Shown: positions 1 to 64,000 of the stretch, piece by piece
How the letters are laid out: each line of letters opens with the position of its first letter
Position numbering within the stretch: position 1 is the first letter of the stretch
From: an uncultured Bacteroidales bacterium
GTDB lineage: Bacteria; Bacteroidota; Bacteroidia; Bacteroidales; Bacteroidaceae
DNA length: 64,000 nucleotides
Direction: 5' to 3'
Assembly: GCA_902779845.1 (NCBI GenBank)
Contig: CACZCZ010000012.1
Coordinates: 1 to 64,000 of the forward strand
Translations under genes and position numbers: made by a program
Notes under the pieces: generated by a model
The model's input: only the letters and a program-made list of their open reading frames with translations
What the model was told of the DNA's origin: nothing
Database searches by the model: none

Positions 1-1
1 C

Positions 2-976
2 CACTGGCGCCTCGGCTGCCAGTGCAAGGTCAAGGGCGACCTCGGCATCAAAGTGCCCGACAGCGTCCTCGGCGTCAAGGAGTGGGAGTGCACCGTTATC
101 GGCAACAAGAACGTGGCAACGTTCATCAAGGAGTACAAGGTGGCTCTGCCTGCTGGCGAGCACATGGACTTCGAGCCCGGCTCCTACGCTCAGATCAAGA
201 TCCCTGCTTTCGACTGCATCGACTACGACAAGGACTTCGACAAGTCCCTCATCGGCGACACCTATCTGCCCGCATGGGAGAAGTTCGGCCTCTTCCCGCT
301 CAAGTGTAAGAACCCCGAACCCACCATCCGTGCTTACTCCATGGCCAACTATCCCGACGAGGGCGACATCATCACCCTCAACGTCCGTATCGCCACGCCT
401 CCCTTCAAGCCGAAGGAGCAAGGCCCCGGCTTCATGGATGTCAACCCGGGTATCGCCTCTTCGTACATCTTCAGCCTCAAGCCCGGTGACAAGGTCATCA
501 TGAGCGGCCCTTACGGTGAGTTCCGTCCGCAGTACGGCACAGGCCGTGAGATGATTTGGGTCGGCGGTGGTGCCGGTATGGCTCCCCTGCGTGCTCAGAT
601 CATGCACATGCTCAAGGGCCACGGCGTGAAGGACGAAGACCGCAAGCGCCCCATGCACTACTTCTATGGTGCCCGTGCGCTGGAAGAGATTCCTTTCCTC
701 GACGACTTCCTGCAGCTCGAGAAGGACTTCCCCAACTTCCACTTCCACCTCGCTCTCGACCGTCCCGATCCCAAGGCCGATGCAGCTGGAATCAAGTACA
801 CCCCGGGCTTCGTGGCTCCCGTCATGGGCGACACCTACCTCAAGGCACACGAGGCACCCGAAGACTGCGAGTACTACCTCTGCGGTCCTCCAATGATGGC
901 CAAGACCGTCCTCGACCTCCTGCACTCCCTCGGCGTCGAAGACGACATGATCCGCTTCGACAACTTTGGCGGTTAG
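2..976 (+). CDS. nqrF: Na+-translocating NADH:quinone reductase subunit F, C-terminal part
   Basis: The gene runs off the left edge; reading frame 2 is open from the first base and gives 324 residues. The fragment opens with HWRLGCQ, whose Cys is the last ligand of the NqrF [2Fe-2S] cluster; the membrane anchor and the other cysteines lie outside the window. The FAD-binding ferredoxin-reductase barrel follows (EPGSYAQIKIP, RAYSMANYP), then the NADH-binding half with GGGAGMAPLRAQI and the terminal YLCGPPMM and RFDNFGG. NqrF takes electrons from NADH into the Na+-pumping complex in the inner membrane. It is normally the last gene of the nqr operon, which fits the terminator just downstream. Confidence 0.97.
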   Translation, partial: HWRLGCQCKVKGDLGIKVPDSVLGVKEWECTVIGNKNVATFIKEYKVALPAGEHMDFEPGSYAQIKIPAFDCIDYDKDFDKSLIGDTYLPAWEKFGLFPLKCKNPEPTIRAYSMANYPDEGDIITLNVRIATPPFKPKEQGPGFMDVNPGIASSYIFSLKPGDKVIMSGPYGEFRPQYGTGREMIWVGGGAGMAPLRAQIMHMLKGHGVKDEDRKRPMHYFYGARALEEIPFLDDFLQLEKDFPNFHFHLALDRPDPKADAAGIKYTPGFVAPVMGDTYLKAHEAPEDCEYYLCGPPMMAKTVLDLLHSLGVEDDMIRFDNFGG

Positions 977-1034
977 TGAGCGCCAAGAGAGCTTGCTCTC
1001 AAATGGCCGAGTGTAGCCAAAGTCAAATAACAGG

Positions 1035-1070
1035 AAGCATCCCGCTGTCGTCTGGCAGCGGGATGCTTTC
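1035..1070 (+). terminator. Intrinsic terminator after nqrF
   Basis: A perfect 13-bp stem (1035-1047 with 1056-1068) closes an 8-base loop and is followed by TTTC. The stem starts about 60 bases after the nqrF stop and ends 12 bases before the next start codon, so it should separate the two transcripts. A small palindrome, GAGAGCTTGCTCTC, lies upstream at 987-1000. Confidence 0.8.
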
Positions 1071-1079
1071 TCCTAAAGA

Positions 1080-2582
1080 ATGTCTGACCGCACTTACATA
1101 GCCATTGACCTGAAGTCCTTCTATGCTTCGGTGGAGTGCGTGGCCAGAGGACTTGATCCGCTGACCACGAACCTCGTCGTGGCTGACAGGAGCCGCACCG
1201 ACAAGACCATCTGTCTGGCCGTCTCGCCATCCATGAAAGCGTATGGCATCGGTGGACGGGCTCGATTGTTTGAAGTCGTGCAGCGAGTGAAGGAGGTCAA
1301 CTACGAGAGGCTGAGTAATGCAGGATGGCATTTCGCTGGCAAGTCGTCAGACGACACCCAACTGAAGACACATCCCGACTGGGAACTGGACTATATCGTG
1401 GCGCCGCCGCGTATGGCTCACTACATAGAAGTCAGCACGCAAGTCTATAAGACCTATCTGAAGTATGTCTCATCTGAGGATATTCATGTCTATAGCATCG
1501 ATGAGGTCTTCATCGATGTGACAGCCTATCTTGGAATCTATAAGGTGACACCGCATGAACTGGCCATCCGGATGATTCGCGATGTGCTGGCCACTACAGG
1601 CATCACTGCCACAGCAGGCATCGGCACAAACATGTATCTGGCCAAGGTGGCTATGGATATTGTGGCCAAGCACGTGGAGGCCGACAAGGATGGTGTTCGC
1701 ATTGCAGAGCTTGATGAGATGAGCTACCGTCGCACGCTCTGGAACCATCGTCCGCTGACAGCCTTCTGGCGAGTAGGGCGGGGCATTGCTGCGAAGTTGG
1801 CGCAGTATGGCATCACCACCATGGGACAGATAGCAAGGATGTCCCTACAGAACGAAGACTTCTTCTACCGACTGTTTGGCGTGAGTGCTGCGCTGCTCAT
1901 CGATCATGCCTGGGGGTGGGAACCGTGTACCATCGATTATATCAAGGCCTACCGTCCTGAGACGAACTCCTTCAGCAACAGCCAGGTGCTGCAGGAGCCC
2001 TATGAATGGGCCAAGGCGAAGGTTGTTCTGCAGGAGATGGCAGATGCCATGGCGCTTAGTCTCTTTTCGAAACAACTGGTGGCAGACCAACTGGTGCTGA
2101 CCATCAACTACGACACGGTGAACCTGACCGACCCCGAGCGCAAAGCACGCTATACAGGTCCTGTGACGGCAGACTACTACGGACGTACAGTGCCCAAATC
2201 TGCGCATGGGACAGAGAACCTGTCACGACAGACTTCATCCTCCACGCTGATTACGGATGCAGCAGTACGCCTCTATGAGCGCATCACCAATCCGGACCTC
2301 CTCATCCGGCGCATCACATTGGTCACAAATCACGTGGTGCCTGAGACGCAGGCCAACGTAAATCCAGCGCCTGAACAACTCGACCTCTTCACGGATTACG
2401 AGGCCGAGGCACAGCGCCACCAGAAAGAGGAAGATGCATTGAATAAGGAACGTCGGTTGCAGGCTGCACAGTTGGCCATCAAATCACGTTTCGGCAAGAA
2501 TGCCATCCTACGTGGTGTGAGCTTTACCGAAGGGGCAACAGCCAAAGATCGCAACTCACAAATAGGAGGACATAAAGCGTAG
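1080..2582 (+). CDS. Y-family DNA polymerase (UmuC/DinB/UvrX type)
   Basis: This is a 500-residue translesion DNA polymerase. The N-terminus DLKSFYASVE carries the first catalytic acidic residue (Asp10) and the steric-gate aromatic. YSIDEVF supplies Asp141 and Glu142, the second metal-binding pair. TAGIGTNMYLAK and the helix-hairpin-helix region (FWRVGRGIAAKL) follow, then a little-finger-like part and a long tail after about residue 420. The length and the following YolD-like gene match the UvrX/YqjW-like branch often found on mobile or accessory DNA, rather than the shorter DinB. The expected role is error-prone synthesis across damaged bases. The ATG lies just after the nqrF terminator; no LexA-type box was recognised. 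Confidence 0.93.
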   Translation: MSDRTYIAIDLKSFYASVECVARGLDPLTTNLVVADRSRTDKTICLAVSPSMKAYGIGGRARLFEVVQRVKEVNYERLSNAGWHFAGKSSDDTQLKTHPDWELDYIVAPPRMAHYIEVSTQVYKTYLKYVSSEDIHVYSIDEVFIDVTAYLGIYKVTPHELAIRMIRDVLATTGITATAGIGTNMYLAKVAMDIVAKHVEADKDGVRIAELDEMSYRRTLWNHRPLTAFWRVGRGIAAKLAQYGITTMGQIARMSLQNEDFFYRLFGVSAALLIDHAWGWEPCTIDYIKAYRPETNSFSNSQVLQEPYEWAKAKVVLQEMADAMALSLFSKQLVADQLVLTINYDTVNLTDPERKARYTGPVTADYYGRTVPKSAHGTENLSRQTSSSTLITDAAVRLYERITNPDLLIRRITLVTNHVVPETQANVNPAPEQLDLFTDYEAEAQRHQKEEDALNKERRLQAAQLAIKSRFGKNAILRGVSFTEGATAKDRNSQIGGHKA

Positions 2583-2587
2583 GATGA

Positions 2588-2622
2588 TTTGACAATTTGA
2601 CAATTTGACAATTTGACGATTT
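2588..2622 (+). repeat. Tandem octamer array, TTTGACAA x4
   Basis: Four head-to-tail 8-base units (2588, 2596, 2604, 2612; the last is TTTGACGA) fill the gap between the polymerase stop and the next ATG at 2630. Similar octamer leaders occur at 29050 and 35132. Confidence 0.9.
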
Positions 2623-2629
2623 ACCATTT

Positions 2630-2791
2630 ATGGACAACTACGAAGACATCATCAACCTGCCACATCCTGTTTCGAAGAAGCATCCACAGATGTCAATGAT
2701 GCAAAGGGCTGCTCAGTTTGCTCCTTTTGCCGCATTGACAGGCTATGATGATGCCATCAGCGAGGCTACGGAAAAGCAATCACTTGATTAG
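2630..2791 (+). CDS. Short YolD-like protein, probably truncated
   Basis: This 53-residue reading frame starts with MDNYEDIINLPHP and contains MMQRAAQFAPFAALTGYDDAI. That matches the conserved core of YolD-like proteins (RAAQF-PFAALTGYD), small partners usually encoded next to UvrX/YqjW-type Y-family polymerases. Family members usually run on to about 100-120 residues. This one stops soon after the core (EATEKQSLD), so it has probably lost its C-terminal half, or an early stop separates the parts. It sits 47 bases after the polymerase gene. The family call is good; whether it still works is unknown. Confidence 0.75.
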   Translation: MDNYEDIINLPHPVSKKHPQMSMMQRAAQFAPFAALTGYDDAISEATEKQSLD

Positions 2792-2895
2792 CACAAATTC
2801 CCTCCAAAACATGGATGCACACAATGCGCTCAATCCTCAACGTAAAACTACAAATAGGTTCGCGCGCGTGCGCGTAAGAGATTTTGCTAAAAAAA

Positions 2896-2988
2896 CCTAC
2901 ACTCCTACACCATTGATGGTTAATCGTCAGAGTATAAATTGGTTAAGCTGGTGTAGGTTAGAGTGTAGGTTGGCCGAAAAGGTGTAGG
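2896..2988. repeat. Inverted octamer set (CCTACACY / RGTGTAGG)
   Basis: Two tandem units, CCTACACT and CCTACACC (2896-2911), are mirrored by three inverted units (2950-2957, 2962-2969, 2981-2988). The 38 bases between them are AT-rich but hold no long palindrome. The layout resembles the inverted octamer cassettes at 22057-22218 and 22411-22608. Confidence 0.7.
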
Positions 2989-3089
2989 TTTTAACATCTG
3001 TTTAACATTTCACACGAATAAGGGCTGGGATGATTGCATGGTATGCTTGCTGTGAGTCCATGAGTTTCCAGTGTGTATGACCTCCAGTC

Positions 3090-3170
3090 GTAAGAGTAAG
3101 ATCTTCCTGCTGTAAGAGTAAAATCTTCTTGCTGTAAGAGTAATATCTTCCTGCCGCAAGAGCAAGATCT
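3090..3170. repeat. 22-base-period tandem array 1
   Basis: Units begin at exactly 3090, 3112, 3134 and 3156 (the last partial). Each holds the core AAGAGTAAGATCTT or a close variant, with an AAGATCTT-like palindrome and a conserved CCTGCTGT-like spacer. The core has the same form (AAGAnnnnnnTCTT) as the array at 22319. Confidence 0.85.
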
Positions 3171-3198
3171 GTTGGTTTTTGCCACTGGTGGCAAATTG

Positions 3199-3262
3199 TT
3201 TTCTCACTTGTGAGAAAATTGTTTCTCATAGGTGAGAAAAGTGTTTCTCATAGGTGAGAAAA
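3199..3262. repeat. 22-base-period array 2 of TTCTCA/TGAGAA palindromes
   Basis: Three units with TTCTCA starting at 3201, 3223 and 3245. Each forms a small hairpin; the first is a perfect 9-bp stem with a TT loop. It lies 33 bases beyond the stop codon of the minus-strand esterase gene, so on that strand it could act as a 3' transcript end, though it lacks a long T run. Confidence 0.85.
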
Positions 3263-3295
3263 TCGATAAGAACAGGCATGATATGGGTTGTCATC

Positions 3296-5107
3296 TTATT
3301 TGATGATGTATTTCCTGCCGTTCTGGATATAAATGCCTTTGGGAAGTTGGCGGTTGTCGGAGGGATGTTTGATGATGCGGCCACTGAGGTCATAGGTGCC
3401 AGCGGCTGAAGTGTGTGCCGCCTGCTCCGTGGGTGTGGCGCTGATGCCAGTAGGGGTGTAGCTCTTGGCAATCAGGGAAAGCTGTCCGATGATGCAGTCG
3501 CTCCATTCCGATGCTGCAGAGTAGAAGGCGATGGTGTAGATGGCTTCTTCGGTGATTTCAAACTCAAAGGCCTGCTGTGTCAGATTGCCGAAGCTGTTGG
3601 AGGCTGAATTGCCGATGTTGACGTCTGGGGTATAAGTCTGCTTGGCAACGCAAGAGCCGCCTGAGCGCTTCTCGATGCAAACGTCCACGGCGCCGAAGTC
3701 GGGCATATTCCAGTTGCAGATCTTGTAGCGCAACAAGTATTGTCCGGGCGTCAGCGTCAGCGTAGTGCCGGCATCGGCCAGCCCGAATTTGGCCCAGCCC
3801 TGTTTGGCTCTTCCGTTGATGTTGCGAAAGTAAAGGCCGGTGCCGAGTCCACGGGGTGTCCCTGTGAACTCCAGCACGCGGCAGCCCTGGTTGTAACCGC
3901 TGCTGTAGCCTGTGCGGCGTTCGCTGCTGTCATAGGTCGTCCACCCAGCGGGGATGGCACCGGCCTCGCTGAAGGAGGAGAAGGTGACGGCCGCTAACGG
4001 GGCCTGCATCGTGACCTCCACGGTGGCAGAGCTCGTCTCGCCGTCGTTGTCCGTGGCCACAACCTTCAGCGTGTGCTTGCCCTTCTTGACATCGGTGAGC
4101 ATAGCCTTGTAGGGCTTGGCAGTGCAGGTGGCCAGCAACGTCTTGTCATCGTAGAACTCCACCTTCTCAACGGTCCCATTGGGGTCATCGGCGTTGGCTG
4201 TGATGGTGATGTCAGGAAAGAAAGCTTCGCCGGAGGGGGCATAGCAGATGTATTTCAGGCCAGCCTTCGGAGCAGTGATGCTGACGTTGGGCGTGGTCTT
4301 GTTCAGCGTGTAGTTCTTGCAGAAGTTCCAGATTTCCTTGCCCGTATATACCTGCGGTTCCTTGCAGATCCAGTGGCCTTTGTCGGCGAGTTCCAGCAGT
4401 CGCACTTCCACGCCGTCGTTGCCTGGTCCCCAGATGTGGAGCTTAGCGCCGCCGAAGCCGTTGTAGCTGGTCTTCACCCTGGCTGTCGTGGGGCAGCCAT
4501 TGTGGTTGATCCACACATTCAACGCAGGCTGCACGCCGCTGAAGCCGCAGGTGGCATCGCCTGTGCCATGGATGTGCAGGATCGGCAGTGGTCGCACGTT
4601 GGCGCCCGCCGAGGCACCACCCATGGGGTAGCCGCTGACAGGCGCGAAGGCAGCGATGAGGTCGGGGATGCGGTTCATGGCATGGTAGGTGAACATTCCG
4701 CCCATGGAGAAGCCGCCGAGATAGACGCGGTTGCGGTCGATCTTGTGCTGCGTCACCATCTTGTCGATGATGGCCTTAACGAAGTTAATGTCGCGGTCGC
4801 CGCTGGTGTCCCATGCTTTGTTGATGCCGTTGGGGAAGACAACCACGAACTTTGCCGTGTCGCAGACGGCTTCCATACTCACCGTCTCATTCTTGAACTC
4901 GCTGTTCTGCATCCAGTTGGCATCTTGGTTGTAGCCGTGACAGAAGATGAGCAGCGGACGGTTCTCGCCGAGGTTGCTGGGCGCATAGACATTGTACGAG
5001 CGTGTGGTGCCGTCAACCACGATGTTGTCTGCTTTCACAGACATCAGTCCTGCAAGGAGCAGCAGGAGTAAACAGAAGGAGTGTTTCATAATGGTTGTAT
5101 ATTTCAT
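3296..5107 (-). CDS. Secreted CE1-type esterase (PHB depolymerase/feruloyl esterase-like) with C-terminal sorting tail
   Basis: This 603-residue protein has a signal peptide (HSFCLLLLLLAGLMSVKA). The alpha/beta-hydrolase domain spans about residues 27-280, with LLIFCHGYNQD, nucleophile motif GGFSMGG (Ser134) and ILHIHGTGD before the probable acid residue. An Ig-like domain (SITAPKAG...DNDGETSSATVEV) and a beta-sandwich module resembling the end of the GH98 neighbour follow. The tail LPKGIYIQNGRKYIIK fits type IX secretion cargo. The family includes feruloyl and acetylxylan esterases; in this operon, removing ferulate or acetyl groups from xylan is likely. It is the last gene, 6 bases after the CotH gene. 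An in-frame ATG at 5089 is an alternative start. Confidence 0.85.
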   Translation of the reverse strand: MKYTTIMKHSFCLLLLLLAGLMSVKADNIVVDGTTRSYNVYAPSNLGENRPLLIFCHGYNQDANWMQNSEFKNETVSMEAVCDTAKFVVVFPNGINKAWDTSGDRDINFVKAIIDKMVTQHKIDRNRVYLGGFSMGGMFTYHAMNRIPDLIAAFAPVSGYPMGGASAGANVRPLPILHIHGTGDATCGFSGVQPALNVWINHNGCPTTARVKTSYNGFGGAKLHIWGPGNDGVEVRLLELADKGHWICKEPQVYTGKEIWNFCKNYTLNKTTPNVSITAPKAGLKYICYAPSGEAFFPDITITANADDPNGTVEKVEFYDDKTLLATCTAKPYKAMLTDVKKGKHTLKVVATDNDGETSSATVEVTMQAPLAAVTFSSFSEAGAIPAGWTTYDSSERRTGYSSGYNQGCRVLEFTGTPRGLGTGLYFRNINGRAKQGWAKFGLADAGTTLTLTPGQYLLRYKICNWNMPDFGAVDVCIEKRSGGSCVAKQTYTPDVNIGNSASNSFGNLTQQAFEFEITEEAIYTIAFYSAASEWSDCIIGQLSLIAKSYTPTGISATPTEQAAHTSAAGTYDLSGRIIKHPSDNRQLPKGIYIQNGRKYIIK

Positions 5108-5113
5108 AAGTTT

Positions 5114-7432
5114 TTACTTGACAACGATTTTCTTCCCGTTCCTTATATATATACCCTTGGTGGGACGGTCAACCACTTGACCGCTCAGGTTGTAGTAGCG
5201 TCCGTCATTGATGCTGCGGAAGTTGTTGGCGGCGATGGAGGTGTCATCAGACTTCGGCACGAGATAGACGGCTTTCACGAGGGCGCTGGCATTCCAGTTC
5301 ACCTTGATGGCATTCAGGTGGATGTAATCCTCGTCGTGGGCAGCACCTTTGTTGTTAAGCCTGTCCTTCAGGTCTGTCAGGGGGATGATGAGACATCCGT
5401 ATTCGCTGTCCCAGTAGGGGCTGTTCTCGTTGACGCTGACTTGCAGCTCCTTCCATGTGCGCTCCTGGTTGTTCTGTCGGTTGACGAGGATGCGCAGGTT
5501 GCCGGAGCCTCGGATGACCAGTTTGTCATATTCCGTGATGTCGGCATATTTATATTCGCTGACAGAGCTGAGACCAGCCACCACGCCGCCTCCTGAGAGA
5601 ATCGACTTCAGGTGCACCTCAGCATCGCGGCAGTTGCCCACAGCCTGGGCATCGCCATCTGTGCCGTCCCAGTCATAGAACATATCTGAGGCCATGAGCA
5701 ACCAGTCGTCCGGAGCCTCGAAGTCGTCGATGTCCACGTGGGCCAGAATCTGGTTGAGGACGATGTCTGTGCGATAGGGGAAATAGGTTGTGAGCAGACG
5801 GTTGCGCTCAGGCAGGTAGAAGTCTTCCACGGTGTAAAGCTGTCCGCGCGACTGCCATGGGTGAACATCGCGGCGATAGTCGCCCCATCGTGCTGCCTCG
5901 TCGTAGAGCGCTTTGTCGATGGTGTTGTAGAGGCTGTCCCAGACTTCCACCACAGATGTCTCGCCGAGCAGGCCGTCGTCGGAGAGCAGTTGCTTGGCAC
6001 GGCGGACATAGCGGCGTGCGAAGTCATCGTTGTGCAGCAGCTGTCGGAATAGGGTAGTGGGGATGCCGTTATTCGGTGAGCCGTCGGCGAGGTTTTCGTT
6101 GACGTTGAGCAGAACCAACTCGCTGTCCCAGCACAGGAAGCGGAAGCCCTCGCTCACGCTCTCCTCGTTGTTATGGCGACGGATGGCATACCAGTTGTGA
6201 TGGTCCCAGTCTGTGTTGCCTCCATACTGGTTGATAATCATGTAGTCGATGAAGTGGTCGATGTCCAGGAGCGTGTCCAGTCGTGCATAGGCTTCATCGT
6301 CGGGGTCGCTGCCCACGGCTGCTGCCGTTGCCAACATCTGGTTCCACGCTTCCATCGTTCCCTCGCTGGCTTCGATGTGGTTGCCACCGTCCTCTTCTAC
6401 CTTGATGACGTCGATGTCGCTCTTGTCGGCTCCCAGATGGTTCTTTCCAAACTGGTCATCCACGCGCTCAGAGATGTTGTAGAGTCCCCAGTACATCCCG
6501 TTCAGGAAGAGATGCACGTAGAGGGCGTTGACGCTGGTGTCTCCCATCTTCCGCTGCATGCGGCGTGTCCATACATCGCGCGTATATTGTGCTCTCTGGC
6601 GGTTGGTGTTGTCCCAGTGGTACCATGTGTAGCCGAAATGACAGCGCACCACCAGTTGGTCGAACTGTGCCGGCTCGTCCTCGCCGAAGACGGGGTATTT
6701 CATCGTCTTCTTGCCGTACTCCTTCTTGAAGACGAGACGGAACGAGTGCTTGGGATTCTTCTCTGCCAGACGGCCGTGGCCGCCATGCAGACGCACGCCA
6801 CAGCCGCCGCTGTAGTCGTGCTCCTGCGGACCTCCGAAGAGCTCCACGCTGGCCGGGCGTGTCCAGCCGTGTCCTGTGCCGTCGCCCACGGGCGGTCCCG
6901 TGAAGATGTATATGCCGCCCCGTTCCTCGTCCCTCTCTTTGCTGAAGAAGTTGTCCTTGTCCGAGACGATGCTGAGGATAGGCAGCTGTCTGAGGCCTTC
7001 GATGATCTGTGGCCGCAGCGTGGCATCGGAGGTCATCTCAGGGTCCATCTCGTAGTCCGCGATGGCCGTACCTGCAATCTGGCAATAAGCGCCCCATTCC
7101 GTGGGGTAGCCTGTGGGGTTATTGGGTTGCGAGAGGACCGAGTGGACAAAGATGTAACTGGCCGTGGCAACAGGTGAGATGCTGTCTCCCACCACTTCCA
7201 CAGCACGCAGGATGGTGGTCCTGGTGACGGTCAGCGGCGTTGAATACAGACGACTGGCTGCCGTCGGCGTGCTGCCGTCGGTGGTGTAGTGGATGTCAGC
7301 GCCGGAGTCGCTGGTGATGTTGACGACAAGCGTTCCGCCGTCATAGAGGCCGTGCGGCTGCGAGAACTTGGGTTGTGCCGCAGCGGTTGTGGCCAGGAAT
7401 GCGGCTACGAGAACAGGAGAGAAGCGTCTCAT
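5114..7432 (-). CDS. Secreted CotH-kinase-family protein with chitobiase-like domain
   Basis: This 772-residue protein has a signal peptide (RRFSPVLVAAFLATTAAAQ). A chitobiase/hexosaminidase C-terminal-type fold follows (IHYTTDGSTPT, near residues 45-95). A CotH domain spans about residues 150-500, with GLYNISERVDDQFG near residue 317 and FLCWDSELVL near 434, regions that in CotH proteins hold the nucleotide/metal site. The tail (NGRYYNLSGQVVD, then GIYIRNGKKIVVK) fits type IX export. Characterised CotH proteins are atypical protein kinases of spore coats. Secreted Bacteroidetes forms have no assured role, and membership of a xylan operon suggests work on, or at, plant polymer. It lies 18 bases after GH115 and 6 before the esterase. 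Confidence 0.85.
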   Translation of the reverse strand: MRRFSPVLVAAFLATTAAAQPKFSQPHGLYDGGTLVVNITSDSGADIHYTTDGSTPTAASRLYSTPLTVTRTTILRAVEVVGDSISPVATASYIFVHSVLSQPNNPTGYPTEWGAYCQIAGTAIADYEMDPEMTSDATLRPQIIEGLRQLPILSIVSDKDNFFSKERDEERGGIYIFTGPPVGDGTGHGWTRPASVELFGGPQEHDYSGGCGVRLHGGHGRLAEKNPKHSFRLVFKKEYGKKTMKYPVFGEDEPAQFDQLVVRCHFGYTWYHWDNTNRQRAQYTRDVWTRRMQRKMGDTSVNALYVHLFLNGMYWGLYNISERVDDQFGKNHLGADKSDIDVIKVEEDGGNHIEASEGTMEAWNQMLATAAAVGSDPDDEAYARLDTLLDIDHFIDYMIINQYGGNTDWDHHNWYAIRRHNNEESVSEGFRFLCWDSELVLLNVNENLADGSPNNGIPTTLFRQLLHNDDFARRYVRRAKQLLSDDGLLGETSVVEVWDSLYNTIDKALYDEAARWGDYRRDVHPWQSRGQLYTVEDFYLPERNRLLTTYFPYRTDIVLNQILAHVDIDDFEAPDDWLLMASDMFYDWDGTDGDAQAVGNCRDAEVHLKSILSGGGVVAGLSSVSEYKYADITEYDKLVIRGSGNLRILVNRQNNQERTWKELQVSVNENSPYWDSEYGCLIIPLTDLKDRLNNKGAAHDEDYIHLNAIKVNWNASALVKAVYLVPKSDDTSIAANNFRSINDGRYYNLSGQVVDRPTKGIYIRNGKKIVVK

Positions 7433-7450
7433 TTTATTGTGTGGTGTGTT

Positions 7451-9877
7451 CTATTCAAAGGTGATTTTCTGGATCATCTGACCCGGGTCGATGATGGTGA
7501 GTGTGAGGATGTGGTCTAGGCGTGTGGTGTCTAAGGGCAGCGTCACCAGGAAATCCTTGCGGTTCTCCAGTACCTGCTTCTTCCACGCCTGTCCCCATTC
7601 CTTAAAGGTGTTCTCGCACACCACACGCTCGCCACCATCTACGCTGACAGCGAAGCGGTTGCTGCAGTCCGTGGAGACAGGCCATACAGGGATGACGGAG
7701 AGGCAGAGAGTAATGGACGATGCCCCTTGAAAACTGGGAATGGGTATATTTAATTTTCCATTTTTCACGTCCTCACTTTTCATTCCTATCGCTTCGCCCA
7801 TCTGCAACGCCACCCAATCCGTGCCGATGCCCTGGAGCAGACGGAAAGGAGCCTCTACGTTGAGCGTGGTGAGGTCGATTTTGTTGGGCAGTTCGGGGTA
7901 GCGCCAGAAGTCGGGCAGACGGTAAGCATCGGTGGGTGCATTGACATATTCCGGCATCTTGTGGTAGAGTGCCGTATAGCCAGGGGGCACTGCGGACATC
8001 ATCTGGTTCCACTTGCCGTTGAGCTGCGTGTTGTAGCGTTCGCGCAGGCGCTCAATCTGGCGACAGGCATCGCGAGACATCTCAGCATAGACGCTGTTGC
8101 CCGTCTCGTGGTTGCGCTGGGCATACAGGAACTTGCGGTTCATCTGGTAGGCCGAGTGTACGGCATAGCCCAGCATCTCGAAGAGGGCAGGGCGCAGCTC
8201 CTCGGCCACCTCGCGCTCGATGGCGTCGTAGGCAAAGCAGATGGCCTCGTAGTCCGCGAGGCGTTTCTGTGCCGTGCCCGTCTCGAAGGAGAAATTGCCA
8301 TCGTAGAGATGCGTGTAGGTGGAGTCCCACTCAATCTCGTAGCCCATGTACTCCGGCTTGCGGTTCCAAGCCAGACGGTAGTAGGTGTCGAGGATATAGG
8401 TGAAAGCCCTCGCAGGATCCAGCGTTTCGCCGGGCAGCGCAGAGTGTCCAGCGTTCTTGCCGAAGAGGCGGGTGAGGAAGGCAGGCTGGTAGGCGTTGAC
8501 ATTGTCGTAGGTGAAGGCTCCGAAGTCGTAGGCCATGTCAAAGAACTGCTGCATCTGCATCTCCAAGGGCTTGATGTCACCCACGTTCAGCAGCCAGTAG
8601 CGGTCGGCGCCTGCGTTGTAGGCCTTTCGCAGTTCCTCGTACATCAGCTGTGGTGCTGTGCTGGGAATCCAGAGGTAGTCATGGGGTGTGCCGAGGTATG
8701 AGATGTGGTAATAGACGCCGCTGTGTCCGCTGCGCTGCTGTTCGGCAGCATTGCTGATGCGCTTCATGTAGCCGTAGTTGTCATCGGGCCACACCAGCGT
8801 GATATCCTCAGGCACGCGCAGCCCGGCATCATAGATGTCCAGCGCCTCCTTGTAGGGGACGAAGATCTGCGGCAGCTCTTCGGCCTTCTGTTTCTTGTAT
8901 TTCTTCAGGATAGCCCGCTGCTTGGCGATGACCTTCTCCAGTGTACTGGCACGCTTCTTGGGGTCTTTGCTGCCTTTCATGGCCTCGTCGTGCAGGCCTC
9001 GCATGCCCATGGTGTAGATGTTGTCGTACTGCGCCGTCTCGCGAATACGGCTGTCGAGTTTCCTGATGATGGTGGAGCTGTTGGTCTCGTAGTTCCATTC
9101 GCCGTCGCGCGCCTTGTCCCATTCAGATTTGGCAGCGTTGTTGAACAGCAGGGGCTCGCAGTGGCTGGTGGTAATCATGATGCCCCATTTGTCCGCCATG
9201 CGCTGGCTCTCGGGATGGCTGTAGAAGGCACCTGTGCAGGGGTGCATGGCCGGCGCCAGCATGTTGCCTTTCAGTCGCAGGATGAGTTCACAGACACGGT
9301 CGTAGGTCTTAGGGCCGATGTCGCCCAGCTCCTTCTCGTAGTTCTCTGCCGCCCATGTCTTCATGCCCCAGTCCTCATCGTTGATGAAGATGCCACGGTA
9401 CTTGATGGTCGGCGATGCGCTGACGCAGTCCTCGGCATAGGCAAAGACGCGACGGTTGTGCTTGTCAGCGGGTATGTCGGCGAACCAGTACCAAGGACTC
9501 ACGCCAATGGCTTCGCTGACGTGGAAGATGCCGTAGGCCAGTCCTCGCGGGTCGGAGCCCGTGATGCACAGGCAGTCCTCCTTCGTGTCGATGGCGTAGC
9601 GTTCCCACGTGCCTTGCAGTTCGCTGTGGCGCCCTGTGCGCTCCACCGTTCCGATGGCGATGCAGGGGCCTCCCTCGTGCAGTGTGCTGATCTTCGGCCG
9701 CGAGCCTGCCACACGTTCTATGTCGTCGGCCAGCACCGTTGCCATGTGCTTCACCAGCGGGGCGTCGGCGTTGTCATAGACGATGGTCGCCTCCGCCAGG
9801 TTCACGGTCTGTGCCGTGACCTTGGCGGAAGCGCTCATGACGAGTAGCCAGCAGAGGGCTAAAAGCTTACGTTTCAT
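7451..9877 (-). CDS. GH115 xylan alpha-1,2-glucuronidase
   Basis: The 808-residue protein starts at MKRKLLALCWLL (signal peptide ending near VTAQ); the open frame reaches further upstream but that part overlaps GH98. GH115 hallmarks run through the chain: GSDPRGLAYGIFHVSEAIGV, WYWFADIP, YRGIFINDEDWG, LRLKGNMLAPAMHP, MGMRGLHDEAM, VWPDDNYGYMKR and YWLLNVGDIKPLE. GH115 enzymes remove (4-O-methyl-)glucuronic acid from internal as well as terminal xylose of glucuronoxylan. No type IX tail is visible, so it may stay in the periplasm while its neighbours are exported. It starts 5 bases after the GH98 stop in the same operon. Confidence 0.95.
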   Translation of the reverse strand: MKRKLLALCWLLVMSASAKVTAQTVNLAEATIVYDNADAPLVKHMATVLADDIERVAGSRPKISTLHEGGPCIAIGTVERTGRHSELQGTWERYAIDTKEDCLCITGSDPRGLAYGIFHVSEAIGVSPWYWFADIPADKHNRRVFAYAEDCVSASPTIKYRGIFINDEDWGMKTWAAENYEKELGDIGPKTYDRVCELILRLKGNMLAPAMHPCTGAFYSHPESQRMADKWGIMITTSHCEPLLFNNAAKSEWDKARDGEWNYETNSSTIIRKLDSRIRETAQYDNIYTMGMRGLHDEAMKGSKDPKKRASTLEKVIAKQRAILKKYKKQKAEELPQIFVPYKEALDIYDAGLRVPEDITLVWPDDNYGYMKRISNAAEQQRSGHSGVYYHISYLGTPHDYLWIPSTAPQLMYEELRKAYNAGADRYWLLNVGDIKPLEMQMQQFFDMAYDFGAFTYDNVNAYQPAFLTRLFGKNAGHSALPGETLDPARAFTYILDTYYRLAWNRKPEYMGYEIEWDSTYTHLYDGNFSFETGTAQKRLADYEAICFAYDAIEREVAEELRPALFEMLGYAVHSAYQMNRKFLYAQRNHETGNSVYAEMSRDACRQIERLRERYNTQLNGKWNQMMSAVPPGYTALYHKMPEYVNAPTDAYRLPDFWRYPELPNKIDLTTLNVEAPFRLLQGIGTDWVALQMGEAIGMKSEDVKNGKLNIPIPSFQGASSITLCLSVIPVWPVSTDCSNRFAVSVDGGERVVCENTFKEWGQAWKKQVLENRKDFLVTLPLDTTRLDHILTLTIIDPGQMIQKITFE

Positions 9878-9882
9878 AACAT

Positions 9883-12800
9883 TTATTTCACGATGACCTT
9901 GCGGCTCTTGCCGTCGTTGCCTACGATGATATTCAGGCCGCGCTGCAGTTGCTGGATGCGAAGACCCGATGTGGTGTAGATGCCCTGCGGGCTGTGCTCT
10001 GCGACATCGATGCCGTCGATGCCGACGACCTTGTCGAGGTTTCTGATGCGACACTCAGCCAGCAGGAATTCCTGCATGCCGCTGCCTACCTCCTTAAACT
10101 GGATGATGTAGTTGCCGGCCTTGGTCACCGTGAACTTCAGGGACTGGCGTGTGGCAGAGGAGATGTCGCCTGCGCCGTTGCCGTTGATGTTGGGGCGTGC
10201 TGTCAGCGTGGATGAGGTGGCGATGGCTGTGCCGCTGGTGTTCAGGATGGCAGCCTGATAAGTCGGCGTGCCCTTCCAGGCAGCCATGGCGAAGATGAGC
10301 TCATACTCGCCGGGCACCAGATTCAGGCGGTATGCCGTCTGATTGCCGAAGTCAGCGCTGGTGGTACGCCAGTAGAGCGCCTTGCCCTGATAGCCAACGA
10401 GACCAGTCATGGTGCGCGGACCGCTGGAGTTCTGCGAGGGGTAGTTGCGGACGCTGCTGCCGTCGGTGGTGCGCCAGCCCTCGGGGAGGGCGCCTGCAGC
10501 GACATTGGTGAAGTCAAGTTCATATTCGGCACACTGGTCGTAGAACACAGGCTGTATGACGACGTTGTCATCCGGCATCGTGAAGGTCACCACATCGGAG
10601 CCAGGCTCGAAGTCAATGGTGCGGTCCTCGGTGTAGAAGACGGAGTTGACCAGCTTCAGCGCCTTCAGGCCGTAGCCGCCTTCGGCAGTGGCTGTCAGCG
10701 TCACCGTCTGTCCGGCTGCGGCCTCCTCGACATCAGCGCTGACGCTGCCGAAGTCCGCTTCGCGCACGGCGACGGTGTACTTCGGGCGTTCTGTGCCTGC
10801 TGGCTCGTAGGTAATCTGGTCGATGAACATCTTGATGGCAGCGGTGTTCGTCAGGTAGAATTTGTTGGTGCCGGCCTTCAGGTTGACCGTCACGATGGCC
10901 TCGCGCCAGTCGTTCTTGTCCACCTTCTCGAAGCGCACCGTCTGCGACTTGCTGTTCACGGAGACGCGCATCTGTCCGGCCTTGCTGCTGTTGCAGTAGC
11001 GGATGACGATGTTGTACTCTCCGGCCTGCTCCTCAGTGAGCTTCAGCTGATGGTAGAGTGCGCTGCTTGTGCTGGCCTGCATCTCGGCATAGCCCATGCC
11101 TGCGAAGTCAAAGAGATCCGAAGCCCACCAGCCGGAATGGGTGAGGGCGATGTTGACACTCTTGCGGTCCATGTTCTCAGCCTCGATGGTGATGGGCCCC
11201 TTGAAGGGTTCGGGCTGCTTGGGCTGCTCCAGCGCTTCGGAGGGCAAGATGTCCGTGAGGCGGTCTGTGGCAGCGCCGGAGCACTCCACACTCAGGATGG
11301 CCGGTCCCATGTGCTTCACGTTGATGGTGTAGGTCTGGCTCTCGGCATCGTAGCTCTCGCTGTCGATGGTGGCCACGTGAGCCGTAGCGCCCGTCGAGGG
11401 CTTTGTCAGCTTCACAGAGGGCTGTGCCGTCACGCCGTTGATGAGGATTACGTCGGTCTGTGCCGTGGTGCTGTCGCTGCGGTAGTTGTTCAGGTAGAAG
11501 TCGAGGTGGTCGGCATATTCGCGTACGAGGGCGCTGGCGAGCTCGCTGAGGGTCAGATTCAGCGATTCGCAGGTGTTGTACTGCAAGGGTATGGTGGCCT
11601 GTGCCGACTTCTTGGTGTTCAGGTAGGTGTAGGGTGTATAGGTCACCAACTGGTTGTGGAAGCGGTTCACGTAGAGGTCGCCCTCCGACACCTGCGGATA
11701 GAGGTTGTTGAATTCGTTGACCTTCTTGGTCTGGGTGCTCCAGCGAGTGCTGTAGGCACTCTTGTTCACCTGCACGGGGATGCTCTTAGCCAGGTCGTCA
11801 TAGAGACCTGTCACCATGGGGATGGCACCATAGCGGCCCGTAGATTTGAAGTAGCAGAGGTTGTTCTGCCACTGACCGTAAGCCCAGGCGCCCTCTTTCT
11901 TTTGGTTGGCGGGGTCGGTCTGCAGGTAGAGGCCGTTGTAGAGCGCATCGGGCACCTTGAAGTCGTCGGCTGTGTTGTGCACAATCACCACCTTCGTCTT
12001 CTCCACCACCTCCTGTCGCGAGGGGATGTACATCGAGCCGTCGATGATGCGGCGCCACATATCCATCCAGATACCCTTGAAGTTGGCGAAGGTGCCCCAG
12101 TTGCGGCGTGTGTAGCCGTCGCTGCTCTGCGTGTCGCTCAGGTTCTGGAAGTCCTCTGTCCAGATGAGCTCAGGGCCGTCCCACACGGCGCCGCCGTTGA
12201 CGCACGTCTGCTCCATCACCGTTGCGATGCCGGCGCTGCCCGGATACTTGCATTTGTTCTCGCCCATGAGTTTGCTCATGGTGTCGTTCCATCCACAGTT
12301 GTCATAGCGGACACCGTAGTTGGTGGTCAGGCCGCTGATGAAAGGTCCCCAGCAGACGCTCTCGTTGTTGTAGAAGCTGCTGGCGTGGGTGTATTTGTAG
12401 AGGAAGAGGATGGCTTCGGGGTACTTCTTACAAGCTTCCAGGAAGCGCGGCTCCAGCTTCAGCTCCGCGATGGGGTCGGTGTTGAAGTGATAGATACCGC
12501 CGCACCAGCTCACGGTGAGGAAGCCGCCGTACTTGTGCGACATCTCCACCAGCTTGGCAAACAGCGCCCAGCGGCTGGCTGTCGTCGTGGAGCTCTTGTC
12601 GCCGGCTTCGCCGAAGCCCCAGAACTGCTCGGCGTAGTTCCATCCGAGGAAGTTGGGGTAGGTCTTGAAGAAGTATTCAAAGGTCTCCAGGTCGTCGTCC
12701 TGGATGTGAGTGTGGCCGCCGGAGGCAGGCTGGCAGCAGAACCACATGCCGTTCTGCTGGCACACCGATGCCCACGACTTGTAGGTCCTCACGGCATAGC

Positions 12801-13050
12801 GAGGCATACGGTACTGGCCCGTCTTCGTGTCAAACTGGCAAGACAGCGACAGGTTCATGCAGACGTATGGCTTGATGTCAGCAGGAATCAGGTCGATGAT
12901 CTTCTGGGGGTCGGCAGAGTTCCACACGTCGATGTGTACGAGCCACAGCGGATGGCGGTTGTCAATGGGACGGCGCTCTTGAGCCGAGAGTTGCAGTCCA
13001 GCCACTAACAGCAGAAGGACCAGGCAGATGCGATTGAGAATCTTCTTCAT
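9883..13050 (-). CDS. GH98 endo-glycanase with carbohydrate-binding modules and sorting tail
   Basis: The 1055-residue protein starts at MKKILNRICLVLLLL. The GH98 catalytic domain covers about residues 30-420: PLWLVHIDVWNSADPQKII, NYAEQFWGFGE (Glu141, the position of the general acid in studied GH98s), GGFLTVSWCGG, YGVRYDNCGW and DGPELIWTEDF. A GH98 C-terminal region follows, then a CBM6/35-like module (ITIEAENMDRKS), a domain with YTVAVREADFGSV, a beta-sandwich shared with the esterase at 3296, and the tail LNIIVGNDGKSRKVIVK. GH98 includes endo-beta-galactosidases on blood-group glycans and endoxylanases on complex xylan in Bacteroides. With GH115 and an esterase alongside, xylan is the better guess. 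It is the first gene of the four-gene operon. Confidence 0.93.
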   Translation of the reverse strand: MKKILNRICLVLLLLVAGLQLSAQERRPIDNRHPLWLVHIDVWNSADPQKIIDLIPADIKPYVCMNLSLSCQFDTKTGQYRMPRYAVRTYKSWASVCQQNGMWFCCQPASGGHTHIQDDDLETFEYFFKTYPNFLGWNYAEQFWGFGEAGDKSSTTTASRWALFAKLVEMSHKYGGFLTVSWCGGIYHFNTDPIAELKLEPRFLEACKKYPEAILFLYKYTHASSFYNNESVCWGPFISGLTTNYGVRYDNCGWNDTMSKLMGENKCKYPGSAGIATVMEQTCVNGGAVWDGPELIWTEDFQNLSDTQSSDGYTRRNWGTFANFKGIWMDMWRRIIDGSMYIPSRQEVVEKTKVVIVHNTADDFKVPDALYNGLYLQTDPANQKKEGAWAYGQWQNNLCYFKSTGRYGAIPMVTGLYDDLAKSIPVQVNKSAYSTRWSTQTKKVNEFNNLYPQVSEGDLYVNRFHNQLVTYTPYTYLNTKKSAQATIPLQYNTCESLNLTLSELASALVREYADHLDFYLNNYRSDSTTAQTDVILINGVTAQPSVKLTKPSTGATAHVATIDSESYDAESQTYTINVKHMGPAILSVECSGAATDRLTDILPSEALEQPKQPEPFKGPITIEAENMDRKSVNIALTHSGWWASDLFDFAGMGYAEMQASTSSALYHQLKLTEEQAGEYNIVIRYCNSSKAGQMRVSVNSKSQTVRFEKVDKNDWREAIVTVNLKAGTNKFYLTNTAAIKMFIDQITYEPAGTERPKYTVAVREADFGSVSADVEEAAAGQTVTLTATAEGGYGLKALKLVNSVFYTEDRTIDFEPGSDVVTFTMPDDNVVIQPVFYDQCAEYELDFTNVAAGALPEGWRTTDGSSVRNYPSQNSSGPRTMTGLVGYQGKALYWRTTSADFGNQTAYRLNLVPGEYELIFAMAAWKGTPTYQAAILNTSGTAIATSSTLTARPNINGNGAGDISSATRQSLKFTVTKAGNYIIQFKEVGSGMQEFLLAECRIRNLDKVVGIDGIDVAEHSPQGIYTTSGLRIQQLQRGLNIIVGNDGKSRKVIVK

Positions 13051-13089
13051 TTTTGTATTCTTTTTGGTTGTTTTATCCTTTTTGCTCTG

Positions 13090-13097
13090 CAAAGATA
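13090..13097 (-). promoter_or_regulatory. Promoter -7 box of the GH98 operon
   Basis: Read on the minus strand this is TATCTTTG, matching the Bacteroidetes TAnnTTTG box, 40 bases before the GH98 start. No clear -33 TTTG was seen at the usual distance. Confidence 0.6.
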
Positions 13098-13172
13098 CGA
13101 CAAAAAGCAGAAACGCCCCATTTCGTTTTGTATCTAATCCTATAGGAAAACGTCTCACCACCATTATATAAG

Positions 13173-13209
13173 GAAAATAAAAGCCCCGCAAGGAAAATCC
13201 CTGCGAGGC
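13173..13209 (-). terminator. Intrinsic terminator after microprotein 1
   Basis: An 11-bp stem with two wobble pairs (13199-13209 with 13183-13193) closes a 5-base loop. On the minus strand it is followed by TTTTATTTT. Stem and flanks resemble the terminator at 19181-19219, so they belong to the duplicated module. It separates that module from the GH98 operon. Confidence 0.8.
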
Positions 13210-13263
13210 CACACAACTAATACACACAAATAACTAACTACAGTCTTTGTTTTATTTCATGCA

Positions 13264-13446
13264 TTAATATTCGTCGTCATAGTCATCAGAGCTGCCGCCC
13301 CAGATGTCCCAGTCACCCTTCTCAGTTGTGAGGACATCGAGCCCACTATCCGCACTTTCGTCGAAGACTCTGCTGCCAACAAGCATGTGCTGCTGTGCCT
13401 GAACGGCCATGATAGATGTTGCCGGAGAAATATATTTCTTTTTCAT
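13264..13446 (-). CDS. Microprotein of the MKKKYI...W-acidic type (copy 1)
   Basis: A 60-residue protein beginning MKKKYISPATS and ending in a Trp- and Asp-rich tail (GDWDIWGGSSDDYDDEY). There is no signal peptide, membrane helix or known domain. A relative of 55 residues lies at 19279-19446 in the same position: just after a giant type-IX-type protein and just before a matching terminator. The conserved basic start, variable middle and acidic aromatic end suggest a selected peptide family, though I cannot name its function. It starts 48 bases after the stop of the large esterase gene, probably on the same mRNA. Confidence 0.75.
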   Translation of the reverse strand: MKKKYISPATSIMAVQAQQHMLVGSRVFDESADSGLDVLTTEKGDWDIWGGSSDDYDDEY

Positions 13447-13494
13447 AATTCTTTCAGTTTTAATTGTATAATTGTCCTTTCCGCCAGGGGGGCT

Positions 13495-16400
13495 TTACTT
13501 AACCATTACTTTCTTACCATTCACGATGTTCAAGCCCTTCTGGAGCTTGCTCAGGCGCTGACCAGCGACGTTGAATATCTCAGAATCCTGAACCTTGAAC
13601 CCTGAACCCTGAACCTGGCTGATAGCCGTAGGCTTATCGAAGTTGAAGGACAGGAAGTCCTTGGAACCGGCAAATTCGCCTGTCAGGTAAGCGCGGAAGG
13701 GCTTGGCGGTGATGTCAGAGGCGACTTTATAGAAACCAATGCCGCTGGCACCATTCTGCAGCACATAACTGTTAAGAGGTACAACTGTATTTGCAAACAC
13801 GCCTGTCAGAGCGCCACTGACATTCGTGGCATCAGCGTCAACAGCACCAGAACCAGTAAACGTTGCGGCACCGCTACCGTTGAGCAGTACGGGCGTATTG
13901 GCAGGAATCGTGGTTTCCACAGGCGTCAGCGTAGCAGCATCATTGCCACTGACATAGCTCAGCGTATAAGCTGTCACGCCGCCAGGAATGGTAGCCGCAA
14001 AGGGCAGGCAGAGCGTGCCGCATTGAGCAGTCGTATTGATCGTGGTGCTATAGCTGGCAGCTGTAGCCGTGAAGTCTTCAGGAGCCTGGAAGGGGTAGTT
14101 GTCCGTGAGGACGAGGTTGGCGCAAGTGCCGGAAGTAATCACATTTTGTGTGTTTGCCAAACCACCATTGCCAGTAGTTCCAAGGAACAGACAGTTCGGA
14201 TTAGCGCTTGTCAACAACGTTCTACCAGCCTCTGAGTTAGTAGTAATACCCGTTACACCTGTTGCATCAATGGCTGTAGCAGTTGCATCAGCAAGAGCAG
14301 CTTCTGTTTCAGCAAGCTGGAAGCCAGAACCAGCGAGAACATATTTCGGAGCATTGGCGCCAGGAGTTGCATACACAGCAATATTGTTAACTATGTTATT
14401 TTGACCCCATCCGGCAGATTTAATACCTTGCAATGCTATAATTTCGCCATACTTCTCTACTTTGCTCAAATCAATTGACCAATACTTTCCTTCTGCATTC
14501 CATGTAGAAGCCAAATTCTCTTGATTAATCGCATTTACGTTTGTTCCTGCGGCATTAATGAAGAATGCTCGGAACCCTGTATTATCATCACGATAAATAC
14601 GAAGTTCATTATAGCTCGAAAGGTTCGTATAACTAACAGCTGCATCACCTGTACCAGTTCCATAGTAAGTGTCTGTAGATGTTTTCACGTTCCATGTAGG
14701 TGAAGTTGCATCACCATTCATTTTCTGGTATGCCAAACTATTCAATTGTGTTTCACCTGCTTTTAGACAAGACATGGTCTTCAGTTGCCAAGTAATTTCT
14801 GTTATGGTCAGTTTCAAGTCGGTAGATTTACTTGCATCTGATTCCCATACCAGCTTCTTGACAGGATTGTTGTTTATGAAAGCATTCGTGGCGTTATTAT
14901 CCAATCCGCTATTTCCCAATCTGTTACCATTCCATGTGTTAATCAAATTGTCGTCAGCATCATAGAATTTAACCCTGTCAACAATAGCATCATTACCACT
15001 ACGATTTACATTATATGTTTTCAGATATTTCAAATCTACAGGTTCATAGAATTCTAGAGACAGCGTTCCTGCAGTTCCATCGGTGCTGAGAACACCTGTC
15101 GCGGAATTGAATGATAAGCCACCTGTTGTTGTCATACTTTCATAGCTAGTAGTAGCATAGCCGTTCTCATTAAATGACAAGGTAGGAATCTCAACCCAGA
15201 CATCAACATAGTCTAGATCCTCGGACACAACATTGAAAGTCCATTCTGATTTACCATAGATATTGTCACGAACTTTGGTACCATCCTTCTTGTATGATGT
15301 TATTTTGTAGGTGTTGTCTTTGCCGCCAACAGCTGTGATAGCATAGTAACAAGCATAATCATTACCATCACTATGAACATTGTATGTCCAATCCAGGTCA
15401 GCTACGAAGCCATCACCGCCCCAAGGTCCAGTATAAACCACAGAGCCGTCTCCTTTATAAGCCCGAATCTTATAAAGAGTAGTTACACCATCAGGATATG
15501 TCACACCGTCATCTGTTGATTCAGAGATACGGAAACGATACGTAGATTCATTAGAACCTCTGGCCTTCACAGCACTCATGGCATCTTTAACAGCTTTAGC
15601 ATAAATCTGATTGTCTGCATGAGTACCATACATGATGTTTCCACCTGAGGAAATGGAAACTAAAGTTTCACCTGATACGATGGAAGAAAGACTCAAGGCT
15701 GAGCCTAAATTATAAACAGTCTGTTCCTGACGTTGAACAACATATTTATCAGTATAGAGATAAACCTCAGAGATGGTGATGGATTTACCAGAGGACCACC
15801 ATGAAAAAACGGTGAAATCATCGTATGTGTCTACACCCGTTAAATCTACCTCATATTCAGTAATCCCCTTAGAAAGACTGGGATGAGAGCCATCCGGAAG
15901 GTTTATAGCCCATTGATCTGCATCGGCTATTGGTTCACCAAATTTGATGACTGCCTTATCATATTTACTCACATCCAACTTCTTATATTGGAACGTATTA
16001 CACGGGCTGCCTTTTAATGTAGTAAATGTAGCACCATACAGATTTTCTGTAGTCAATGTACTTGGTGTAACAGGTGTGACCGTAAAATCTGCAGTGTTAA
16101 TCTCTCCATCCTTTAACAGAAGAAGCGGAGTTTTTATTCCTTTTTCAGCTGCGGTTTCCTCCCCTCCTGTCCAACTACCATCCCTGACAGCTACATCGCT
16201 AATCGTAATAGCATCGCTTTCAGAGGGGCGTGTGAATGACAGCTGGTACTCACCCCAGCCATCAGTAACCTCGAAAGGCAACACGGCGTTTTCACCTACA
16301 TTGACGGTTTCATCGAGCACAATCGTATTCGGACTTGTCAGTTTCTGAATCTGCACACCCATACTAACGGCAGCTCCTGTAGAATTGAAGCAGAGCTTAT

Positions 16401-18372
16401 ATTCACCGTTATCTAACTGAAGCGAATGATAGACATTCTTATTATCTACGGTGTACTGAGCACCGCCGAACTGCAACAGCGTAGTGCCATCGTTCACCGT
16501 CCATCCGTGACTGGCAGGAGCAAAACCTGCCTCTTCAATGCGAGGAGCCCACTTCAGCGTCTCGTCACAAGACGAGTCAAGTGTATATTGTTCGAAGAAG
16601 TTCCACATGGTTTGCGCAGAGTTCCCGTCTTCTGTGTTGGTAGTATAGTCTTGGTGACCCATTCCGTCAACTTCATAATAAACGTATTGGAAGCTACCGT
16701 CGCCAGCCTCATAAACATTCTTGGTGTACTTGCCGCTTACCGTATTCGATGTAGGTACAGGATTAGCGCCAAGACGAGCCACCATCTCATCAACGATCGT
16801 AGGCATCTTAGAATACAACACGAAGTCATCAGCCTTGCCGTGAATATGCAGGAAGGGGACAGGACGAGCGCCAGTGTGACGCAGGTGGAACTCATTGATA
16901 GGATAGCCGCTGATACTTGCAAAAGCTGCGATTTCATCGCTACAAGTATTGCTCAGAGCGTAGGTCATCATACCGCCATTGGAGAAACCGCAGCAGTAGA
17001 TGCGCTTGCGGTCAATCTCGTACTTCGACGCAACATCCTCGATAACCGCCTTAATAAAATCAACATCAAAGTTATCCTCGCCAGAGGCTGTCCAGCCAGT
17101 CGTAGAGCCGCCGAAGCCAATGGGGAAGTCCGTTACCTTACCTTGAGGATATACCACAATGCAACCCTCTACATCAGCCACGCCCTTTTTGAACGGGCTA
17201 TAGTTTGTACTTGCTCCATTAGCACCATGCAGCGAAATCACTAAAGGACAATTTGCCGTCGCATTAACCGGAACATAGAGCTGATAATTTCGAGTCTCCG
17301 CATCAACGGTGATTTCAACATTCTCATCTATGGGGTCAAGTTCGGAGTTCACAGTAAAGCCAAGAGACTTGTAAAGCTTTAAATATTTCTGATCATCTGA
17401 TGTGCCATCTACTTTCATCCATTTCTCACGACCAACATTCTGGAATGAGAAACCTTTTTCTGCATCGTATGAAACATACCAGAGGCCCCAGTTCTCACCA
17501 TCAACGCCATAACCTTTATTTGCACCTGAAGCAGAAGTTCCAGAGAACATAGAGCCCCAGCTGGTAATATTTACGTACGAACCGCCACTAATACCATGAG
17601 GATAGTCTGTGCCATCACCATTCTGAATACGTATTCTGTAAATATTGTCCCCTTCAACACCGGAATCATCAATTTTCTCCAATTTCATATAGAAATAGGA
17701 GTCATTAGGAACAAGAGCATAAGCTGAATTCTTATAGTCTTGGTTTCCCGTGTAGTAAATAGCTTTTGCGCCATTGTCACTGATGATGAACTTGCCTCCA
17801 TCTGTAATGTAGTCAAGAGAAGTTACGGCATCTCCAAATCCTGTACAAATAACCACATCTGTAGGCTTATACAGATAAACATTCGTGATGACTACAGAGG
17901 CTGGATGTTCACCATCGATTGTCTTTTCTTCCAAAGCTTCCCGGGCGCCCCAAAGCGTGATGTCGGTTACTTTAGTAAAGTCAACCCCTGGATTAGCAGC
18001 GGCAAGAGCCGCAAGGTCTATATTATTCTCACCGGCAAACAACTTTGCATCAGCATAGTTGTTGTCGCCCTGTTTGATGCGAAGCCATATATGATTTACA
18101 TTATCACTGAAACTCGCAAGCGTGGCGTGAAACTTGGTGTAAGAAGTGATGTCTCCAGAGGGAAGTCCAGTATTGATGAAATAATAGCTTCCGAATTCGC
18201 CTGATGGCGGTGCCCAGACCCCTGTCCAAGACATGGTACTAGTCCCAGAGTTCCAAGAAGTAGCGCAATACCAGTCTTTGCTCAGTGATGCGTGGTATTT
18301 ACCAGCATTCGCCGTTCCCACTCCGACTATCAGCAGCGCCGCAGTGAGGAATAATTTTGTAAATTTTCTCAT
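13495..18372 (-). CDS. Giant secreted multidomain CE1-type esterase with sorting tail
   Basis: The 1625-residue protein starts at MRKFTKLFLTAALLIVGVG (signal peptide), 25 codons into the longest frame. Its N-terminal module (about residues 25-180) is homologous to that of the protein at 19475, and a lectin-like stretch follows. The CE1/PHB-depolymerase-like hydrolase lies at about 350-620, with LVISLHGANG, nucleophile motif CGFSNGGM (Ser464), FLHIHGKADD and a GMGHQDY region holding a probable catalytic His. Several beta-sandwich modules follow, then NVAGQRLSKLQKG and INGKKVMVK-like tail residues typical of type IX cargo. It probably de-esterifies plant polysaccharide at or outside the cell surface. 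Exact substrate is unknown. Confidence 0.85.
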   Translation of the reverse strand: MRKFTKLFLTAALLIVGVGTANAGKYHASLSKDWYCATSWNSGTSTMSWTGVWAPPSGEFGSYYFINTGLPSGDITSYTKFHATLASFSDNVNHIWLRIKQGDNNYADAKLFAGENNIDLAALAAANPGVDFTKVTDITLWGAREALEEKTIDGEHPASVVITNVYLYKPTDVVICTGFGDAVTSLDYITDGGKFIISDNGAKAIYYTGNQDYKNSAYALVPNDSYFYMKLEKIDDSGVEGDNIYRIRIQNGDGTDYPHGISGGSYVNITSWGSMFSGTSASGANKGYGVDGENWGLWYVSYDAEKGFSFQNVGREKWMKVDGTSDDQKYLKLYKSLGFTVNSELDPIDENVEITVDAETRNYQLYVPVNATANCPLVISLHGANGASTNYSPFKKGVADVEGCIVVYPQGKVTDFPIGFGGSTTGWTASGEDNFDVDFIKAVIEDVASKYEIDRKRIYCCGFSNGGMMTYALSNTCSDEIAAFASISGYPINEFHLRHTGARPVPFLHIHGKADDFVLYSKMPTIVDEMVARLGANPVPTSNTVSGKYTKNVYEAGDGSFQYVYYEVDGMGHQDYTTNTEDGNSAQTMWNFFEQYTLDSSCDETLKWAPRIEEAGFAPASHGWTVNDGTTLLQFGGAQYTVDNKNVYHSLQLDNGEYKLCFNSTGAAVSMGVQIQKLTSPNTIVLDETVNVGENAVLPFEVTDGWGEYQLSFTRPSESDAITISDVAVRDGSWTGGEETAAEKGIKTPLLLLKDGEINTADFTVTPVTPSTLTTENLYGATFTTLKGSPCNTFQYKKLDVSKYDKAVIKFGEPIADADQWAINLPDGSHPSLSKGITEYEVDLTGVDTYDDFTVFSWWSSGKSITISEVYLYTDKYVVQRQEQTVYNLGSALSLSSIVSGETLVSISSGGNIMYGTHADNQIYAKAVKDAMSAVKARGSNESTYRFRISESTDDGVTYPDGVTTLYKIRAYKGDGSVVYTGPWGGDGFVADLDWTYNVHSDGNDYACYYAITAVGGKDNTYKITSYKKDGTKVRDNIYGKSEWTFNVVSEDLDYVDVWVEIPTLSFNENGYATTSYESMTTTGGLSFNSATGVLSTDGTAGTLSLEFYEPVDLKYLKTYNVNRSGNDAIVDRVKFYDADDNLINTWNGNRLGNSGLDNNATNAFINNNPVKKLVWESDASKSTDLKLTITEITWQLKTMSCLKAGETQLNSLAYQKMNGDATSPTWNVKTSTDTYYGTGTGDAAVSYTNLSSYNELRIYRDDNTGFRAFFINAAGTNVNAINQENLASTWNAEGKYWSIDLSKVEKYGEIIALQGIKSAGWGQNNIVNNIAVYATPGANAPKYVLAGSGFQLAETEAALADATATAIDATGVTGITTNSEAGRTLLTSANPNCLFLGTTGNGGLANTQNVITSGTCANLVLTDNYPFQAPEDFTATAASYSTTINTTAQCGTLCLPFAATIPGGVTAYTLSYVSGNDAATLTPVETTIPANTPVLLNGSGAATFTGSGAVDADATNVSGALTGVFANTVVPLNSYVLQNGASGIGFYKVASDITAKPFRAYLTGEFAGSKDFLSFNFDKPTAISQVQGSGFKVQDSEIFNVAGQRLSKLQKGLNIVNGKKVMVK

Positions 18373-18414
18373 AAAAGATTTAGTTTTTAGTTTAAATTTT
18401 GATGATTTTGGATG

Positions 18415-18485
18415 CAAAGTTAATGGGAGAGGGGAGTTGTTACACAAAAATTATGTTGCATAAATAGCGAAAAACGTCTCATCAG
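18415..18485 (-). promoter_or_regulatory. Promoter with paired 21-base-spaced sites (copy 1)
   Basis: On the minus strand, TAACTTTG (18415-18422) is preceded by TTTG (18445-18448) with a 22-base spacer. Further upstream, ATGCAAC (18455-18461) and ATGAGAC (18476-18482) start exactly 21 bases apart. The block from the -33 box outward is nearly identical to that at 21789-21859, with the same distances, so a shared activator is likely. Confidence 0.75.
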
Positions 18486-18561
18486 CAAAAAAAGGGCCTC
18501 TAATATCACACAGATAACACAGATCTCACAGAACTTTAGTGTATCTTTGTGGTTATAGTAG

Positions 18562-19122
18562 GCTCGAGCTCCAGAAGGGAGCGCGTCGGCGCCGCGTACG
18601 ATTCCTTCGCCATTGGGAGTGCGCGTTCAGGAGAACTTCTATGCTATCGCTCAGCGCTATGCTCAGGTGGAGGTGCTAGCCTGCCAGCTGATGCCAGACC
18701 ACCTGCATGGCATTCTCTTTGTGCATGAGCAGACAGCGCACCATCTGGGCCAGATGATATCAGGCTTCAAGGCGGGCTGTAACAAGGACTACCGGGCGCT
18801 GGTGCTCGGACAAGGAGCTCGGTCTGCTGTGGCATTGCCACGCCCCACGGAAAACGGTCAGACAGAAGCCGTAGAGCCCCCTGCAACTGACGTGCGACCA
18901 CGACCGCCACGGGAGGCTTATGACCGCGAGCATGGACTGCTGTTTGCCAGCGGCTACAACGACCGCCTGCTCCTGCGCGCAGGGCAGCTGGAACGCTGGC
19001 TGCATTATCTGGCCGACAATCCCCGCCGACTGCTGATGAAACGGCAATGCCCAGATTGGCTGCGGCCGCATTTTCATGTCAACGTTGGTGGCAACACGTT
19101 CTCAGCTATTGCCAATCGCTGA
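18562..19122 (+). pseudogene. Remnant of an IS200-like/RAYT-type transposase
   Basis: The open frame runs from a stop at 18559 to the stop at 19120-19122; the first usable start is TTG at 18613 (169 residues). It contains the HUH motif region (CQLMPDHLHGILFV), HHLGQMISGFKAGCN, EHGLLFASGYNDRLLL with a candidate catalytic Tyr, and WLHYLADNPRRLLMKR, all as in Bacteroidales RAYT-like transposases. The usual N-terminal part is missing, and the frame ends at FSAIANR where relatives continue. A TATCTTTG-like box lies at 18542. It separates the two copies of the secreted-protein module. It is most likely a broken, inactive remnant. Confidence 0.75.
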
Positions 19123-19180
19123 ATCTGATGGCGCACGCCTTGTGTGCTGAGAACCCATCCCGGCTCTAACTTCAAAATGA

Positions 19181-19219
19181 CACAAAAAGAAGCCCCGCGG
19201 GCAATGCTCGCGAGGCTTC
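19181..19219 (-). terminator. Intrinsic terminator after microprotein 2
   Basis: On the minus strand a 14-bp stem with one mismatch (19206-19219 with 19189-19202) is followed by TTTTTGTG. The stem and the CAACTAACTA-type flank resemble the terminator at 13173-13209. It ends the second module. Confidence 0.85.
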
Positions 19220-19278
19220 ACAACTAACTAACACAAATTACTACACTGTGTTATAATCAACCTTTTGTTCAATGATGC

Positions 19279-19446
19279 TTATTCTTCGTCATCATCCCAG
19301 AGATTCCAGTTGCCAGAGCTTTTGGAGTCGGCAGATTTAATGCCATTTTCTTTTGCATTGCCTTCTTCAGTAAGGGAGGTACATACAATCTGGCAGACGT
19401 TGATAGAAATCGAACTCGTTGTAGGTGCTATATATTTCTTTTTCAT
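19279..19446 (-). CDS. Microprotein of the MKKKYI...W-acidic type (copy 2)
   Basis: A 55-residue protein starting MKKKYIAPTTS and ending GNWNLWDDDEE. Like copy 1 at 13264 it has a basic start, an unconserved middle (here with two Cys) and an acidic Trp-rich end. It begins 28 bases after the stop of the large secreted protein and is followed by a terminator, so it is probably co-transcribed with it. The bases around the start are also conserved between copies. Function is unknown; the repeated position and terminal motifs argue for a real gene. Confidence 0.7.
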   Translation of the reverse strand: MKKKYIAPTTSSISINVCQIVCTSLTEEGNAKENGIKSADSKSSGNWNLWDDDEE

Positions 19447-19474
19447 AACAGTCAAGAATTAGAGAATTAGAGAT

Positions 19475-21748
19475 TTACTTAACAAGCACTTTCTTACCAT
19501 TAACGATATTGATACCGCGCTGAAGCTTACTCATGCGCTGACCTGCGAGATTATAAATCTCAGCATCGCCCAATGACAATTGTTCATTTTCCACTGCGTT
19601 GATTTTAGTGGCATCATCGCCGAACGAAATGAACGCTTTTACAGCTACACCGAGGTCGGAAATAGCAGTCTTGTCAATATATGCCTTGTTTGCACCGACA
19701 ATGACAGCATCGTCACCTGTCGCACCCTCAGTATTGTAAAGCTTGTTGTTACTCAAGATGAGATAGTTTGCTCCGTCCGGAGCTGTAATCTCTGAGAAGG
19801 TTCCAATGAGGCCATTGTTGGCAATGGGTGAAACGACATCAGCTTGCCAATCTGCACGGAAGAATTGAACGTTTTGTGCCAACGGATCCGAGCCTCTTCT
19901 TCCAACTTCATCATATGACATGTAGAAATATGGTTTACCAGCTTCAAGGAGACCATCGACCCTTTCTAACGAAACACCAGATGCATTCTTGTTAGCTATA
20001 CTGTAAACTAATGCGCCTGATACAGATGCTTTATAGGGCAGACAAATGGTTCCAAATTTCCCAATAGCACTATATGCACGCTCGCAATCACCAACATGAT
20101 ATGAGTCATAAGGGCCATTTGGCGTAAAAGTAGTATTCAAATAGTTGGTCACATATACATTTGAGAGGTATCTATTGGCATCACCACCGCCATAATAACC
20201 ATCTAGAATGAGCGATTTTACATGCTCCAAATCTAATCCTAAACTTGCGAGATGATATAAATCTAAGACAAGAGCATTCTCATTATTGAAGGCATCAAAT
20301 GACATATGTCTAAATTTGCTGCCATCGTATTGGTTGGCTTCTTTAGTGAATGAATGGCCGCCATTATCGGATATTGTTACTTTAGTGCTTCCCTCCTGAC
20401 AAGATTGAGCGGTTGTTATAACGAGATACATCCAATTACGAAGATCCACAGGAGTCTCAAAATTCCAACCGCCTTTAGTTAATAGCTTAGTCTCAGAATC
20501 ATATCCAGTCGCAATCTTGTCAAATGAAAAGATTGCGTCGTTGGCTGTAGCATCCATCGTTACAAAATCTTTATATTGTAAGGTCACCTCTTCAAAGTTG
20601 CTAAAACGGGGGAAATCACCAGCTCCAACACTCAGGGTCAATGTGCTAATGGTTGAAAGAGCGCTTACATCTACAGAGTAGGACGTACTTCCAGCGGGTA
20701 TATTCTCACTTGTTGCATCATATGTGATAGTCCATGTACCCTCTGTTGGAGAACTAAATGTCAATACAAGGTCATCATAACCATCAACTTCAACACCAGT
20801 GATTTCAAAGGCCTTGTCTCCCACTGCAGTTGCAGCTTTTTTTGTTTCAATCGTTGGTGTATTCGTTGAGCCCAGGTCACTTGTAATATCAATATCTTCT
20901 GTCTCAAGTGATCCACCAGAGCCTTTGGAGAAATATATCCTCTTAATCTTAATATTTTTAGAAACCTTTCCACCGCCACTATATAAAATAATGTTTTCCC
21001 AACTAGTCCGATTATGACCATCCTCTAACATATTTAGTGTATACTCTGTTTTGCCACTAAAATAAACAAAATTATCATAATTACCAGGGGCCTTCATTAA
21101 CAAAAGATTTATATCAGAAGCTTCCTCAAATACAATCGTAATCTTTTCCCATCCATCCCTAGTATAGTTATACGGGATATCAAAGACTTTGTCGTAATCT
21201 TTCTCTGTCAGAATAGAAACATAAGAAGGCACATCTGAAAATGTACAGCCCTCTGTCATGAGTTCAGTTGTGTTAGCTGTCTCACGAAAAGGACCTGCAG
21301 CAACATATACATCGGTAAGCACTGCTGAACAATCAGTATCTGTTGATTTAGGTCCCCAGAGTTCAAAAGTAGTCACTGCAGCAGGATTAGCAAACAGATC
21401 CGAAAGATAGATGGCATTTTTACCCTTTGACAGATTGACTGTCTTTTCAACACCTCCAGTGCAGTTAACCTTAAGGTATAGATGGTCGACTCCTTCGCCT
21501 TTAAAATCTGAGACCGTGGCATAAAACGCGGTATATGCACTTAAATCACCTGTAAATCCAGTCGGAATAGCTCTAACAACATTATTTGTACCTTCCCATG
21601 AAAAGGTGTTTGTTGCCGGAGTCCATTTACAATTAGCACCAGACCAAGGTGAACTTGGTGACCAATAAGTCTTTTCCGCTTTAACAGAAGTTGCCCCCCC
21701 CACTCCTAATAGGAGCAAGGAGACAGATAAGAGTAGAATTTTTCTCAT
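19475..21748 (-). CDS. Large secreted protein with sorting tail, function unknown
   Basis: A 757-residue protein with signal peptide (RKILLLSVSLLLLGVGGA). Its N-terminal domain (TYWSPSSPWSG to TTFELWGPKS, about residues 25-130) is homologous to that of the giant esterase at 13495. The rest is predicted beta-sandwich material with low similarity to anything I can name; no hydrolase motif is visible. The end, IYNLAGQRMSKLQRG then INIVNGKKVLVK, is the type IX cargo tail. It could be a surface carbohydrate-binding protein working with the esterase. It is first in the second module and has the copy-2 promoter. Confidence 0.8.
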   Translation of the reverse strand: MRKILLLSVSLLLLGVGGATSVKAEKTYWSPSSPWSGANCKWTPATNTFSWEGTNNVVRAIPTGFTGDLSAYTAFYATVSDFKGEGVDHLYLKVNCTGGVEKTVNLSKGKNAIYLSDLFANPAAVTTFELWGPKSTDTDCSAVLTDVYVAAGPFRETANTTELMTEGCTFSDVPSYVSILTEKDYDKVFDIPYNYTRDGWEKITIVFEEASDINLLLMKAPGNYDNFVYFSGKTEYTLNMLEDGHNRTSWENIILYSGGGKVSKNIKIKRIYFSKGSGGSLETEDIDITSDLGSTNTPTIETKKAATAVGDKAFEITGVEVDGYDDLVLTFSSPTEGTWTITYDATSENIPAGSTSYSVDVSALSTISTLTLSVGAGDFPRFSNFEEVTLQYKDFVTMDATANDAIFSFDKIATGYDSETKLLTKGGWNFETPVDLRNWMYLVITTAQSCQEGSTKVTISDNGGHSFTKEANQYDGSKFRHMSFDAFNNENALVLDLYHLASLGLDLEHVKSLILDGYYGGGDANRYLSNVYVTNYLNTTFTPNGPYDSYHVGDCERAYSAIGKFGTICLPYKASVSGALVYSIANKNASGVSLERVDGLLEAGKPYFYMSYDEVGRRGSDPLAQNVQFFRADWQADVVSPIANNGLIGTFSEITAPDGANYLILSNNKLYNTEGATGDDAVIVGANKAYIDKTAISDLGVAVKAFISFGDDATKINAVENEQLSLGDAEIYNLAGQRMSKLQRGINIVNGKKVLVK

Positions 21749-21788
21749 AAAATTAGTTGTTTTATTGGTAATTATTCAAAATTGGGCG

Positions 21789-21859
21789 CAAAGGTAGCGC
21801 GTTATATAATACGCGTCACAAAGATAATGTCTCATAAATAGCGGAAAACGTCTCATCAG
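21789..21859 (-). promoter_or_regulatory. Promoter with paired 21-base-spaced sites (copy 2)
   Basis: On the minus strand, TACCTTTG (21789-21796) lies 22 bases from TTTG (21819-21822). Two perfect ATGAGAC copies follow upstream (21829-21835 and 21850-21856), starting 21 bases apart. Spacing to the -7 box equals that at 18415-18485. An imperfect CGCGT/ACGCG palindrome sits between the two boxes. Confidence 0.78.
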
Positions 21860-22056
21860 GGGAAAAAGTGCAAAAAATGTGCATCTTTGCCGCCGTTAAC
21901 AATACAATCAGACACCAGCAGCAAGGGCCACAACAGCGCAACCAATGCCGGAGGAGAGTGTCAACATTTTCCGTATGGATAGGAAAAGGTAAAAAAACAG
22001 GGCCTGAAAGGGGTCAACTATATATAGGAAAAGACACGCTGCTAAAAAAATAATGG

Positions 22057-22218
22057 CGTTGCACCGTTGCACCGTTGCAGTCCATGAGAAGGTATTGCAA
22101 AGGGGTGAAAATGGTTCTACTCTATATTATATATAATTTATATATAATATAGAGTAGGGCGAAATTTTGACCTACCCCTACTCTGTGTTTTCAACTGCAA
22201 CGCTGCAACGCGCAACGC
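22057..22218. repeat. Cassette A: inverted octamer triplets around an AT palindrome
   Basis: Left: CGTTGCAC, CGTTGCAC, CGTTGCAG (22057-22080). Right, inverted: CTGCAACG, CTGCAACG, CGCAACGC (22195-22218). Between them is a perfect 19-bp AT-rich stem (22117-22135 with 22139-22157) with a 3-base loop. The right stem arm, AGAGTAGGG, can alternatively pair with CCCTACTCT further right. Confidence 0.85.
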
Positions 22219-22263
22219 ATCATGGGACGCTATGAAAATTTTGTAAAAAAATTCGAGAAATAT

Positions 22264-22293
22264 TTTGAGTGTGTCAATATTTTCGTACCTTTG
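22264..22293 (+). promoter_or_regulatory. Orphan promoter-like pair
   Basis: TTTG (22264-22267), an 18-base spacer and TACCTTTG (22286-22293) match the Bacteroidetes consensus well. Transcription would enter the palindrome array and cassette B, where no open frame of useful size begins; the first ATG (22325) gives only five codons. A non-coding transcript, or a long leader for the GH31 gene, is possible. Confidence 0.5.
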
Positions 22294-22318
22294 CTCTGTC
22301 AAAAGGAAAGAAAATAAG

Positions 22319-22376
22319 AAGACCATGGTCTTTGGGGCTTAAGAGCAAGGTCTTACGCGCTTAAGACCTTGGTCTT
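22319..22376. repeat. 22-base-period array 3 (AAGACC..GGTCTT)
   Basis: Three 14-base palindromic cores, AAGACCATGGTCTT, AAGAGCAAGGTCTT and AAGACCTTGGTCTT, start at 22319, 22341 and 22363, each followed by an 8-base spacer. Period is exactly 22 bases. Confidence 0.88.
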
Positions 22377-22410
22377 CTTATTTACATAAATCACGGCTTT
22401 TTCATTCGTC

Positions 22411-22608
22411 GCGGTAACGCGGTAACGCGGTAACATTTGCAATTCTGAATTACAAGGTAACAAAAGAGAGAAATGATACTTATTATTATATATTATATAA
22501 TATTTGAATATTATATAATATATAATAATAAAATTTCATCCCCCCCTTCAGCTCCCTTCATCTATCATTCCTCCACCACTAAATGTTACCGCGTTACCGC
22601 GTTACCGC
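22411..22608. repeat. Cassette B: inverted octamer triplets around a long AT palindrome
   Basis: Left: GCGGTAAC three times (22411-22434). Right: its exact complement GTTACCGC three times (22585-22608). Between them is a perfect 25-bp AT-only stem (22480-22504 with 22507-22531) with a 2-base centre, followed by a run of C. The layout equals cassette A but the bases differ. Confidence 0.9.
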
Positions 22609-22895
22609 GTGCCTGCGTGTACTAAAGTGCATCATATCTCATATTTAGAGTTATATGCGTGTATTTTGCTTCCAAATTCGATAAAAATGCGAATTTGGAG
22701 ATAAAATTCTATAAAACAGAGTGATTTTAGGCAAAAACAGTTCGGTTCAGATTTATGACAGATTTATGTTCCATTCATGTGATTGGCGAGATATTGAAGC
22801 ACCAAAACAGGCCATGGTGGCCGGTCTCTTTCTAAAATTAAGGTTTTCGAATGCCCTTTTTTTTTGTTAAGAATGCGAAACTTACATGATTTTAT

Positions 22896-22926
22896 TTTGT
22901 ACATTCCTCACTTATTCGTATTTTTG
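22896..22926 (+). promoter_or_regulatory. Promoter of the GH31 gene
   Basis: TTTG (22896-22899), a 19-base spacer and TATTTTTG (22919-22926) match the Bacteroidetes promoter, 22 bases before the ATG. This also supports the start at 22949 over the longer frame. Confidence 0.75.
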
Positions 22927-22948
22927 CAGAGAAAAATATCAAAAAGAA

Positions 22949-25900
22949 ATGAAAAAGAGGATGCTTTTGGCACTGATGGCGGCAACGCTGATGCCGGCAA
23001 GTGCACAAGACTACACGCTCACCGTAGGTGGCGTGGTGACGGAAATCACGTTCTATTCGCCTGAGATTGTCCGCGTGACGAAGTATCAGGCGGCAGACGT
23101 TCTGGGCAAGTCTGACCCCAAGGTGGTGGTGACGATGACGCCGCAGGCGGTGAACCCCGTGAAGCGGGAGGGAAGCACGGCGGATACGCTGCTGACAGAC
23201 CGCGTGATGGTGACGTGTACGAAGCAGAGCGGCCTGCTCAGTTTCTTCCGTCCCGACGGCACCGTGCTGATCAAAGAACGTGCGAAGGCGACGTTCACCA
23301 AGCGCTCCTCACACACCATAGACCCGTACAATGTTGCGCAGTCGTTCAAACTCACCACGAACGAGGCTATCTACGGCTTCGGGCAAGTGCAGGACGGAGC
23401 GCTGAACCATCGCAACAAGAGCTACAGCCACATGGTGCAAAACAATATGTCTGTGTGGATGCCTTTCTTCCACTCGACAAGGGGTTACGGTCTGTACTGG
23501 GATCTGTACGGTCCCTGCGACTTCAGCGACAACAGCTCATCGGGCGCCACCTTCAAGACGGAGGCCGCACATGCCGTCGATTACTATGTGCTGGTGGGCT
23601 CCGAGACGGATGGCGACGATGTCGTCCGACGTATTCGTGAACTGACGGGGCAGGCCACGATGGTTCCGCTGTGGACCTACGGCTACTTCCAGAGCAAGGA
23701 ACGCTACCAGAGTGCTACGGAGACGCTGGGCGTCATGCAGAAGTACCGCTCGCTGCAGGTGCCTATCGATTGTGTAGTACAAGACTGGCAGTACTGGGGC
23801 GACAACAATATGTGGAATGCGATGGAGTTCCTAAATCCACAGTTCAAGACCACCTATTCCAAGATGATCAACGGACTGCACGACGACGGTGCCCATCTGC
23901 TGATTTCGTTCTGGGCGAACTTCGGCCCCGACACGAAGCAGTACAAACACTTCAAGGAGCACAACCAGCTGATGAAGCAGGGCAGTGAGATCATGACGAC
24001 GACCTATCCGCCCAGCTCCGGTGTAGCTATCTATAGTCCCTATCAGAAGTCGGCACGCAACTACTACTGGCAGTGCCTCTGGGAGGGGTTGGTCAGCAAG
24101 GGCGTTGATGCCTACTGGGTGGACTCATCGGAGCCCGACCATTATCAGGGCGGCGAGGAGTGGGAGACTACCAATGATTTCGTGGTACTGGAGAAGGACG
24201 ACGAGGACAATGCCACGCTGAACCCGTTGTCGCTGGAGAGTCAGCATACATGGCGTTCACTGCGTAATGTCTTCCCGCTCATGCACGCCAGCGGTGTCTA
24301 TGACGGCCATCGGGCACAGAAGGATGCACCGACCGAGGCCAAGCGCGTGATGATTATGACGCGCTCGGGGTTCCTTGGGATGCAACGCTACGGCGCAGGC
24401 ACCTGGAGCGGCGACATCACCGCGTCGTGGGAGACGCTGGCCAATCAGATTCCTGCGGCACTGAACTATTCCGCCTGCGGTGTCCCCAGCTGGAACAGCG
24501 ACATCGGAGGTTTCTTTAATGGAGCCTATCAAGGACCGGGTCAGGACACCTACAACGAGCTCTACTGCCGATGGATTCAGTTCGGCACTTTCTGCACGAT
24601 CATGCGCAGTCACGGCTCTGGCACAGACCGCGCCATCTACCAGTTCGGCAATGAGGGCGAGAGCTACTACGACGTCATCAACCGCTATATCCACCTGCGC
24701 TACGCCCTTATACCTTATATATATAGTACTGCACGACGTGTTCACGCCGACGGCTATTCCTTTATGCGGGCGATGGGCATCGCCTTCCCACAGGACGCTA
24801 CAGCACTCTCGCTGAAGGATCAGTTCATGTTCGGTCGCGACATCCTCGTGGCACCTGTCTTGCAGGCACAGGCCACGAAGCGCAGCGTATATCTGCCAAA
24901 AAATACAAAATGGATTGATGTCTGGACCGGTGAGGAACACGAAGGAGGAAAGAAGGTGACGCGCGATGTCAGCCTGGCGCTGATGCCGCTCTATGTGCGT
25001 CAAGGTACCATCCTGCCTTGGGGTCCGGATACACAATACAGCTCGCAGAGCAACTGGGATAACCTGGAGATCCGCATCTATCCCGGTGCCGACGGAACCT
25101 TTACGCTCTATGAGGACGAGCGCGACAACTACAACTACGAAGCAGGGCGCTTCACGGAGATTCCTTTCACGTGGGATGACGCAACGCAGACGCTCACCAT
25201 CGGTGCCCGCAGCGGAGCCTTCGACGGGATGTTGCAGAACCGTACCTTCCGCTTCGTTCTCGTAGATGCTGCAAACCACGTAGGTCTGGGGATTCAGCAG
25301 TCGGCGCGTTACAGCAAGGAAGTGACATACGATGGCAGCGAAGTAAACGTTCACATCGACAACAGCAACCTCGTGACAGAGGAGAACGCCGCCGTGGCCT
25401 CCATCCAGGCAACACCTGCCACCGTCAACCTCTATCTGGGACAGAGCAAGACCTTTGCCGTGCAGGCTAAGTATGTTGACGGCACAACGCAATATGTCAC
25501 ACTCGATGCCGTATGTGAGAGCAGCGACACAGACATCGCAACCGTCCGCGACGGTATCATCCGCGCCGGGCAGAAGGTGGGACAGACCGACATACAAATC
25601 TCCTATACCGATGCCTTGGGAACGGAACACAAGACCAGTGTCGGCGTTGATGCGTCCATTCCCTCGAACCTCTACGAGTGGAAAGCCGTGGAGTGGTATC
25701 GCAACCGCGTTACGGATCGTCTCGCAGCCTCTGACATCAGCTACAGCAGCAAGAACAACACCATCACGATTACCAAGAAAGGCAATCAGAACATCGCCCT
25801 CAGATACAAGGAGCAGAAATACATGGCGCCGGGGATGAAGTATCTGGTGGCTGTTGCTACGGAGGTGTCGAAGACGAAGGAGGACTCGCAACTCTGGTTC

Positions 25901-26263
25901 ATCAACGGACGCTGGGTGAATATCGTGAATCCGTCGGACATTCGAACACTGAAGGACGGACGTGTGATGGTGTCGTGGGCAGTAGATGAGAACGCGGGCT
26001 ATGAGCTGACCGGCGAGACCGTGTTTGGTCTCACCTCCACGAACAGTCAGGGGCGTTCTGTCATCAGCTATGTTGGCTTCACCTCGAACCTCAAGACGCT
26101 GCAACAGGAACTGAATGATGCGGTGGGCATCCATGACGTGAGAAGTGAAAGAACGCACAATGAGAAAACGATCTATTCGCCCGACGGAATCCGCCAACAA
26201 CACCTCTCACAGGGCGTGAATATCGTCGTGGATAACGGAAAAGTATCAAAGATCTATAAGTAG
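22949..26263 (+). CDS. Secreted GH31 family glycoside hydrolase with sorting tail
   Basis: A 1104-residue protein starting MKKRMLLALMAATLMPASAQ (signal peptide). The GH31 N-terminal sandwich has IYGFGQVQDG. The catalytic barrel has VPLWTYGYFQSKERY, DAYWVDSSEPD with nucleophile Asp392, and GTWSGDITASWETL with acid/base Asp489; then PALNYSACGVPSWNSDIGGF and the C-terminal sandwich (LPKNTKWIDVWTGE). After about residue 800 come an Ig-like BIG2 domain (QATPATVNLYLGQSKTF), one more module and a type-IX-like tail (LSQGVNIVVDNGKVSKIYK). GH31 includes alpha-glucosidases and alpha-xylosidases; the window favours plant cell wall work such as xyloglucan alpha-xylosidase, but specificity is not proven by the sequence. 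Confidence 0.92.
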   Translation: MKKRMLLALMAATLMPASAQDYTLTVGGVVTEITFYSPEIVRVTKYQAADVLGKSDPKVVVTMTPQAVNPVKREGSTADTLLTDRVMVTCTKQSGLLSFFRPDGTVLIKERAKATFTKRSSHTIDPYNVAQSFKLTTNEAIYGFGQVQDGALNHRNKSYSHMVQNNMSVWMPFFHSTRGYGLYWDLYGPCDFSDNSSSGATFKTEAAHAVDYYVLVGSETDGDDVVRRIRELTGQATMVPLWTYGYFQSKERYQSATETLGVMQKYRSLQVPIDCVVQDWQYWGDNNMWNAMEFLNPQFKTTYSKMINGLHDDGAHLLISFWANFGPDTKQYKHFKEHNQLMKQGSEIMTTTYPPSSGVAIYSPYQKSARNYYWQCLWEGLVSKGVDAYWVDSSEPDHYQGGEEWETTNDFVVLEKDDEDNATLNPLSLESQHTWRSLRNVFPLMHASGVYDGHRAQKDAPTEAKRVMIMTRSGFLGMQRYGAGTWSGDITASWETLANQIPAALNYSACGVPSWNSDIGGFFNGAYQGPGQDTYNELYCRWIQFGTFCTIMRSHGSGTDRAIYQFGNEGESYYDVINRYIHLRYALIPYIYSTARRVHADGYSFMRAMGIAFPQDATALSLKDQFMFGRDILVAPVLQAQATKRSVYLPKNTKWIDVWTGEEHEGGKKVTRDVSLALMPLYVRQGTILPWGPDTQYSSQSNWDNLEIRIYPGADGTFTLYEDERDNYNYEAGRFTEIPFTWDDATQTLTIGARSGAFDGMLQNRTFRFVLVDAANHVGLGIQQSARYSKEVTYDGSEVNVHIDNSNLVTEENAAVASIQATPATVNLYLGQSKTFAVQAKYVDGTTQYVTLDAVCESSDTDIATVRDGIIRAGQKVGQTDIQISYTDALGTEHKTSVGVDASIPSNLYEWKAVEWYRNRVTDRLAASDISYSSKNNTITITKKGNQNIALRYKEQKYMAPGMKYLVAVATEVSKTKEDSQLWFINGRWVNIVNPSDIRTLKDGRVMVSWAVDENAGYELTGETVFGLTSTNSQGRSVISYVGFTSNLKTLQQELNDAVGIHDVRSERTHNEKTIYSPDGIRQQHLSQGVNIVVDNGKVSKIYK

Positions 26264-26307
26264 CTTGCATAAATAGGACGGCGTTAACGACTTTTAGCGT
26301 TAAAGAT

Positions 26308-26338
26308 TTTGCGGGGTGGGGGAAAAGTAGTACTTTTG
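26308..26338 (+). promoter_or_regulatory. Promoter of gyrA with an upstream inverted repeat
   Basis: TTTG (26308-26311), a 19-base spacer and TACTTTTG (26331-26338). Just upstream is the inverted repeat TTAACG-N8-CGTTAA (26284-26303), a possible regulator site. The transcript would carry a leader of about 95 bases. Confidence 0.7.
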
Positions 26339-26441
26339 TGCGCTTTTTAAAGGGAAAAAGCCCAAAAAGGCGCGAAATTTGCCCTCTAACGCAAGAAACG
26401 GTTTTACCAAGAAGGAAAATAGTTTACATTTTATATATATT

Positions 26442-29000
26442 ATGCAAGATTCAGAAGACAGAATTATCAAAGTGGACATCGAGCGCGAGATGCGGAGCTC
26501 GTTCCTCGACTACTCGATGTCCGTCATCGTGGCACGTGCGCTGCCCGATGCTCGCGACGGCTTCAAACCCGTACACCGTCGTATTCTCTATGGTATGCGC
26601 GTGGATGGCAACACCCATGACAGAGACTACCGCAAGTGCGCCCGCACCGTAGGTAATGTGCTCGGTCACTATCACCCCCACGGCGACAGCAGTGTCTATT
26701 TTGCCATGGTGCGTTTGGCACAGGACTGGAACATGCGTTATACGCTTGTCGATGGTCAGGGTAACTTCGGCTCCGTGGATGGCGACAGCCCCGCTGCCAT
26801 GCGTTACACCGAGGCACGTCTGGCATCGATGGGCGAGGCCATGATGCAGGACCTGGAGAAGGAGACAGTGGACATGGTCGATAACTTCGACGGCAAGGAG
26901 AAGGAGCCCAGCGTGCTGCCTACGCTGTTCCCGAACCTGCTGGTGAACGGTGCCACGGGTATTGCCGTGGGTATGGCCACGAACATCCCGACCCACAACC
27001 TGGGCGAGTGCATCGACGGCTGTATCGCCTACATCGACAACCCCGAGATCGACGTGGAGGGCCTGATGCACTTTATCCCGGCTCCCGACTTCCCCACGGG
27101 CGCGTTCATCTATGGTATGCAGGGCGTGCGCGAGGCCTATGAGACAGGCCGCGGCCGCGTGGTGATGCGTGCTCGTGCCGAGATTGAGCCGGGCGAGCAG
27201 CACGACAAGATCGTGGTGAGCGAGATTCCCTACGGCGTGAACAAGGCTGAGCTCATCAAGAGCATCGCCGACCTGGTGAACGAGCACAAGATCGAGGGCA
27301 TCTCCAATGCCAACGACGAGAGCGACCGCGAGGGCATGCGCATCGTCATCGATGTGAAGCGCGACTTCAACGCCAACGTGGTGCTGAACAAGCTGTTCAA
27401 GATGACACAGCTGCAGACCTCGTTCTCCGTGAACAGCATCGCACTGGTGAACGGACGTCCGAAGCTGATGACGCTGCGCGACATGATTCAGTGCTTCGTG
27501 GAGCATCGCCACGAGGTGGTCATCCGCCGCACGGAGTACGACAAGCGCAAGGCCGAGGAGCGTGCACACATCCTGGAGGGCCTGATCATCGCCAGCGACA
27601 ACATCGACGAGGTGGTGCAGATCATCAAGACCAGCAAGACACCCGAAGAGGCCCGCAAACGCTTGGAGGAGCGCTTCAAGTTGGACGAGCTGCAGTCGAA
27701 GGCCATCGTGGATATGCGTCTGGCACAGCTCACAGGCCTGCAGCAGGAGAAGCTGCACGCCGAGTACGACGAGCTGATGAAGAAGATAGAATACTACAAC
27801 CAGATCCTCACCGACGACACCCTCTGCTGGAAGGTCATCAAGGACGAGCTCATCGAGGTGAAGGAGCGCTTTGGCGATCCCCGTCGCAGCGAGATTGTGT
27901 ATTCAAGTGAAGAATTCAACCCCGAGGACTTCTACGCTGATGATGAAGTGGTCATCACCATCTCGCACCTCGGATATATCAAGCGCACACAGCTGGCTGA
28001 GTTCCGTGCTCAGGGCCGTGCCGGCGTGGGCGCCAAGGGTTCTGCCACACGCGACGGCGACTTCATCGAACACATCTATCGTGCCACGATGCACAACACG
28101 ATGCTGTTCTTCACGCAGAAGGGTCGCTGCTACTGGCTGAAGGTCTATGACATCCCCGAAGGCAACAAGGCCTCGAAGGGTCGCGCCATCCAGAACATGC
28201 TCAACATAGAGCCCGATGACAGCATCAACGCATGCCTCTACATCAGGAAGCTCAACGACAAGGACTTCAACGAGAGCCACTATGTGCTGTTCTGCACACG
28301 CGAGGGCACCATCAAGAAGACGTCGCTGGCCAACTACAGCCGTCCGCGCACGAACGGCGTCATCGCCATCAACATCAACGAGGGCGACCGCGTGGTGGAT
28401 GTGGCACTGACCAACGGCGAGAACGAAGTGGTCATCGCCTCGAAGATGGGTCGTGCTGTGCGCTTCAATGAGAATACGGTACGCGCGATGGGACGTAACT
28501 CCACTGGCGTACGCGGCATCACCCTCGAGGGCGAAGGCAACGAAGTCGTCGGCATGGTGGTGGTCGATAAGCCCGAGGAGGAGACCATCCTGGTGGTCAG
28601 CGAAAAGGGCTATGGCAAGCGCTCCGATGTCGAGGACTACCGCATCACCAACCGTGGCGGCAAGGGCGTGAAGACGCTGGAAGTCACGGAGAAGACGGGC
28701 CTGCTCATGGCCATCAAGAGTGTCACCAATGACGAGGACCTGATGATCATCAACAAGAGCGGCGTGACACTGCGCATGCACCTCGAAGACATCAAGATTC
28801 AGGGTCGTGCCACACAGGGCGTGAAACTCATCGAACTGCAGAAGCGCGGCGACGTGATCGCCAACGTCTGCATCGTTCCCACCACGGAGGACGAGGAAGA
28901 GGAAGAACTGCCCGAAGAAGCACGTGCCAAGGAGATCCCTGAGCCCACAGAAATGAGCGACGGGCAGACGGTGACCCTGGACCGCGACGACCAGCAGTAA
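26442..29000 (+). CDS. gyrA: DNA gyrase subunit A
   Basis: An 852-residue type II topoisomerase subunit. The start at MQDSEDRIIKVDIE is preferred to a longer frame because of the promoter position. The breakage-reunion domain shows DYSMSVIVARALPDARDGFKPVHRRILYGM in two adjacent blocks, HYHPHGDSSVYFAMVR, and the catalytic Tyr within AAMRYTEARL. The tower and coiled coil follow. The C-terminal beta-pinwheel has six-blade-like repeats with a GyrA-box-like stretch (GRAGVGAKGSA) and ends in an acidic tail (EDEEEEELPEEA). With GyrB it introduces negative supercoils. The tail sequence is typical of gyrase rather than ParC. No gyrB is in the window. Confidence 0.96.
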   Translation: MQDSEDRIIKVDIEREMRSSFLDYSMSVIVARALPDARDGFKPVHRRILYGMRVDGNTHDRDYRKCARTVGNVLGHYHPHGDSSVYFAMVRLAQDWNMRYTLVDGQGNFGSVDGDSPAAMRYTEARLASMGEAMMQDLEKETVDMVDNFDGKEKEPSVLPTLFPNLLVNGATGIAVGMATNIPTHNLGECIDGCIAYIDNPEIDVEGLMHFIPAPDFPTGAFIYGMQGVREAYETGRGRVVMRARAEIEPGEQHDKIVVSEIPYGVNKAELIKSIADLVNEHKIEGISNANDESDREGMRIVIDVKRDFNANVVLNKLFKMTQLQTSFSVNSIALVNGRPKLMTLRDMIQCFVEHRHEVVIRRTEYDKRKAEERAHILEGLIIASDNIDEVVQIIKTSKTPEEARKRLEERFKLDELQSKAIVDMRLAQLTGLQQEKLHAEYDELMKKIEYYNQILTDDTLCWKVIKDELIEVKERFGDPRRSEIVYSSEEFNPEDFYADDEVVITISHLGYIKRTQLAEFRAQGRAGVGAKGSATRDGDFIEHIYRATMHNTMLFFTQKGRCYWLKVYDIPEGNKASKGRAIQNMLNIEPDDSINACLYIRKLNDKDFNESHYVLFCTREGTIKKTSLANYSRPRTNGVIAININEGDRVVDVALTNGENEVVIASKMGRAVRFNENTVRAMGRNSTGVRGITLEGEGNEVVGMVVVDKPEEETILVVSEKGYGKRSDVEDYRITNRGGKGVKTLEVTEKTGLLMAIKSVTNDEDLMIINKSGVTLRMHLEDIKIQGRATQGVKLIELQKRGDVIANVCIVPTTEDEEEEELPEEARAKEIPEPTEMSDGQTVTLDRDDQQ

Positions 29001-29049
29001 ACCTTCAAGCCCCCGGTCTGTCTAAGAGAAGAAAGATTGAAAAATCGAA

Positions 29050-29073
29050 TTTAAACTTTTAAACTAATAAACT
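29050..29073 (+). repeat. Octamer leader TTTAAACT x3 abutting a start codon
   Basis: Units at 29050, 29058 and 29066 (the last AATAAACT) run to within one base of the ATG at 29075. This is the same 8-base design as at 2588 and 35132. Confidence 0.75.
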
Positions 29074-29074
29074 A

Positions 29075-30352
29075 ATGAAAAAAATCTTATTTGCAGTAGC
29101 ATTGTTCGCAGTGGCCGGAACGGCTGTTGCACAGGACAAAGTCGTGCGCAAGGCTCGCGACCTGAAAGATGAAGTCCAGAATCTCGTGGCCAACCACGAG
29201 CGCACAGAGAAGGAAACAGCACAGATGAACCAGAAGATGCAGGAATGTCTGGACATGCTGCAGCCCACCTTCACCAGCCCCGAGACGAAGAAGGAACTGG
29301 CCAACGCATGGGATATCCAGGCACAGCTCTATAAGTTCAAGTTCGCACCGCTGCTCGACAACGTCATCCAGAAGCAGCCCACGGACACCGCAGCCCTCGC
29401 AGAGTACATCTACAAGGCTCTGGATGCCATGGAGGAGTGCTACAAGGCAACGCAGACCCTGGGCCTGAAGGGCGACAAAGACCCCTACACGAACATCAAC
29501 AAGATTGATGTCATCCGCTTCCGCCAGTACATCGCCTTCTGCGGTCAGATGTTCTTCCAGAACGGTCAGCACGCCAAGGCCCTCGACGCCTTCCGCCGTT
29601 GGATGAGCTATCCCCAGACCTACACCATCCTCGGTGCCGACGCAGAGACGCTGGCCGCCGACGAGATGACACCGCAGATTGCCTACTTCACATGCCTCTG
29701 CGCCTACTTCGCCAAGGACTACAAGGCCTTCAACGAGTTCATCCCCAAGGCCCGTGAATACACCCAGGAGAAGAGCCAGGTGAACCAGCTCTATCTGGCT
29801 GCCCTGTATGAAGCGGGCGACACCGTGCAGTGGCTGAAGGTGGGCCGCGAAATCGTGCTCGAAGACCCCTCTGCCAATGAAGGCGTGGCACAGAACGTGA
29901 TGGCTTACTACTTCAACAAGGGCAAGAGCGCCGAGGCACAGTCCTTCGCCGACGACATCATCGCTGCCGACCCCAACAGCAAGCTGGGCAACTATGCCAA
30001 GGGCCTGGTGCTGATGAACGACAAGAAGTACGAGGAGGCCATCGTCTTCTTTGACAAGGCCATCGAGACAGATCCCGAATACTCTGATGCCTACTTCAAC
30101 GCCGGCGTATGCTGGAGCAACCATGGCTACGACATCAACGAAGCCCTCAGCGGCAAGAAGATGACCGACGCCCAGTTCAAGGAGGCCGTGAAGCCCGTGA
30201 AGGCTGCCTATGCCAAGGCTGAGCCTTACTTCTTGAAGGTCAAGGAACTGGAACCCGACAATCCTCACAAGTGGGCAGGCCGCCTCTCCACCGTCTATTA
30301 CATCATAGGCAACAAAGCTAAGCAGGCGGAAATGGACAAACTGCTTGAATGA
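29075..30352 (+). CDS. Exported tetratricopeptide-repeat protein 1
   Basis: A 425-residue protein with a clear signal peptide (KKILFAVALFAVAGTAVAQ). Helical TPR-like units are most evident in the second half (NYAKGLVLMNDKKYEEAIVFFDKAIETDPEYSDAYFNAGVCW). No enzyme motif is seen. It is the first gene of an operon that continues with a second TPR protein (4-base ATGA overlap), a membrane histidine kinase and a response regulator, so a periplasmic scaffold or sensing role for that kinase is a reasonable guess. The gene lies 74 bases after gyrA, with an octamer leader and no obvious promoter. Confidence 0.8.
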   Translation: MKKILFAVALFAVAGTAVAQDKVVRKARDLKDEVQNLVANHERTEKETAQMNQKMQECLDMLQPTFTSPETKKELANAWDIQAQLYKFKFAPLLDNVIQKQPTDTAALAEYIYKALDAMEECYKATQTLGLKGDKDPYTNINKIDVIRFRQYIAFCGQMFFQNGQHAKALDAFRRWMSYPQTYTILGADAETLAADEMTPQIAYFTCLCAYFAKDYKAFNEFIPKAREYTQEKSQVNQLYLAALYEAGDTVQWLKVGREIVLEDPSANEGVAQNVMAYYFNKGKSAEAQSFADDIIAADPNSKLGNYAKGLVLMNDKKYEEAIVFFDKAIETDPEYSDAYFNAGVCWSNHGYDINEALSGKKMTDAQFKEAVKPVKAAYAKAEPYFLKVKELEPDNPHKWAGRLSTVYYIIGNKAKQAEMDKLLE

Positions 30353-31581
30353 AAAAAATCCTATTCATAGTTTTTATCGTGCTGAGCACGCCTGTTCTGG
30401 CGGAGAAAATCACACGCACCGTCAAGGACGGACTCAAGAGGCCGCAGAAACGCGAGCAACTTGAGAAGTGGCGCCAGAGCCTGCTCGCCGAAGCTGCCAA
30501 GCCGGAGACTCGACACAAGAAACGTGTCGAGTGTCTCCTGCTGGCCGCGGAGTGCAGCGAGGCCGTGAACGAAGCGGAGAACGTGAAGCTCTACCTGAAG
30601 AAGCCGTATGACACGGTGGTCTTCTTCAGTTCCATACGCGACATCTTCACGCTCGTGACCATGGCGGACAGCGTGGGTGCACAGCCCAACGAAAAAGGGA
30701 AGGTGGACCTTTCCGGACGTCGCCGCTATCGCGAGAAGCTGGCTCCCTACCGCAGCAACCTGCTCACGGGCGGCAAGTGGTACTATCAGCACGGACAGAC
30801 ACAAAAAGCCTACGACTACTTCGATGCCTACCTCAATGCTGCCGGTCATCCGATCTTCGCGCAGGACTCTCTGCAGGAGAAGGACGTGCAGGTGCCGATG
30901 ACATCCTATCTGGCTGTCTTCTCAGCACAGAAGGAGGGGAACATCAACGGTGTTCTCAAACATGCCGAACGGGCCAAACGTGCCGGACAGCGCAGCGACC
31001 TCGTGCAAGAATATGTGGCGAGGGCATGGGAGAACAAGGGCGACACGACACGATGGCTGGATGCCTTGCACGAGGGCATACGCTCCTACGCCAACAACCA
31101 GTTCTTCTTCACACATCTGCTCAACTACTACACGCGGACATCACAGTGGGAAGAGGGACTCGCGCTGGCCGACTCCATGACACAAGTGGCAGACACGGTG
31201 GCGCTCTTCTGGTATGCCAAGAGCCTGATGCTCCTGAAGCTACATCGCGACAGCGAGGCCATCAGCGCCTGCGACTCGTGTCTGGCGCTGGCACCCGATC
31301 ACGTGAACGCATATTATAATAAAGGTATAGCAGCGCTGAACATCGCAACGGCTTTCGCCGATACAGCCTGCACAGACCTGAAGAATCCGCAGTTCCGCAA
31401 AGACCAGGCCACCCTACGCAAACTCTATCAGCTGGCACGACAGCCGATGGAGCAGGTTCGAAAGCTGACACCCGACGACCAGGAGCGCTGGGCACCAGCG
31501 CTTTATCGCATCTACCTGCACCTGAACATGGGTAAGGAGTTCGACGAAATCGACAGAATCCTGAAGAAAAAGAAGAGTTGA
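30349..31581 (+). CDS. Exported tetratricopeptide-repeat protein 2
   Basis: A 410-residue protein with signal peptide (KKILFIVFIVLSTPVLA), related along its length to the preceding TPR protein (compare GGKWYYQHGQTQKAYDYFDAYL with its partner's FCGQMFFQNGQHAKALDAFRRWM). TPR units end in DHVNAYYNKGIAALN. It overlaps the previous gene by ATGA and the next by TTGA, indicating translational coupling of all three products. The pair probably arose by duplication. Function is unknown beyond the likely link to the kinase that follows. Confidence 0.8.
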   Translation: MKKILFIVFIVLSTPVLAEKITRTVKDGLKRPQKREQLEKWRQSLLAEAAKPETRHKKRVECLLLAAECSEAVNEAENVKLYLKKPYDTVVFFSSIRDIFTLVTMADSVGAQPNEKGKVDLSGRRRYREKLAPYRSNLLTGGKWYYQHGQTQKAYDYFDAYLNAAGHPIFAQDSLQEKDVQVPMTSYLAVFSAQKEGNINGVLKHAERAKRAGQRSDLVQEYVARAWENKGDTTRWLDALHEGIRSYANNQFFFTHLLNYYTRTSQWEEGLALADSMTQVADTVALFWYAKSLMLLKLHRDSEAISACDSCLALAPDHVNAYYNKGIAALNIATAFADTACTDLKNPQFRKDQATLRKLYQLARQPMEQVRKLTPDDQERWAPALYRIYLHLNMGKEFDEIDRILKKKKS

Positions 31582-34500
31582 AAGCAGCACACCTCTGGGT
31601 TCTCGCCTGCGCAGCTCTGTTCGTGAGCTGCACGGGACGTAAGGCATCTACGGGTGTCGCCGAGCAGCGCGTAGATTCCTTGAACGAGATTGCCTATCGC
31701 TGGCACTACAGACAGGTGGACTCCGTGAGGAAATGGGCTACGCTGGCGCTGGAGGAGGCACGCCGCATCAGCTACGTCGAAGGCGAAGCCGAGGCGCTGA
31801 ACCACTTGTCGTTTGAGCGCCTGCAAAAGATGGACTTCGACAGCACGCTGCAACTGACACTGCAGGTGGAAGCGCTGACGTCAGACCCCATCGAGCGTTT
31901 GGTGGCTGACGTGACACAGATGCGCGTGGCACAGCGTACCAGCGACAACCTCGCCTTCTTCCGCCATCGAACGCAAGCCCAGCAGTATCTCTCCAAATTC
32001 ACGTCGCGCAAACGCATGCTGTCGCCACACCGGCGTCGCCGCCTGGAGTACGGCAGCGGTGACATGCACATCGTCGCTTCCACCTATTTCTACTACCTCG
32101 ACCAACAGGAACGCGCCATCGAGGAAATCGACGCCGCCGAGCCCTTCTGCCTGCTGGCCAGCGACACGGCACAGTGGCTCTACTACAGTTATATGCGAGG
32201 CTCAGGCGGACTCAGCCGCCAGCATGACCCCGTCGCCGTGGCCAACGAGGAGTTCGACTACCTGCTGCAGTGCTTCTGGGTGTCGCGTCGCGACGGCTAC
32301 CTCTTCTTCGAGGCCAACGCCGAGCAATCGCTGGCCACGCTCTTCGCGGACTCTGCACGCCTGGAGATTGTCAGGAAGCGACAGCCCGAGGTTGTGCACG
32401 TGCTGGAGACGAGTTTCGGCACGGAGAACCCTGCGATGCAGATGGCAGAGACGGCATTGACGACTTTCGTGAGCTACGACGACCTGTACCAAAAGGCCAA
32501 TGCCCTGCGCACGCTGGGGGAACTGTCCTTTGCCGCAGGCAACTATCCTGAGGCCATCAGCTATTTCGACTGCGCACTGGAGTGCGTGGACTGGCAGATG
32601 AACACCCATCAGAAGACGGTGCCGATGTGGATTGCCAACATTCGCGAACAGATGTCGGTGGCCTACAGCGCCCTCGACATGAAAGCCGAAAGCGACTTCA
32701 ACCGCAATGCCTATCTGGACTTGCTGGCAGACACGCGCGAGGATGCTGAACTGGAGAGCCGCGTGGAACAGCTGAAAATACGCAGCGACCGTCAGCGGCT
32801 GATGCTCATCATCATCGTGACGATGGCAGCTTTCACATGTCTGCTGGTCTATCTCCTAGTTCGCACATGGCGCCGCCATCGTGTCTCAGACGAACGCCAG
32901 CTGCAGCAACGGCTGCATGAGATACAGACGACGGCCGACGCCCTGCAGCAGCAACAGATGGAGGCGCAGGAGACGCTGCAGGAACAGCAGGCTGCCACAG
33001 AGCTACGACTGTTGCGCGACAAACGCCTGAATGTGGAGAAACGTGCCAAACTGCAGTTGGTGATGGGCATTGTCCCCTTCCTCGACCGCATTATTCATGA
33101 GGTGCAGCGCATGAAGAAACAGGCCACACCCGACACAGCCTCACTGACATATATCGGAGAGCTCACAGACCAGATCACCCGCTACAACGACTTGCTGACA
33201 GACTGGATTCAGATGGAGCAGGGGCAGCTGAGCTTGCACATCTCGTCGTTCTCCCTGCAGCCGCTCTTCGACAGTCTCTCAAAGAGCCATTTTGCCTATG
33301 AGCAGAAAGGGCTGGAGCTCTGCATAGAACCCACGGAACTCTGCGTCAAGGCCGATCGCGCTCTGACACTGTTCATGCTGAACACGCTGGCAGACAACGC
33401 ACGCAAGTTCACGCCCGAGGGGGGCACCGTCAGCATCAGCGCAATGGCCGACGAGGAGGACGGCGCTGCCTTCGTGGAACTCTCCGTGCAGGACACGGGC
33501 GTAGGCCTCACGCAAGAGGACATCGAACTCATTCTGACACACAAGGTTTATGATGCCTCCAAGATTGGCGAAGAAGAGAAGAGCGAGAAAGGATTCGGAT
33601 TCGGGCTGATGAACTGCAAGGGCATCATAGAGAAATACCGCAAGACGAATCCGCTGTTCCGCGTATGCCAGATGGGCATCGACAGCAGCATAGGAGAGGG
33701 GAGCCGATTCTGGTTCCGACTGCCGCGCGTGGTGGAAGCTGTGATCGTGGCCTTGCTCCTGTGGGCGCTGCCCGAGAACATGGTGGCACAGATCAAGGCA
33801 TCGCACGACAACTCACGCCAGACGTCACAGGTCTATGCCCTTGCAGACTCCGTCTATAATTGCAATGTGAGCGGTCGCTATGCTGACGCCATCGCCTACG
33901 CTGACAGCGCTTTCAAGGTCATCAGCCGCAACCACGTAACACACCATCGCAACACCCACGAGCGTCTGTCGCTAACTGATACGGGACTGGAGCCGTTGGA
34001 GATTCTCTGGTGGCAACGTCAGGAACCGATGGACTACTCACTGCTGCTGGGACTGCGCAATGAAATCGCCGTAGCAGCACTGGCACTGCACGACTGGCCG
34101 CTGTACCGCTTCAACAATCGCACCTACACCAGACTCTATAAACTGACGAACCAAGACCCGACGCTCGAAGCCTTCTGCGAACAGACCGACCGCGACCATG
34201 AACGTGACCGCATCGGATTGGTGCTGCTGGTGATGTTGATCCTGACGAGCCTCCTGTCGTTCTATTTCCTGTGGCTGCGGCCTCGCACGAAGTTCCGTAA
34301 GACGATGAAAAAACTGAACGAACAGCAGCTACAACAACTGCAACAAGTCAAGGAGGCTGAGCGCCAACAGCGCGAGGCTGACATCGAACTGGCTGAGGAT
34401 GAGTACAATCGGCGACTCTACGAAGAGGAACGACTGCATGTGCAGAACCAGATTATAGACAACTGTCTCTCCACCATCAAGCATGAGACGATGTACTACC

Positions 34501-35129
34501 CGGGCCGCATTCAGCAGCTGGCGGTGCGCCTGTCAGACGATACGACGGCAACGCCCTCGCTGCTGGACACGCTCAGCGAGACGGTGGATTACTACAAGGA
34601 GGTTCATTCGCTCTTGAGCGAACAGGCTGTGCGGCAGTCGGAAGCGCTCAACTTCCGTCGTCGCAACATTGCCCCCGAGGATTTCCTGGCAGCACTGCCC
34701 CAACGCTGTCAGGTCATAGCCCGAAAGGCACAGGTGGACACAATGCTGGAAATAGACAATCGTCTGGGAACGAATCAGTTCCGAGGCGACCCCGACCTGC
34801 TGCAGATGCTGATAGAGATGCTCCTGGAAGCTGAAATCTCCTTGACGAAAGGGCAGGGGAGTGGTAACCTGGAACACCTGCCCCTGCAGCTGACGGCAGC
34901 CATCGACGGCTCCTTTGCCCGCTTCACGCTCAGCAACCCGTTCCTGACGCTCACACCAGAGGCGCTGCAGGAGCTCTTTATGCCTCATGAACAAGCCATA
35001 CCGCTCCTCGTGGCCAAGCAGATTATACGCGAACACGACACGTTCCTGGGACATCCTGGCTGTCGCATCGCAGCCGAAGCACTCGACGAAGGGCACGCTT
35101 TGTGGTTCACACTGCCACTGATTGGTTGA
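31578..35129 (+). CDS. Membrane hybrid protein with two histidine-kinase-like halves (DUF5112/DUF5113 type)
   Basis: An 1183-residue protein beginning with TTG inside the overlap TTGA. The start is supported by the lipobox LFVSC directly after. Order: helical TPR-like periplasmic region (about 25-405); membrane helix (LMLIIIVTMAAFTCLLVYLL, about 408-428); coiled coil; kinase half 1 with phospho-acceptor candidate RIIHEVQR (His507), N box LADNARKFTPEGG, DTGVGLT and GFGFGLMNC; second membrane segment (about 718); second TPR-like region; third membrane helix (about 878-900); coiled coil; kinase half 2 with STIKHETMYYPGR (His about 967) but no recognisable ATP-binding boxes. It resembles the Bacteroidales DUF5112/DUF5113 sensor family. 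The next gene is its probable response regulator. Confidence 0.82.
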   Translation: MKAAHLWVLACAALFVSCTGRKASTGVAEQRVDSLNEIAYRWHYRQVDSVRKWATLALEEARRISYVEGEAEALNHLSFERLQKMDFDSTLQLTLQVEALTSDPIERLVADVTQMRVAQRTSDNLAFFRHRTQAQQYLSKFTSRKRMLSPHRRRRLEYGSGDMHIVASTYFYYLDQQERAIEEIDAAEPFCLLASDTAQWLYYSYMRGSGGLSRQHDPVAVANEEFDYLLQCFWVSRRDGYLFFEANAEQSLATLFADSARLEIVRKRQPEVVHVLETSFGTENPAMQMAETALTTFVSYDDLYQKANALRTLGELSFAAGNYPEAISYFDCALECVDWQMNTHQKTVPMWIANIREQMSVAYSALDMKAESDFNRNAYLDLLADTREDAELESRVEQLKIRSDRQRLMLIIIVTMAAFTCLLVYLLVRTWRRHRVSDERQLQQRLHEIQTTADALQQQQMEAQETLQEQQAATELRLLRDKRLNVEKRAKLQLVMGIVPFLDRIIHEVQRMKKQATPDTASLTYIGELTDQITRYNDLLTDWIQMEQGQLSLHISSFSLQPLFDSLSKSHFAYEQKGLELCIEPTELCVKADRALTLFMLNTLADNARKFTPEGGTVSISAMADEEDGAAFVELSVQDTGVGLTQEDIELILTHKVYDASKIGEEEKSEKGFGFGLMNCKGIIEKYRKTNPLFRVCQMGIDSSIGEGSRFWFRLPRVVEAVIVALLLWALPENMVAQIKASHDNSRQTSQVYALADSVYNCNVSGRYADAIAYADSAFKVISRNHVTHHRNTHERLSLTDTGLEPLEILWWQRQEPMDYSLLLGLRNEIAVAALALHDWPLYRFNNRTYTRLYKLTNQDPTLEAFCEQTDRDHERDRIGLVLLVMLILTSLLSFYFLWLRPRTKFRKTMKKLNEQQLQQLQQVKEAERQQREADIELAEDEYNRRLYEEERLHVQNQIIDNCLSTIKHETMYYPGRIQQLAVRLSDDTTATPSLLDTLSETVDYYKEVHSLLSEQAVRQSEALNFRRRNIAPEDFLAALPQRCQVIARKAQVDTMLEIDNRLGTNQFRGDPDLLQMLIEMLLEAEISLTKGQGSGNLEHLPLQLTAAIDGSFARFTLSNPFLTLTPEALQELFMPHEQAIPLLVAKQIIREHDTFLGHPGCRIAAEALDEGHALWFTLPLIG

Positions 35130-35131
35130 AG

Positions 35132-35163
35132 ATTGAAACATTGAAACATTGAAACATTGAAAG
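35132..35163 (+). repeat. Tandem octamer array, ATTGAAAC x4
   Basis: Units at 35132, 35140, 35148 and 35156 (the last ATTGAAAG) lie between the kinase stop and the response-regulator start at 35205. Confidence 0.9.
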
Positions 35164-35204
35164 ATACTCCTAAGCATTAAACGCTAAACGAAAAAACATC
35201 ATAT

Positions 35205-35927
35205 ATGGAACCGTTTAAAGTCATTATTGTAGAAGACGTGAAGTTAGAGCTCAAGGGCACAGAAGAAATCTTCCGATCGGATATCCCTGAAGCCGAAATC
35301 CTGGGCACTGCCATGAACGAAAGCGAGCTCTGGTCGCTGATGCGGCAGCAGCTGCCGGACCTCTTGCTCCTGGATTTGGGGCTGGGCGGTTCCACAACGG
35401 TGGGCGTGGATATCTGCCGACAGGTGCACACGCGATATCCTGATGTGAAGGTGCTGATCTTCACAGGCGAGATTCTCAACGAACGCCTCTGGGTGGATGT
35501 GCTGACGGCAGGCGCCGACGGCATCATCCTGAAGACAGGGGAACTGCTCACACGCAACGATGTGCGACAGGTCATGAGCGGCAAGCGTCTGGTCTTCAAC
35601 GAACCGATTCTTGAGAAAATCGTGGCACGCTTTAAGAAGAGCGTGATCAACGAGACACGTCGCACTGACGCTGTCATTGACTTTGACATCGACGAGTACG
35701 ACGAGCGTTTCCTGCGCCATCTGGCGCTGGGCTACACCAAGGACATGATTGCAGGCCTAAAGGGGATGCCCTTCGGCGTCAAGAGCCTGGAGAAGCGTCA
35801 GGTGGATCTCATCAACCGTCTCTTCCCTGAAAACGAGCGTAGTGGCGTCAACGCAACACGTCTGGTTGTAAGAGCGTTGCAGCTGCGTATCATCGATCTC
35901 GACTCCCTGAAAGCTGATGATGAGTAG
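35205..35927 (+). CDS. Response regulator with LuxR-like DNA-binding domain
   Basis: A 240-residue two-domain regulator. The receiver has VIIVEDVKLE (acidic pocket), phospho-acceptor Asp57 in LLLLDLGLGG, a Thr at IFTGE and Lys in ILKTGE. The C-terminal part (about 165-235, DEYDERFLRHLALGYTKDMIAGLKG...KSLEKRQVDLINRLF) looks like a NarL/LuxR-type helix-turn-helix, with less canonical residues than usual. It follows the double kinase, separated only by an octamer array, and is its likely partner. Targets cannot be read from the sequence; the neighbouring TPR genes are possible autoregulated targets. Confidence 0.85.
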   Translation: MEPFKVIIVEDVKLELKGTEEIFRSDIPEAEILGTAMNESELWSLMRQQLPDLLLLDLGLGGSTTVGVDICRQVHTRYPDVKVLIFTGEILNERLWVDVLTAGADGIILKTGELLTRNDVRQVMSGKRLVFNEPILEKIVARFKKSVINETRRTDAVIDFDIDEYDERFLRHLALGYTKDMIAGLKGMPFGVKSLEKRQVDLINRLFPENERSGVNATRLVVRALQLRIIDLDSLKADDE

Positions 35928-35967
35928 GTTTTGTTGGTGGTGAGTATTCTACGTTAGATAGTCATAT

Positions 35968-38343
35968 ATGATAAATCTTCATGAACTGAATCCTGCTCAG
36001 CGTGAGGCGGTGGAATATCTCGACGGACCGTCGCTGGTGATTGCAGGAGCGGGGTCGGGTAAGACGCGTGTGCTGACCTATAAGATTGCCTACCTGCTCA
36101 GCCAGGGGATGGCACCGTGGGGCATCCTGGCGCTGACCTTCACCAACAAGGCTGCCGATGAGATGAAGCAGCGCATTGCGCAGCAGGTGGGTGGCGAGCA
36201 GGCACAGCGTCTGTGGATGGGAACCTTCCACAGCATCTTTGCACGAATCCTGCGCGTGGAACACGAAGCCATCAAGTTCAGTTCGGATTTCACCATCTAT
36301 GACGCTGCCGACAGCAAAAGTCTCATCAAGACGATTGTGCGTGAGATGCAGCTTGATGAGAAAGTGTATAAGCCCGGCACCGTTCTCAGTCATATCTCAG
36401 CAGCCAAGAATCGCTTGATTCTGCCTGCGCAGTACCAAAGCGATCCGCAGCTCTACAAAGCAGATCAGGCCAGTAAGATTCCGGCTACAGGGGAAATCTA
36501 TAGGCGTTATTGGGCTCGATGCCGACAGGCTGATGCCCTCGACTTCGATGACATCCTGCTTTACACGTATCTGCTCTTTGCACACTACCCTGAAATCCTG
36601 GCCAAATACGAGGACCGTTTCGAGTTCGTGCTTGTGGATGAGTACCAGGACACGAACTACGCCCAACACGCCATCGTGTGGCAGTTGACACAGCACAAGC
36701 AGAAGGTTTGCGTGGTCGGCGACGATGCCCAGAGCATTTATAGCTTTCGTGGAGCCAACATCGACAACATCCTCAGCTTCCAAAAGTTATACCAAGGCTC
36801 ACGACTCTTTAAACTGGAACGCAACTACCGTTCAACGCAGAACATCGTGGGCGCTGCCAACAGCGTCATCAAGCACAACAGAGGACAAATCTACAAGGAG
36901 GTTTATTCTGAGAAGAGCAAAGGGGATCCCATACACATCTACAGTTTCTACAGTGACCTGGAAGAGGCTGCTGGCGTAGCGCGTAAAGTGTTGAACCTCA
37001 ACAACTACGACCATATTCCATGGGATGACATCGCCATTCTTTATCGCACCAACGCCCAGAGCCGCACCTTCGAAGAAGCCTTCCGCAAGCAGGATATTCC
37101 GTACCGCATCTATGGGGGCCTCTCGTTCTATCAACGCAAGGAGATTAAAGACATGATTGCTTACTTCCGTCTGGCGGTGAATCCCAACGATGAGGAGGCT
37201 ATCAAGCGTGTTATCAACTATCCTGCACGAGGCATCGGACAAACGACCGTGCAGAAGGTGCTCACAGCGGCTTCGGAACAAGGCATCAGCGTGTGGCAGG
37301 TGCTCTCGAATCCTGCAGCATATAACGTGGGGCTGAATCGTGGTACTGAGGCTAAGATATACGCCTTTGTACAACTGATAGAAGGATTTAGAAGTGCTGT
37401 AAATCAAGATGATGCAGCTGTCCTTGGTAAGCGTATTGCACAAGAATCAGGTGTCATGAAAGACATCTTTAGTGGGCACGAGCCAGAGGATATTTCAAGG
37501 CAAGAAAACCTGCAGGAACTGATGGACGGCATACAACAATTTGTTGATGATAGGGGAGAGGAAGAGGGGAGTGACCGCATCTTTATGACGCACTATCTGC
37601 AGGAAGTGGCACTAATCAGCGACCTCGACGAAAGCGATGATGATCAGACGGAAAAGGTGTCTCTGATGACAATCCATGCTGCTAAGGGATTGGAATTCAA
37701 GGCTGTATTCATCGTGGGAATGGAAGAAAACCTGTTTCCCAATCAGATGGCGTCTTCGTCGCCACGCGAGATGGAAGAAGAACGCCGCCTGTTCTACGTG
37801 GCTCTCACACGTGCTGAGGAACTTTGTTATCTCACTTACGCACAGAACCGTTATCGCTATGGCAAGAGCGAATTCTGTGTGCCCAGCAGTTTCCTGAACG
37901 ACATCGATGCGCGCTTCGTGAAACAAGAAAACGAAACGTCAGCACCCGCACGTCCGCGTAGCTTCGCCAGATTGTCGTTTGACGACGACTGGACGCAACC
38001 ACAGCGCACGAAATCTTCTTTTACACCAACGCACAGCACCACTCGTGGTTCATCAACAAGTTCACCAACATCATCAAGCAGTTCACGGACATCATTCAGC
38101 AGCGCCAGAACGTCTTTCGTAGGCGCTCGTCCCGCTGCAGCTCAAGAACAAGCAGTCTCGCAGACACAGACAGCTGCCGGAACACTTCAGGTGGGAACAC
38201 GCATTGAACACATACGCTTTGGTCAAGGCACCATTACTGCGCTCTCTGGGACTGGCATTGATGCCAAAGCCACTGTAGCATTCGACAATGTCGGAAACAA
38301 ACAATTGCTCCTTCGTTTTGCAAAGTTCACCATTTTAGGTTAA
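35968..38343 (+). CDS. UvrD/PcrA-type ATP-dependent DNA helicase
   Basis: A 791-residue superfamily 1A 3'-5' helicase. Motifs: Q motif LNPAQREAVE, Walker A GAGSGKTRVL, motif Ia LALTFTNKAADEMKQRI, motif II VLVDEYQDTN, motif III VVGDDAQSIYSFRGA, motif IV KLERNYRSTQNI, motif V VSLMTIHAAKGLEFKAVF and motif VI RRLFYVALTRAEE. A low-complexity Ser/Thr linker precedes a C-terminal Tudor-like fold (GTRIEHIRFGQGTI), as in PcrA. It acts in repair and removal of protein blocks on DNA. It starts 40 bases after the response regulator and may share its transcript. Confidence 0.95.
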   Translation: MINLHELNPAQREAVEYLDGPSLVIAGAGSGKTRVLTYKIAYLLSQGMAPWGILALTFTNKAADEMKQRIAQQVGGEQAQRLWMGTFHSIFARILRVEHEAIKFSSDFTIYDAADSKSLIKTIVREMQLDEKVYKPGTVLSHISAAKNRLILPAQYQSDPQLYKADQASKIPATGEIYRRYWARCRQADALDFDDILLYTYLLFAHYPEILAKYEDRFEFVLVDEYQDTNYAQHAIVWQLTQHKQKVCVVGDDAQSIYSFRGANIDNILSFQKLYQGSRLFKLERNYRSTQNIVGAANSVIKHNRGQIYKEVYSEKSKGDPIHIYSFYSDLEEAAGVARKVLNLNNYDHIPWDDIAILYRTNAQSRTFEEAFRKQDIPYRIYGGLSFYQRKEIKDMIAYFRLAVNPNDEEAIKRVINYPARGIGQTTVQKVLTAASEQGISVWQVLSNPAAYNVGLNRGTEAKIYAFVQLIEGFRSAVNQDDAAVLGKRIAQESGVMKDIFSGHEPEDISRQENLQELMDGIQQFVDDRGEEEGSDRIFMTHYLQEVALISDLDESDDDQTEKVSLMTIHAAKGLEFKAVFIVGMEENLFPNQMASSSPREMEEERRLFYVALTRAEELCYLTYAQNRYRYGKSEFCVPSSFLNDIDARFVKQENETSAPARPRSFARLSFDDDWTQPQRTKSSFTPTHSTTRGSSTSSPTSSSSSRTSFSSARTSFVGARPAAAQEQAVSQTQTAAGTLQVGTRIEHIRFGQGTITALSGTGIDAKATVAFDNVGNKQLLLRFAKFTILG

Positions 38344-38459
38344 CGAGCCTACAAGTTTGGAAACAACCAAATATTCCTTCTTTAAAGGTATTATTCTATT
38401 TTGAGCTAACCAGTGTTATGTTTAATAGGATGTGGAAAAATAGTAGGCCCTATCTTTCA

Positions 38460-38547
38460 GTTATGGATGATGATGGCCACACTGATGGATGATTATGTCT
38501 ACCCTGATGATTTGTCATGCCTCTCCTGATGATTGTTTTTGATGATT
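38460..38547 (+). repeat. 22-base-period array 4 (CTGATGAT-type) upstream of a secreted-protein gene
   Basis: Four units start at 38460, 38482, 38504 and 38526. Three begin CTGATG and the first GTTATG. The rest of each unit diverges apart from ATGAT-rich pieces. The array ends about 25 bases before the promoter at 38572-38602, the position expected for activator sites. Confidence 0.7.
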
Positions 38548-38571
38548 TGCGTAGTTTTTCTTTCAGAAAAG

Positions 38572-38602
38572 TTGGTCGGGTCAATTAAAACGTGTACTTT
38601 TG
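38572..38602 (+). promoter_or_regulatory. Promoter of the HExxH secreted protein
   Basis: TTG (38572-38574), a 20-base spacer and TACTTTTG (38595-38602), 32 bases before the ATG. Confidence 0.65.
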
Positions 38603-38633
38603 CCGCAAAGAATTAACTAACTAAGTAAATGAT

Positions 38634-41309
38634 ATGAGAAAATCATACTTCTTCACCGGTTTATTGGCTTTGAGCATGAGCGGTTTATTGAATGTCGTTC
38701 GCGCTGATGAAACTGATGTGACGACTTTCATTTTGAACCCGAGTTTTGAGCACGGCACAGACGGCTGGACTGTCAGTAATCTGAACCGTGCAGATAATGG
38801 CAATTTTTCACGGGTTGCAGGAAAGTATTTTTTAGAGAAATGGACGTCAAGTGGTTCGGTAGGTTCTGCTGCCGTTCAGCAGACGCTCAGCAATCTGCCC
38901 GCAGGTAACTATGTTCTGACGGCTGCTGCACAGAACATACAGCAAAGCAGTGCTGTAGATCAGACGGGCGCAAGCGTCTATGTCGGAAGCACAAATACAA
39001 CGGTAAAGGCTGCCGCTGATTATGCTGTTTCGTTCTCGACGCCTGGCACCGATGTCAAAATTGGCTTCAAAGCTGTCAATGCCACTGGCAACTGGATTTG
39101 TGTTGACAACTTCCGTCTGACTTACGTGAGTCCTGATCTCACGCTGCTGCAGACGGCTGTGACGAACGCTGAGGCAACCATTGCGACTTCAGAGAAAGCA
39201 TCCTATGCCGGCTTACAGCCTACCATCAAATTCAACCTGGAAAATGCCATTGCAGCTGCCAAGGAAGCTACAGAGACAACGCCTGCAGAAACGCTGCAGG
39301 GATATGCCTTCGAACTCGCTGAAAGACACGGAATTGCAAAGGATAATATGGATGCGCTGAAGTCCTTGAAGACCTTGGTGACTAAATCTAAGTCGTTGCT
39401 AACCAAGGATATGGCAGCTGTCTATCGTGCCTCACTGCAGGATGCTTACGACGATGCTGTAGAACTCCTGAAACTGGAATCCGACGAGAATGTCTATCTG
39501 ATCATGAACCGTCTTCAGCTGCAATATGACGAAGCCGACGCCAGCAATAAAGCGTGGAAGGCTCTAAACAGCTCTATTACAACGGCTAACACTCAGCTGA
39601 ACAAGGAATCTGCCACTAAAGGAAAAGCCGAACTGCAGGAAGCCATCACGTTGGCTGTGAGCATCCGCGACAATGAGAACGCAACGCCCGATGAAATGTC
39701 GGCTGCCAAGGAAGGACTGGACAATGCCGTGCTCTACAACCGCATTCAGAATGCTACAGGAACGCCTCTGACCGTCAAGACATTAAGTGCTGTTCAGGGC
39801 GCTACCGAGATATTCGGACGTGCCTCTTTCTCAGGCACTACAGCCAAGGAGAAAGGCTTCTGCTGGAGCGAGGAGCCCTACCCCACTATCTTCGACAACC
39901 GTTCCACAACCGTCTATGACAACAACGGCGACATCTATGCAATGCAGGAACTCGACCCTGCCACTGTCTATTATGTTCGCGCTTATGCCATATCCTCTGG
40001 CTACCAGCTCTCTTACGGCGATGTACTGAAGGTGCCGACACGCCCGTTGGGAAACGTTCGTTTCAGCTATGGCAACGAGGGCGATGAAGCGACCAATAAG
40101 CGTATTTATGCTGCCTGCGAGGATGCCGTTTGGATGTGGAACAACATCGGTGGCATCCAGGATTTCTTCCTCAGTGCGCATTATAAGTATGGTGCCGGTG
40201 CTGGTTCGGGTACTGCTGAATGTAGCTATGGAGGCTACATGAGCGTGAGTCAGAATGAAGGTTGTCAGCGAACAGGAACCATCCTCCACGAAGGCGCTCA
40301 TGGCTTAGGGATGGTGCCTTATACCGACTGGACGAATTCCATCTATCGCACCAACGGAGACCGTGGCGACTGGCTCGGACCTCGTGTGGATCGTGTCATT
40401 CAGTTCTTGGATAATAATCCTTCGGCCAAGCTCCATGGTGACAACCAGCACATGTGGCCCTATGGTATCAATGGTGCCGGTGAGGACTCTGGGAGTCCGA
40501 TTCTCTACCGTGCCAATGCCTTGCTGGTGGAAGCCTTATCAGAAGATGGCATCACGCATTCCGGACAGGCCTTCCTCACGCCGGGATACTCCTTCGCTCA
40601 GGATGATGAAACCAAGTACTATATCAAGAACGAGGCTACAACACGCGGTCTGGCCACATCCTATCTGCGCCAAAAGACGGCCACGAACATCCGTTTCGAG
40701 GAGATGAAAGCCGACGAGGCCTTCGCCAACGACTCCTGTGCCTGGTACATCAAGTTCAACCCTGCCACCTGCTACTACACTTTCATTAACGTTGCCACGG
40801 GCAAGTATCTCTCCATGAGTTCTGGTTCCGCCACAGCTGCCTCCTCGGCATCGAATGCCAGTTTCCAGTTGCTGGGCTCACGTAACAAGACAACCTATGA
40901 AGACTTCACATTCGCCGGCACCTCCTTCTGGACTGTCACGGCCAATGGACACAACGCCTTGAATGCCACTGCAACGGGCGCTTCAAGTGCCAGTTTCAAC
41001 CACGCCGATGCCTCCACGACACAGCGATGGCTCTTCCTTACGGCCGACGAAGTCAGCCGTTTCGCACAGGCTCAAGGTGAGACCGTTGGCATCAGCAAGC
41101 CCAAGGCTGTCGCTCATGCTGACATTCAGGTGATGGGCGGCAAGGGCGTTATCGGCATCACAGCTGCAGGCGAAGGCCAGGATGTGCAGATATTTGCTGC
41201 CGACGGCCGACTCATCCGGCATCTTTATGTCCAGCGCGATGCCAACGCTCAGGTGGCAGTGACGCGTGGCATCTACATCGTGAACGGCAAAAAGGTTCTC
41301 GTACGCTAA
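38634..41309 (+). CDS. Secreted multidomain protein with HExxH motif and sorting tail
   Basis: An 891-residue protein with signal peptide (MRKSYFFTGLLALSMSGLL). Order: a jelly-roll carbohydrate-binding-like domain (FILNPSFEHGTDGWTVSN, about 30-165); helical FIVAR-like region (170-375); fibronectin-like part (AVQGATEIFGRASF...YYVRAYAISSGY); a domain with HEGAHGLGM (His552, Glu553, His556); a ricin-like lectin region (YTFINVATGKYLSM); and tail GIYIVNGKKVLVR. HExxHxxG suggests a zinc hydrolase of the metzincin type, but the third ligand place holds Pro, so another residue (for example Asp or His further on) must serve, or the site is dead. It probably acts on glycans or glycoproteins outside the cell. 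It has its own promoter and upstream array. Confidence 0.78.
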   Translation: MRKSYFFTGLLALSMSGLLNVVRADETDVTTFILNPSFEHGTDGWTVSNLNRADNGNFSRVAGKYFLEKWTSSGSVGSAAVQQTLSNLPAGNYVLTAAAQNIQQSSAVDQTGASVYVGSTNTTVKAAADYAVSFSTPGTDVKIGFKAVNATGNWICVDNFRLTYVSPDLTLLQTAVTNAEATIATSEKASYAGLQPTIKFNLENAIAAAKEATETTPAETLQGYAFELAERHGIAKDNMDALKSLKTLVTKSKSLLTKDMAAVYRASLQDAYDDAVELLKLESDENVYLIMNRLQLQYDEADASNKAWKALNSSITTANTQLNKESATKGKAELQEAITLAVSIRDNENATPDEMSAAKEGLDNAVLYNRIQNATGTPLTVKTLSAVQGATEIFGRASFSGTTAKEKGFCWSEEPYPTIFDNRSTTVYDNNGDIYAMQELDPATVYYVRAYAISSGYQLSYGDVLKVPTRPLGNVRFSYGNEGDEATNKRIYAACEDAVWMWNNIGGIQDFFLSAHYKYGAGAGSGTAECSYGGYMSVSQNEGCQRTGTILHEGAHGLGMVPYTDWTNSIYRTNGDRGDWLGPRVDRVIQFLDNNPSAKLHGDNQHMWPYGINGAGEDSGSPILYRANALLVEALSEDGITHSGQAFLTPGYSFAQDDETKYYIKNEATTRGLATSYLRQKTATNIRFEEMKADEAFANDSCAWYIKFNPATCYYTFINVATGKYLSMSSGSATAASSASNASFQLLGSRNKTTYEDFTFAGTSFWTVTANGHNALNATATGASSASFNHADASTTQRWLFLTADEVSRFAQAQGETVGISKPKAVAHADIQVMGGKGVIGITAAGEGQDVQIFAADGRLIRHLYVQRDANAQVAVTRGIYIVNGKKVLVR

Positions 41310-41363
41310 TCCTTAAACTTTAAACTCACCACTTTAAGCCTTAAACTTTAAACAAAAATACCC

Positions 41364-41975
41364 ATGTACATCATCGGCATAGCAGGTGGCACAGGTTCTG
41401 GCAAGACCACCGTTGTTCGAAAGATTGTCGAGTCCCTGCCTGGTTCTCAGATTGCAGTGATTCCGCAAGACTCTTATTACAACGACAATACGGGTGTGCC
41501 TATGGAAGAGCGTCGGAAGATCAATTTCGACCACCCCAACGCTTTCGACTGGAAGCTGTTGATTCATCAGATTAACGAGTTGCGCAACGGCAACGCCATC
41601 GAGCAACCCACTTATTCCTACATCGAGAGCAACCGTATGCCTGAGACCATTCACATTGAACCTTGCGAAGTCATCATCATCGAAGGCATTATGGCGCTTT
41701 GTCGCAAGGAACTGCGCGACCTCATGGACTTGAAGATCTTCGTTGATGCCGACCCCGACGACCGACTGATTCGCGTCATCAGTCGTGATATGGCAGAACG
41801 CGGGCGCACGGCACAGATGGTGATGGACCGCTACATTGATGTCCTCAAGCCCATGCACCTGGAGTTCATAGAACCTACTAAGCGCTATGCAGATCTGATC
41901 ATCCCGCAAGGCGGCGAGAACCAGCAGGCCATCGACATCATGCGGACATATATCATTCATCGGCTGAAACCTTGA
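41364..41975 (+). CDS. udk: Uridine kinase
   Basis: A 203-residue P-loop kinase: GIAGGTGSGKTTVV at the start, IPQDSYY, NFDHPNAFDW and the acidic stretch VIIIEGIMAL, all typical of uridine/cytidine kinase. It phosphorylates uridine and cytidine in pyrimidine salvage. The leader contains repeats of the TTTAAAC kind (41313-41354). It heads a three-gene run: its TGA overlaps the TTG start of the lytic transglycosylase. Confidence 0.95.
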   Translation: MYIIGIAGGTGSGKTTVVRKIVESLPGSQIAVIPQDSYYNDNTGVPMEERRKINFDHPNAFDWKLLIHQINELRNGNAIEQPTYSYIESNRMPETIHIEPCEVIIIEGIMALCRKELRDLMDLKIFVDADPDDRLIRVISRDMAERGRTAQMVMDRYIDVLKPMHLEFIEPTKRYADLIIPQGGENQQAIDIMRTYIIHRLKP

Positions 41976-43159
41976 AGCGTCACAGCCTTCTATCTCTGGT
42001 TGCTCTGTTCTCCTGGCTGACCCTCGTAGCATGTCGTCAGGAGAACAGAGCTTCTCAGTCCGTGATGTTCGGGCCTGCCGATGATGGTGCTGCAGGGGAA
42101 GCCTACGACCTCTCTGATGTTCAGGCTGCCGGTGAGCTGATTGCCGTAACACTCTCCGGCCCTGACACCTACTACGAATACCGTGGTCAGGGCTTCGGTC
42201 TTGAGTTCTCTTTGGCACAGGCATTCGCCAACAGCATTGGCGCCCGTTTGCGCATGGAGATGGCTTCGGATACGGCGCAACTGCTACAGCGTCTCTCCTC
42301 CGGCGAGGTTGATCTCATCGCGCTGGACATGGACAGCGTCCGCCTGACTGCAGACTGCAGCCTCCTGCCCAACGGCTGGGTAGCCCGCACAGCGTCTTCG
42401 CAACTTGTGGAGGCTGTACAGCGCTGGTGGAAGCCTGCTTTGCGCCAGCAGATGCTGGCCGCCGAGCAAGCCCGCAAAGCACCTGCCAACCGTGTTCGCC
42501 GCAGCATGCGGCCTGCCATGCTCTCACGACAAAATGGTACCATCAGTCACTACGACGAACATTTTATTCGTGCTGCACAGCGCATCGGGTGGGATTGGCG
42601 TCTGCTGGCAGCACAATGCTACCAGGAGTCCGGCTTCGACCCGCAGGCGCTGTCGTGGGCAGGAGCCTGCGGTCTCATGCAGATTATGCCCTCTACGGGC
42701 GAACGCCTGGGACTCTCGCGTGCAGACCTTTATGACCCTGCTCGCAATATCGAAGCTGCCGCACGCTATCTCTCGCAGCTGAACGGTTCCTTCTCCGACG
42801 TCGCCAATCCATACGAGCGCATCAATTTCGTGCTGGCAGCCTACAACGGAGGTGCCGGACACATTCGTGATGCCATGACGCTGGCACAGGCTGCAGGCCG
42901 CTCGGCACAGCGTTGGAGCGAGGTGGAACCCTATGTGCTAGCACTCGCCTCGCCCTCCACCTATCGCAACCCCCTCGTGAAATTTGGCTACCTACGTGGC
43001 GAAGAGACAGTGGATTATGTGCGTCAGATTCACAACCGATGGGCTGCCTATCGCGGAGTGGCTCACCCCCACTCCACCGGTCGCCAGCCTGCGTCTTCCA
43101 GTTCGAAACCCTCGCGCGTGCGCTCGCGTACAGAGTTCCTTAATGACAGCCTCCAGTAA
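41972..43159 (+). CDS. Membrane-bound lytic transglycosylase (MltF-like lipoprotein)
   Basis: A 395-residue lipoprotein (SLLSLVALFSWLTLVAC, lipobox LVAC). It starts with TTG in the overlap TTGA with udk; the signal peptide right after supports this start. Residues about 45-140 are a shortened solute-binding-type domain (GLEFSLAQAFANSIGARL). The SLT catalytic domain covers about 190-360, with catalytic Glu219 in CYQESGFDPQALS, GACGLMQIMPSTG, and AYNGGAGHIRDA. It would cleave peptidoglycan between MurNAc and GlcNAc at the outer membrane. The N-terminal domain is shorter than in E. coli MltF. A basic Ser/Arg-rich tail ends the protein. Confidence 0.9.
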   Translation: MKRHSLLSLVALFSWLTLVACRQENRASQSVMFGPADDGAAGEAYDLSDVQAAGELIAVTLSGPDTYYEYRGQGFGLEFSLAQAFANSIGARLRMEMASDTAQLLQRLSSGEVDLIALDMDSVRLTADCSLLPNGWVARTASSQLVEAVQRWWKPALRQQMLAAEQARKAPANRVRRSMRPAMLSRQNGTISHYDEHFIRAAQRIGWDWRLLAAQCYQESGFDPQALSWAGACGLMQIMPSTGERLGLSRADLYDPARNIEAAARYLSQLNGSFSDVANPYERINFVLAAYNGGAGHIRDAMTLAQAAGRSAQRWSEVEPYVLALASPSTYRNPLVKFGYLRGEETVDYVRQIHNRWAAYRGVAHPHSTGRQPASSSSKPSRVRSRTEFLNDSLQ

Positions 43160-43164
43160 ACGCG

Positions 43165-46032
43165 ATGTTGAAGAAACTGCGCATCAAAGTTGACAGCTGG
43201 ACCGACGACACCATCATCGCCGGCGAACGTCGAGTTGCCAACCCCAACCTCATCCCTACGGCCTATCTCTTCAAGGGAGCCCAGCTCAATCTTCTCCTCT
43301 CAGAGGAGCATGCTGACGGCACTCTACTGCCACAGCATATCGTACTTGACCCAGATTTCCTGGTCGATGTAACGGCCATCTGCCGCTGCTTCACGCACCA
43401 CGGCGACGCGCCAGCAATGCACCTCCTTCAGAAGTTCACTCCAGCCACAACCAGTGCTGCCATTCTCTTGGGTAATGTGGCCAACCAGTTCCTTGACGAC
43501 TGTGTGAACGCCTCACCACAGACCGCACCCGAAGACCTCTTCCGCGCCTCACTGCGCAAGTCGTTTCGCACCGATGCCTTGCACTTCGCCACCACAGAGG
43601 GCATCGGCCAGGACTTCTCAGACCAGTGTCACACGCTTTTTGAGAACATCCACACAACCGTTCAGCACCGCTTGCCAGCAGCAGCTTCATTGGAGTCCGC
43701 TTTCCTGTGCGAAGCCCTTGGCATACAAGGACGTATGGATATGATGAGCAGCGACCATCGCACCGTCGTGGAACTAAAGTCCGGCAAGGCCGAGCGCGAC
43801 GAGCATTACCGCTACGAGCATGCCATGCAGATGGCGCTCTACAAAGAATCTCTCTACTACAACGAGGACTTGCCCTATGCTCAGGTCACCACTCTCCTCT
43901 TCTACGCACGCTATCCTCACCTTATGGACATCCACCTCGGGCGCAATGATATCCACCGTGCCATTGCTGTTCGCAACGGCATTGTTCACCTGGAACATCT
44001 GCTACGCACTGCCCCGGCCCGACTCTTTGAAGCACTGACCGAGTCACATTTCAATGTCATTGGTGTCCATGACCGATTCTATGAGAGCTACTTGAGGCCA
44101 CCCATCCTGCGTTTCCTCAGCACCATCAACTGTGCTCCCATCCTCGCTCGCAGCTACTTTTTCACGATGCTGGCCTTCGTGGAGCGCGAGCAGTTCTTGG
44201 CCAAGACCGGCGTCGAGGGTGTTAATATGCCAGCAGGACATGGTGGCTTTGCTGACACTTGGCGCACAACAACAGCCGCAAAGCAGAATGCTGGGCGCAT
44301 CATCCCCGACCTCCACATCACACCCCTTGTGACCACTGCCGGTGTGGTAGCCATTGAAGCCGTCACCACCGCCATTGACGAGTCATCCAACTTTCGTGTC
44401 GGCGACATGGTAATGCTCTATGCCCAGCACGTCGATTGCCAGCGTCAGCCTGCTGACTTTTACACTTCATGCATCATCGAACACTTCTCGCCGACGTCCC
44501 TGACCCTCCGTCTTCGCTTCCCACAGCGCGACGAACAGCAGTTCCGTCCCGACATGCTCTATGCCATCGAACCCGCTCATGCAGACAGTGGCTACGCTGT
44601 CCTCTATCGCGGACTCTATGCTTTTCTCTCAATTGAATTATCGCGCCAACAGCTATTACTTGGTCAGCGTGCTCCGCAGTTTGATGAAACAGCTACATTA
44701 AGTCTTGCAGTTGCCGATGCTCGCCTCCGCGACATCGTCCTCCGTGCACGTCAGGCCAAGGACTACTTCCTTCTCGTTGGGCCTCCCGGCACAGGAAAGA
44801 CCACAGTGGCACTGCGCCAAATGGTGCTAGAATTCCTTGCCACTGTAGAAACCCACGGCGCTGCGCTACTCCTGACTGCTTTCACCAATCGTGCTGTCGA
44901 TGAGATTTGCTCCATGCTTGCTGACGTTGCTGCTGATTTCGTGCGCTTAGGCCCCGAACTCTCCTGTGCGCCAGAGCATCGCCATCACCTTCTCACGCAA
45001 CTCGTGGATTGCTATCCCACTCGCGATGCTGTCCGCCAACTCCTACAGCAAGTCCCCATCATCGTTGGTACCATTGCGTCGCTGTCCTCGCTGCCCGAGC
45101 TCTTCCTGCTTCGCCATTTCCACGCAGCCATCATAGATGAAGCCTCCCAAGCGCTGGAACCCCATCTCCTGCCCCTCTTCTGTGCAGTCGATGCTCACGG
45201 TCACCTTGCCATAGACAAGTTCATCCTCATTGGCGACCACAAGCAGTTGCCGGCCGTCGTGGCGCAGTCACCAGCAGAGTCTGCCGTGGCAGACGAGGGG
45301 TTGCGTGCTGCCGGCATCACAGACTGTCGCCGTTCCCTCTTTGAGCGTCTCCACTCCCTCGCCATACGCATGGGCGTTCCACAGGCCGTGGGGCTTCTAC
45401 ATCGTCAGGGCAGAATGCATGAGGACATTGCCGCCTTTGTCAATGCCAACTACTACGACGGCCAGCTTACTGCCGTTCCACTCCCCCATCAGCGCGGCCC
45501 CCTACCCTTCACCGCTGCCACCGCAGCACGACTCGTAGCCTACGATGTCCCAGCCTCGCCCGACCGTTGCACCGCCAAGAGTAATGCAGCCGAGGCAGAC
45601 TGTGTTGCCGACATTGTAGCTAGTATCATGTCCGCTCTGTCAAACGCAGCGACGAGCATGACGCTGGGCATTATTGTCCCCTTCCGCGGGCAGATTACGC
45701 AGATACGCCGTGCCCTCGCAGCCCGCTGTATTCCAGACTACGAGACCATCACCATTGACACCGTAGAACGCTACCAAGGTTCGCAGCGAGACATCATCCT
45801 CTTCTCCACCACCGTCTCAGCTCCCTGGCAACTCCCCATCCTCTCACAGCCCATCGAAACAACCGCCCTTGTGGCTACCCCTTCGGTCAAGCCCTTTCTT
45901 CTCGACCGAAAGCTAAATGTCGCCATCACGCGTGCCCGCCATCAGTTCATCCTTGTCGGCAACCTATCTCTTCTTCGAACCTGTCCACCCTACCGTACCT
46001 TCATCGATTACATCAAGTCCTTAAAGGATTGA
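43165..46032 (+). CDS. Dna2-like nuclease-helicase
   Basis: A 955-residue protein with two enzymatic parts. Residues about 150-300 resemble a PD-(D/E)XK nuclease (LGIQGRMDMMSSDHRTVVELKSGKA, with Asp and ELK as metal/catalytic residues, then YEHAMQMALYKESL). The second half is a superfamily 1B helicase: LLVGPPGTGKTTVAL (Walker A), LLTAFTNRAVDEI, AIIDEASQALEP (Walker B), LIGDHKQLPAVV, VERYQGSQRDIILFS and LNVAITRARHQFILVGN. The layout matches Dna2/AddAB-like end-processing enzymes. It starts 5 bases after the transglycosylase gene. Cysteine ligands of a Dna2 iron-sulfur cluster are not evident. Phylogenetic placement is uncertain; a repair role is likely. Confidence 0.85.
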   Translation: MLKKLRIKVDSWTDDTIIAGERRVANPNLIPTAYLFKGAQLNLLLSEEHADGTLLPQHIVLDPDFLVDVTAICRCFTHHGDAPAMHLLQKFTPATTSAAILLGNVANQFLDDCVNASPQTAPEDLFRASLRKSFRTDALHFATTEGIGQDFSDQCHTLFENIHTTVQHRLPAAASLESAFLCEALGIQGRMDMMSSDHRTVVELKSGKAERDEHYRYEHAMQMALYKESLYYNEDLPYAQVTTLLFYARYPHLMDIHLGRNDIHRAIAVRNGIVHLEHLLRTAPARLFEALTESHFNVIGVHDRFYESYLRPPILRFLSTINCAPILARSYFFTMLAFVEREQFLAKTGVEGVNMPAGHGGFADTWRTTTAAKQNAGRIIPDLHITPLVTTAGVVAIEAVTTAIDESSNFRVGDMVMLYAQHVDCQRQPADFYTSCIIEHFSPTSLTLRLRFPQRDEQQFRPDMLYAIEPAHADSGYAVLYRGLYAFLSIELSRQQLLLGQRAPQFDETATLSLAVADARLRDIVLRARQAKDYFLLVGPPGTGKTTVALRQMVLEFLATVETHGAALLLTAFTNRAVDEICSMLADVAADFVRLGPELSCAPEHRHHLLTQLVDCYPTRDAVRQLLQQVPIIVGTIASLSSLPELFLLRHFHAAIIDEASQALEPHLLPLFCAVDAHGHLAIDKFILIGDHKQLPAVVAQSPAESAVADEGLRAAGITDCRRSLFERLHSLAIRMGVPQAVGLLHRQGRMHEDIAAFVNANYYDGQLTAVPLPHQRGPLPFTAATAARLVAYDVPASPDRCTAKSNAAEADCVADIVASIMSALSNAATSMTLGIIVPFRGQITQIRRALAARCIPDYETITIDTVERYQGSQRDIILFSTTVSAPWQLPILSQPIETTALVATPSVKPFLLDRKLNVAITRARHQFILVGNLSLLRTCPPYRTFIDYIKSLKD

Positions 46033-46168
46033 AAATTGATGGACGCAGCTGTCTATTATTTTCTGTTCTCCCCAAAATATGGGTGATTTTCTAGCATGTT
46101 TGTTACTTTTGGAAAAGGTAAAGGCCGAAAAAATGGCGCTTTGTTGGTGATGGTTCAGAAATAATGCG

Positions 46169-46176
46169 TACCTTTG
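46169..46176 (+). promoter_or_regulatory. Promoter -7 box of the patatin gene
   Basis: TACCTTTG, 24 bases before the ATG at 46201, with TTG at 46144-46146 as a possible -33 (22-base spacer). It lies inside the longer upstream frame, which supports the shorter start. Confidence 0.6.
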
Positions 46177-46200
46177 GCAGCAGAAATACAGAAAAGGATT

Positions 46201-47052
46201 ATGAAGACAGGATTGGTGTTAGAAGGAGGAGCCTTGCGAGGGCTTTTCTCTGCCGGCGTTATGGATGTGCTCATGGAACACGGCGTGACGTTCGATGGTG
46301 TGGTAGGCGTGTCGGCAGGTGCATGCTTCGGCTGTAACTACAAGAGCGGTCAGGCAGGACGTGTGCTGCGTTACAACTTGCGCTATGCCCATGACCTGCG
46401 CTACTGCAGTCTGTGGTCGCTGCTGACTACAGGAGGCATCTTCGGGCCGCGCTTCGCATACTATACCCTACCCTTGCAACTGGATCGGTTTGATGTGGAA
46501 GCTTTCGACCACAACCCGATGGAATTCCACGTAGTGGCTACCGACGTGGACAGCGGCGAGCCTGTCTATCAGTGTTTCGACAGCTTCTGCAAGGAGATGT
46601 TGGACTGGATTCTGGCATCCTCGGCAATGCCCATCGTCTCGAGGATCGTGACCATCGGAGGGCACCAGCTGCTTGATGGTGGCATCGCTGACTCCATACC
46701 CCTGCAATACTTCCAGCAACAGGGCTTTGAACGTAATGTGGTCATTCTGACGCAACCTGCGGACTACCAGAAGACGCCCCTGAGGCACCTCTGGTTGATC
46801 CGTCGCATGCTGCGCCGCTACCCCGTTCTCCTGGATGTCTGGGAACGGCGACACGAGATGTACAACGCGGAATTGCGTTATATCGCTGAACAGCAGGCTG
46901 CAGGCAACACACTTATTCTGTGCCCGGAGCATACACTACCCATAGGACATCTTTCGCACAGCCGTAGCCGGATGCGCGAGACCTATGCCCTTGGCCGCGA
47001 ACTGGCTGAGAGGGAGCTTTCCCGCATTCAGGCGTTTGTGGAAGAAAAGTAA
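46201..47052 (+). CDS. Patatin-like phospholipase family protein
   Basis: A 283-residue cytoplasmic protein. It shows the oxyanion stretch GLVLEGGALRGLFSAGV, the nucleophile motif GVSAGA and the catalytic Asp in LLDGGIADSIPL, the Ser-Asp dyad of patatin (YjjU-like) lipid acyl hydrolases. The start at MKTGLVLEGG was chosen over the frame start 27 bases upstream because of the -7 box. It is monocistronic; its stop codon touches the stop of the convergent DUF5686 gene with no gap. Substrate unknown. Confidence 0.92.
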   Translation: MKTGLVLEGGALRGLFSAGVMDVLMEHGVTFDGVVGVSAGACFGCNYKSGQAGRVLRYNLRYAHDLRYCSLWSLLTTGGIFGPRFAYYTLPLQLDRFDVEAFDHNPMEFHVVATDVDSGEPVYQCFDSFCKEMLDWILASSAMPIVSRIVTIGGHQLLDGGIADSIPLQYFQQQGFERNVVILTQPADYQKTPLRHLWLIRRMLRRYPVLLDVWERRHEMYNAELRYIAEQQAAGNTLILCPEHTLPIGHLSHSRSRMRETYALGRELAERELSRIQAFVEEK

Positions 47053-49476
47053 TCAGAAATCGAATTCGAGGGCGAAGCGGACACCGTGTTTCTTAACACC
47101 CGGGAAATCGTGGTAATTGATGCGATAGACGTAGTCGATGCGGAGGACTTTCAGGATGTTGTGGATGCCTACGTTGAGTTCCATATAGGGCACATTACCC
47201 ATCTCGTGAACAATTGTCTGTCCATCGCGCGAGGGCATCTCGAATAGGTCGTGGTCACCGGGGTGCAGGGCGGGGTTGTTCTTGTCGGAGAGGTGGCCGT
47301 AGAGGGCTTTGAAGCCGATGACCTCGCGCAGCTTGAGTTTCTTGAGCAGTGGGATGCGGTTGAAGAGCTTGCCGGAGAGGTCCCACTCGGCCTGGAAGGA
47401 GAGGTAGCGGTCATTGACAAACTCCAGGTTGTTGATCATGCAGAACATGTCGCGCGTGATGATGTAGGAGTTGTTGGCCACGGGCATGAGCAACAACGGG
47501 AAGGGAACACGGTTCCACTGCACGGCACCACGCAGATTGAGGCTGATGCGGCCATAGGAGTTCAGCCAGATGCGCTTGTAGGCGGTCACCTCGGTGACGT
47601 TGTAGTTGTACTGGCTGCCAAGGACGCCTTTGATGCCGAAGGTATGGGAGATCGTGAAAATGGGGTTGTTGTGGTGGACGTAGTGGCGGCGCTGCTTGGA
47701 GTTGATGACTTCCTCGCCGGGTGCCCAGCGGACGGACAGCATCACGTCGGAGGTGTAGAGATGCTCCACCATCTCACCGTCGAGGCGGCGGTAGAAAAGG
47801 TCACCGCAAGGGGTGATGCGGGCGTGCTTGGCCTGGAGCTTGAAATCAATGTGGTTGTTGGTCTCCACCTCGTAGCGCAGCAAGGCGTGGCGCTGGAACA
47901 TCATGTGAGTGACGTCCTGTGTCTTGAAGCTGGTCCACACGTTGTCCTTGTCGCGCCCGTTCTGCCACATCATGTCAGCGGGGCTGAAGACATCCTGCCG
48001 GAACTGGGCCGTGATGCTGTGGCGAGGGAACTCATGGGGCGACTGTTCCTTGCGCAGGAAGGAGTACTCTATTTCGCCCATACCGTACCAGTTCTTGCTG
48101 CGGAAACCATAGGCGCCATAGGCCTTGAAGAAGAGTTTGGGGAAGAGCTTGGCGGTGGTCTGGAAACCAAGACGCGCGCGTGGACCGTCGATGAAGTTGT
48201 TGGAGTACATAGACATCACGGGACCGATGTCTATCTTGCTCTGATTGGTGTAGCGCGAGGTCTCGAAATAGTTGTTGATGATGGCACGAACGGCATAGAG
48301 GATGACGCCAGCGCCGCGCAGCTGCTGCAGGGTGTTCATAGCATTCTGCAGCTGGCTCTCAGCCTTCGAAAGGGTGTCCACACGATGCTGCGCCCAGAAG
48401 GCGGGGTCGTCGATCTTGGCCGTGCCCTCGCGCAGAATGTCGCTTTTGCGGAGGGCTTCGTCAGGGATGGAGTCAGTGGAAATCTGGGTGTAGTTGGTGG
48501 CGCGATGCACGAAGGCGGCGCGGTTGCCCTTGATGACTGCCAACTCGGCGAAGAGGTCGTCGGTCTGCAGCACACGCTGACCGTTGGGTAAGTCGGTGAA
48601 GCGCTGTTCGATGGCCAGGTCGGTGATGTAGTTGACGCTGGAGCGCAGCGGCAGCTTCAGCAGACCTTTGTGCACGCGGTAGGTGCTGTCGTTCAGGATC
48701 CACAGGCGCCCGCTGAAGCCGAAGTCCTGTGGGTTTTGGGGCACGAAACTCAGCTGGATGCAAGGCTTGTCATCCACCACGAGGGTGTCCTCGATGAAGA
48801 ACTGGAAGAAGGTGATGGCCGCGCGCGAAGACAATGGGCTGGTGAAGCGACGCTCGAGGAACGGGATGACATCGTCGTAGATGTTGATGTCGGTGAAGAT
48901 ACTCTGCACTACGGTGTTCACCTCGTCGCCGATAGGTAGGAGGTCCGTGACGCCTTCGCTGTTGGTGCCCAGGACGTAGTTGCGTTCCTGTTTGGGCTCG
49001 CGGCGCCAGAGGTGATGCGTAACCGTCTCCATGTAGTGCAGGGGCAGGATGTATTTGTCCGTCTGCGGGCAGTACTCCACTTGCTGCTTCAGCAGCGGCC
49101 GCTGCAGGATTTTCATGGAGTCGGCCTTCTCCTGCGAGATATTGTCGAAGCCGGTGGTGATGCGCTGGTACTTGTAGTAGCTGACGAAATCATTCTGCTC
49201 CAGAGAGTGGCTGCTCTTGGCATCAATGACCTTACGCATCAGCTCCACGGCAGGATTACCTTTACGCTTATAGCGCTGCTTCTTAGGCTTGACGGTGACC
49301 TCCTTCAGGTCACGCTCCACGTAGATAGTCTTCTGACTTAACGCTTCAACGCTAAAAGTCAGTAGAATGAAAAATGAAAGAGTGAAAAGTGAATAATAAG
49401 ATTTACTTTTGAGGAAAGCCCCAAAAGCAGACCACCCCAGAGTGGCATCATGAAACTTATATCTTTCACTTCTCAT
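47053..49476 (-). CDS. DUF5686 family outer-membrane protein
   Basis: An 807-residue protein. A hydrophobic export segment lies unusually far in (SLFTLSFFILLTFSVEALS, about residues 29-47) after a charged N-terminus, so the true start may be a later non-ATG codon. KTIYVERDLKEVTVKPKKQRYKRKGNPAVELMRKVI is the region common to DUF5686 proteins (here in one stretch, quoted in part: NPAVELMRKVIDA). The C-terminal half alternates polar and hydrophobic residues and ends RFALEFDF, as in outer-membrane beta-barrels. The usual carboxypeptidase-regulatory-like N-domain is short or absent. Function of the family is unknown. It lies 18 bases after nadC on the same strand, so it is probably co-transcribed. 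Confidence 0.82.
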   Translation of the reverse strand: MRSERYKFHDATLGWSAFGAFLKSKSYYSLFTLSFFILLTFSVEALSQKTIYVERDLKEVTVKPKKQRYKRKGNPAVELMRKVIDAKSSHSLEQNDFVSYYKYQRITTGFDNISQEKADSMKILQRPLLKQQVEYCPQTDKYILPLHYMETVTHHLWRREPKQERNYVLGTNSEGVTDLLPIGDEVNTVVQSIFTDINIYDDVIPFLERRFTSPLSSRAAITFFQFFIEDTLVVDDKPCIQLSFVPQNPQDFGFSGRLWILNDSTYRVHKGLLKLPLRSSVNYITDLAIEQRFTDLPNGQRVLQTDDLFAELAVIKGNRAAFVHRATNYTQISTDSIPDEALRKSDILREGTAKIDDPAFWAQHRVDTLSKAESQLQNAMNTLQQLRGAGVILYAVRAIINNYFETSRYTNQSKIDIGPVMSMYSNNFIDGPRARLGFQTTAKLFPKLFFKAYGAYGFRSKNWYGMGEIEYSFLRKEQSPHEFPRHSITAQFRQDVFSPADMMWQNGRDKDNVWTSFKTQDVTHMMFQRHALLRYEVETNNHIDFKLQAKHARITPCGDLFYRRLDGEMVEHLYTSDVMLSVRWAPGEEVINSKQRRHYVHHNNPIFTISHTFGIKGVLGSQYNYNVTEVTAYKRIWLNSYGRISLNLRGAVQWNRVPFPLLLMPVANNSYIITRDMFCMINNLEFVNDRYLSFQAEWDLSGKLFNRIPLLKKLKLREVIGFKALYGHLSDKNNPALHPGDHDLFEMPSRDGQTIVHEMGNVPYMELNVGIHNILKVLRIDYVYRINYHDFPGVKKHGVRFALEFDF

Positions 49477-49494
49477 TCCGCCTTTTTCATGTTT

Positions 49495-50355
49495 TCAGCA
49501 GGCTTTGAAACTCATATCCAAGCCTTTCACGCTGTGTGTGAGAGCACCGACCGAGATGAAATCGACGCCGCATTCGGCATAGTCGCGAAGCGTGTCGAAT
49601 GTGATCCCCCCGCTGGACTCGGTCTCATATCGTCCTGCAATGAGCTCTACGGCCTTCCTGGTGTCAGCGGGCGTGAAGTTATCAAGCATGATGCGATCCA
49701 CGCCACCCATGGCGAGTACACGGTTAAGCTCGTCGAAGTTGCGAACTTCGATTTCTATCTTCAGGTCCTTACCTTTGGCTTTCAGGTACTCGTGGCAACG
49801 ATTGATGGCATTCTCAATGCCACCGGCGAAGTCCACATGATTGTCCTTGAGGAGTATCATGTCAAAAAGTCCGATGCGATGGTTCACGCCGCCGCCAATC
49901 TTTACAGCTGCCTTCTCTAGCATACGCATTCCGGGCGTGGTCTTGCGTGTGTCGAGGACGCGAGTCTTGGTGCCTTCAAGACGCTTCACATACTTGTTGG
50001 TCATGGTGGCGATGCCTGACATACGCTGCATGATATTGAGCATTAGGCGTTCTGTTTGTAACAAACTCTGCACCCTGCCCGTGACAATCATGGCGACATC
50101 ACCGGGCTTGACATGAGTGCCATCCTGGATGAACACCTCCACCTGCATCTCGGGGTCGAAGCGATGGAACACCTCCTTAGCCACCTCGATACCAGCTATG
50201 ATGCCTTCCTCCTTGATAAGCAACTTGCTCTTGCCCATCGCGTCAGCGGGGATACAGCACAATGTGGTGTGGTCGCCATCGCCGATATCCTCGGCAAAGG
50301 CTAGGTCGATGAGACGATCTTCCAATTCCTTGACGGACAACATAACATTTTCCAT
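49495..50355 (-). CDS. nadC: Nicotinate-nucleotide pyrophosphorylase (quinolinate phosphoribosyltransferase)
   Basis: A 286-residue enzyme converting quinolinate and PRPP to nicotinate mononucleotide in de novo NAD synthesis. Signature pieces: EDIGDGDHTT, LNIMQRMSGIAT, RVLDTRKTTPGMR, KIGGGVNHRIGLFDMILLKDNH, IEIEVRNFDEL and RIMLDNFTP, with the Lys/Arg residues that bind the two phosphates. It stands between the permease gene (72 bases upstream) and the DUF5686 gene; nadA and nadB are not in the window. Confidence 0.96.
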   Translation of the reverse strand: MENVMLSVKELEDRLIDLAFAEDIGDGDHTTLCCIPADAMGKSKLLIKEEGIIAGIEVAKEVFHRFDPEMQVEVFIQDGTHVKPGDVAMIVTGRVQSLLQTERLMLNIMQRMSGIATMTNKYVKRLEGTKTRVLDTRKTTPGMRMLEKAAVKIGGGVNHRIGLFDMILLKDNHVDFAGGIENAINRCHEYLKAKGKDLKIEIEVRNFDELNRVLAMGGVDRIMLDNFTPADTRKAVELIAGRYETESSGGITFDTLRDYAECGVDFISVGALTHSVKGLDMSFKAC

Positions 50356-50427
50356 ATCTTCTTGTTTATTATTAATGAATAGACAAACCTTTCCGTTTTC
50401 TCCGTGCCTATTTGCGTCCTTCCGTGT

Positions 50428-51672
50428 TCACTCAAAACGCATCACCTGAGCTGGGTGAATTCTAGATACCAGGTGGCTAGGCACAATAAGTACGAGGAGT
50501 GTGATCAGCAGCGTGGCGATGTTCAACAACAGAATCCACCACCATTGCAAATCGATGGGAACCGTGGTCACGTAGTAGATGGAAGGGTCCAGACGGACAA
50601 GGCCGAAATGCTGCTGTAATAACGATAGACCAATGCCGAGGACATTGCCCCAGATTAACCCCTGCCCTATCAACATCGCTGCAAAATGCAAAAAGATGTG
50701 CCGCACCTGAGTGTCGGAGGCGCCTAGCGATTTCATCACAGCGATGAAATTGACGCGCTCGAGTATGATAATCAGCAGACCAGCCGTCATCGTGAACAGG
50801 CTCAGACCAATCATAAGCAACAGGATGACATAGACATTGGTATCTAAGAGTTTGAGCCATGAGAAGAGGCTGGGATATAGCTCTGTGATGGCATGGGTGC
50901 TGTATGGATTCTCATCGATGTCCGTGGTGCGATTCACTATTTGACGGACCAGATTTGTGCGCTCTTCCAAGCGACTGAAATCATCGATCATCAGCTCAGC
51001 ACCGGCACATTGATCTGCACGCCATTCATTCAGGCGTTGCGTGGTTGCCATGTCGGTGAAGACGAGTGCGTTGTCAAATTCCTTGAGATGTGTCTCGTAG
51101 ATGCCGGAAATAAGGAATCTCCGCGCTTTCACCTGTTTTGAGAAAAAGTATGCGAATACTTTATCGCCAGCGTGAAGCCCCAGTTCTTTAGACATCAAGG
51201 AGGAGATGAGAATTTCGTTGCTTACCTGAGTAGCAGAAAAACGGGGCATGCGCCCTTCACACAGGTGCGCGGACAGAAAAGTGGTGTCGTATTCTTGAGC
51301 AGCACCACGGAATATAACGCCCTTGAAGTTTGCGTCGGTTTTCAGCATTCCAGTCTTGGTGACAAAGCGCTGCACATGCTGTACGCCCTCCAATGCGGAC
51401 AGGCGTTTCATGAGCGTGTCGTTGACAACTATCGGCTGTGCCTCTGCACTGTAAAGGCTACGATAGTTGATGACCTCAATGTGGCCTCCAAAGCCTATGA
51501 CCTTCTGACGTATCTCACGCTTAAACCCAATGATGATGCCCACAGAGAGAATCATCACAGCCAGTCCCACGGCAACACCCCACATGGCAATGCGCACCGC
51601 AGGTCGAGATAGCCGACGGCCTTCATCGCGATGGCCATACAATCGGCGGGCTATGGAGAGTTCAAAACTCAT
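50428..51672 (-). CDS. FtsX/LolE-type ABC transporter permease
   Basis: A 414-residue inner-membrane permease starting MSFELSIARRLYGH (the frame extends further upstream into the aminotransferase gene). One helix near the start (VRIAMWGVAVGLAVMILSVGI), a periplasmic domain of about 230 residues and three C-terminal helices (VILLLMIGLSLFTMTAGLLIIIL and following) give the LolC/LolE layout. ERVNFIAVMKSLGASD is the cytoplasmic coupling helix of this family. The likely role is extraction of lipoproteins from the inner membrane. No ATPase gene is adjacent. It starts one base after the aminotransferase stop, so the two are probably coupled. Confidence 0.88.
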   Translation of the reverse strand: MSFELSIARRLYGHRDEGRRLSRPAVRIAMWGVAVGLAVMILSVGIIIGFKREIRQKVIGFGGHIEVINYRSLYSAEAQPIVVNDTLMKRLSALEGVQHVQRFVTKTGMLKTDANFKGVIFRGAAQEYDTTFLSAHLCEGRMPRFSATQVSNEILISSLMSKELGLHAGDKVFAYFFSKQVKARRFLISGIYETHLKEFDNALVFTDMATTQRLNEWRADQCAGAELMIDDFSRLEERTNLVRQIVNRTTDIDENPYSTHAITELYPSLFSWLKLLDTNVYVILLLMIGLSLFTMTAGLLIIILERVNFIAVMKSLGASDTQVRHIFLHFAAMLIGQGLIWGNVLGIGLSLLQQHFGLVRLDPSIYYVTTVPIDLQWWWILLLNIATLLITLLVLIVPSHLVSRIHPAQVMRFE

Positions 51673-51673
51673 A

Positions 51674-52873
51674 TTACTCTTTTCTGCCAGGATATGCCTC
51701 AAGTGCCTTGCTGAGGACAAAGAGGGCACGCGTAAGGTCTTCCTTCTTCAAGACATAGGCCAGACGAACTTCATTGCGGCCCAATCCTGGAGTGGTATAG
51801 AAACCCGCTGCAGGTGCCATCATGACGGTCTCACCCTCGTAGTTGAAGTCGCGTAGGCACCAGGCACAGAAGTCTTCGGCATCCTCGACAGGCAACTTGG
51901 CCACCGTGTAAAACGCGCCCATGGGGATGGGACTATAGACGCCTGGAATGCGATTCAGACCATCGATAAGGCATTTGCGACGTTCAACATATTCGTCATA
52001 GACCTCGCGAGAGTACTCGTCGCCCTCGTCGAGCGAAGCCTCTGCTGCAATTTGTCCGATGAGCGGGGGGGAGAGACGAGCTTGACAGAATTTCATAACA
52101 GCCTTACGCACCTCCTCGTTTTTCGTAATCAAAGCACCAATGCGAATACCACACTCGCTGTAGCGCTTCGACACGGAATCGATAAGCACTACATTCTGTT
52201 CGATGCCTTCTAGATGGCAGGCAGAAATATAGGGAGAACCCGTGTAGATGAATTCGCGATAAACTTCGTCGGAGAAGAGATAGAGGTCATACTTCTTTAC
52301 GAGGTCACGAATCTGGTTCATTTCTCGACGTGTGTAGAGGTATCCTGTCGGGTTATTAGGATTACATATAAGTATCGCACGCGTGCGCTCGTTGATAAGC
52401 TCCTCAAACTTCTCCACTTTGGGCAGTGAGAATCCCTCCTCAATGGTTGTGGTGACCGTGCGGATGACAGCACCTGCTGAGATGGCAAACGCCATATAGT
52501 TGGCGTAAGCTGGCTCAGGCACAATAATCTCGTCGCCAGGATTCAAACATGAGAGGAAAGCGAAAAGAACGGCCTCGGAACCGCCACTGGTGATGATGAT
52601 GTCATCGGGCGTGACATCGATTTTATACTTTGCGTAGTAATCAACTAACTTCTCGCGATAGCTTAGATAGCCCTGAGAAGGGGAATACTCGAGGATAGTA
52701 CGGTCGATGTTCCGAATGGCATTGAGGGCTGCCGGAGGCGTGGGCAGGTCGGGCTGACCAATATTAAGATGATATACATGGATGCCACGCTGCTTTGCAG
52801 CATTGGCAAGAGGGGCCAACTTGCGAATCGGGGAAGCCGGCATTTCATAACCGCGGACTGATATCTTAGGCAT
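51674..52873 (-). CDS. Pyridoxal-phosphate aminotransferase, class I/II (AspC-like)
   Basis: A 399-residue enzyme of fold type I. It has YHLNIGQPDLPTP, GYLSYREKLVDYY, the cofactor-binding ITSGGSEAVLFAF, ICNPNNPTGYLYT, DEVYREFIYTG, and the Schiff-base Lys in LIDSVSKRYSECGIRIG. The late Arg in NEVRLAYVLKKED fits the substrate carboxylate. This subgroup usually acts on aspartate or aromatic amino acids, and the exact donor cannot be told. It is first in a minus-strand run with the permease and nadC, with a promoter at 52912-52942. Confidence 0.93.
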   Translation of the reverse strand: MPKISVRGYEMPASPIRKLAPLANAAKQRGIHVYHLNIGQPDLPTPPAALNAIRNIDRTILEYSPSQGYLSYREKLVDYYAKYKIDVTPDDIIITSGGSEAVLFAFLSCLNPGDEIIVPEPAYANYMAFAISAGAVIRTVTTTIEEGFSLPKVEKFEELINERTRAILICNPNNPTGYLYTRREMNQIRDLVKKYDLYLFSDEVYREFIYTGSPYISACHLEGIEQNVVLIDSVSKRYSECGIRIGALITKNEEVRKAVMKFCQARLSPPLIGQIAAEASLDEGDEYSREVYDEYVERRKCLIDGLNRIPGVYSPIPMGAFYTVAKLPVEDAEDFCAWCLRDFNYEGETVMMAPAAGFYTTPGLGRNEVRLAYVLKKEDLTRALFVLSKALEAYPGRKE

Positions 52874-52911
52874 AAACAGGACTATTTTCCTTCTATTTAC
52901 AAAAAACTGTG

Positions 52912-52942
52912 CAAAGTTACAGTTTCTTGACTAATAGCCCAA
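52912..52942 (-). promoter_or_regulatory. Promoter of the aminotransferase gene
   Basis: On the minus strand, TTG (52940-52942), a 20-base spacer and TAACTTTG (52912-52919). The divergent galM promoter on the plus strand is less clear; a GTTCG/CGAAC inverted repeat (53016-53027) lies shortly before that gene. Confidence 0.65.
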
Positions 52943-53076
52943 GAAAGAAAGGCAAGAAAATGCATGTTAAGGATGATTTAAGCATTTTTTACGTTTCTTT
53001 TTGCAAAAAGACTTGGTTCGCTCGAACTTTTTGACTTAATTTGCGGTATGATTGTTCAATTCAAAATCATTTACCT

Positions 53077-54156
53077 ATGGAAGTAAGCAAACTTTCGGGG
53101 CTGAAACGTGAAGATTTTCAGTCCACTATCCAAGGGAAACAGACCGATTTGTTCACCCTCGTCAACAAGGTTGGAAATGAGGTTTGCATCACCAATTATG
53201 GTGGCGCACTCGTTGCCATCATGGTTCCCGACAAAAACGGCAAGATTGCCAACGTCATTCAAGGGCATGACACCATCAAGGGTGTAGTAGAAAGTCCCGA
53301 GCCATTCCTCTCCACGTTGATTGGTCGCTATGGCAACCGCATCTGCAAAGGTAAGTTCACCCTCGATGGCAAAGAGTACAACCTCGCCATCAACAACGGT
53401 CCCAACCACTTACACGGCGGTCCAACAGGCTATCATGCCCGCGTCTGGGATGCAGAACAGAAGGACGCTCAAACACTTTCCCTCCATTATTTCTCGCCGG
53501 ACGGAGAGGAAGGTTTCCCCGGCAACCTCGACATAACGGTCGTCTATCGTTGGACAGATGATAACGAATTGGTTATCGACTACAAGGCCACAACGGATAA
53601 GAAGACCATCATCAATCTCACAAACCACGGTTTCTTCTCCATCTCGGGCATCGCTAATCCCACGCCCGACATCATGGACTTGCAGTGCCATATCAATGCA
53701 GACTTCTTCGTGCCCATTGATGACACCAGTATTCCGACTGGCGAGATCCGTGCGGTGAAAGGGACTCCTTTCGACTTCACAACGATGCACGCCGTTGGAG
53801 ACCAGATTGATGCTGACGACGAGCAGACCCGTAACGGTGCTGGCTACGACCACTGCTTCGTGCTCAACAAGCGCCAGCCTGGTGAGCTTAGCTATGCAGC
53901 TAAGATATTCGATCCACACACGGGTCGCACGATGGAGGTCTATACGACCGAGCCAGGCGTACAAGTCTATACCGATAACTGGGCGACTGGTTATCCCGGC
54001 CAGCACGGTGCAACCTTCCCCCGTCGTTCCTCCATCTGTTTCGAGGCACAGCACTTCCCAGACAGCCCCAATCGTCCTTACTTCCCCGGTGTTGTCCTGG
54101 CTCCCTGTGAGGAATATACGCAAACTACAATATATAAGTTCGGCGTCGAGAAGTAA
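53077..54156 (+). CDS. galM: Aldose 1-epimerase, cytoplasmic
   Basis: A 359-residue mutarotase. The start at MEVSKLSGLKRE is preferred over an upstream TTG. Family marks: VCITNYGGALVAIMVPD, LIGRYGNRICKGKF, NNGPNHLHGG (His of the active site), INLTNHGFF, GYDHCFVL (second His) and the late Glu in VYTTEPGVQVYT. It interconverts alpha and beta forms of galactose and other sugars. No signal peptide, unlike the lipoprotein relative at 57023. It heads the sugar island and is followed after 41 bases by a sugar carrier, then galK. Confidence 0.93.
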   Translation: MEVSKLSGLKREDFQSTIQGKQTDLFTLVNKVGNEVCITNYGGALVAIMVPDKNGKIANVIQGHDTIKGVVESPEPFLSTLIGRYGNRICKGKFTLDGKEYNLAINNGPNHLHGGPTGYHARVWDAEQKDAQTLSLHYFSPDGEEGFPGNLDITVVYRWTDDNELVIDYKATTDKKTIINLTNHGFFSISGIANPTPDIMDLQCHINADFFVPIDDTSIPTGEIRAVKGTPFDFTTMHAVGDQIDADDEQTRNGAGYDHCFVLNKRQPGELSYAAKIFDPHTGRTMEVYTTEPGVQVYTDNWATGYPGQHGATFPRRSSICFEAQHFPDSPNRPYFPGVVLAPCEEYTQTTIYKFGVEK

Positions 54157-54197
54157 CATTAAGAGAAATCACTTATATACATACCAATTAACAAATT

Positions 54198-55487
54198 ATG
54201 AGTAATCAACAAAAACAATGGGGAGCAATCATTGTGATGATTGCCCTCTTTGCCATGATTGCCTTTGTGACGAACCTGTGTTCGCCCATGGGTGTCATCG
54301 TGAAAAACCAATTCGGTACTACCAACTTTATGGCTATGATTGGTAACTACGGTAACTTCGGTGCCTACCTGATCATGGGCTTTCCCGCTGGTATGATGAT
54401 TCAGAAGTGGGGCTACAAACGTACAGCGCTCATTGGCTTGCTGGTGGGTATCACTGGTATCCTCGTACAGTGGCTTTCCGGTTGGGGTGGTATGGCAGTT
54501 TATCTCTGCGGCGCACTCATCTCCGGATGCTGTATGTGTATCCTCAACACTGTTGTGAATCCTATGCTGAACATCCTTGGCGGTGGCGGTAACAAGGGTA
54601 ACCAGCTCATCCAGACTGGTGGCGTGTTTAACTCCACGGCTGCTGTTGCTGTCTATATCATTATGGGTGCGCTCATCGGCGATGCCGCCAAGGCAAAGAT
54701 TTCCGATGCTACCCCTGCCCTGATGATTGCGCTGGCTATCTTCGTGATTGCCTTCATCGTCATCTTCTTCACCAAAATAGAAGAACCCCAGCAGCCCGTG
54801 GAGAAGAAGGACGGCGAGAAAGATCCTCATAGCGCCTTCTCCTTCCGCCACTTCAACCTTGGCATTCTGGCCATCGGTCTCTATGGTGGCATTGAGATGG
54901 GTATCCCAGGTTTCATCCTCCAGTATCTAACAGCTGCTACAGACGCTGCGACCCCAGGTCTCGCCATGGACGCCGGTTATGTTGGTACGCTGGGATCCAT
55001 CTACTTCCTCTTCATGCTCATCGGTCGTTTCATTGGTGCCAGCGTGGGTGGTAAGGTCAGCACCAAGGCAATGATAACCTTCGTCAGCGGTCTCGCCATC
55101 ATCCTGCTTCTGGCAGGTATCTATCTTCCCACCACAGTGGCCGTGAGCGTACCCGGTATCGACTACACGAATATGGCTATCCTTTGGGGTAACGTTCCCG
55201 TGGGTATCTTCTGCTTCCTGCTCGTCGGCCTCTGTGCCAGCGTGATGTGGGGTGGCATCTTCAACCTTGCCACGGAAGGTCTAGGCAAATACACCGCTAT
55301 CGCCTCCGGCGCGTTCATGACAATGGTGGTGGGCTTCGCTATCATGGTGGCCATTCAGGGTCTCGTTGCAGACTGGACAGGCAGCTACCTCATCTCCTAC
55401 TGGGTGCCCCTGCTCTGCGCAGTCTATATCCTTTATTACGCCCTTATCGGTCACAAGAATGTCAACACCGACATTCCTGTTGATTAA
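54198..55487 (+). CDS. MFS sugar transporter (GluP/FucP-like)
   Basis: A 429-residue integral membrane protein with about 12 helices. NYGNFGAYLIMGFPAGMMIQKWGYKR is the loop 2-3 region of the sugar:H+ symporter group that includes GluP and FucP (quoted part: GFPAGMMIQKWGYKR). LYGGIEMGIPGF and NLATEGLGKYT fall in the second half. Placed between galM and galK it most likely brings in galactose and/or glucose. The 123-base gap to galK holds the G/C hairpin repeat. Confidence 0.88.
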   Translation: MSNQQKQWGAIIVMIALFAMIAFVTNLCSPMGVIVKNQFGTTNFMAMIGNYGNFGAYLIMGFPAGMMIQKWGYKRTALIGLLVGITGILVQWLSGWGGMAVYLCGALISGCCMCILNTVVNPMLNILGGGGNKGNQLIQTGGVFNSTAAVAVYIIMGALIGDAAKAKISDATPALMIALAIFVIAFIVIFFTKIEEPQQPVEKKDGEKDPHSAFSFRHFNLGILAIGLYGGIEMGIPGFILQYLTAATDAATPGLAMDAGYVGTLGSIYFLFMLIGRFIGASVGGKVSTKAMITFVSGLAIILLLAGIYLPTTVAVSVPGIDYTNMAILWGNVPVGIFCFLLVGLCASVMWGGIFNLATEGLGKYTAIASGAFMTMVVGFAIMVAIQGLVADWTGSYLISYWVPLLCAVYILYYALIGHKNVNTDIPVD

Positions 55488-55551
55488 GCCTCTCCCACAA
55501 AAAACGTGAGGTGTACAATCTGTAAACTACAACTATTCAAAATATCAACAA

Positions 55552-55602
55552 AGACCCAAGCCCCTATTTGGTCTTCCCCCCTTGGGGGATAAGAGGGGGG
55601 CC
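55552..55602 (+). repeat. G/C hairpin repeat ahead of galK
   Basis: A block of about 51 bases from AGACCCAAGCCCC to GAGGGGGGCC, 8 bases before the galK ATG. A near copy lies at 59779-59830. CCCCCC (55576-55581) can pair with GGGGG (55584-55588) or with GGGGGG (55595-55600), two exclusive hairpins beside the start codon. Confidence 0.85.
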
Positions 55603-55610
55603 TTATAATT

Positions 55611-56771
55611 ATGAAACTTACAATTGAAGACGTTCGCAGTCGCTTCATCAAGCATTTCGATGGTAGCACAGGAAGTGTTTATGCTGCTCCCGGCCGTATC
55701 AACCTCATCGGTGAGCACACTGACTATAATAACGGTTTTGTGTTCCCTGGCGCCGTGGAGCAGGGCATGATTGCTGAAATCAAGCCCAACGGCTCTCGCA
55801 ATGTGGATGTTTACTCTATTGACCTGAAGGACCGCGTGCAGTTCTCTCTCGACGATCCCGCAGGCCCCAAGGCTACTTGGGCTCGCTACATCTTCGGCGT
55901 ATGCCGCGAGATGATGGCGCTGGGTGTTCCCGTTGAGGGTTTCAACGCTGCATTTGCTGGTGATGTGCCCCTTGGCGCAGGCATGAGCTCTTCAGCCGCT
56001 CTCGAAAGCTGCTTTGCATTCGGCTTGAACGATCTCTTTGGCGACAACAAAATTGACCGCTTGGAGCTGGCAAAGGTTGGACAGCGTACCGAGCACAAGT
56101 ACATCGGTGTAAACTGCGGCATCATGGATCAGGCTATCTCCTGCCTTGGCAAGGCCGGTCATCTGATGCGCATGGACTGCCGTAGCGGTGAAGTGGCTTA
56201 CTTCCCCTGGAACCCGAAGGGCTACAAGCTCGTGCTGGTGAACAGCAACGTAAAGCACGCCCTCGTAGGTTCTCCCTACAATGACCGTCGTCTGAGCTGC
56301 GAGCGCGCTGCCGCCGCTATCCACGAGATTCATCCCGAGGTGGAGAGCCTGCGCGATGCCAGCTACGAGCAGCTCGACGAGGTGAAAGCAAAAATTAGTG
56401 AGGAGGACTACAAGCGTGCACGCTACGTCATTGGCGAGCGCGAGCGTGTGCTGGCTGTCTGCGATGCTCTGGAGAAGGGCGATTACGAGACCGTCGGTAA
56501 GATGATGTACGAGACTCACTACGGCCTGAGCAAGGAATACGAGGTCAGCTGCGAAGAACTCGACTTCCTCAATGACATCGCCAAGGAGCAGGGCGTGACT
56601 GGTTCACGTATCATGGGCGGCGGTTTCGGCGGCTGCACCATCAACCTCGTTGACGAGCACTACTATGACAGTTTTGTGAAGGCTGCCAAGGAGCAGTTCA
56701 AGGCTAAGTTTGGCAAGGAACCCGTGATCATTGATGTTGTCATCGGCGATGGTGCTCGCAAGCTCTGTTAA
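55611..56771 (+). CDS. galK: Galactokinase
   Basis: A 386-residue GHMP kinase. The galactokinase signature PGRINLIGEHTDYNNGFVFP is at residues 26-45, the ATP loop is GDVPLGAGMSSSAALES, and IMGGGFGGCTINL is the third motif. NCGIMDQAISCLGKAGH covers the catalytic Asp. It phosphorylates galactose at C1, the entry step of the Leloir pathway; galT and galE are not in the window. It follows the carrier gene and is closed by a hairpin terminator. Confidence 0.97.
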   Translation: MKLTIEDVRSRFIKHFDGSTGSVYAAPGRINLIGEHTDYNNGFVFPGAVEQGMIAEIKPNGSRNVDVYSIDLKDRVQFSLDDPAGPKATWARYIFGVCREMMALGVPVEGFNAAFAGDVPLGAGMSSSAALESCFAFGLNDLFGDNKIDRLELAKVGQRTEHKYIGVNCGIMDQAISCLGKAGHLMRMDCRSGEVAYFPWNPKGYKLVLVNSNVKHALVGSPYNDRRLSCERAAAAIHEIHPEVESLRDASYEQLDEVKAKISEEDYKRARYVIGERERVLAVCDALEKGDYETVGKMMYETHYGLSKEYEVSCEELDFLNDIAKEQGVTGSRIMGGGFGGCTINLVDEHYYDSFVKAAKEQFKAKFGKEPVIIDVVIGDGARKLC

Positions 56772-56799
56772 GTAATCCCTGTCTTACACCTCTTATTAT

Positions 56800-56831
56800 G
56801 GAGTCCTGAAGTCGTTTCAGGGCTCCATTTT
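56800..56831 (+). terminator. Hairpin terminator after galK
   Basis: An 11-bp stem with one mismatch (56800-56810 with 56816-56826) closes a 5-base loop and is followed by ATTTTATG. The T run is short, so strength is uncertain. Confidence 0.65.
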
Positions 56832-56928
56832 ATGTTCAAACGGCTACTAAATTGTACTTTTTCAAAAAAAACACCACGCAAATTGAAAAAAAAAGTGTGA
56901 AAATGACACTACTTAAATAAAAAAGCAC

Positions 56929-56936
56929 TATCTTTG
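56929..56936 (+). promoter_or_regulatory. Promoter -7 box of the lipoprotein epimerase gene
   Basis: TATCTTTG, 86 bases before the ATG. No TTTG at the normal distance; instead the inverted repeat AGTGT-N7-ACACT (56894-56910) sits near the -33 place, as expected when an activator helps polymerase. Confidence 0.6.
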
Positions 56937-57022
56937 AGGCGAATTAGGGACATGAATGCCCTTTTTCATCGTACCAAAAAGAAAAATCAATCACTATTAA
57001 TAAACTAACAACACTCACAATC

Positions 57023-58213
57023 ATGAAGACTATCGTGAAAGGTTTTGTTTCGATGGCAGCAGCCATTGTACTCATGGCAGCTTGTAATGAGCAAAAGCCA
57101 GCCACCGTGGAACCCACGCTCAGCGGACTCGATCCCGAGCAGTTCTCTGACACCATCAATGGAAAAGTCACCGCCCTCTACACGTTGAAGAATGACTCTG
57201 GCATGGAAGTTTGCATCACCAACTTCGGTGGACGTGTCGTCAGTATCATGGTTCCTGACCGCAACGGTAAAATGACGGATGTTGTCTTGGGTTATGACAA
57301 CGTCAAGCAGTATGCCGATGCCGTTAACTCACCCAGCGATTACGGTGCCAGCATCGGTCGCTACGCCAACCGCATTGCTAACCACTCTTTCTCCGTGGGT
57401 GACGTAACTTATGAGCTCGTTGCCAACGATGGCACAAACACCCTTCACGGCGGTCCCACGGGCTGGCAGTATCAGGTTTATGATGCGGAGCAAATTGATG
57501 ACCGGACACTAAAGTTGACTATCGTCAGCCCCGATGGCGATAACGGCTTCCCTGGTGAAGTGACAGCCATCACCACCTACACACTGACCGATGACAACAC
57601 CCTCGACATTACATGGGAAGCTACGACAACGAAGGAAACTGTCATCAACCAGACCAACCACAGCTACTTCAACCTCAATGGCGACTTTTCCCGCGAAGGC
57701 ACCAATATGGTTCTCTATGTGAACGCCGACAACTTCACACCTTCGGACCTCATTTATATTCCCACGGGCGAGATTGCTCCTGTAGAGGGTACTCCGTTTG
57801 ACTTCCGCACCCCCTGTGCACTGGACGAGATTATCAACGACACGACCTTCGATCAGATCAAGAATGCAGGCGGCGTGGATCACAACTTCTGCCTGAATAC
57901 TTATGATATGGACACCTATCGCGGTGATGACACGCAGGTGGCTGCCAGCCTTTACAGCCCCGAAACGGGTATCTTCCTCGAGGTGTTTACCAATGAGCCT
58001 GGTATCCAAGTCTATACAGGTAACTTCCAGGGTGTAGGTCGCGATGCCAACATCCTTCGCAAACACGGTGTCAAGTACCCGAAGCATGTCAGCGTATGTC
58101 TGGAAAGCCAAAAATACCCCGACACACCTCACCATCCCGAATGGCCTACTGCCAACCTGAAACCCGACGAGACATATCGCAGCCACTGCGCTTATAAGTT
58201 CTCTGTTAAATAA
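57023..58213 (+). CDS. Aldose 1-epimerase, lipoprotein form
   Basis: A 396-residue mutarotase with a lipoprotein signal (FVSMAAAIVLMAAC, lipobox Cys), so it works in the periplasm. Core motifs: VCITNFGGRVVSIMVPD, IGRYANRIANHSF, NDGTNTLHGGPTGW, INQTNHSYFNLNG, GVDHNFCL and LEVFTNEPGIQVYTG, holding the two His and the Glu of the family. It is a paralogue of the cytoplasmic enzyme at 53077. A periplasmic copy beside two importers suggests it equilibrates sugar anomers before uptake. The next gene (XylE-type carrier) starts 22 bases later. Confidence 0.93.
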   Translation: MKTIVKGFVSMAAAIVLMAACNEQKPATVEPTLSGLDPEQFSDTINGKVTALYTLKNDSGMEVCITNFGGRVVSIMVPDRNGKMTDVVLGYDNVKQYADAVNSPSDYGASIGRYANRIANHSFSVGDVTYELVANDGTNTLHGGPTGWQYQVYDAEQIDDRTLKLTIVSPDGDNGFPGEVTAITTYTLTDDNTLDITWEATTTKETVINQTNHSYFNLNGDFSREGTNMVLYVNADNFTPSDLIYIPTGEIAPVEGTPFDFRTPCALDEIINDTTFDQIKNAGGVDHNFCLNTYDMDTYRGDDTQVAASLYSPETGIFLEVFTNEPGIQVYTGNFQGVGRDANILRKHGVKYPKHVSVCLESQKYPDTPHHPEWPTANLKPDETYRSHCAYKFSVK

Positions 58214-58235
58214 TTGACCAACACTGTTGACAATT

Positions 58236-59705
58236 ATGGTACAAAACGACAAAGGTAGTGTAGGGTATCTTATTGGCATCGTAATGGTTGCCGTCCTCGG
58301 AGGACTACTCTTCGGATATGACACGGCGGTCATCTCGGGCGCCGAGAAGGGCCTGCAGGCTTTCTTCATGGAGGCTAAGGACTTTGCTTACACCGACGGT
58401 TGGCATGGTTTTACCTCGGCATCGGCACTGATTGGTTGCATCATCGGCTCAGCACTCTCCGGTTTCTTAGCAACCAACCTTGGCCGCAAGCGTTCACTCA
58501 TCATTGCGGGACTGCTGTTCTTCATCTCCGCGTTGGGCAGTATGCAGCCCGAATTCTTGTTCTTTGAATACGGCACTCCTACGTTCTCCCTGCTTATCAC
58601 CTTCAACATTTATCGTATCATCGGCGGTATCGGCGTAGGCTTGGCTTCTGCTATCTGCCCCATGTATATTGGTGAGGTAGCGCCCTCTGAGATTCGTGGA
58701 ATGCTCGTATCCTGGAACCAGTTTGCCATCATCTTTGGTCAGTTGGTGGTATATTTCGTGAACTTCTTCATACTGGGCGACCACATTCAGCCATTGGTTG
58801 AAGAGATGGGCAAGGGCATTGCCGCCATCACTCCTGCTGCACAGTGGACTGTCACCACGGGATGGCGCTATATGTTTGGCTCCGAAGCGGTTCCCGCAGG
58901 ACTCTTCGCCCTTCTCATCTGCTTCGTTCCTGAGACGCCACGCTATCTGGTTAGCATCGGTCGTGATGATGTGGCACAGCGTATTCTTGCTAGGATCAAC
59001 GGCAGCGTCAAGGCCGCTCAGATTCTTCAGGACATCAAGGACACGATGGTTGTGAAGACCGAGAAACTAATGACCTACGGTGCCATGTGCATCTTCGTCG
59101 GTATTATGCTCAGCGTTTTCCAACAGGCTGTAGGTATCAATGCCGTCCTCTACTACGCCCCCCGCATCTTCGGCGACATGGGAATGGAGAACCCGATGAT
59201 TATCACAGTCTTCATGGGTGTGGTAAACATCCTCTTCACGCTTGTGGCAATCTTTACTGTTGAGAAATGGGGCCGTAAACCGCTACTCATTTGGGGATCC
59301 TTGGGTATGGCCATTGGAGCGTTCGGCGTAGCCATCACCTTTGGACACGAAGGCTTGGAATTCGTCACTGCAGCTTCCATCATGGTTTATGCCGCTTCCT
59401 TCATGTTCTCATGGGGACCCATTACCTGGGTTCTCATTGCAGAGATCTTCCCCAATACGATACGCGGTGGTGCCGTCGCCATTGCTGTAGCTTTCCAGTG
59501 GATTTTCAACTTCATTGTCTCCAGTTCCTTTGTGCCGATGTTCAATATGCATCTCACAGAAGGCGATGACTTCGGTCACTGGTTCACCTATGGCCTCTAC
59601 GGCATCATCTGTATCCTCGCCGCCCTCTTTGTCTGGAAGCTCGTTCCCGAGACCAAGGGCAAGACGCTTGAGGATATGACTAAACTCTGGAAGCAAAGAA
59701 GATAA
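58236..59705 (+). CDS. MFS sugar porter, XylE type
   Basis: A 489-residue, 12-helix carrier of the sugar porter family. GGLLFGYDTAVISGAEKGL is the first-helix motif, GRKRS the loop 2-3 motif, RIIGGIGVGLASAICPMYIGEVAP the mid signature, PETPRYL ends the first half, and QQAVGINAVLYYAPRIF and VPETKGKTLEDM are in the second half. It resembles xylose:H+ symporters; xylose, arabinose and glucose are candidate sugars. The start at MVQNDKGSVGYL was chosen over a codon 9 bases upstream. Confidence 0.92.
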   Translation: MVQNDKGSVGYLIGIVMVAVLGGLLFGYDTAVISGAEKGLQAFFMEAKDFAYTDGWHGFTSASALIGCIIGSALSGFLATNLGRKRSLIIAGLLFFISALGSMQPEFLFFEYGTPTFSLLITFNIYRIIGGIGVGLASAICPMYIGEVAPSEIRGMLVSWNQFAIIFGQLVVYFVNFFILGDHIQPLVEEMGKGIAAITPAAQWTVTTGWRYMFGSEAVPAGLFALLICFVPETPRYLVSIGRDDVAQRILARINGSVKAAQILQDIKDTMVVKTEKLMTYGAMCIFVGIMLSVFQQAVGINAVLYYAPRIFGDMGMENPMIITVFMGVVNILFTLVAIFTVEKWGRKPLLIWGSLGMAIGAFGVAITFGHEGLEFVTAASIMVYAASFMFSWGPITWVLIAEIFPNTIRGGAVAIAVAFQWIFNFIVSSSFVPMFNMHLTEGDDFGHWFTYGLYGIICILAALFVWKLVPETKGKTLEDMTKLWKQRR

Positions 59706-59778
59706 TACGCCCCTCCTACTCTTCTCATATGGTAGAAAATGGACTACTCGAAAACGAAAAATAATTATTAGTAACAAT

Positions 59779-59830
59779 AGACCCAAACCCCTATATGGTC
59801 TTCCCCTTTGGGGGATAAGAGGGGGGCTCC
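59779..59830 (+). repeat. G/C hairpin repeat ahead of the SSS symporter gene
   Basis: Near copy of the block at 55552-55602, from AGACCCAAACCCC to GAGGGGGGCTCC, only 4 bases before the ATG at 59835. CCCC and the two G runs (GGGGG, GGGGGG) are kept, with a few base changes. Confidence 0.85.
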
Positions 59831-59834
59831 ATTT

Positions 59835-61559
59835 ATGAATTGGAATTCAACTGAATTCATTTGGCTCGACTGGGCGGTTCTCGCCATCGGCCTCGTTGGC
59901 GTGATATGGGCAGTATATCATGCTATTGTCAAGGACAAGAAAGCTCAGAAAGGCGAAGACTCAAGTGCTTACCTCTTTGGTAAGGGCGAACCTTGGTACG
60001 TCATTGGTATGGCAATCTTTGCTGCCAACATCGGTTCCGAGCACCTCGTAGGTCTCGCCGGCACTGGCGCTAAGAGCGGTGTGGGTATGGCCCACTGGGA
60101 GATGCAGGGTTGGATGATCCTCATCCTTGGCTGGCTCTTCGTTCCCTTCTATCAGTTGCTGATCAACAAGATGGGTAAAATCATTACGATGCCAGATTTC
60201 CTCAAATTCCGTTACACCAAGCGTACAGGCTACTGGCTCTCCGTTATTACATTGGTGGCTTACATCCTTACAAAAGTGAGTGTGACAGCCTTGACGGGTG
60301 GTATCTTCTTCAAGTACCTTTGGGGCCTAAACTTCTGGTACGGCGCTATTGGCTTGATTCTCATCACTGCCGTGTTCACCGTTTTTGGTGGCATGAAGGG
60401 TGTGATGACACTTTCCTCTATCCAGACACCTATCCTCATCATCGGTTCCTTCCTGGTTCTGTTCTTGGGTCTCGCAACTCTGGGCGGTGGCAGCATAGTC
60501 GAAGGTTGGACTAGCATGATGGACTACTGCGGTCAGCTCAACAACGGCTACGGCACTACGCACATGTTCCACTGGGAAGAAGGCGACTCCATGTATCAGG
60601 AGTACCCGGGCTTCGTGGTATTCCTGGGCGCCTGCATCATCGGTTTCTGGTACTGGTGCACCGACCAGCACATTGTTCAGCGTGTGCTCGGTCAGGTCCC
60701 TGGTGAGGACAATGCAGAGGTGATGAAGCGTGCTCGTCGTGGCACTATTGCAGCCGGTTTCTTCAAGGTGCTGCCTTGTTTCATGTTCCTCATTCCTGGT
60801 ATGATAGCCGCTGCCCTGGCTGAGAAGGGAACCTTCGACCTGAGCGAGACCGACGCAGCCTTTGCCATTATGGTTCAACAGGTGTTGCCCGCAGGTATCA
60901 AGGGTATCGTCACCATCGGTTTCATTTGCGCCCTCGTAGCTTCTCTGGCAGCTTTCTTCAACAGCTGCGCCACTCTCTTTGTGGAAGATTTTTACAAGCC
61001 TCTGAAGCAGGGCTTGAGCGAGGCTCACTATGTGCTCACAGGCCGTATCGCCACTGTCGTTGTCGTGATTCTCGGCTTCGCATGGCTGCCTATAATGATG
61101 GGTATGGACACGCTGTACAACTATCTCCAGGGTATTCAGTCGCTGTTGGCTCCTGCAATGGCAGTTGTCTTCGCATGTGGCATCCTCAGTAAGAGAGTAA
61201 CGCCGAAGGCTGGTGAATACACCATGATCGTTGGTTTCCTCATCGGAATGCTGCGTCTTGTCACCAATGTCATCACTGACACGGGTCGTGCCACGATGGA
61301 TGGTTCATTCTGGGATTATACCGCTTGGTTCTGGCAGACCAACTGGCTCGTCTTCGAGTGCTGGCTGCTTGTATTCCTGCTTGTGTTCATCTATGCTGTT
61401 TCCCTGTTCACGCCGGCTCCCAGCCAGGAACAGATAGATGCCATCACCTTCACCTCCGACTTCAAGAAGTCTATCAGGGAGAGCTGGGGTGCCTTCGACA
61501 TCATCGGCACTCTTGTTGTCGTGGGTCTCTGCGCTTGCTTCTACTGGTACTTCTGGTAA
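59835..61559 (+). CDS. Na+/sugar symporter of the SSS family (SglT/AraP-like)
   Basis: A 574-residue membrane protein with about 14 helices. Marks of the SGLT branch: GMAIFAANIGSEHLVGLAGTGAKSG (split: FAANIGSEHLVGLAG), GWLFVPFYQLLINKMGK, TMPDFLKFRYTKRTGYW, FGGMKGVM, YWCTDQHIVQRVLG and the SSS signature region IVTIGFICALVASLAAFFNSC (quoted part: ALVASLAAFFNSCATLF). The ATG at 59835 is preferred to an upstream TTG lying inside the hairpin repeat. Its neighbours, Nudix regulator and araD, match the Bacteroides arabinose locus, making arabinose a strong candidate substrate. A hairpin follows the gene. Confidence 0.92.
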   Translation: MNWNSTEFIWLDWAVLAIGLVGVIWAVYHAIVKDKKAQKGEDSSAYLFGKGEPWYVIGMAIFAANIGSEHLVGLAGTGAKSGVGMAHWEMQGWMILILGWLFVPFYQLLINKMGKIITMPDFLKFRYTKRTGYWLSVITLVAYILTKVSVTALTGGIFFKYLWGLNFWYGAIGLILITAVFTVFGGMKGVMTLSSIQTPILIIGSFLVLFLGLATLGGGSIVEGWTSMMDYCGQLNNGYGTTHMFHWEEGDSMYQEYPGFVVFLGACIIGFWYWCTDQHIVQRVLGQVPGEDNAEVMKRARRGTIAAGFFKVLPCFMFLIPGMIAAALAEKGTFDLSETDAAFAIMVQQVLPAGIKGIVTIGFICALVASLAAFFNSCATLFVEDFYKPLKQGLSEAHYVLTGRIATVVVVILGFAWLPIMMGMDTLYNYLQGIQSLLAPAMAVVFACGILSKRVTPKAGEYTMIVGFLIGMLRLVTNVITDTGRATMDGSFWDYTAWFWQTNWLVFECWLLVFLLVFIYAVSLFTPAPSQEQIDAITFTSDFKKSIRESWGAFDIIGTLVVVGLCACFYWYFW

Positions 61560-61566
61560 TACATAC

Positions 61567-61610
61567 ACATCAGGAGCGGAGTTTTCTACTCCACTCCTGA
61601 TGTTATCAAC
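61567..61610 (+). terminator. Hairpin terminator after the SSS symporter gene
   Basis: A 16-bp stem with one mismatch (61567-61582 with 61588-61603) closes a 5-base loop and is followed by TATCAACATTTT. It sits between the symporter and Nudix genes, ending just before the latter's start. Confidence 0.7.
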
Positions 61611-61619
61611 ATTTTACTG

Positions 61620-62336
61620 ATGATCTTGAAAAGGGGAACTGACACTACAAACTACATGACAACATTATTCTATCAACAATATCCCAAATTCCACGTGGCG
61701 GTCGACTGTATCATCTTCGGCTTCCAAGCGGGAAAACTCAAGTTGCTGCTACAAAAGCGACCCTTTGAACCTCGACAAGGTGAGTGGTCGCTCATGGGTG
61801 GTTTTGTCAACCGCGACGAAGATATTGAAGATGCCGCCCAGCGTGTTCTTAAGGAGCTTACGGGGCTCCACGATATCTATATGCGTCAGGTTGGTGCATT
61901 CGGTTCTGTACATCGCGATTCGGGGAGTCGCGTTATCTCCATCGCATACTTCGCACTTGTGGACATTGAGAAGGTGAGCATGGATTTGACCTATCAGAAC
62001 TCAGCTTATTGGGAAGATGTCAACAAGTTGCCCATCCTGCTTTTCGACCACATGGAGATGGTGGATGTAGCGCTTCGCCGACTGCGAACACTGATTCCTT
62101 CACGTCCTGTAGGTTTTCATCTCCTACCTCCTCTGTTCACGCTTACACAGCTACAGCAACTCTATGAAGCTATTTTAGGCGAAAGCATCGACAAGCGCAA
62201 TTTCCGCAAGCGTGTCAATGAGATGCACTTTATTGAGAAGACATCAGAAATTGACAAGGTCAACTCCAAGCGTGGAGCCGTCCTCTATCGTTTCAACGAA
62301 CGGGCTTACAAGGAGGTTCAAGTCTTTAAACTTTAA
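61620..62336 (+). CDS. Nudix-domain transcriptional regulator (AraR/NrtR type)
   Basis: A 238-residue protein. Residues about 15-150 form a Nudix fold (FHVAVDCIIFGF, LLQKRPFEPRQGEWSLMGGFVNRDEDIEDAAQRVLKEL in adjacent blocks). The Nudix box is altered (LKELTGLHD, lacking the full REUXEE pattern), as in regulators that bind sugars or nucleotides without cleaving them. The C-terminal part (about 165-235: FTLTQLQQLYEAILGESIDKRNFRKRV) is the winged helix of NrtR-like regulators. A relative in Bacteroides thetaiotaomicron, AraR, controls arabinose genes, and the adjacency to araD and an SSS symporter supports that role. ATG at 61656 is an alternative start. Confidence 0.87.
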   Translation: MILKRGTDTTNYMTTLFYQQYPKFHVAVDCIIFGFQAGKLKLLLQKRPFEPRQGEWSLMGGFVNRDEDIEDAAQRVLKELTGLHDIYMRQVGAFGSVHRDSGSRVISIAYFALVDIEKVSMDLTYQNSAYWEDVNKLPILLFDHMEMVDVALRRLRTLIPSRPVGFHLLPPLFTLTQLQQLYEAILGESIDKRNFRKRVNEMHFIEKTSEIDKVNSKRGAVLYRFNERAYKEVQVFKL

Positions 62337-62419
62337 ACCTTTGAGCTTCTTACGCACAAGGACTTCTTGAGCCCTCCTTTAAACTTTAAACTATAAACAT
62401 TAAATTGTAAATACATCTC

Positions 62420-63130
62420 ATGTTAGAAGAACTCAAGCAGAAAGTATTCAAGGCCAACCTTGACTTGGTTAAGCAAGGCCTCGTTATCTTCACCTGGGGC
62501 AATGTCTCAGGCATCGACCGTGAGAAAGGTCTTGTGGTCATTAAGCCCAGTGGCGTCAGCTACGACGAGATGAAGGCCAGCGACATGGTTGTCGTGGACC
62601 TCGAAAGCGGCAAAGTTGTTGAGGGTGACCTCAACCCCAGCAGCGACACCCCCACACACCTTATATTATATAAGGCATTCCCCAACATCCAGGGCGTTGT
62701 CCACACCCACTCCACCTATGCCACCGCCTTTGCTCAGGCTGGTCGCGACATTCCCAATATCGGCACCACACACGCCGACTATTTCTATAAGGATATCCCG
62801 TGCACGCGCGATATGACAAAGGAAGAGGTTGAGGGACAGTATGAGTTGGAGACGGGCAATGTTATCGTGGACGAAATCCTGAACATCCGCAAGATCAACC
62901 CCGACCACACTCCCGCCGTGCTCGTGAAGAACCACGGTCCCTTCTCCTGGGGTACCTCTCCCGACAATGCCGTGTATAACGCCAAGGTCATGGAGCAATG
63001 CGCCAAGATGGCCTTCATCGCCTTCAGCGTGAACCCCGAACTTACCATGAACCCGCTCCTCATCGAGAAGCACTACATGCGTAAACACGGACCAAACGCC
63101 TACTACGGTCAGAAAGGTCAGAAACACTAA
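62420..63130 (+). CDS. araD: L-ribulose-5-phosphate 4-epimerase
   Basis: A 236-residue class II aldolase/epimerase. Marks: [22 protein letters not shown], the zinc ligands in [16 protein letters not shown] and later in [10 protein letters not shown], and GTTHADYFY. It turns L-ribulose 5-phosphate into D-xylulose 5-phosphate, the last step of arabinose entry to the pentose phosphate pathway. araA and araB are not in the window. The leader repeats TTTAAAC-like units (62331-62394). Two small unknown genes follow closely. Confidence 0.95.
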
Positions 63131-63181
63131 TTGCATAACGGGCACGCTCAAACAAAGCATAATTTTAAAACCGGAACAATT

Positions 63182-63607
63182 ATGGATACAAAGTGGAAAG
63201 AATGGGACCTGCGCCTCTTCGCCGAGAAACAGCATAAAGACGAAGCCATCACCAACGACGACTGGCGACTGCACATCAAAGACCTCAAGGATGGGCAGCA
63301 GATTGAGTGGAACCGCCACGGCGGCTTCTACCACTCGCCTTACGCTGGCAGCTATCGTTTCACGTTCCTCGGTGCCGGTAACATTGTAAGGCTCAAGGTG
63401 GAGCGCGATGGTGAAGAGGAAGTCCAGCTCGACATCTTTGGCGAGTGGACATCGGGCTGGTATGAAGAGGGCGAGTGGCGACACCGCATCACTATCAGCA
63501 CCATAGAGGCCACTTATCCCGTGAGCGAGCTGCCCGATGGCGTCCGCACCATGCAGCAGATAGACCATGACGCGTGGGAATACGCAGTACGCAACGGACT
63601 GATTTAA
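63182..63607 (+). CDS. Small conserved-looking protein, unknown (paralogue 1)
   Basis: A 141-residue protein starting MDTKWKEWDLRLF; an upstream TTG is in frame but less likely. No signal peptide or membrane helix. The centre, YAGSYRFTFLGAGNIVRLKVER...EWTSGWYEEGEWRHRITI, is rich in Trp and Tyr and predicted beta. The next gene encodes a relative with the same GSYRF/SGWY/W pattern. It lies 51 bases after araD, and its stop overlaps the next start (TAATG), so the pair is probably translated together. Binding of a sugar or another small ligand is possible but not shown. Confidence 0.7.
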   Translation: MDTKWKEWDLRLFAEKQHKDEAITNDDWRLHIKDLKDGQQIEWNRHGGFYHSPYAGSYRFTFLGAGNIVRLKVERDGEEEVQLDIFGEWTSGWYEEGEWRHRITISTIEATYPVSELPDGVRTMQQIDHDAWEYAVRNGLI

Positions 63608-63993
63608 TGTTATTAACACAATATGCAACTATGGCGGTAAATTGGAACGACTACGAGCTTGTCCTCAAGGAAGAAAGCTCTAAAGAATGTGAGGTGACCG
63701 GACGTGACATGGGCGGCATCGATGTCTATACTTGCGACGTCAGTAAACTCATCGAGAATAATTCGCCGGCATGGCAGCCGGAAAAGGGCTCCGCCAGCTA
63801 TGGCGGCTACCAGTCATATAGATTCTATTTTCTAAGTGCCGACGATGAGGCCGTGCATCTCTACATCGACAAGCATTACCGTCAGGACATCACTCTCCGT
63901 CCAGGCGAAAGCTGGTCGAGTGGGTGGTACGGTTTCGGAACGTGGAGCTACTGTGTGAGACTGGAATTGAGAAAGAAACAAACGAACAATTAA
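63607..63993 (+). CDS. Small conserved-looking protein, unknown (paralogue 2)
   Basis: A 128-residue protein whose ATG overlaps the preceding stop in TAATG; a second in-frame ATG at 63631 (MAVNWNDYELVL) is also possible. It shares with its neighbour the stretch YGGYQSYRFYFLS...ESWSSGWYGFGTWSYCVRLEL, pointing to tandem duplication of a beta-rich fold. No export signal or known domain. It is the last gene and is complete, ending 7 bases before the window edge. Confidence 0.7.
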   Translation: MLLTQYATMAVNWNDYELVLKEESSKECEVTGRDMGGIDVYTCDVSKLIENNSPAWQPEKGSASYGGYQSYRFYFLSADDEAVHLYIDKHYRQDITLRPGESWSSGWYGFGTWSYCVRLELRKKQTNN

Positions 63994-64000
63994 TCTTATT

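Follow-up and report, generated by a model that had tools for sequence, protein, structure and literature searches.

Dispersed short repeats with mirrored tandem arms and central AT palindromes in Bacteroidaceae, candidate miniature foldback elements

Results

We found that two non-coding cassettes, A and B, in a 64-kb stretch of DNA from an uncultured Bacteroidales bacterium (hereafter the window) are part of dispersed families of repeats, each about 150-235 bp long. Members of these families share one architecture: two inverted arms of short tandem units stand on either side of a central AT palindrome, the arms are mirrored within nearly every copy, the palindromes remain paired while their sequence changes, and in some pairs of copies the homology is bounded by the arms. 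We rate it as somewhat better than an even chance, roughly 57%, that A and B are miniature foldback, MITE-like elements that were spread by an enzyme and whose symmetry is maintained by hairpin-templated correction.

Layout of cassettes A and B

Both cassettes are located within a divergent intergenic region, flanked by a minus-strand ORF starting at 21748 and by a plus-strand glycoside hydrolase family 31 gene downstream (Table 1). A is overlapped only by a 62-aa ORF, and no ORF of at least 60 aa was found inside B. The left arm of A is made of CGTTGCAC units, the third of which is incomplete; its match to the right arm, where the units measure 8 and 7 nt, includes mismatches and one gap. The arms of B form a perfect 29-bp inverted repeat. 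A sequence-only reading had described two matching cassettes at these places, and this was borne out; of the stem lengths it gave, 25 bp is correct for B, while the stem of A measures 20 bp and not 19. It had also held that octamers and stems differ in sequence between the cassettes; the two are not entirely unlike, 50 nt of A aligning with B in inverted orientation at 72%.

Table 1. Positions of the cassettes and of associated sequence features in the window.
Feature	Position	Strand	Remark
Cassette A, whole element, 163 bp	22056..22218	+	Two copies with 95% identity elsewhere in own genome
A left arm, GTTGCACC units	22056..22081	n/a	Sequence inspection and arm test
A central perfect AT palindrome, 20+1+20 bp	22117..22157		
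A right arm, inverted GCAACGC(T) units	22194..22218		
Cassette B, whole element, 200 bp	22410..22609	-	Core model, best match on minus strand
B arm, GTAACGCG units	22410..22438		Perfect inverted copy at 22581-22609
B opposite arm	22581..22609		
B central perfect AT palindrome, 25+2+25	22480..22531		
TACCTTTG, Bacteroidetes-type -7 promoter-like motif, 3' of A	22286..22293	+	
Array of 22-nt AAGACCNNGGTCTT palindromes	22312..22383		Within repeated block bearing A
Larger block in common with C3	21939..22377		90%

In 1000 dinucleotide shuffles of the region 21901-22650 (750 bp) the longest palindrome half was 10, compared to 25 observed, and the longest spaced arm was 14, compared to 29 observed; none of the 1000 shuffles came close to the structure of A and B. 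Within the whole window, palindromes with arms of at least 14 bp and a loop of at most 8 are found only in these two cassettes. A single strand is predicted to fold into one long hairpin.

The -7 motif downstream of A is identical in the copy of A on contig C27 and differs by one base in the copy on C3. We counted 25 occurrences of the AAGACCNNGGTCTT motif across the own genome, versus one for a reversed control. Solo 8-nt arrays of ATTTGACA and ATTGAAAC are present close to gene ends in the window (2587-2617 and 35132-35162), and a scan for spaced inverted arms gave no inverted partner for either of them.

Copies in the own genome and in related genomes

Three copies of A exist in its own genome, the two others (C3:169851-170035 and C27:40756-40930) being each 95% identical to it. 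The C3 copy is part of the larger block listed in Table 1, whereas the C27 copy has only 22056-22377 in common with the window, starting exactly at the left arm of A, which therefore marks its left edge. A second full copy of B was not found in the own genome, neither by BLAST nor with the core model; single arrays of its unit are present on C25 and C32, and a single array of the right arm of A on C2. Period-7 tandem arrays were counted 36 times in 397 kb of the own genome (stretches of C2 and C3) versus 3 times in 394 kb of genome G054.

The sequences compared are draft or metagenome assemblies. BLAST with B gave matches in 12 of 101 genomes and with A in 4 of 101, the own genome included; some matches (L007, L008, L010 and L012) are plain AT-rich similarity and were left out of the comparisons below. 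A covariance model built from six B-type cores matched 9 of 139 same-genus genomes, with 11 matches in G009, 9 in G054, 7 in G056, 6 in G055 and 1-2 in the remainder, counts that sometimes take both strands of one element. With stricter filters, a family-wide draw yielded matches in 6 of 399 genomes, three of them in another genus, g54. The 30 loci returned by the same-genus search, minus three strand duplicates and L146, gave 26 elements; further listed matches were examined in part only. The A-type arm word was found with at most two mismatches in 51 of 139 same-genus genomes, some of the words forming inverted pairs with a spacing of about 105-140 bp, compared to 3 matches in total for its reversed control. 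Plasmid and phage records showed no match for B. Viral contigs were screened with a single narrow exact pattern for A-type pairs and another for the B core, neither of which matched.

Each subfamily has a conserved core sequence, and most B-type copies show the inner border C-ATTT. The earlier view that the structure and not the sequence is conserved is supported by the comparison across 33 elements, with the qualification that there is a conserved core per subfamily and that A-type arm words recur in many genomes.

Chance or an assembly artefact as the origin of the pattern has an almost negligible probability. Assembly may fail at these hairpins: L146:1-142 is a 71-bp perfect foldback at a contig end and probably an artefact, and several contigs break at the palindrome, e.g. 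L023, L025 and L257. However, separate assemblies carry elements at matching sites (L157/L158 and L152/L146), and the shuffles, as noted, never matched the structure. The earlier reading would have been refuted by absence from relatives or by equal frequency in shuffled sequence; the pattern is found in related genomes and is not reproduced by shuffles, and the refutation failed.

Mirrored arms

Arm units vary in sequence from copy to copy, and the two arms of one copy usually mirror each other. We compared left arms with inverted right arms in 33 elements, leaving out L142, whose left flank is truncated by its contig, L146, the foldback at the end of a contig, and L151, which has no left arm. 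The median score was 23 within an element and 8 across different elements, where 39 of 1056 arm pairs scored at least 20, and in 32 of the 33 elements, L003 being the exception, the score was above the best of 1650 shuffles (maximum 13). The own partner arm was unbeaten in only 12 of the 33, because sister copies share arms. The best arm period was 8 in 25 elements, 7 in four, 9 in three and 5 in one, and the 8-base unit first described is therefore typical and not strict, units ranging over 7-9 nt.

Arms may differ where cores agree: L124 carries GTAACGCC units and L144 GTTGCAAA units, with cores 88% identical over 112 nt. In L207 the arms are unlike each other, one being built of GCGCACCA units and the opposite one of CCGTACCA units. 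A-type arm words with two mismatches carried the same substitution in both units in 37 of 73 cases, where 2% is expected; since these rows are related, some of them being one array in two frames, the p-value serves as a guide only.

Palindromes that change and stay paired

Among the 26 distinct model matches, 23 have perfect palindrome halves of 20-29 bp, two have halves of 13 bp and one (L123) is interrupted, a count biased towards pairing because the model contains the stem. The palindromes of the model R1 matches, selected partly for pairing, are likewise a biased sample. Comparison of 13 homologous pairs carries more weight: with 39 edits in total in one half, both copies are still paired outside a loop of 0-3 nt. 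Over the 80 nt next to the palindrome the three copies of A are 3-5 edits apart, yet they carry three different perfect palindromes, and at the orthologous site L157/L158 (95% identity over 1806 bp, same arms) the palindrome has changed from 25+1 to 16+1 and is perfect in either form. Pairing can eventually be lost, as the imperfect palindromes of the A-type copies L032 and L034 indicate. L151, one of the 26 matches, lacks one arm, and L191 has short arms and no palindrome. At 41-52 bp the palindromes are shorter than those that are inviable, and the earlier remark that such palindromes are usually unstable in bacteria was overstated, as this is not a dangerous length.

Stems could also be kept by selection on RNA pairing if the element were transcribed as a 3' UTR, a leader or a small RNA, which we regard as unlikely. 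On either strand, A and B have RNA fold z-scores between -10.6 and -16.7, which is consistent with a structured RNA, as is the position of some copies directly 3' of a small HTH gene or directly 5' of a promoter module. Among 35 arm mismatches in the 33 elements, 14 would be G-U on the assumed core strand versus 2 on the other, but 19 disrupt pairing whichever strand is read, and for many elements our orientation is uncertain, a motif check contradicting it for several. These counts come from the stricter of two alignments; a looser first one was over-extended and gave 22, 2 and 42 others. Furthermore, the copies are related to each other, and the predicted ORFs beside 34 loci vary from copy to copy. 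Three miRNA-precursor matches in Rfam were far below the gathering scores and not credible.

Element boundaries and signs of movement

In six same-genome pairs at different sites the homology stops at both arms: L006/L015 (-104..124), L006/L022, L015/L022, L141/L148 (-90..94), L144/L148 (-87..89) and L123/L140 (-95..95), positions being relative to the centre of the palindrome. Eleven further pairs within a genome show homology that continues beyond one arm or both (L124/L133, L127/L136, L128/L137, L130/L139, L141/L144, L143/L147, L143/L151, L147/L151 and all three pairs of A copies). The arm-bounded pairs, together with the left edge of the C27 copy, support a discrete unit whose copies at times include additional sequence. 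Of the readings proposed at the outset, we favour that of a passive, putatively mobile element; nothing observed spoke for a replication site.

Target-site duplications were not detected in 33 elements, the longest shared word beside the arms having a mean of 3.97 versus 3.78 in mismatched pairs. The A-type arm-word list of 139 genomes, inspected by eye, contained no inward-facing arm pair at transposon distance that would indicate an autonomous parent. No site was found in both filled and empty states; a query with joined flanks led to paralogous gene ends, some bearing the element and some lacking it. Beside an orthologous element, about 1 kb is present in G009 but missing from G056 (L152:1888-2932 vs L146). 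In L108 (19253-19645) a second element with inverted ends of about 24 bp (TTCTGCGTCAATTTAGGTGGTGA) is nested in a foldback-like element.

Comparison with known mobile elements

Like MITEs, the elements are short, non-coding, dispersed in many copies and bordered by inverted ends, and they are mostly intergenic as judged from the predicted ORFs at 34 loci. All 33 (median length 184 bp, range 146-235) fall within the 50-1000 bp, transposase-free class, and their arms form terminal inverted repeats at which homology ends in the six pairs above and runs on in the eleven. In contrast to MITEs, the ends are tandem units without fixed sequence, and neither a target-site duplication (n=33) nor, in the list of A-type arm words, a parent transposon was found; such duplications are frequent and not universal in MITEs according to excerpts of PMC4596501. 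Long inverted ends built of tandem repeats are the hallmark of foldback elements, and the arms are built in this way. Eukaryotic examples such as Tetris (PMC4079207) share this feature and are apparently non-autonomous as well, but their units are far larger (about 220 bp in Tetris), whereas here units of 7-9 nt make up elements of 150-235 bp, and the likeness is one of architecture.

REPINs and REP sequences, as portrayed in sections of PMC3116915, are also miniature, dispersed, inverted and hairpin-forming, and a rival reading takes A and B to be REPIN-like, with a REP-associated tyrosine transposase (RAYT) as their mobiliser. The window contains a RAYT-like ORF at 18613-19119, 3 kb away (NF047646, E 5e-7, below cut-off), and weak RAYT-like matches were obtained in 15 of 20 genomes, with the carriers G000, G055, G152 and others, and also the own genome, among the 15. 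However, no RAYT match was found in G009, G054 and G056, the three genomes with most element matches (completeness 97% for G054, 67% and 62% for the other two), and RAYT was set aside as mobiliser for this reason. A REPIN moreover comprises two REP hairpins, each tagged with a GTAG- or CGTC-type motif (PMC3733652, in part), whereas the arms described here consist of direct tandem units and form no hairpin by themselves. We consider a REPIN/RAYT origin very improbable.

BrickBuilt of Porphyromonas gingivalis is likewise a Bacteroidales MITE with tandem repeats, intergenic placing and promoter elements, but has a 23-nt internal minisatellite and ISPg1-like ends, and mirrored arrays are not mentioned in the portions of PMC4596501 consulted; repeat period and arm sequence differ from those of A and B. 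BrickBuilt, the MITE review PMC10969869 and the REPIN and REP papers, all represented by partial texts, were compared and set aside, and a literature search among open-licence PMC papers gave no description of this design. The elements appear to work like MITEs and resemble eukaryotic foldback elements in their tandem-repeat inverted ends, and we assign them to no named family.

A model for spread and symmetry

The favoured reading, enzyme-spread foldback elements, would work as follows. Short non-coding repeats of about 150-235 bp, consisting of two inverted arms of short tandem units (usually 8 nt) and a core beside the central AT palindrome, would spread between intergenic sites by means of a putative enzyme acting in trans. 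One strand of the element could fold into a single long hairpin, and a change in one palindrome half or arm would then be carried over to its counterpart when replication switches template, while the units within an arm may be homogenised by slippage or recombination. With one-sided changes copied across and units homogenised, the sequence would drift and the symmetry would stay. Mobility, a moving enzyme and template switching as the cause of the symmetry are what we infer from the features described above. Template switching as maker and keeper of hairpins has been documented for RNA genes (PMC8794818, in excerpt).

More tentatively, this may be a family with no fixed end sequence, in which the enzyme recognises the hairpin shape together with the inner C-ATTT border and the core, and new ends arise continually by arm-to-arm copying; a possible reading, to which we give distinctly less than even odds. 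If ends have no fixed sequence, the unlike arms of L207 would be a snapshot of arm change in progress.

Should the model hold, the elements would be natural bacterial test objects for the birth and upkeep of perfect DNA hairpins, since one element can be followed through multiple copies, orthologous positions and altered arms. A single bacterial repeat family would then allow tests of template-switch correction, which the literature, in the partial texts consulted, covers for RNA genes, E. coli reporters, yeast and apes. The model would also describe a way for a mobile element to alter its ends freely, and contig breaks at palindromes may be explained by the elements.

Neighbouring genes

In G009, G054 and G056 the element is located 3' of a small HTH protein gene in 6 of 11 informative gene ends and absent in 5 (13 loci in total; L245 and L264 were left out, as the gene end was not reached). 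The six include the query L207 and L210, where the palindrome is short, as well as L023, L025 and L257, where the contig edge lies inside the palindrome. Two more HTH-gene ends with an element, L124 and L133, were recognised by eye. One member of the small HTH proteins matches Pfam DUF4248 with E 0.013, below the cut-off.

In genus g54 a strongly conserved promoter and GCCGACGGCA-repeat leader module is found at eight loci (L157, L191, L192, L194-L197 and L202). The element lies just upstream in L157, L192, L196 and L202, with 32, 27 and 12 bp between arm end and module in L192, L196 and L202, respectively; L191 has arms alone, the contig edge is reached in L194 and L195, and no element was seen upstream of the module in L197. 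HU-like genes follow 3' of the module in four of the eight loci, namely L191 (weak match), L192 (HU-HIG, PF18291, E 3.6e-12), L194 and L202. Downstream of A in the window come a similar promoter motif and the array of 22-nt palindromes; a search for HU-like genes there gave none.

The short distances to the module, with HU-like genes downstream in L192 and L202, and the six occupied HTH-gene ends would suit a site in cis that is bound by the DNA-binding proteins, HU-like or HTH, encoded nearby, i.e. a candidate protein-bound cruciform travelling with those genes. Five informative HTH-gene ends are nevertheless without the element, and most copies, A and B included, have no HU-like, HTH or smalltalk gene in the flanks examined at all loci, which makes this reading quite improbable next to the foldback elements favoured here.

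DUF3987 genes were considered as carriers and rejected: 11 of 26 genomes matched, yet the association is not a rule. An element is located near a DUF3987 gene in L064 and near a similar ORF in L104, with solo arrays in the own genome. A repeat of TTTTCCT...GTTGA type, recognised by eye, often adjoins the elements (L145, L159, L142, L149, L035 and window 21940-22050); L145 and L159, from different genera, have 54 nt of it in common at 94%.
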